A stretch of 26,554 bases of DNA from Polyrhizophydium stewartii. Lineage: Eukaryota; Chytridiomycota; Chytridiomycetes; Rhizophydiales. The notes under the pieces are model-generated. The model had not been told where the DNA came from, did not search any database, and worked only from the letters and a program-made list of their open reading frames with translations. A program made the translations under genes and the position numbers. The stretch covers positions 1 through 26,554 of the forward strand of contig JADGIZ010000102.1 in assembly GCA_027604665.1 (NCBI GenBank), given 5' to 3'. Of this stretch, positions 1 through 26,554 are shown one piece after another (positions within the stretch are counted from its first letter, which is position 1; every line of letters begins with the position of its first letter).

Positions 1-844
1 GTCGCCCGCCTGCCGGCCCCGCCGCCCGCCGCTCGGGCCTTCACGCCCTCGGCCGCACCCGCCTCGCCCGCCACGCCTGCTGCGCCGCCTGCGCCGCCCC
101 AGGCCACCCGGCGCTGCGCGCCCGGTCCCTGCCCGTCAAGCTCGAGGACCTCAAGTCGCCCGCCTTTCTCAAGATCGTCCGCGACATGGATGCCGTCTTC
201 GACTCGGTGCGGGCTCGACCCGCGGCCGCCATCGCTGGCGCCGCCCCCCCCCCCGCCTGGGCTGACACGCCAGTGGCAGCCGCTGCACCCTGTCCTCGGG
301 CTCGCTGCGTCGCAGCTCGGCCATCCGATCTGCCTGATCGCCTACCAGCTCATTGACAAGCAGCTCTTGCGCGAGAAGCGCATCGACAAGCCCATCGAGC
401 GCACCTTTGTCGTCAACCCCGTCATGCGCATCATGGACCGGACGCCGCCAGAAAAGTGGGAGGCCGAGTACGAGTTCTGCGAGAGCATCCCATACTACTC
501 TGGCCTCGTGCGCCGCGCCAACCACGTCTTCCTCGAGGGCGTCGACCTGCACGGAAAGAGCGTGGGCGTCAATGCCAAGGGCGTGCTGGCGCGTGTGATC
601 CAGCACGAGATGGACCACCTCGAGGGCATCATGTTCCCGGACAAGATGGAGAAGCACAGCTTGCGGCACGACGACGTGCGTGCATGTCTCGATGGGACTC
701 TCATTGATCCGCTTGCTGACCAGCCGCTTCGCACCGCATCTTGCGCGCTCGTCTTGCGATCGGCGGTCCCTGCCAACGCACTCGCCCCGCCGCTCTGCGC
801 AGTACGTCGACAAATTCGAGATGGTCGTGCGGAACACCAAATGA
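1..844 (+). CDS. PDF: Peptide deformylase, organellar type (5' partial)
   Basis: Removes the N-formyl group from newly made proteins, normally in mitochondria. Model: exons <3-206, 280-675, 803-844, all phase 0; 213 residues visible, start outside the window. The first exon opens with an Arg/Ala-rich stretch without acidic residues, as in a mitochondrial presequence, then GHPALR, the usual PDF beginning. Family motifs follow: GLAASQLG (motif 1, normally GLAAPQ/GLSAPQ), EFCES (motif 2, normally EGCLS, or EGCES in animals) and the metal-binding HEMDHLEG (motif 3). The last exon encodes YVDKFEMVVRNTK then stop. Intron 676-802 is supported by frame closure; a TGCTGAC branch-like motif sits well inside it. 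The acceptor of intron 1 could be 273 or 279, both in frame; 279 gives the better spacing to motif 1. Phe in place of the motif 2 Gly is odd. Family assignment is firm, exon 1 boundaries less so. Confidence 0.85.
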
Positions 845-1064
845 ACCCCTGGCATCTGGTAACCATCGCGCTCGGCCGTGGCCGTTTCGAAAATTAGCTT
901 CCCACGCTGCTGCACGTGGAGGCCGCCTGAAACGCCGCGGCTGCTTCACCCAACCTCAGCCTGAAGCCCGACAAGGCAGCAGCGCACTTGCCTCGCGCTC
1001 CCCAGCCCGTCGTCCGTCCGCATTCGCCCCGCCCGACACCTGCTGGCCGCCGCCAAACTCCGCG

Positions 1065-3782
<2,718 letters not shown>

Positions 3783-4041
3783 ACCCACATGCGGCAAGGC
3801 GCCTCCGATGCGCCATCATTTATTTGTGACTTTCTCCACCCGCCATCCCCTGCCCATCCCCCTGATAACACCAGCACGGTGATTGAACACCGCGCGAGCA
3901 GCCTCGACTGCTCTGCTTTCTTATGCGCTACACCCACCCACGCACCCTCCCCAAGACACGAGCGCTGAATATCATTGACATTCCATGTTTGCTTGCTATA
4001 ATTGTTCCATTTTCCTGAATGCGGCGGCAGTCACCAACCCT
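3783..4041. other. Convergent intergenic region (3' ends of two genes)
   Basis: This 259-bp segment lies between the stop of the AGC kinase (+) and the stop of the RAB3GAP2-like gene (-). It is more AT-rich than its surroundings toward 3960-4020. I see no credible ORF; it should hold both 3' untranslated regions. Confidence 0.6.
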
Positions 4042-7000
4042 TCATCCAATCCGTTCTGGTTGGATGCCAAAAGCGCCGGCAATAAGCCTGGCGAGTGAGA
4101 GGTCGACATCAGCCAGCTTGGCGACGAACGCGACGCGCTCTGCCGAGATCCTGCAGACAACCATCGTCGCCGTTAGCATTTTTCTCTCTCTCTCTCTCTG
4201 TCCACAAACACAATCGGGGACAAAGAGACGCACTTGGGATCCTGTGATGCAATATCATCGGCGCTTGGCCCGTCCGCGGCGCCAAAGTCGCCACCCTGCG
4301 CCACGTCAGAGCCAGGCGTGGAGCGACTGGTTGTGCGTACAAGGCCCTCGCAGAACCTTGCATTCGGAGCAAACATCCTCAGTGGCCGCACAGGCTTGAT
4401 GTCATGCGCGAACACGCTCGAGACAATCCGGACAATGAGCGTGTGTCGCAACAGCACCGCCCTGCATCAGTGCGAGCTGGGCTGTCAGCATCCAATCGCG
4501 CGCGTGGAACGCGTGATGTTGCGATTCAGCTCCGGTGCTCTGCACACCTCGACAGACTCGCATGGTCTGGGCTTTCGCTCAGGCTGGAGAGAACCATGCC
4601 AAAGACGCCGTCGAGCCACTCGCGCTCCATCTGCAGCGTCGACTCCTGTGCGCCAAACGCCGCAGCGCGCACCTGCGTCTTCATCTGCCCAATCTGGACT
4701 GGCTCGGCGGCTTCCAGCATCTCCAGGAGTGACATGCAAGCCGCGAGGAAGCGCTGGGCCGTGGCAACTGGCGACGACTCCGTCAGTGCTTTGCTGCTGC
4801 AAAGAGCCGAGCTGTGCTTCAGGCGTATTCTCACCGTTCATGCCGCAGGTGCGCTCGCACATTTGGTCCTTGGGCATCCGTCGCGCCTTCTCGACAACAT
4901 CGATGAGATTAAACAGCTTGGTCGAAACGCACTGCGTGAACAGCACCAACAGGATCGCCTGTTGCAAACTCGCTGGAGTGACAAACTGTGCGAGCGTGAT
5001 TGCCAGCCGCAATCCATCTGTGATCCGAGTCAGCAGCGCCAAAGGTCATTCGTTCGCAAGGCAGGGATATCTCCCACGCACCAACATCGGACTGCTGGGT
5101 CCAACGATCCGCGTATGCGAAGATGAGATACACCAGTGCCGACTCCTTGCACGGAATACCGAGTGATTTGATGGTCGCCTGATGTGGAGCGTGAGCCGCG
5201 GCTCCGACCAGCAGTCTACGGACCATGAACCGACTCTCACCATAAGCCCTGCGTGCGACTCATCCGCGCCGAGTTTGGCCGCATCGCTGCGCTGCATCTG
5301 GACATCTGCGACAAGCCGCTCAATGCATGTGCGCTCGGTCTTTGGCGAGTGTAAGTGGCGTGACATGCAAGCCCGCTGACCAAGAGCGAAAAACTGACTT
5401 TGCCAAGATCGGCCGGGCTGCAAGGGAGCATAAGGCCGCGGCTGCTTGAGAAGAGAGCGCACAGGGAGCCCAGCATTTTGTCGATATCTGCGTGCAAGGA
5501 TACGGCGTCGCGCAGGTCAGGGAGATCTGCGTGCTGCGCCAAGACATGCGACGCAACCGTCGAGACGAGAATGATATATCCGAGCTGTGCGGCGTCAAAG
5601 GCGTCAGATCCTCAGCAAGGGCGATGAGAGCAGCGACGGCGAGCCGAAGCGCCTCACCTGCGTCGTGGACCACGCAAACTCGAGCATCAGCAGCATCGCA
5701 CGGCGATCCGGCGCAACGCCGCCCTGAATGACGTGTGCCAGCATGTGCGCCAGGCTATCCAGGTGCGCGCGGTCTTGCCGCGCAAGATCGACAAACGAGG
5801 TATCCTTCATAAACCTTGTCAAAAGCACCTGGTGCGCAGCTGTGAGTAAGCCGGGAAGCAAACTCAGTATCGGGGTCTGGCAGCACAACTTACAACCCAA
5901 TCTGAGCTGCCAATGCGCATTTTGCGAACTGCGTCCTTGAATCCTTGCAAGTCACCGACAAAAGGGGCAACCAGAATCCGGACGAGTGCACCGAGTGCGG
6001 CGGCATCCAGATCGTCGGCAAGCCGCAATGGCGCGGTGTGCGCGTTGCTGCTGCCAGGCGTCCAGCGCCGGTTGAGAGTGAATGACTGCGCGAACGAGCG
6101 TGGGCCTGGTATCGCCGCTGATGGAGTGGCAGCAGGCACAGCTGGTTCGCTCTCGAGCGTTGGGAGTATCGGCGCCAAGGCTTGGGCAAGCAGCTTGCTG
6201 ATGGCTGCTGTTGCGGGGTCGATTGTGGCGGTCATGGCCATGCTGTCCTGAACTTGCACGGAGACCAGATGCTGATACTGCCGCAGGCAGTGGATGCGGA
6301 CCACAGCGTCAATCGAGTTCTTTGCGTCCTGGCTCTGCTGCTGTTGCTGCTTGGTGTTTGACACCAGCGACGCCAGTGAGTCGATCTGCACACTCGGCTC
6401 GAGGCCCAAAGTTGCCGCGACGGCCTCGAGCATCGTGAGGTGCACTGCCGCTGGTATTGCGTCAGACAGGCTTGACAGTGCGTTGAGCTTCTGGCTCGAG
6501 TTGTCCAATGCCTGGATCTTGTCCTGTATTTGCTTGAGCAGTGCGCCTTTTGCAGCATCATCGAGCGAGGCGTGGGACGCTTCGAACTTGTCAACGAGCT
6601 GCGCGAGCGTGCCAGTGTGTCCCGAAGTCGAGATGATGCTGCATCACAGAGTCAGCGATTGGAGGAGGCAGCAGCGCGGTAAAGACGGCACTCACCCGGA
6701 GAGCCATTCAAAGGGCACGACGATCCGGCGGATATCGCCCGTGGGCGAGATGAGAAAGCACTGCGAGAGCGGGCCGAGGGAGCTTGGATCGTTAAGGCGC
6801 CAGTACATGCCGCCCAGTACGCCCGGTGCAGACTGCACAAGCCGCATGCCCACGCCAACGTTGGAGATGGAGATGCGTTGGCCATGGCGCATGAGATGCA
6901 GCTCGAGGACGCCGCGCGGCGAGTAGATAGCGAGAACGAGCAGCACGGGCCTTGGCCCTTTGGCAGAGGCGTCTGCGACCTGGATCCAGCCAATCTGCGC

Positions 7001-8488
7001 CTCGCGCATTCCCTTGAACATGCGCACAATCTGGCCCTCGTTCGTGTCGATGACAAGGATGCGGCCAAGCGAGTCGCACATTGCCGCAAGCGAGGAGCGC
7101 GGAGAGAATGGAGACGGTGGCGCAGAGACAATCGAGTTGACGTTGCGGTTCGGGTCTGCGAGAACCAGCACTGATGGCACGGGCGTTGGTGGCATCGTGA
7201 GCCGCTGGTTGTCGCCGCGTGGGATCGGCGGCTGTGAGTTGGAGGGCGGCGCATTCCAGAGCGACTTTGCAAACGAAAACACAGCGCTTTTCGTCCCAGA
7301 TCCGTCAGTATGCCGGAGAAGGTGCAGGCACCAGAAAGCAGCTTACCTGGTGACGGCTGTCGTGACGTTGTTCGAGACGATCCCGGCAAAGAATGAGCGG
7401 CTTGTTTCCGTGGTTGCATAGAGTGCGACCATCGGCCGGCCGACGGCAACGTAGCGTGCAGTGTAGTTCAGGGGCGTGTAGCTTCCTGTGAGGTTGTTGA
7501 ACTGTGGCGCGAAAAACGTTGAGTTGGGTGCCGGCCCTGAGGAGGGTGTCAGGCCTCGACAACAGAGCTTGGTGCGCGCTGCATGTCACGCACCGCAGCT
7601 TATGATGTCCGTGATCTGCTCTTGGCTCTGGAATACCCACTTGCGATACGTGAGCGAGGGCGAGTCGCTGCGAAAGATGTCTGCACCTGTGGTTGCACTT
7701 GTCAGCTTGCCAGCAGACAAGGAGCCTCGGGGGGCAGGAGCGCATACTTTCAGCAGAGTTCTGGCCGACACGGGCAGCCACCCAGAAGCTTGTGCCGTCG
7801 ATACTGACAGCGTGGCGATCGCTGTAGCACACTGTAATCTCGTCGGCCTCTTGGCTGTCAAACGACTGGACCGAGCGCAGCTTGATGGACCGGACACTCG
7901 AGAGATGCAGCTGCTGAGAAATAAGCAAACCTCCAGCCTGCGTGCAGATGATTACGAGTGTGTGAGAGTGTGCGCATCACTGAGCAGCGGCGAGAATGGC
8001 AGCCACGAACGCACCTTGTCAAAGACGCGCAAATATCCAGTGTTGTATCCCATCGCGATCGCAAGCGACATTCTGCACGCGAGACCGCCTCATCAGGAAC
8101 ACTGCAAGTATGTACATGCAGGTTTTGCGGCGAGTGCAGGACACGCACTGGCTCTTCCCGGACTTGGACGGGACGTAGAGCGGGATGCAGAGACACGCCG
8201 TTATGAACTCGCTGCGAGGACGTAATGAGTTGCCAGAGTCAACATATATATCGCTGTGTTGATGCCTGTAAAGTATGCTCACCTGAAGTCCTCGCACCCG
8301 GATCCTTGCCCGACCTGCTCGTAGTCGTGACGATTGCCCTCGCTCTTGGCGGCGAAGACGGCGAAGCGGCGGCGAGCGGCGCACACAATCGTCGATCCGT
8401 CGTACGACATCGAGATCATATACGGCACAATGCTTCCTGGGCTCTGCGAGGATGCCATGGCTGCCACCTTGTCGTCCGGCTGCGCCAT
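4042..8488 (-). CDS. RAB3GAP2: Rab3 GTPase-activating protein regulatory subunit (RAB3GAP2-like)
   Basis: Non-catalytic subunit of the Rab3GAP1/2 complex, which acts as a GAP for Rab3 and an exchange factor for Rab18 in membrane traffic, lipid droplets and autophagy. Sixteen exons, in gene order: 8488-8283, 8211-8149, 8072-8015, 7937-7748, 7686-7594, 7536-7347, 7286-6696, 6638-5894, 5828-5658, 5584-5399, 5339-5241, 5178-5082, 5017-4835, 4788-4548, 4461-4234, 4150-4042; every junction keeps frame and the model gives 1149 aa (human protein 1393). Diagnostic stretches: AMGYNTGYLRVFDK, LTYRKWVFQSQEQITDII, IVRMFKGMREAQIGWIQV, YSPRGVLELH, and a C-terminal segment HTLIVRIVSSVFAHDIKPV. The N-terminal ~400 residues match the beta-propeller region, the rest the helical C-terminal region. 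A polyGln run lies in the middle. An in-frame TGA 6 nt upstream of the ATG supports the start. The NAGNAG-like acceptor at 7687/7681 could shift two residues. The catalytic partner is not in the window. Confidence 0.88.
4183..4199. repeat. (TC)n simple repeat in last intron of RAB3GAP2-like gene
   Basis: A run of TC dinucleotides lies inside intron 4151-4233; on the coding strand it reads as a GA-rich (polypurine) tract between donor and acceptor. Confidence 0.8.
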
Positions 8489-9475
8489 GTCTCAGCGGGG
8501 TGTGGAAACCGCCATTGCGACGACCGCGGGGTCCCACCCCAACCGCATTCCAACCCTCTTCTCCCGTGTCCCAGCTGCCGGACACTGATGCTGTTCGGGC
8601 GTGAGACAGAAAGAACGCTCCCAACGGTTCGCACGGCAGCGGGCCCCACCGTTGAGCTTGCTGGCGAGCCGGTCGGCGTGGCCCATCTCGTCGTGCCAGT
8701 CCCAGCTGCGACCAAGCGAGCTTTTCTCACCTTGTGCGTTGGCAACACGGCGACGACGAGGGCAATCAAGGTGTCGGTCGTGGCGGCCGCGGCGGGAGCA
8801 GGGGCAGTCGGGCGCTGCGTCAGCATGCGTCGCGGCACTTGGAGCGGTGCGCATGCGGCAAGGAGTTCCGGCGCAGCGCTGCCGTCGTTGCCACCAGTGG
8901 CGCCGGCGACTCGGGCGACTGACGTTCGCTGTGAAGCGGGCTTGACGAGAACGAGGGCGCCGGCGACGCTCGCCCAGACGGAGCGCCTGAGCCCGGGACG
9001 TTGGCGCCTGGGGCGGGGTGTACGCTGCTTGCAGCGCCGGTCGCGGCAGGCCGACCTCGGCCGTCGAGGCCCGCGAGGTGTGTGAGCACGAGGTGCCCGT
9101 GCGGCACAATCTCCATGATCGCAGCCGAGGAGAGTCGCGCGAAGGCGTGTCTCGGTCCAGGGACCTTCCGCAGGAGACTGACATGGGTCCGGGATCATTT
9201 CAGCTTTAGTTTGTGCCTTGCATCAGATTAGGGCCTGGCTGTGGGCCTACATCCACAGCGGGCATGGTGTTGGGTAGGGCAGCATCGGCGTCTCATCCGA
9301 GATGGACGGCAGCAAAGCAGGTGGTTGGGAAGACAGGAAACGGAATGGAAGGAGCTTGCAGCGTAACGAGGGAAGAGCAAGAGGCAAGGGAGGACGGGGA
9401 AAGAATAAGCACCAGCGGCACCGGCGCCAAAACTTGGAGACCCGTGGCCAGCGCCGCTGGGCCCGGTCCGCGGGC
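8489..9475. other. Unassigned GC-rich intergenic stretch
   Basis: About 990 bp between the start of the RAB3GAP2-like gene and the stop of the stathmin-like gene, both on the minus strand. It should contain the promoter and 5' UTR of the former and the 3' UTR of the latter. Long open frames exist on both strands, as expected at this GC content; none resembles a known family. The one I would look at first runs 9116-8820 (-): 98 codons, with A at -3 and G at +4 around its ATG, Ala/Pro/Ser-rich after a short hydrophobic start. I do not call a gene. Confidence 0.5.
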
Positions 9476-11151
9476 TTACAACGCAGCGATGCGCGAGGGC
9501 ACGATCGGCGCGGCGCCAGTGGCAGCATTCGTCGCGGCGGTGATGGCGCCGAGCGGCTTCTTGAAGGGCGATGCGGCAGCCGCCTTGGCGCTCGACTCTT
9601 CATCACCAACGTCGGTTGTATCTGTGTTGGTGCTGCGTCCGCTCCCGCCGCGGCTGCTGCTGCCGTTGCCGAACGAGATGGACGCGGACGAAGAGCCCTT
9701 GCCCGAGTCGACATCGTCCTTGGCAATCGACGAGCGACTGACGCTGTGCGATCCCTTGGATGAGTCGGGCGACTCACCGCCGCTGCCTGTGCCTGCGCCG
9801 AGCTCGGCGGCCAGGCCCTTCTCGCCGCCCCACGAGAGGCGCAGCTCCTCGTTGGAGCCGGCGCCGAGGGCCTTTTTCCGCTCCTGCACGCGACGGGCGT
9901 GCTGCTCCTGGCGGGCAAGCTTGGCCTGCAGCTTCTCGATCTCGCGCTGGCGGTTGAGGGCGGCAGCCTCCTCCTTCTCGCGCAGGCGGCGCTTGAGCGC
10001 CTCGGGGTCCGCCTCCTTGCGGCTGCTTGCGAGCTGCGGCATATCGCCGCGGCGGCGCCTGCGCGTGTCGCATTCCTGGTCGAGATCCTGTCGGTACACC
10101 AACCCGACGGCACACAGACAGGAGCAGGGAGCAAGAACAGTACACAGCATCGATGGCCATTAGGTGTCAGCATGCAGCGAGCGTCTGTGGTATCGGCCAC
10201 TGACCGAGCTGCGTGTCCCGACTCCCGCAGAGAGCAGACGCACGAGGACACGCAGCCCGTGCAGCATGTGGCGGCCAGATCTAGGGCACGCCGAGAGACC
10301 CACCACGCCGAGGAGACGATCCATGTCAGCACGCACCTTCCAGCGTGCCTCGGTGTTTGCAAGCTTGGCCTGGAGGTCCTTCTCCGACAGCTGCAGCTTG
10401 GGCAGCGACAGCTTCGACGGCGGAGGCGCGGCGTCGCCGCCGTCCACGAGAGGCCTGCGGGCCTTGCTCATGAGATTGTCGAGCGGGATCTCGAATGCGA
10501 CCGACGTGCTGTTGGCCGGCTCTGCATTGTTTGGCGTGTGCGGAAGATTGTGCCGAGCAGCGCAGGTCAGACCACTCGGCACGGCGCGCGGCTCGGAGCG
10601 GCGGCGGGGGGATGAGCCTTACCCTTTGCGGCCTCGGACGGGATCGAGGGGATGACGGGCTTGGTGAGCTGCGCCGTCGCAACAATCGCTGGTCGATGAG
10701 TGTCATTTCGGCGCATCCGCAGCAGCGTGGAGAGGGCATCGGCGAGATCGCCAAGGACGCCATCGTACGCAGACGAGCGCGATGTGGGCCAGCGCGCCAA
10801 GAGCAGGCGCGTCAGCGAGCGCTGACAGACCAGCCATCGGCCAACGAGCATCGCATTACCTGACACCGGGTCCTTGTGGGTCTTGTCGACGTCGGCGCAG
10901 GGCTTTTGCGGCTCAGCATGCGCCTTGGCGGCCGAGGCGGCGGTCGATGGGCTCGCAGCATCATGTTTGGTGCCGCCAGAAGAATGCTCCGCGGCAGCAG
11001 CGGCAGAAACCGATGCTCCTTCGCTCGCGGGGACCATTGCGGCGCCGGCGGGTGCGGCGATGGGGGCCTTGGCGGCGTTGGCTGGAGGCACAGCAGTCGT
11101 TGTTGTCGGGACGACGCCGGCGGCCTGCTCTTTGGATGCTCCACAGCCCAT
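9476..11151 (-). CDS. Stathmin-like tubulin-binding protein with predicted N-terminal acylation
   Basis: Stathmins sequester tubulin dimers and destabilise microtubules through an N-terminal capping peptide and a long helix. Exons: 11151-10860, 10688-10623, 10521-10337, 10087-9476; 384 aa. The protein begins MGCGASK, a classic signal for N-myristoylation at Gly2 and palmitoylation at Cys3, followed by a ~110-residue Ala/Pro-rich linker. Residues ~127-245 resemble the stathmin domain: SVAFEIPLDNL matches the AFELIL start, then LSLPKLQLSEKDLQAKLANTE resembles the proline-containing linker plus first helix, then a long charged helix (ALKRRLREKEEAAALNRQRE, EIEKLQAKLARQEQHARR). The C-terminus is Ser/Gly-rich and probably disordered. 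Membrane-anchored stathmins of animals also have acylated N-termini. The start has strong context (A at -3, G at +4). The stathmin call rests on motif order and helix character rather than an alignment; another coiled-coil protein is possible. Confidence 0.65.
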
Positions 11152-11560
11152 GGTTTGAGAGCGCGGGTGGAAGTGGTTGAGATGTTCTGGGATGGGTCTC
11201 TTGATCGTCTTTGACAGGAGCCCACGGCGAGATGCGGCGCGCGAGCGAGAGCGGGGCTCGGTGACGAGGTGCGAGCGGGTGGGACTGGAAGAAGCTATGT
11301 TACACTAGCAATACAGCGCGGAGCGGGGCTCGTGGGCGCGGTGCGGATGCGGTGGCGCGGATGTGCGGGTGTGGGTGCGGCCTGTGAGGGCGATCTGGTG
11401 CCGGGCGAGGGGACTGGCGCGGGCGAGGGGAAGCAGCAGACAGATGAGATGCCTGCCGAGTTGGGCGGCCGCGTCGCGCGGAGCGGACGCGGAACAGTCC
11501 CTCCCCTCATGCCGCCGGCTCCTCGACGCTGCCCGACACCGCTGCCTGGCACACATCCCG
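11152..11560. promoter_or_regulatory. Divergent promoter region, stathmin-like / GLTP genes
   Basis: A 409-bp segment between two divergently transcribed start codons. It must hold both 5' UTRs and promoters. It is GC-rich, and I see no clear TATA box or ORF. A short AT-richer island occurs near 11295-11315. Confidence 0.6.
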
Positions 11561-12663
11561 ATGGCGACCTTCTTCGACTCGCTGCCGCGCCAGTTCTCCG
11601 ACGTCAACGTGCTCGCTGCTGAGAGCGGCATCGAGACGCTGCCGTTCCTGCAGGCTTCGGAGGGCCTCACCCGCATGTTCGGTGCGTGCCTCCTTGCAAC
11701 CCTGGCTGCTCGCGTCGCGGCCTGGACGGCTGTGTGGCCCGCGGTGCGACCGCCCAGAGACGGCGGTACCGATGCACCAGGCGGCGCCTTCGAGCCTGCT
11801 TGCCCGCGCCGGTATCGACAGCGCGCAAGCTCGGAGCAGAAGCCGCGGGCGGCCACCCATCTGCACGTTGGTGCCTCCGCCGCCGTGCGCCTCGTGGCCC
11901 GGCAGGACCGATGCGCAGCCAGGCCCCTGCCTGCCTGCATTGCCTCCCCGCTGTGGAGCCGCCGCCGCAGCGCCGCTGCCGCCTGGGGCGCTCAGAGGAG
12001 CATGCATCTGATGGCCCCTCCCGTGCAGATACGCTGGGATCTGCCTTCTCGGTCGTCAAATCGGACGTCCAGGGCAACATCACGGTATGCCCTTGTCACA
12101 GCTCATCTGCCCGACCAGACCCCAGCTGCTGATGGTCGCGGTGCCCGTCTGTTCACGATCGCGTGATCTGAGCAGAAGCTGCGCACCAGGCACGACCAGG
12201 CCCCCGCCCAGAGCGCCACGCTACAGTCGCTTGTTGAGGCCGAGAAGGCCGAGAACAAGAACACGGCCACCGTGGGACTGTTGTGGCTCAAGCGAGCGCT
12301 CGAGTTCACGGCCCTGGGCCTGCGGAGGAACGTCGACAACCCCGGCGAGGAGCTGTCGGCGTCGTTCCACAAAGCTTACGACGCGACGCTGTCCAAGCAC
12401 CACACCTTCATGGTCCGCGGCGTCTTTTCGGCAAGTCTCTTGTGCATAGACACCCCTTTCTCGCTGCGAGCTCGTCATGCTGACCCTCTGTGCTCTGGCA
12501 GCTGGCAATGAGTGCGTGCCCGTCGCGCGCCGACTTTTACAAGAAGCTGGCGGGATCGGACCCCAACAAGATGCAGGGCCAGCTTGCCTCGTGGCTCGGC
12601 GCGCTAGAGAACCAGGTCCGCATCATCGACCAGTTCCTGCGCGCCAAGGGCATTGAGAAGTAA
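11561..12663 (+). CDS. GLTP: Glycolipid transfer protein (GLTP fold)
   Basis: Cytosolic all-helical protein that moves glycosphingolipids between membranes (HET-C2 family in fungi). Exons: 11561-11681, 12029-12084, 12176-12430, 12502-12663; 197 aa (human 209). Ligand-recognition residues of the family are all present at the expected spacing: Asp53, Asn57 and Lys60 in SDVQGNITK; Trp96 in LLWLKRAL; His135 in KHHTFMV. The N-terminus (ETLPFLQASEGL) matches helix 1 of GLTP. Intron 1 is relatively long (347 nt). Intron 3 (12431-12501) starts with GCAAGT, not GT, and carries TGCTGACC before CAG; only this junction gives the continuous GVFSLAMSACPSRADFYKKL expected from the family, so it is a GC-AG intron. 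The C-terminus lacks the extra residues of the animal protein. Function is well supported; the exact glycolipid head group cannot be read from sequence. Confidence 0.93.
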
Positions 12664-12761
12664 TGCAGCGGCCAGCTTCTTCGGCACGATGCACTGCTGC
12701 GTCACACGGTGCGAGTTGTTGGATACGCAATGAACGTACCAGCTGAGATGCAAACTGTGCT

Positions 12762-13865
12762 TTATTCGCGATCTGTGAGCTGGATCGACTGGATTGTCGG
12801 GTGGTGCGTCGAGGTGCGCGCTTCACTGCTTGCCTGCTTGCTGTGGCCTCCGCTCAGAATTGATGCGACGGATGGCTTGACCCAGCCGAGCGACAAAGCC
12901 AGTCGACGAAGCGATGCCTTGAGGCGCCCGTCAAGCAAAACGAGAAGGATGGGATCCAGCGCAGCATTGACGCAACTTGTTACTGATCCGACGATATCAA
13001 ACTGCCAGCTGGGGTTCGACTGAGTTGTGCTCTCCAGCGTCATCCTCACAGAGAGCGGCAACCACAGAATCACAAAAACAACCGACAGCGTCAAGCCACG
13101 CACGGTAGCCGCCCGGCGCGCTGCGTCCAGTGCTTGTGAAGGCGTGATGCCCTTGGCTGTCTGTCCCGAGACTTTGTTTGTGGCTGCCGACTCGGTATCC
13201 GAAGAATCCCGGAGGCCATCGAGCAACTTCTGTGCTGTGTAGATGTGCCTCCACAGGCCGGCGTAGGTGACAGAAATAATCACTGGTGTCGCAAACAGCG
13301 TCGTGACGTTGATGATGTTCAGGGTCTGGGAGAAAGGGCCGCCAGTAATGGTGCTGTAGTGGCACCACGTCCCCGATACGCCAATGGCAACTGCGTGCGG
13401 CTCGATCATCGTGATCAGGCAAACGTTGACGATGAAGAGACACCACGCTCCGACGACCAAAAATGCGCACAGCGCAAACGATGGCGTAGGGAACTTGAAA
13501 ACAATGACCAGCACGGGCACAACACCCAGCGGAATCAGCGAGACGACCGTCGAGCCAGCCAGCACTTCCATTGCTGCTGCATAGAAGCGGCAGAGAAATG
13601 GGCTCTCGGAGAAGATCGAGTGAGGCTTCCCAATGCTGAGGAGCCCATATATGCTTGTGAGGATGCAGAACAGGAAGTCGCTTAGGACAATATTGCAAAT
13701 AAAGACAAAGTCAAAAGTGAGGGACCGCCGGATCTCGACGAGTGCAGAGGTGATTAGGGCGTTCCATACGACGCCGACGAGGCTGATGAACAGAATAAGG
13801 ACGATGTATGGGTAGACCCCGTCTGGCAGGAGCATTAGGCGGCTGTCCGCGAGCTGCGCGTCCAT
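12762..13865 (-). CDS. Seven-transmembrane receptor, rhodopsin-like, paralogue 1 (single exon)
   Basis: Predicted plasma-membrane G-protein-coupled receptor, 367 aa, no introns. The frame is open upstream to 13892 but without ATG, so the ATG at 13865 is used. Class A landmarks: Asn35 in TM1 (WNALI), Asp63 in TM2 (LSDF), Cys92 at the top of TM3, Trp141 in TM4, Cys168 in loop 2 (SGTWCHY) as disulfide partner, Pro194 in TM5, WLP at 268-270 in TM6, and NAALDP (300-305) where TM7 usually has NPxxY. There is no DRY motif after TM3. Intracellular loop 3 is short (~50 residues). Shared with the genes at 18843 and 20101: SGxxCH, ExxAG in TM3, WxxD before TM7, and LWRH/VWHR/IWRH after TM5. Ligand unknown. 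TM7 has no Lys at the retinal position, so it is not an opsin. The distance to the receptor upstream on this strand is 159 bp. Confidence 0.85.
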   Translation of the reverse strand: MDAQLADSRLMLLPDGVYPYIVLILFISLVGVVWNALITSALVEIRRSLTFDFVFICNIVLSDFLFCILTSIYGLLSIGKPHSIFSESPFLCRFYAAAMEVLAGSTVVSLIPLGVVPVLVIVFKFPTPSFALCAFLVVGAWCLFIVNVCLITMIEPHAVAIGVSGTWCHYSTITGGPFSQTLNIINVTTLFATPVIISVTYAGLWRHIYTAQKLLDGLRDSSDTESAATNKVSGQTAKGITPSQALDAARRAATVRGLTLSVVFVILWLPLSVRMTLESTTQSNPSWQFDIVGSVTSCVNAALDPILLVLLDGRLKASLRRLALSLGWVKPSVASILSGGHSKQASSEARTSTHHPTIQSIQLTDRE

Positions 13866-14024
13866 TTCGGCGACGTGCGCAGACACGGGCACCCGACGGC
13901 GGAGTGGGAAACTCGTCAGGAGCGAGATTCGAAAGATTTAATTGATTTTGAAAGACAGCGTCGGTAGCTGGATCGCGCAAAACTGGTTTACACGAAACTT
14001 TTGTGCGGGTCTCTGTCTCCTGTG

Positions 14025-15911
14025 CTATTTCTTGAGACCAGATGCGGCAATCGCTTTTGTGGAGGCGCTGAGAGGCCAAGAGCTGTTGACCCTGACGGTT
14101 GACTGGCTGCCGCCGAGCGAATCGCTTTGAGGAACCCGCATACAGAACGCGCGGGCAAGGCGAGTGGCGGCGGCGTTGACGGATCCGCGGAGCCGGCCAT
14201 CCAGCGCAAAATAGGCGATCGGGTTGACCATCGCGTTGAGACAGACAAGCACGGAACCAAGGGTGTTTGCGTCGGCGTCCAGCCCAAAGCCAAGTGGCAG
14301 GATCATCTCGACGAGGTGACCAAGCGCAAAGATGGACCAAGTTGCGAGCCAAAGCGAGAACATGGTGCTTCCGCGCAGCCAAAATGCGCTCTGCAGCCGC
14401 GAGCGCACTGCGGCTTCAGAGTTCTCGTCGTCGAGCATGCTGGTGTCTCTGGTGAGCGATGCACCAGCTTGGCGTATCATCGGCGAGGACGGAGGCGAGA
14501 GACCCGCATGGTGTGCGCGTTCCGAAGCGACTCTGCCGCGAGCGTCAGGTGCATGGCCGGTGATATCTACAGCGGCTTCATGCAGCGTGTGGCGGTTCTT
14601 GTAAGAGGCACAGTATACATCGTACTCGTCAACTTCATCCTCATCGTCGCTGGCCACATTGGCATCGCGAGCGCCGCAACCATGCGCGCTTGGGTGCTCG
14701 TCGGCTCGCGCAATCAAAGCGTTTACATCTGGATCAGTTAGACCGACTTGCGCAATGCCAGGCTTGTTGTGCTCGCTGACTGTTCCATGACCGCAAGCTG
14801 TTGTTGCGGCTGCGGGTCGGCGTTCCGGATCATCGAGCGTGGCCAGGCGCTGTATCTTGCCGTGGAGCGACGAAGCGCGCTGGCACAGCTCGAGAGTTGC
14901 AGGAACAGGCACCTTGCGCGTGGGGCAGCGTGATGGACTCTCGGACTGAGTGAGCGAGCCGCACCGCTGTATGCCGATTGAGCTCTGGCGCATTGGAGAA
15001 CGCAATGGGCTGCCTGTCGCCGACTGGCGTGACGCAGCGCTGCCGCACCGCACAAGCCCACGCTCTGCGTGCGCTTCGATGTCCTTCTCGCCGCATCCGT
15101 CCTTGACGCCCATGTAAGCGCCGCCGGTGATGCTGCGCTGGCTCAGGCGGCCAATATCTCCTGCGCCAAAGGAAATGCCCGTGGCAACGCCCATGACGTC
15201 CTCCTCGGCGGCATCGACCCCAAAGAACAGGAACCGCGGGATCGTTCTCGCCATCGAAAAATACGCCGAGAGCGCAACCCACGGCGCCAGCAGCGCAAAC
15301 GCAAGATGCGCGGCGTTGGCGGCGATGTAGACGTCGTCGCGCGCGCCAAAGTCGGCGAAACAAAACGAACCCGACGGCTCGAGGCGGTAGACGGCAAGGG
15401 CATCCGTCTCGGGCGACTCGGACTGCAGAACCCGGAGCCACGGCGCGAGCGCGAGGACGCTGCCTACGGTCCAGACGCCGGCGATCATGGCTGCGTGCTG
15501 GCCGCGCGTGAAGGGCGTCTTGTCTGGCCGGAGTTGGTGGAAATGGAACAGCGCGAGTGCGGTGTTGGTCGCGAGGCTCACGAGCATGAGCAGGTTGAGG
15601 ACGGTGCCCTGGACCTGGCAGAACAGCGAGCGCCGGATTCCATCTGCGGCACCGGGCGACGCGGCCTGCGAGGCCTCGGCCGCTCCCCAGGCTGAGATGG
15701 TCGCAACGTCATCGCTGGCCACGATGCGCGCGAGCGAGGTTCCGGCGAGGACGAGCGCGAGCAAGCCATCGGCGACAGCGAGGTTGATGCTCAGGCCGTT
15801 GCGGTGCGTCCGCAGCTCCTTGGTGCGGCTGACAACGGCGAGCATCAGGCTGTTGGCGGCGACGCCGAGCACGCCGACGCAGAACAACACTGCCTGCAAG
15901 GTCGCCCCCAT
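14025..15911 (-). CDS. Seven-transmembrane receptor, rhodopsin-like, with ~300-residue third intracellular loop
   Basis: Predicted G-protein-coupled receptor, 628 aa, single exon. The frame reaches 15938 without another ATG; ATG 15911 is used. Landmarks: Asn20 (VAANSLM, TM1), Asp48 (NLAVAD, TM2), Cys98 (TM3 top), Trp147 (AGVWTVG, TM4), Cys184 (loop 2), Pro210 (TM5), and a canonical NPIAY in TM7 (Asn563). TM3 ends FHFHQ instead of DRY, and TM6 lacks the CWxP proline. Loop 3 spans roughly 221-515; it is Ser-, Arg- and Asp-rich, with an acidic DDEDEVDEYD patch, and probably disordered with many potential phosphorylation sites. The Lys needed for retinal binding is absent. It lacks the SGxxCH signature of its three neighbours, so it belongs to another subfamily. 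Ligand and G protein cannot be inferred. Confidence 0.82.
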   Translation of the reverse strand: MGATLQAVLFCVGVLGVAANSLMLAVVSRTKELRTHRNGLSINLAVADGLLALVLAGTSLARIVASDDVATISAWGAAEASQAASPGAADGIRRSLFCQVQGTVLNLLMLVSLATNTALALFHFHQLRPDKTPFTRGQHAAMIAGVWTVGSVLALAPWLRVLQSESPETDALAVYRLEPSGSFCFADFGARDDVYIAANAAHLAFALLAPWVALSAYFSMARTIPRFLFFGVDAAEEDVMGVATGISFGAGDIGRLSQRSITGGAYMGVKDGCGEKDIEAHAERGLVRCGSAASRQSATGSPLRSPMRQSSIGIQRCGSLTQSESPSRCPTRKVPVPATLELCQRASSLHGKIQRLATLDDPERRPAAATTACGHGTVSEHNKPGIAQVGLTDPDVNALIARADEHPSAHGCGARDANVASDDEDEVDEYDVYCASYKNRHTLHEAAVDITGHAPDARGRVASERAHHAGLSPPSSPMIRQAGASLTRDTSMLDDENSEAAVRSRLQSAFWLRGSTMFSLWLATWSIFALGHLVEMILPLGFGLDADANTLGSVLVCLNAMVNPIAYFALDGRLRGSVNAAATRLARAFCMRVPQSDSLGGSQSTVRVNSSWPLSASTKAIAASGLKK

Positions 15912-16066
15912 CCGCTGCGGCGAATATCGAGAAGACAAAGGTCAAGTCGCGTCTCGCGGTCGCGCTGCGACGATACTCCCCGCTGACGAGCCAATTTGCC
16001 TGCGCATTTGAATTTGCTTCATTGATATGGACTTTGGCAAAGCGGGCAGACGGATTATGCGTCCAC

Positions 16067-18557
16067 TCAGTCGAGCAGTGCGGCGAGTTCGAGAATATGC
16101 CAAAACTGCAGGCCGACTGGCTGCAAAAGTCCTGCCCATTCTTTCTCGCGAGGCCTCCACTCAGACTCGGATGGCTTGATGCCCACGCTCATCCTGAATC
16201 CCCGCAAGTTGTGTGCTTGTCAGCCAAATCAAGTCGGCATCAAACAACATTTCGTCTCGACTGCGGCCGACTCACGCAAAAATGAGCACGAGGCAGACTG
16301 TCCACATTTCGGCATCAGGCAAGACGGTCGTGAATTGTCCAAGCGCGAGCGTTTCGGAGATGCACAAAAGGTCGTGCTCCAGTTCCAGGCCGAGATGATG
16401 CTTGCGGCGAATCAGGCGGAATCTGGTGTTCGATGCGGTCAGCAACAACGATCCAGCAGAAGAAAGCTCGCATCAGGCAAGGACTCACGTCTTGAGTAGC
16501 TTCAGGGAGAAGATCTCCCGCTGTGTCCGGAGCTCAGGGCCGCCGAGAAGGGCTGCTGGCTTGCGCTCGAGCGGCTCTTCAGACGACAGCGCCGTTTTCA
16601 CCATCTGCTTCGTCTCCGCAGTCACGATAAAGCCAAAGATGTTCCAGACGCGGCCAAAGAGCGAAAGGCCCGGAAGGTTCATGGTCTTACTCGGCTTGAG
16701 CCAGAGCTCATTCTCGGAATCGTCGTCTGTGCTGCCCAGGAGGCTCGCGCCGTCGTCGTCATCGTCGTCCAAGCCGTCAGAGTGGCCTTCGCCGCCTTGT
16801 CTGGACGTCTGTGCCGGGACTGCAAGCTGTGTCGTCGCAGCCTGCTGTGAGAGAGGTTGAGAGCGCTCGCTGCCGCCTGGGCGAGATTCTGTGGCTTGTG
16901 TCGAGGCGGTTCCGCTCTTGGAAGCCTTTGCGTCAGGCGCGTGCAACTTCAGCGTGTCGGACTGAGTCGCAGACGTCGGTGTCTCTGCTGCGGGCACCTC
17001 GACATGCGGTTTGGCGTGACGCTTGGCCCGGAACTCGGGTGACGCGGCCGCTGGTGCGGTATCTACTTGTGGTCGGGCCTGGCTTGGCGGCAAGGCAGCA
17101 ATAGGATCCGTGGAAGGCGTGGAAGACGGCTCCGCATCGCTCGAGCTCAATACAGCAACGTCGCCATTACCCAAGCCCTTCTTGCGGTTCTTCTTCTTCT
17201 TCTTCCGCTTCTTCTTAGAAGCCGTTTGATCCGATGGTGTTGGCGGCTCCGCGGCGGCGGGGGCTGGTGGCGGCGGCTGAAGCGTCGAGCCAGTGGGGCC
17301 AATCTCGAGGGGCTCGGAGAATCGCAGAACACGCTCGATCGACCTGCCGATACTGTCCAAGCTCTTTTTTGAAGAGAGCGCCGATTTGGGCTTGGGCGAC
17401 TCGGTCAGTGCATCTGCACTCTTCCACGACCTGAGTTTGCGGGGATTTGCGGCAGTTGGTGGTGTAGACTTCTCGAGGGGCTTTGGCTGGGCCGGCTCGG
17501 TTTTTGGCCGTCGCTTCTTTGGCACCATCGGGCGACGTTCATAGACGGATTTGGGCGTGAATCCCTCGATCAATTGGTGCTCGCCAGCGGCAATGCTCTT
17601 TTTGGGGTCGTCAGCGCCTGGCCCAGTATGCGAGTCGACGTCGACGTTGCGCTCGACAATGGGCAGGGCATCGCTGTCGAGCACTGGCGGCATGCTGACG
17701 ACCAGCGAGTCGATGTAGTCATAAATATGCTTGCGCATCGAGCGATCGGGTGACTCGGCCGCATTCGTGTGTTCCTGGACCGTGCGCTGGCGCAACTTGA
17801 TGAAGTCGCTCATCTTGGTGCGCGGCGGGACGAGCTCGAACTGGGTCGGTGCACCGAGGTCGCGCATGTACACGGGGTCCTCCGAGAGCTGCTGCACCAG
17901 GAACTGCGATGCCTGCATGCACTCGGCGCTGCAAAAGGCCTTTTGGTCCGTAATGTCGAAGACCCGGCGCTCCGACAGCGAGATGTGGAAGCGGGCGGTT
18001 ATCGGCTTGGCCTACGCAGCGGGGGGGGGTCAGCGAGCGAGGAGCGGCAACAGCATGGCCGCGGTGTGCCTCACTGACATTGAGCCGCCGATCGCATGCC
18101 GGGTAGCCGCACAGGCGTTCGGCCTCTCGCTCGAGCACGACTGCCCTGTACGCCTCGGGCGTGAAGAGGCGGCACTGCACCAGGGTGCGTGGGCAGGGCG
18201 ACGTCAGCGCGGGCAGCGCTGCGGCATGCACGCTGCGGGATGCGGCGGCGACCGCACCGTCTCCGCAAGGCTCTCGAGCGATGCCGCGCCCTCAAAGAGC
18301 GCCTGCTGGTGCTCAAACACGAGGTCCTCGAGCTCCTTGCGTGCCTTTGCCGACTTGAGGACGGCCTTTTGGCGCTCCTTGAGCTTCGGCGACGGCTTGG
18401 CGGCGGCCGCGTCGCCAGCGGGGGCGGCACGCCTGCGCCGGCCAGGCTTTCCGGTGCTCGGCTTCTGCGCTGCGCTTCCGGCGGCCGCAGGCGCCTGCGC
18501 CTCGCCAGCCGCCGGGCGGGCGGCGTCGAAGGCGTGCCCCGTGTCGGGCTTGAGCAT
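16067..18557 (-). CDS. RPAP2: RPAP2/Rtr1-type RNA polymerase II CTD phosphatase
   Basis: Acts on the Pol II C-terminal domain (Ser5/Tyr1 phosphate) and in Pol II assembly and import. Exons: 18557-18258, 18174-18079, 18011-16489, 16422-16276, 16193-16067; 730 aa (human 612). The Rtr1/RPAP2 zinc module spans exons 2-3: LFTPEAYRAVVLEREAE, then CGYPAC (Cys122, Cys127) and FCSAEC (Cys159, Cys163), followed by ASQFLVQQLSEDPVYMR. The helical N-terminal part (SPKLKERQKAVLKSAKARKE) precedes it. The middle is low-complexity, with a long Lys-rich block (KKKRKKKKKNRKK, probable nuclear localisation signal) and a run of six Asp. Exons 4 and 5 restore the conserved C-terminal region: LKLLKTFRLIRRKHH corresponds to the end of animal RPAP2. 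The ATG at 18557 has A at -3; an in-frame upstream ATG (about 18602) is a weaker alternative. It is divergent from the receptor at 18843. Confidence 0.9.
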
Positions 18558-18842
18558 TTTGAGGCAAGATGCTGCGGTGTTCTGGCGGCGAAAGGCAACC
18601 ATGTGCCGCCATCGCCGCCAACGGATCGACGTAACACTCCGTCCTTCACCCGTGCGGATCGGTGCAACGCACAACACATCGCTGGGATGCATTGCTCCCG
18701 GGGTGGCCGATCCGCACGCCGGCCGTCGGCAAAAACCCAACCTTGCGATCGAGCCGTCTGCGATCGCGGCATTGTCTGGGCAAGAGACCTCGAAAGCAGA
18801 ACGAGGCGAGCTGGCCACGCAGCAGCGCACACGCAGCGAACC
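18558..18842. promoter_or_regulatory. Divergent promoter region, RPAP2 / receptor paralogue 2
   Basis: The 285 bp between the two divergent start codons must drive both the phosphatase gene (-) and the receptor gene (+). Open frames crossing it are GC-driven. No TATA-like element stands out. Confidence 0.6.
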
Positions 18843-20018
18843 ATGCCTGGCCCGCAGGCTGTAACAGACGTCCAAATGCTCCCGCCAGGCGTGCCCGCGG
18901 CGATAACTGTCTTCTTTGCGGTCGCGATCCTCAGCGTGCTGGTCAATGCAGTGCTGATCACCTCGCTGATGGCAAGCCGCAAGCCCCTTTCGCTCGACTA
19001 CTATCTGATCGGCAGTCTCCTCATGGCCGACCTGGGCACGGGGCTTTCGCTATGCTTCGCAATGGGCGGCAGCCTCGGCGCCAGCACGACGGCGCTCTCG
19101 GCCGCAGACCCGATCTGCCGCGCAACGGCGTTCGGCATCGAGTACTTTGCTGGCGTGGGCATCCTGACACTCGTTCTAATTGCGCTGCCGCCTGTGATGG
19201 TCACAGTCAACATCGCCTTGGCGCCGACTCGGCAGATGATCTTTGCAGCCGCGGCGTTTGTATGGATACTCTGCGCGGGCAACACGATGGTGACGGCGCT
19301 GGGCGACCCAGAGTCCGTTGTCGTGATGCCGTCGGGCATGTGGTGCCACTACCGCGCAACATCGGGCCGGCCGCTCAGCATATACATTCAGATCACCAAC
19401 TTGAGCGTGATATTACTGTCGCCGTGCATCGTCGCGGCATCGTACGGCTTTGTGTGGCACAGAATCTGGGCACTGCAGACCCAGATCAAGCGGATCACGG
19501 GGAGGATGAATCTCGCCACCGATAACTCAGAGTCGAAAACATGCACCGACAGCGAGGATCCAGCTCCCCAGAAGACGAACATGAAGCATCGCAAATGTGA
19601 CAAGGAGCTGTCCAAGGCACGCAGGAAAGCTGCGGTCCGCGGCACCGTTGTTTCGGGAACGATGCTCATCCTGTGGACGCCGATGCTTGCACGCATCCTC
19701 TACGAGACCACCACGGGTCACAGGATTGGTTGGCAGGTCGACATGATCTCGCTGATCTTCTGCGGATGCAACGCACTCGCAGACCCCATTGTGCTGCTCA
19801 TCATCGACCCAAAGAGCCGGTGTCTTGTTGCTAAGATCTGGGGACCCGAGTCCAGCCGCCGCAGTAGTGCGCGGGGGAATCAGGATATGGGCAGCTCGAG
19901 CAGTCTATCAAGCGATGCTCCCGCCCGAAGCAAGGCACGCACACCGAGTGGGAAGCGTGTGATTCTCAAGATGAAGACAATCACAGCCTTGAACAATGCC
20001 TCGCGCAGGCAGGATTAA
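18843..20018 (+). CDS. Seven-transmembrane receptor, rhodopsin-like, paralogue 2 (single exon)
   Basis: Predicted G-protein-coupled receptor, 391 aa, intronless. The open frame extends upstream to 18189, but that part overlaps the divergent phosphatase gene on the other strand, so the ATG directly before the first hydrophobic segment is used. Landmarks fall at the same residue numbers as in the 12762-13865 receptor: Asn35, Asp63, Cys92, Trp141, Cys168 (SGMWCHY), Pro194; TM6 has WTP (278-280) and TM7 NALADP (310-315) in place of NPxxY. No DRY motif. Loop 3 is longer (~60 residues, rich in Lys, Ser and Asp), and the C-terminal tail is Ser/Arg-rich. The same TM3 motif (IEYFAG), WQVD before TM7, and VWHRIW after TM5 mark it as a paralogue. 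The next gene starts 82 bp downstream on the same strand. Ligand unknown. Confidence 0.85.
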   Translation: MPGPQAVTDVQMLPPGVPAAITVFFAVAILSVLVNAVLITSLMASRKPLSLDYYLIGSLLMADLGTGLSLCFAMGGSLGASTTALSAADPICRATAFGIEYFAGVGILTLVLIALPPVMVTVNIALAPTRQMIFAAAAFVWILCAGNTMVTALGDPESVVVMPSGMWCHYRATSGRPLSIYIQITNLSVILLSPCIVAASYGFVWHRIWALQTQIKRITGRMNLATDNSESKTCTDSEDPAPQKTNMKHRKCDKELSKARRKAAVRGTVVSGTMLILWTPMLARILYETTTGHRIGWQVDMISLIFCGCNALADPIVLLIIDPKSRCLVAKIWGPESSRRSSARGNQDMGSSSSLSSDAPARSKARTPSGKRVILKMKTITALNNASRRQD

Positions 20019-20100
20019 AATGCTCAGCAAAGCTCGAGTGCTTCTCTGGTTTGCATAAAGCACACCGGTCCAGGGGCTGCCTTTTTGCCAAAGCACCGAA

Positions 20101-21087
20101 ATGAACGACACCTATCCGCCAGTGCCAGAGGACGCTTTTGCGCCGGCGCAGGTTGTCAAAACAACAGCAACGGTTCTCATGATGCTCACAGCTACCGGAA
20201 TCCTGACCAACGCGCTGGTCATCTACGCCATGGCTGTGAACCGCGCGCGGCTTTCATTCGACTATGTCTACATTGTGAGCCTCGTGACCGCCGACACGTT
20301 GTTGTGCGTCGTGCTGTTTGTGTCGAGTGCCTTGAGCGTCTCGTGGGGCGAGCCGGCAATCACGACGCTCCCCGGCATGTGCATCTTCCAGACCTTTATC
20401 CTCGAGGAGCTTGCGGGAGCAAGCATGTTCACGCTCATGGCGTACGCCGTCGTGTCGTCGCTGTCGATTCTTGGGCGGATACCGCAGGAATCACCAAAAC
20501 TTGCGCGCGGCATCCTGATATGCATTTGGGCCGTTTGCATTGTGCAAGCCGGGCTCGTTGTGGTTGTCGAGCCGTCGTCGGTGGTTGCGAAGCAGTCGGG
20601 CCTGTACTGCCACTTTACGCCGAAAGCAGGGCTGTCGATGAGCGGATACATGCAAATGGTCAACATGGTCGTGATGATTGCAACGCCCGTCACGATTGCG
20701 GCGTCGTACGGCGCGATCTGGCGACATATTTGGACGATTCAGGTGCGAATACGCCAGCTGACCAGGAAGATGGAGCCAAGCACCGAGAGCCGTTCCACCA
20801 CCGCGGGCCAGCCGTCAAAGTGGACGTCGCAGGACATGCTCGACGTTGCAAAGACAAACACCGTGTATCGCGGAATGATCATGTCGCTGGTCTTTTTTGC
20901 GGCGTGGTCGCCCATGTTCATGGCCTTTGCGGTCGGACTCTCTGGTGGGCGTGTCAGCTGGGAGCTTGACACTGTGGCCCTCGTCCTGAGCGTCTGCAAC
21001 TCGGTCGCCAACCCGATCACTGCGCTGTTGCTCGACCGCAAGCTGCGCACCGCGCTTTGGCGGCTCGCTGACCGGAGGCCAAAGTGA
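20101..21087 (+). CDS. Seven-transmembrane receptor, rhodopsin-like, paralogue 3 (single exon)
   Basis: Predicted G-protein-coupled receptor, 328 aa, intronless. Landmarks: Asn37 (TNALV), Asp65, Cys94, Trp143, Cys170 in SGLYCHF, Pro196 (ATPVTIAASYG), AWSP in TM6 (268-271), and VANP in TM7 (Asn304-Pro305), so this copy keeps the TM7 Asn-Pro that its paralogues have as Asp-Pro, though without the Tyr. The shared TM3 motif is LEELAG, the pre-TM7 motif WELD and the post-TM5 motif IWRHIW. The C-terminal tail is very short, ending DRRPK directly after helix 8, so few phosphorylation sites are available. The N-terminus is short and has no clear signal peptide, as usual for class A. Its stop codon lies within a GTGAGC sequence that resembles a splice donor. 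A D-amino-acid oxidase gene starts 37 bp downstream. Confidence 0.85.
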   Translation: MNDTYPPVPEDAFAPAQVVKTTATVLMMLTATGILTNALVIYAMAVNRARLSFDYVYIVSLVTADTLLCVVLFVSSALSVSWGEPAITTLPGMCIFQTFILEELAGASMFTLMAYAVVSSLSILGRIPQESPKLARGILICIWAVCIVQAGLVVVVEPSSVVAKQSGLYCHFTPKAGLSMSGYMQMVNMVVMIATPVTIAASYGAIWRHIWTIQVRIRQLTRKMEPSTESRSTTAGQPSKWTSQDMLDVAKTNTVYRGMIMSLVFFAAWSPMFMAFAVGLSGGRVSWELDTVALVLSVCNSVANPITALLLDRKLRTALWRLADRRPK

Positions 21088-21124
21088 GCCCGTGATGTGA
21101 TGCTGGCTCTGCACGGCGATAAAC

Positions 21125-22716
21125 ATGCTTTCCGACACATCGATGCTGCCGCCTGCTTCTCGCGATGGTCGCCGCTGCGTGGTGCTCGGCGCCGGCGTGG
21201 TGGGCCTGACAACGGCGCTGCTGCTGCAACGCAACGGATGGAGGGTGAGGCCTCGTGCGCGGGATGCTGGGGCGGGCTGCGGACCAGGTGCTGACGGCGG
21301 CGGTGCTCGCAGGTGACAGTCGTGGCAGCGGCGACGCCTGAAGCGTACGACGAGGCCGACCCGGCGTATGCGTCGCCCAAGGCCGGCGCGGACTGGACGT
21401 CGTTTGCGGCCGAGGACGACCTGCGGCTCAAGGGTCCGCTGTCGCCCAGGCGGCTGCCTTGCGGCTGGCTGCAGACCTTGCTGACCCGCCTGCCCACGCC
21501 AGAGTTCGAGGTCGAGTCGTTCAAGGTGCTCGAGGCGCTGTCGCGGCACCCGGCGGGCATCGTGGGCTTGATGCCGTCGCGGACGCTGATGCCGCGGCAG
21601 CCGGCCGGGTGGAAGCGGCCGTGGTTCGCCGAGCACGTTCCCGGGGTGCGTGCGTCGCTCTCCCCGACCCACACCGTTCCCGCGCACATCTCAGTCGCGC
21701 GGCGCATGACGCTGACGCGGGTCTGTGATCGCGTCCTGTGCACCATGCACATCTCCCAGTTCCGCACGCTCGCGCCCGCAGAGATTCCCGCGCCGTACAC
21801 CTTTGGCTACGAGCACACGACCGTGAGCGTCAACGTGCCGCGGTACCTTGCGCACCTGCTTGCCGCCTTCCGCGACAACGGCGGCGAGCTTGATGCGCCA
21901 CGAAAGGTCGCGCACATCGACGACCTCATCGCGGCGTTCCCAGGCGTCGACGTGTTCGTCGTGTGCGCCGGCCTTGGCGCACGCACGCTCGGCGGCGTCG
22001 CGGACGAGACGGTCGTGCCTGTGCGCGGACAGATCGCGGTCATCAAGGCCGACGTCGCATATGCCGCATGCGTGGTCGAGTGTGCGTCGCACCCAGACGC
22101 CGAGCGTCCGCGCCGCTGACAAGAACCTGCTCCGGATGCAGCCGAGTCCGAAAACGTGTTTGCGATGGAGGAGCTCACGTACATCATCCCACGCAACGAC
22201 GGGACCTGCATCATCGGCGGAACTTGCATTCGGGGCGACAGGTGTGTTTGGTCTGCGCGGCAGCTGCGAGATTCTCAACCAGTGCTGATTGGGCGGCTGC
22301 TCTCAGTGACATGGCGGTCCGGCCAGAGACATTTGGTCGGATTGTGGAGCGTGCCACGGCCTTGCACGAAGACATCTCCGCCTGGGCGTCGCTGCACGGT
22401 GCATCCGAGGCTGGCATCGAGGCCGGCGTGGTGCGGCACGCCGTCGGCCTGCGTCCAGTGCGGCGCGACGGGATCCGCATCGACGCAAGCGCCTACGGTA
22501 AGCTGCCGCATATCTGGCTTGCTCGACCGAGCGTGAGTCATTGACCCCCGTCGCGATCCTGCAGATGCGCCGACGCGCAGGGTTGTGCTCGCACATCACT
22601 ACGGCCACGGCGGCTATGGATTCCAGACGAGTTGGGGCAGCGCCATGGCGGCCGTCAAGGCGATCGAGTCGGCATCGCTCCAGTTCGAGGTTGCCTGCGC
22701 GTATCCTGCTGCATGA
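21125..22716 (+). CDS. DAO: D-amino-acid oxidase (FAD-dependent)
   Basis: Oxidises D-amino acids to 2-oxo acids, ammonia and H2O2. Exons: 21125-21244, 21313-21645, 21760-22081, 22142-22241, 22307-22497, 22565-22716; 405 aa. FAD-binding Rossmann motif VVLGAGVVGL (19-28); PAYASPKAGADW aligns with the family's second flavin motif; GFRTLAPAEIP spans junction 2; RGQIAVIKAD; Tyr272 in TYIIP and the Arg residues of LRPVR correspond to the substrate-carboxylate site; the C-terminal signature is HYGHGGYGFQTSWG. Intron 2 (21646-21759) is 114 nt with no in-frame stop, so its retention would insert 38 residues; a GTGCGT donor and the family alignment favour removal. The C-terminus ends YPAA, without the peroxisomal SKL-type signal common in fungal enzymes. 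Only 37 bp separate it from the receptor upstream. D-aspartate oxidase is the main alternative. Confidence 0.92.
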
Positions 22717-23026
22717 CGTTTGCGCTGATGGGATTCAACCACGAATAAAACTTGTCCGTTGGTGGTGCGGTGGTCTAGCATGATGTGAAGGCCAGACACG
22801 TTGTCGCCAGGCAGTGTTCATTATTCGTCAGATCATCCGCGCCGTCCCAAGTCCAACCATGCCGGAACAGATTCGACGAGAGCAGAGCCCCCGCCATCAC
22901 CAATATCCTGACGACCCATCTCCACTTTACCTCCAACATAAAAATGCATGTTGCTCCGCTTTCGTTTCTCGTTGTTGTCTGTCTGCTGGTTCGCCGATCT
23001 TGGGCATTCGAGTTCAAGCCGACAGG
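22717..23026. other. Intergenic region after the oxidase gene
   Basis: 310 bp holding the 3' UTR of the D-amino-acid oxidase gene and the promoter of the UPF0193 gene. It is relatively AT-rich between 22740 and 22960. An in-frame upstream ATG at 22859 could extend the UPF0193 protein, but the added residues look unlike coding sequence. Confidence 0.55.
22744..22749 (+). terminator. AATAAA polyadenylation signal
   Basis: A consensus AATAAA hexamer lies 28 nt after the D-amino-acid oxidase stop codon, on the same strand, followed by a GT-rich stretch (TTGTCCGTTGGTGGTG). Confidence 0.6.
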
Positions 23027-24549
23027 ATGGACTTTCTCATTACGCCGGCGACGCTCCGGGCAGCTCAGACCCACGCATCGGCGCAAGGTCGCCTCTCGGT
23101 GGCGCCTGCAGCCGAGTCGCTGGATGGCCGTGCGAGCGCAGGCATCAGGGCCGGCGAGCGAGGCAACGGCAGCGGCAGCATGATGGCGGCGGCGTCACGC
23201 GAGATGGATGCGCCGCCGAGCGCGGTTGGGTCGCACCACTTCTTCTTCGGGGCCGCAGGCAGCGGGAAGCAAGGCGGTGCGTGCGCGAGTGGCGGCGGTG
23301 CCGCTGCAGCGTCGCTCGGTGCGCTTGGCTCGCGTTCTGCCTCGCGCTTGTCGACGGCGACGGACGGCAGCGGCACGGCGCGCCAACGCGCTCGCGAGTC
23401 AGATCTCAGTCCCGAGACGCGGCATCTGCTCAAAAGTGGGTGCCCGCTGCATCGCGGCGCTCGGTTACTGCAGGTCAGCGTGGCTTGCAAGCTGACATGT
23501 GCCGATGCTCACGCGCGGGCTTGTGTCCATGCAGGTCTGATGCGCACGTCCAAGCTCACGTACTCGCAACAGCGCTTCCTCGACGGCCTTGTCAGCGGTG
23601 CGTGCGCTTGCTGTCGGCGCGGCCCAAGCTGGATGCGGGCATCGCTGATCCGTAGAGCGGGCCGCCGATCGCAGACGTTGGCGCGCTGCCCTCGAACCCA
23701 TCGAGCAGCATGCACACACGCGGAGGCGGCACGCCGGTGCCCGGCAGTGCTGCGAGGCCGAGATCAGCGTCTGGCGCCAGCGATGCCGGCGACGGTGGGC
23801 ATGGCCGCCCTGCAGCTTTCGGGCGGCATGAGCGCGCCGTGGCTCGCGCTGCCGAGCTGTACGAGTGGATGTCGCGGCCAGGCATCCGCACACTGGACCA
23901 GATCAAGCAGGCGGGGATGTACGAGCCCGACGTCTTCCGCACGACACCAATGAGTTGCGTTGCTTGGACTGGGACACCATATGGCACCTGCTGACATTGG
24001 GCATCTGCATGCGCTGCCTCCGACGGGACGGCTCATCCGCGGGCAGAGGACATGCAAGCAGAGAAAGAGAGGTTCCAAGATCGCCTCGAGGGCATCGAGC
24101 GGCCGAAAGACTCGCTCAAGGCCTTTGGCAGGCGGCGAGGGTTGCGCAGCAAGGAGGTCGATGCGATGCCCGCCATTGCCGAAGAACCAGCCGTCGACGA
24201 ATTTGAAATGGGTGTGCCTCACGCAAGCCGCTCGTCCGCCTCGCAAAGAAGCAAACGAGTCGCCCATACTGACCCGAGATGCAGTTCAGCAGGAGATTCA
24301 GGAGCGCCGGCAATGGCTGGATGACATGATCGCACTCGGGCGAGGCGACAAGTACAAGCGCCAGATCCAGGGCGAGATTGCACAGGTGGGCCCTGCCAAA
24401 CTGCACTGGCTCGAAGTGCGCGGTGCTGAAGCGTCGGGCAGCGGGTCTCGAGGCTTGAGCAAATCCACAAAGAACGACTCAAGACGGGCACGGCTGCAGG
24501 ACCAGTACCGGCAGCGACAGCAGCGGCAGAGCCTCCGCATCCAGCTTGA
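23027..24549 (+). CDS. UPF0193 family protein (C22orf23/EVG1 homologue), probable ciliary protein
   Basis: The family is largely restricted to organisms with cilia or flagella; its molecular role is not well defined. Exons: 23027-23435, 23535-23597, 23675-23953, 24047-24211, 24285-24385, 24442-24549; 374 aa (human ~217, the excess being a Ser/Gly/Ala-rich N-terminus). Conserved core: LLKSLMRTSKLTYSQQRFLD (human has [20 protein letters not shown]), then DMQAEKERFQDRLEG, EEPAVDEFEM, QQEIQERRQWLDDMIALGRG and KYKRQIQGEIAQ, ending in RVSRLEQIHKERLKTG. Start ATG 23027 has A at -3 and G at +4. The exon 3 donor (GTTGCG) is the weakest junction; the others close frame with good signals. The gene is convergent with gamma-tubulin, with 114 bp between the stops. 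Confidence 0.85.
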
Positions 24550-24663
24550 GCAGAGGCTGCGGGGCAATCCTGGCTCTTCTATCCATGGGCGGCCATGGGT
24601 CGCGCACTTTCAACAAAAGCGAATCTGACGGTTGATTGGAAAAATATGCATGTTCTGGTCTGA

Positions 24664-26554
24664 TTATCCAAGTCGCGAGGTGATGTCGCCGAGCATCGAG
24701 CTGCCAGCGGCAGGTGCGGCGGCCGAGTGTGTGGTAGAAATGGGACTTGCACCCTGCGCGCATCGCCGATTGCGTCAGACAAATTATGGCATCGCAGCAG
24801 CCCCGTCGCAAGCTCACCCAGGTCGAGTACTCTGGGCTTTCGCAGGCCTCGTACTCTGCAATGAGTTGCTGGATCGACTCTCTGCATACAAACGACCGCG
24901 AGCGCCGTCAGCAAGCAGTGCAAATGCACGCGGGGATAAGCAGCGAGTGCGGGCATACTTTGCCTGTGAAAACTCCTCCTGAATGTCCATGGTGTCCGAA
25001 GACTCGCGCAAGTACCGATCAACGAACGCGTTTCGCTTGATCAGGCGGTCGTATTGGTCCAAGTTCCGCTTAAAAAGCTGGCAGTCGCGGGGAGGTTGGT
25101 GAGTGTTGCGCACGGAACACAGAGACAGCATAGCACCAGACATACCGACGCCACGCTGGTGTGGTTTGCGAGCATGAGCCCAGATACCCTGTGAGGCGTT
25201 TGAATATATGGGCTCTTTCGAGAGAGGGCCACCTGAATGCTCGCGGGTCCCCATGGAATGAACTGCGCGAGGCGGCGCTCGCGGATGCGCAGGAGCGACT
25301 TGTGGACCTCTGTCGGATCGACCTCGCCCTGGATGATATTAAGGATGGAGATGTAGCAGCTGCGCTTGGGCGGGTTTGTGGAGACCATTCGGTTCTTGGG
25401 CTGCAGCAAACGGCGCATGACGTCGAGGACGGTCGTCTTGCGGATGCCCTTTGCCTGCGCGGAGAAGAGCCGTCAGCAAGCGGTGACACAGGCGGGCCAG
25501 AAGACAGATGCAAAAGAGATCGTGCCTTGTCGACCTGATCGCTGGTGAAGGGCGTGTAGCTGGTCATGAGGAAGTGGCAGCGCGGAGTGGGGATGAGCGA
25601 CGCGATGATGCCGACCAGATCGTTGTTCATGTAGCCCGGATAGCGCAGGGTGACTGTGCTGGCGCTCATGACGGTGGACACCTGTGCGGAGCGGCGGTCA
25701 GACGGCAGGCACCGGGCAGGTTGTGGGAGCCGGCGGGACGGGGGACGCACGAGCTGGTTTGTTTGTGAAAAGCTTGGGTTCTGGATGTGCAGCATGTCCG
25801 ATGCGATGCGGTTGAGGGCGGCGTTGTCGACGACGACCTGTGCGGGAGCGTCGCAAGTGAGTTAGATGCGCTGCGGAGCGCTGCGGAGCAGGCGGGCAGG
25901 CATCAGCGACTCACGACCGAGTCGGCGTTGTTGGTCAGGCGCTTGAGGGTGAGCATCGAGTTGTATGGCTGGACAACGACGTCACTGATCTCGTTGCTGT
26001 TTGGGAAGACCGAGTATGTCTGGATGAGCTTTTTGGGGTACCTGTCGTTGAGGGTCTCGAGCAGGTACGAGCCGAGGCCGGATCCCGTGCCGCCTGCGAT
26101 TGAGTGCAGCAGCATGAAGCCCTGGGCAACGGCAGTCAGCATCCGCCAGAGGCAGGGGCCGCGCAGCTGCGAGCGGGCACCTCGAGGCTGTCGGAGCCGT
26201 CGGCCTCTCTGTCGATCATCTCGATGATGTCCTCGTGAGTCTTTCCGGCTTGGTCGTAGCCGCTGGCCCAGTTGTTTCCGGCGCCGCCGCCATCCTTTGA
26301 GACCAGGACGTTTTCCGGGTTGAACAGGCTTGAGTGCGGGGACTGCAGGATGGTGTTGATGACCTGTTGGGGGCAGCGGTGCCAGCGGCGGCGGTCAGCG
26401 TGGGTGCGGGGCGTCGGGCGGCTGCGCGCAGCGGGCGGGAGCGCAGGGCGGAGCGTACCCGCGGCTCGAGGTCGAGCAGGATGGCTCGCGGGATGTAGTG
26501 CTCGTCGTCGGCCTGGGAGGCGGGGCGGGGCAGAGTGTCAGCAGACTGCGGGGG
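24664..26554 (-). CDS. TUBG: Gamma-tubulin (5' end outside the window)
   Basis: Nucleates microtubules at spindle poles and basal bodies as part of the gamma-tubulin complex. Visible exons: 26512-26459, 26363-26181, 26121-25915, 25837-25751, 25681-25526, 25454-25146, 25077-24959, 24881-24818, 24753-24664; 422 aa, with about 54 N-terminal residues expected upstream of the window end. The GTP-binding signature GGTGSGLGS is present. Gamma-specific stretches: [101 protein letters not shown]. The exon ending at 25526 uses a GC donor (GCACGA) if the fungal-like [11 protein letters not shown] is kept; a GT donor at 25534 would remove Val-Asp-Lys. The protein extends ~29 residues (Ala/Ser/Thr-rich) past the usual C-terminus near STW. 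Confidence 0.95.

Follow-up and report, generated by a model that had tools for sequence, protein, structure and literature searches.

Class A receptors without the DRY arginine in the chytrid Polyrhizophydium stewartii: a four-gene cluster and its relatives in the genome

Polyrhizophydium stewartii carries at least 11 class A (rhodopsin-family) receptor genes, and none of the receptors found has Arg3.50, the arginine of the DRY motif. Four of the genes form a cluster in the window, the 26,554-nucleotide stretch of contig JADGIZ010000102.1 analysed here. This arginine counts among the core elements of class A activation, and a family in which it is missing from every member found is a natural experiment on the need for it. 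With a probability of roughly 0.6, we infer that these are class A chemoreceptors of a Rhizophydiales branch which couples to G proteins without Arg3.50, the inferred part comprising the coupling, the ligand and a role in zoospores. In the strongest form of this reading, which we consider somewhat unlikely, a fungal radiation would have replaced a near-universal element of rhodopsin-family activation. The receptors are concrete candidates for chytrid environmental sensing. Rhodopsin-type GPCRs are already known from chytrids, according to the accessible parts of two reports (PMC3251606, PMC12842992). What is new appears to be the wider branch without DRY and with a shared arginine at position 6.36 (R6.36), while three of the window receptors by themselves are a local paralogue group.

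The window receptors, here named W1 to W4, are encoded at 12762..13865 (W1, minus strand, 367 aa), 14025..15911 (W2, minus strand, 628 aa), 18843..20018 (W3, plus strand, 391 aa) and 20101..21087 (W4, plus strand, 328 aa). W1 and W2 are separated by 159 bp, and W3 and W4 lie head to tail with 82 bp between them. All four open reading frames are intact and closed by a stop codon, and their GC content by codon position (GC3 0.70-0.77, GC2 0.46-0.53) fits coding sequence. That such genes are non-functional remnants or assembly artefacts is extremely improbable. An in-frame TGA in a relative on contig C385 suggests that some family members may be broken, but the window holds four long open frames with coding GC3 and with transmembrane landmarks kept at identities of about 30% or less, and the 391-residue W3 protein is also a database entry from a longer contig of 220,717 bp. 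The receptor cluster is real, well-formed and of a known broad kind.

The original prediction of rhodopsin-like seven-transmembrane (7TM) receptors agrees with the profile search, in which all four proteins passed the curated cut-off of Pfam 7tm_1 (30.5 bits) with E-values of 5.6e-12 (W1), 1.5e-9 (W2), 1.5e-14 (W3) and 1.5e-16 (W4). It agrees as well with structure prediction, as the two receptors modelled with AF2, W4 and W2, both show a class A 7TM bundle with helix 8 and a hairpin in extracellular loop 2 (ECL2). The long third intracellular loop of W2 (residues 240-488; 14448..15194, minus strand) is predicted to be disordered, with pLDDT under 50. Class A membership rests on features other than DRY, a motif that is typical (Arg in 96%) but not universal.

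W1, W3 and W4 form one clade with 99/98 support in a tree of 14 rows, and their landmark residues stand, as predicted, at the same or nearly the same numbers: N35, D63, C92, W141, C168 and P194 in both W1 and W3, and N37, D65, C94, W143, C170 and P196 in W4. Four motifs, SG[TML][WY]CH[YF], E-x-[LF]AG with its Glu eight residues after the TM3 Cys, W[QE]xD and [IVL]W[RH][HR]I[WY], occur once each in all three proteins and are absent from W2. The trio is thus a paralogous family with shared motifs, as had been proposed. The further claim that these motifs are private to the trio stands for one of them: in the alignment the Trp-basic motif after TM5 is seen in the trio alone, while looser forms of the others recur elsewhere, which rules out reading the whole set as trio-private. 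Of the seven P. stewartii receptors encoded elsewhere than in the window, five have ECL2 C-H-[FYL], as does a relative from Batrachochytrium salamandrivorans, and a fish receptor also has ECL2 C-H (as C-H-D). Both receptors of contig C598 and the B. salamandrivorans relative have W7.32 with D7.35, and inspection by eye shows this pair in the C-terminal piece of the C385 receptor as well; Glu eight residues after the TM3 Cys is also found in the C542 pair.

W4 shares 26-30% of its residues with W1 and W3, and no pair within the trio exceeds 30%, so that the local duplications behind W1, W3 and W4 are old; W2 is related to the three more distantly. A protein search with the trio profile matched W3 itself and one further protein (P0008, E 1.2), and among about 8,000 candidates scored no relative from beyond P. 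stewartii had an E-value of 1 or less, a number per profile search that makes this absence weak evidence. W4 as a single query against 5.8 billion proteins gave zero matches at E 1e-3, W4 itself included, so the collection seemingly lacks W4. Among viral contigs the trio profile gave 33 pattern matches and zero relatives.

The searched assembly comprises 12.86 Mb in 690 contigs, the window being C102, and seemingly lacks contigs shorter than about 10 kb (judged from two lengths: C1, 83,490 bp, and the last contig, C690, 10,013 bp), which makes the gene counts lower bounds. A Pfam scan of the window and genome searches with 7tm_1, W4, W2 and the B. salamandrivorans relative (P0002) gave at least 11 class A genes, of which C102 carries four, C598 and C542 two each, and C385, C436 and C164 one each. 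The expanded receptor set that had been proposed is therefore present, and the source, placed beforehand as a probable zoosporic fungus, is indeed a member of Chytridiomycota, order Rhizophydiales. The accessible text of one report describes it as a saprophytic relative of Batrachochytrium (PMC12204190). The 7tm_1 genome search can miss members, since it overlooked W2 and one C542 receptor (C542b); the other (C542a) scored under the cut-off. All class A genes except that on C385 are single open frames, and C598 and C542 carry local pairs as the window does (clade support 100/100 and 100/99).

W2 has a long branch and an uncertain place in the tree, and its sole further genome match is the C436 receptor (E 2.2e-11). 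The p-AU values are 0.212 for a clade uniting W1 to W4, 0.387 for the trio with the C542 pair and 0.351 for W2 with C436. The rows of the tree are the 11 P. stewartii receptors (C385 by its N-terminal piece), P0002, and P0007 and P0008 as the only outside class A rows; the P0002 variants P0003, P0004 and P0006 were excluded, as was P0005, which equals the C385 piece.

The C385 receptor (26-1183, minus strand) has its in-frame TGA between TM5 and TM6, and TM6-7 resume in the same frame beyond it. The public P. stewartii protein HK105_005474 (P0005) is identical to the C385 open reading frame over 241 residues and ends at this TGA. No intron spanning the TGA was found when the GTRNG donor was sought up to 150 bases upstream and a YAG acceptor had to close an intron of 40-300 bases that keeps the frame. 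Receptors of other classes were also observed. Sixteen 7tm_3 (glutamate-family) pieces on nine contigs (C218, C385, C391, C426, C438, C444, C462, C490 and C515) indicate several copies of class C receptors, and five matches to PF05462 (Dicty_CAR) lie on C338 and C313, four of them clustered locally on C313 (3244-15880). At E 1, PF05462 was not among the families listed for W1 to W4, and membership in the cAMP-receptor-like group (Dicty_CAR, fungal Class 5) was rejected for them.

None of the four window proteins contains [DEN]RY, in line with the absence of DRY noted in the original prediction. The DRY site (3.49-3.51), with position 3.50 counted gap-free from the TM3 Cys, reads VPV in W1 (residues 116-118; 13512..13520, minus strand), FHF in W2 (residues 122-124; 15540..15548, minus strand), PPV in W3 (residues 116-118; 19188..19196, plus strand) and VSS in W4 (residues 118-120; 20452..20460, plus strand). 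The alignment comprised the 11 P. stewartii receptors, the B. salamandrivorans relative, the fish receptor and a further class A protein. Arg3.50 is present in 0/11 P. stewartii receptors and 0/1 B. salamandrivorans relative; over these 12 chytrid rows the site reads HHY (twice), NHY (twice), FHY, FHF, VNW, LNW, NPV, VPV, PPV and VSS, and in the two non-chytrid rows QRY and DRY. The family profile aligns its H-Y to the R-Y of the beta-1 adrenergic and CCK-B receptors.

Ten different triplets in 12 rows are what would be expected of ordinary class A chemoreceptors in which position 3.50 drifted because other contacts suffice and R6.36 is simply ancestral in fungi; DRY was also lost in two choanoflagellate rhodopsins, according to the accessible text of their report (PMC12716839). 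We regard this explanation as quite unlikely. Against it, xHY recurs in 5/12 rows, another genus included, and W2 has FHF, which suggests that 3.49-3.51 is still partly constrained.

Two further features are shared by the chytrid rows. Positions are given in Ballesteros-Weinstein numbers assigned here, and we take 6.36 to be in the G-protein contact area. The controls were five non-chytrid class A receptors, all with R3.50, three of them compared by eye. The distance from the TM5 Pro to the Tyr is 7 in 12/12 chytrid rows, as against 8 in the 2/2 others aligned and in the three receptor types compared by eye. Arg6.36 is present in 11/11 chytrid rows reaching TM6, as against 0/2 of the others and 0/3 by eye; CCK-B has, by eye, an Arg one position earlier, at 6.35. 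In the window the residue is Arg256 of W1 (13098..13100, minus strand), Arg513 of W2 (14373..14375, minus strand), Arg266 of W3 (19638..19640, plus strand) and Arg257 of W4 (20869..20871, plus strand). We tentatively suggest, while considering it somewhat unlikely in this full form, that the whole Rhizophydiales class A repertoire activates G proteins without R3.50 and that R6.36 together with the TM5 shorter by one residue rebuilds the cytoplasmic switch. R6.36 may also be an ancestral feature of fungal receptors that has nothing to do with the missing R3.50.

Other landmarks of the class are partly eroded as well, which speaks against a simple account. C3.25 and C45.50 are present in 12/12 family rows, and of the 11 rows with TM6-7, W6.48 is found in 10, P6.50 in 6 and the TM7 N/D-P in 10. 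All three trio members have W6.48-x-P6.50 and the TM7 N/D-P, and W2 has W-x-I and N-P; the C164 receptor is without D2.50 and the TM7 N-P, and C542a without N1.50 and W6.48. W6.48 and N/D-P in most members, together with the class A fold of both modelled ones, are the background to the natural experiment described above.

Arg3.50 is conserved in 96% of rhodopsin-family GPCRs and was critical for the receptor studied in a report whose accessible text covers both points (PMC3848830), so that its loss could equally mean a lost G-protein coupling. The receptors would then be atypical, G-protein-silent class A members acting as scavengers, decoys or arrestin-type signallers. The absence of R3.50 from 11/11 P. 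stewartii receptors fits such a role, as do P6.50 in only 6/11 rows and the one Arrestin_C locus in the genome. Animal atypical chemokine receptors, in which DRY was lost, offer a parallel. We nevertheless hold it to be unlikely: W6.48 and the TM7 N/D-P are retained in 10/11 rows each, and it would be odd for all 11 receptors to be decoys with no DRY-bearing partner seen. Partners of the ERY type may be carried by unrepresented parts of the genome, as the assembly seemingly includes only the longer contigs.

The signalling machinery of GPCRs exists in the genome, as indicated by four G-alpha loci over the cut-off with a further piece on C547 below it, seven RGS matches and the arrestin-C match. 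In the favoured reading, that of chemoreceptors coupled to G proteins, an extracellular small molecule or peptide would enter a pocket beneath the ECL2 C-H-aromatic strand. Positions 3.33 and 7.35, which line the ligand pocket of class A receptors, are occupied in the trio by Glu and Asp respectively, an acidic pair that would favour a cationic ligand. The W-x-P kink would serve as hinge for an outward swing of TM6, the opened cytoplasmic face would engage a G-alpha subunit, and R6.36 would possibly take over part of the work of R3.50. Zoospores would plausibly use the receptors for sensing; a full-text search judged by title found no literature tying chytrid GPCRs to zoospore chemotaxis.

A light receptor of the type II opsin kind, as proposed for one Spizellomyces receptor, is a very improbable identity for these proteins. 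The structural matches of W4 include opsins (top by Z, from rank 15 by Foldseek E-value), and the available text of PMC9616733 reports that zoosporic fungi widely have a type II opsin-like GPCR. Opsin function was rejected on Lys at 7.43, present in 0/11 rows with TM7. The type II opsin-like GPCR of Spizellomyces punctatus (PMC5410147; SPPG_00350, PMC9616733) is likewise a chytrid class A receptor, but the accessible descriptions give it a retinal-suitable Lys and an ERY, both of which are absent in the receptors here.

The idea that the proteins fall outside the described fungal receptor types does not hold, since chytrid GPCRs of the rhodopsin type (7tm_1) are already published (PMC3251606, PMC12842992, in their accessible parts). 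In 2012 Krishnan et al. listed 12 chytrid and blastoclad rhodopsin-family GPCRs, three from Allomyces, one from Batrachochytrium dendrobatidis and eight from Spizellomyces, which the available text describes as having D/ERY or ERY and NPxxx, with NxY in separate cAMP-receptor-like sequences (PMC3251606). The 2025 fungal survey has Rhodopsin as its Class 15, with 984 sequences, many of them in Entomophthoromycotina (available text of PMC12842992). The receptors described here resemble the published set, as far as its accessible description goes, in 7tm_1, occurrence in zoosporic fungi, TM2 Asp, ECL cysteines and TM7 NP; compared by that description, they differ from the ERY receptors in having no R3.50, a TM5 Pro-Tyr distance one residue shorter and a shared R6.36. 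The two choanoflagellate rhodopsins without E/DRY, from Salpingoeca, are likewise class A receptors of unicellular opisthokonts, but the accessible text places them nearest metazoan opsins and SOG receptors, in contrast to the multi-gene chytrid set found here (PMC12716839). In the literature searched (mainly non-subscription, text only) no chytrid class A family lacking DRY was found to be described; the R6.36-bearing branch is apparently unreported, and sequences published in 2012 and 2025 may prove to belong to it.

The B. salamandrivorans relative (BASA50_010509, P0002) matches the C385 receptor at 47% identity and the C598 receptors at 39-42%, and shares NHY, the Pro-to-Tyr distance of 7, R6.36, Q3.33, ECL2 C-H-F and W7.32 with D7.35. 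Its NHY stands against VPV, PPV and VSS in the trio, to which it is only weakly similar (best pieces E 6e-8 to 1.5e-7). In two B. salamandrivorans gene models, P0003 (989 aa) and P0006 (960 aa), the class A receptor is fused with a domain of reverse transcriptase (PF00078); some strains may have a retroelement next to or within the receptor gene, or the gene models may be fusions.

Between the two receptor pairs of the window lies a low-complexity open reading frame of 477 aa (16485-17918, minus strand) with no Pfam match at E 0.01. According to Pfam, the cluster is flanked by coding pieces of a peptide deformylase (190-897, plus strand), of the RAB3GAP2 N-terminal region (6692-7195, minus strand) and of an FAD-dependent oxidoreductase (DAO; 21571-22119, plus strand). 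A further open reading frame (23981-24628, plus strand) matches UPF0193 (E 1.7e-10), a family which we take to be linked to cilia.
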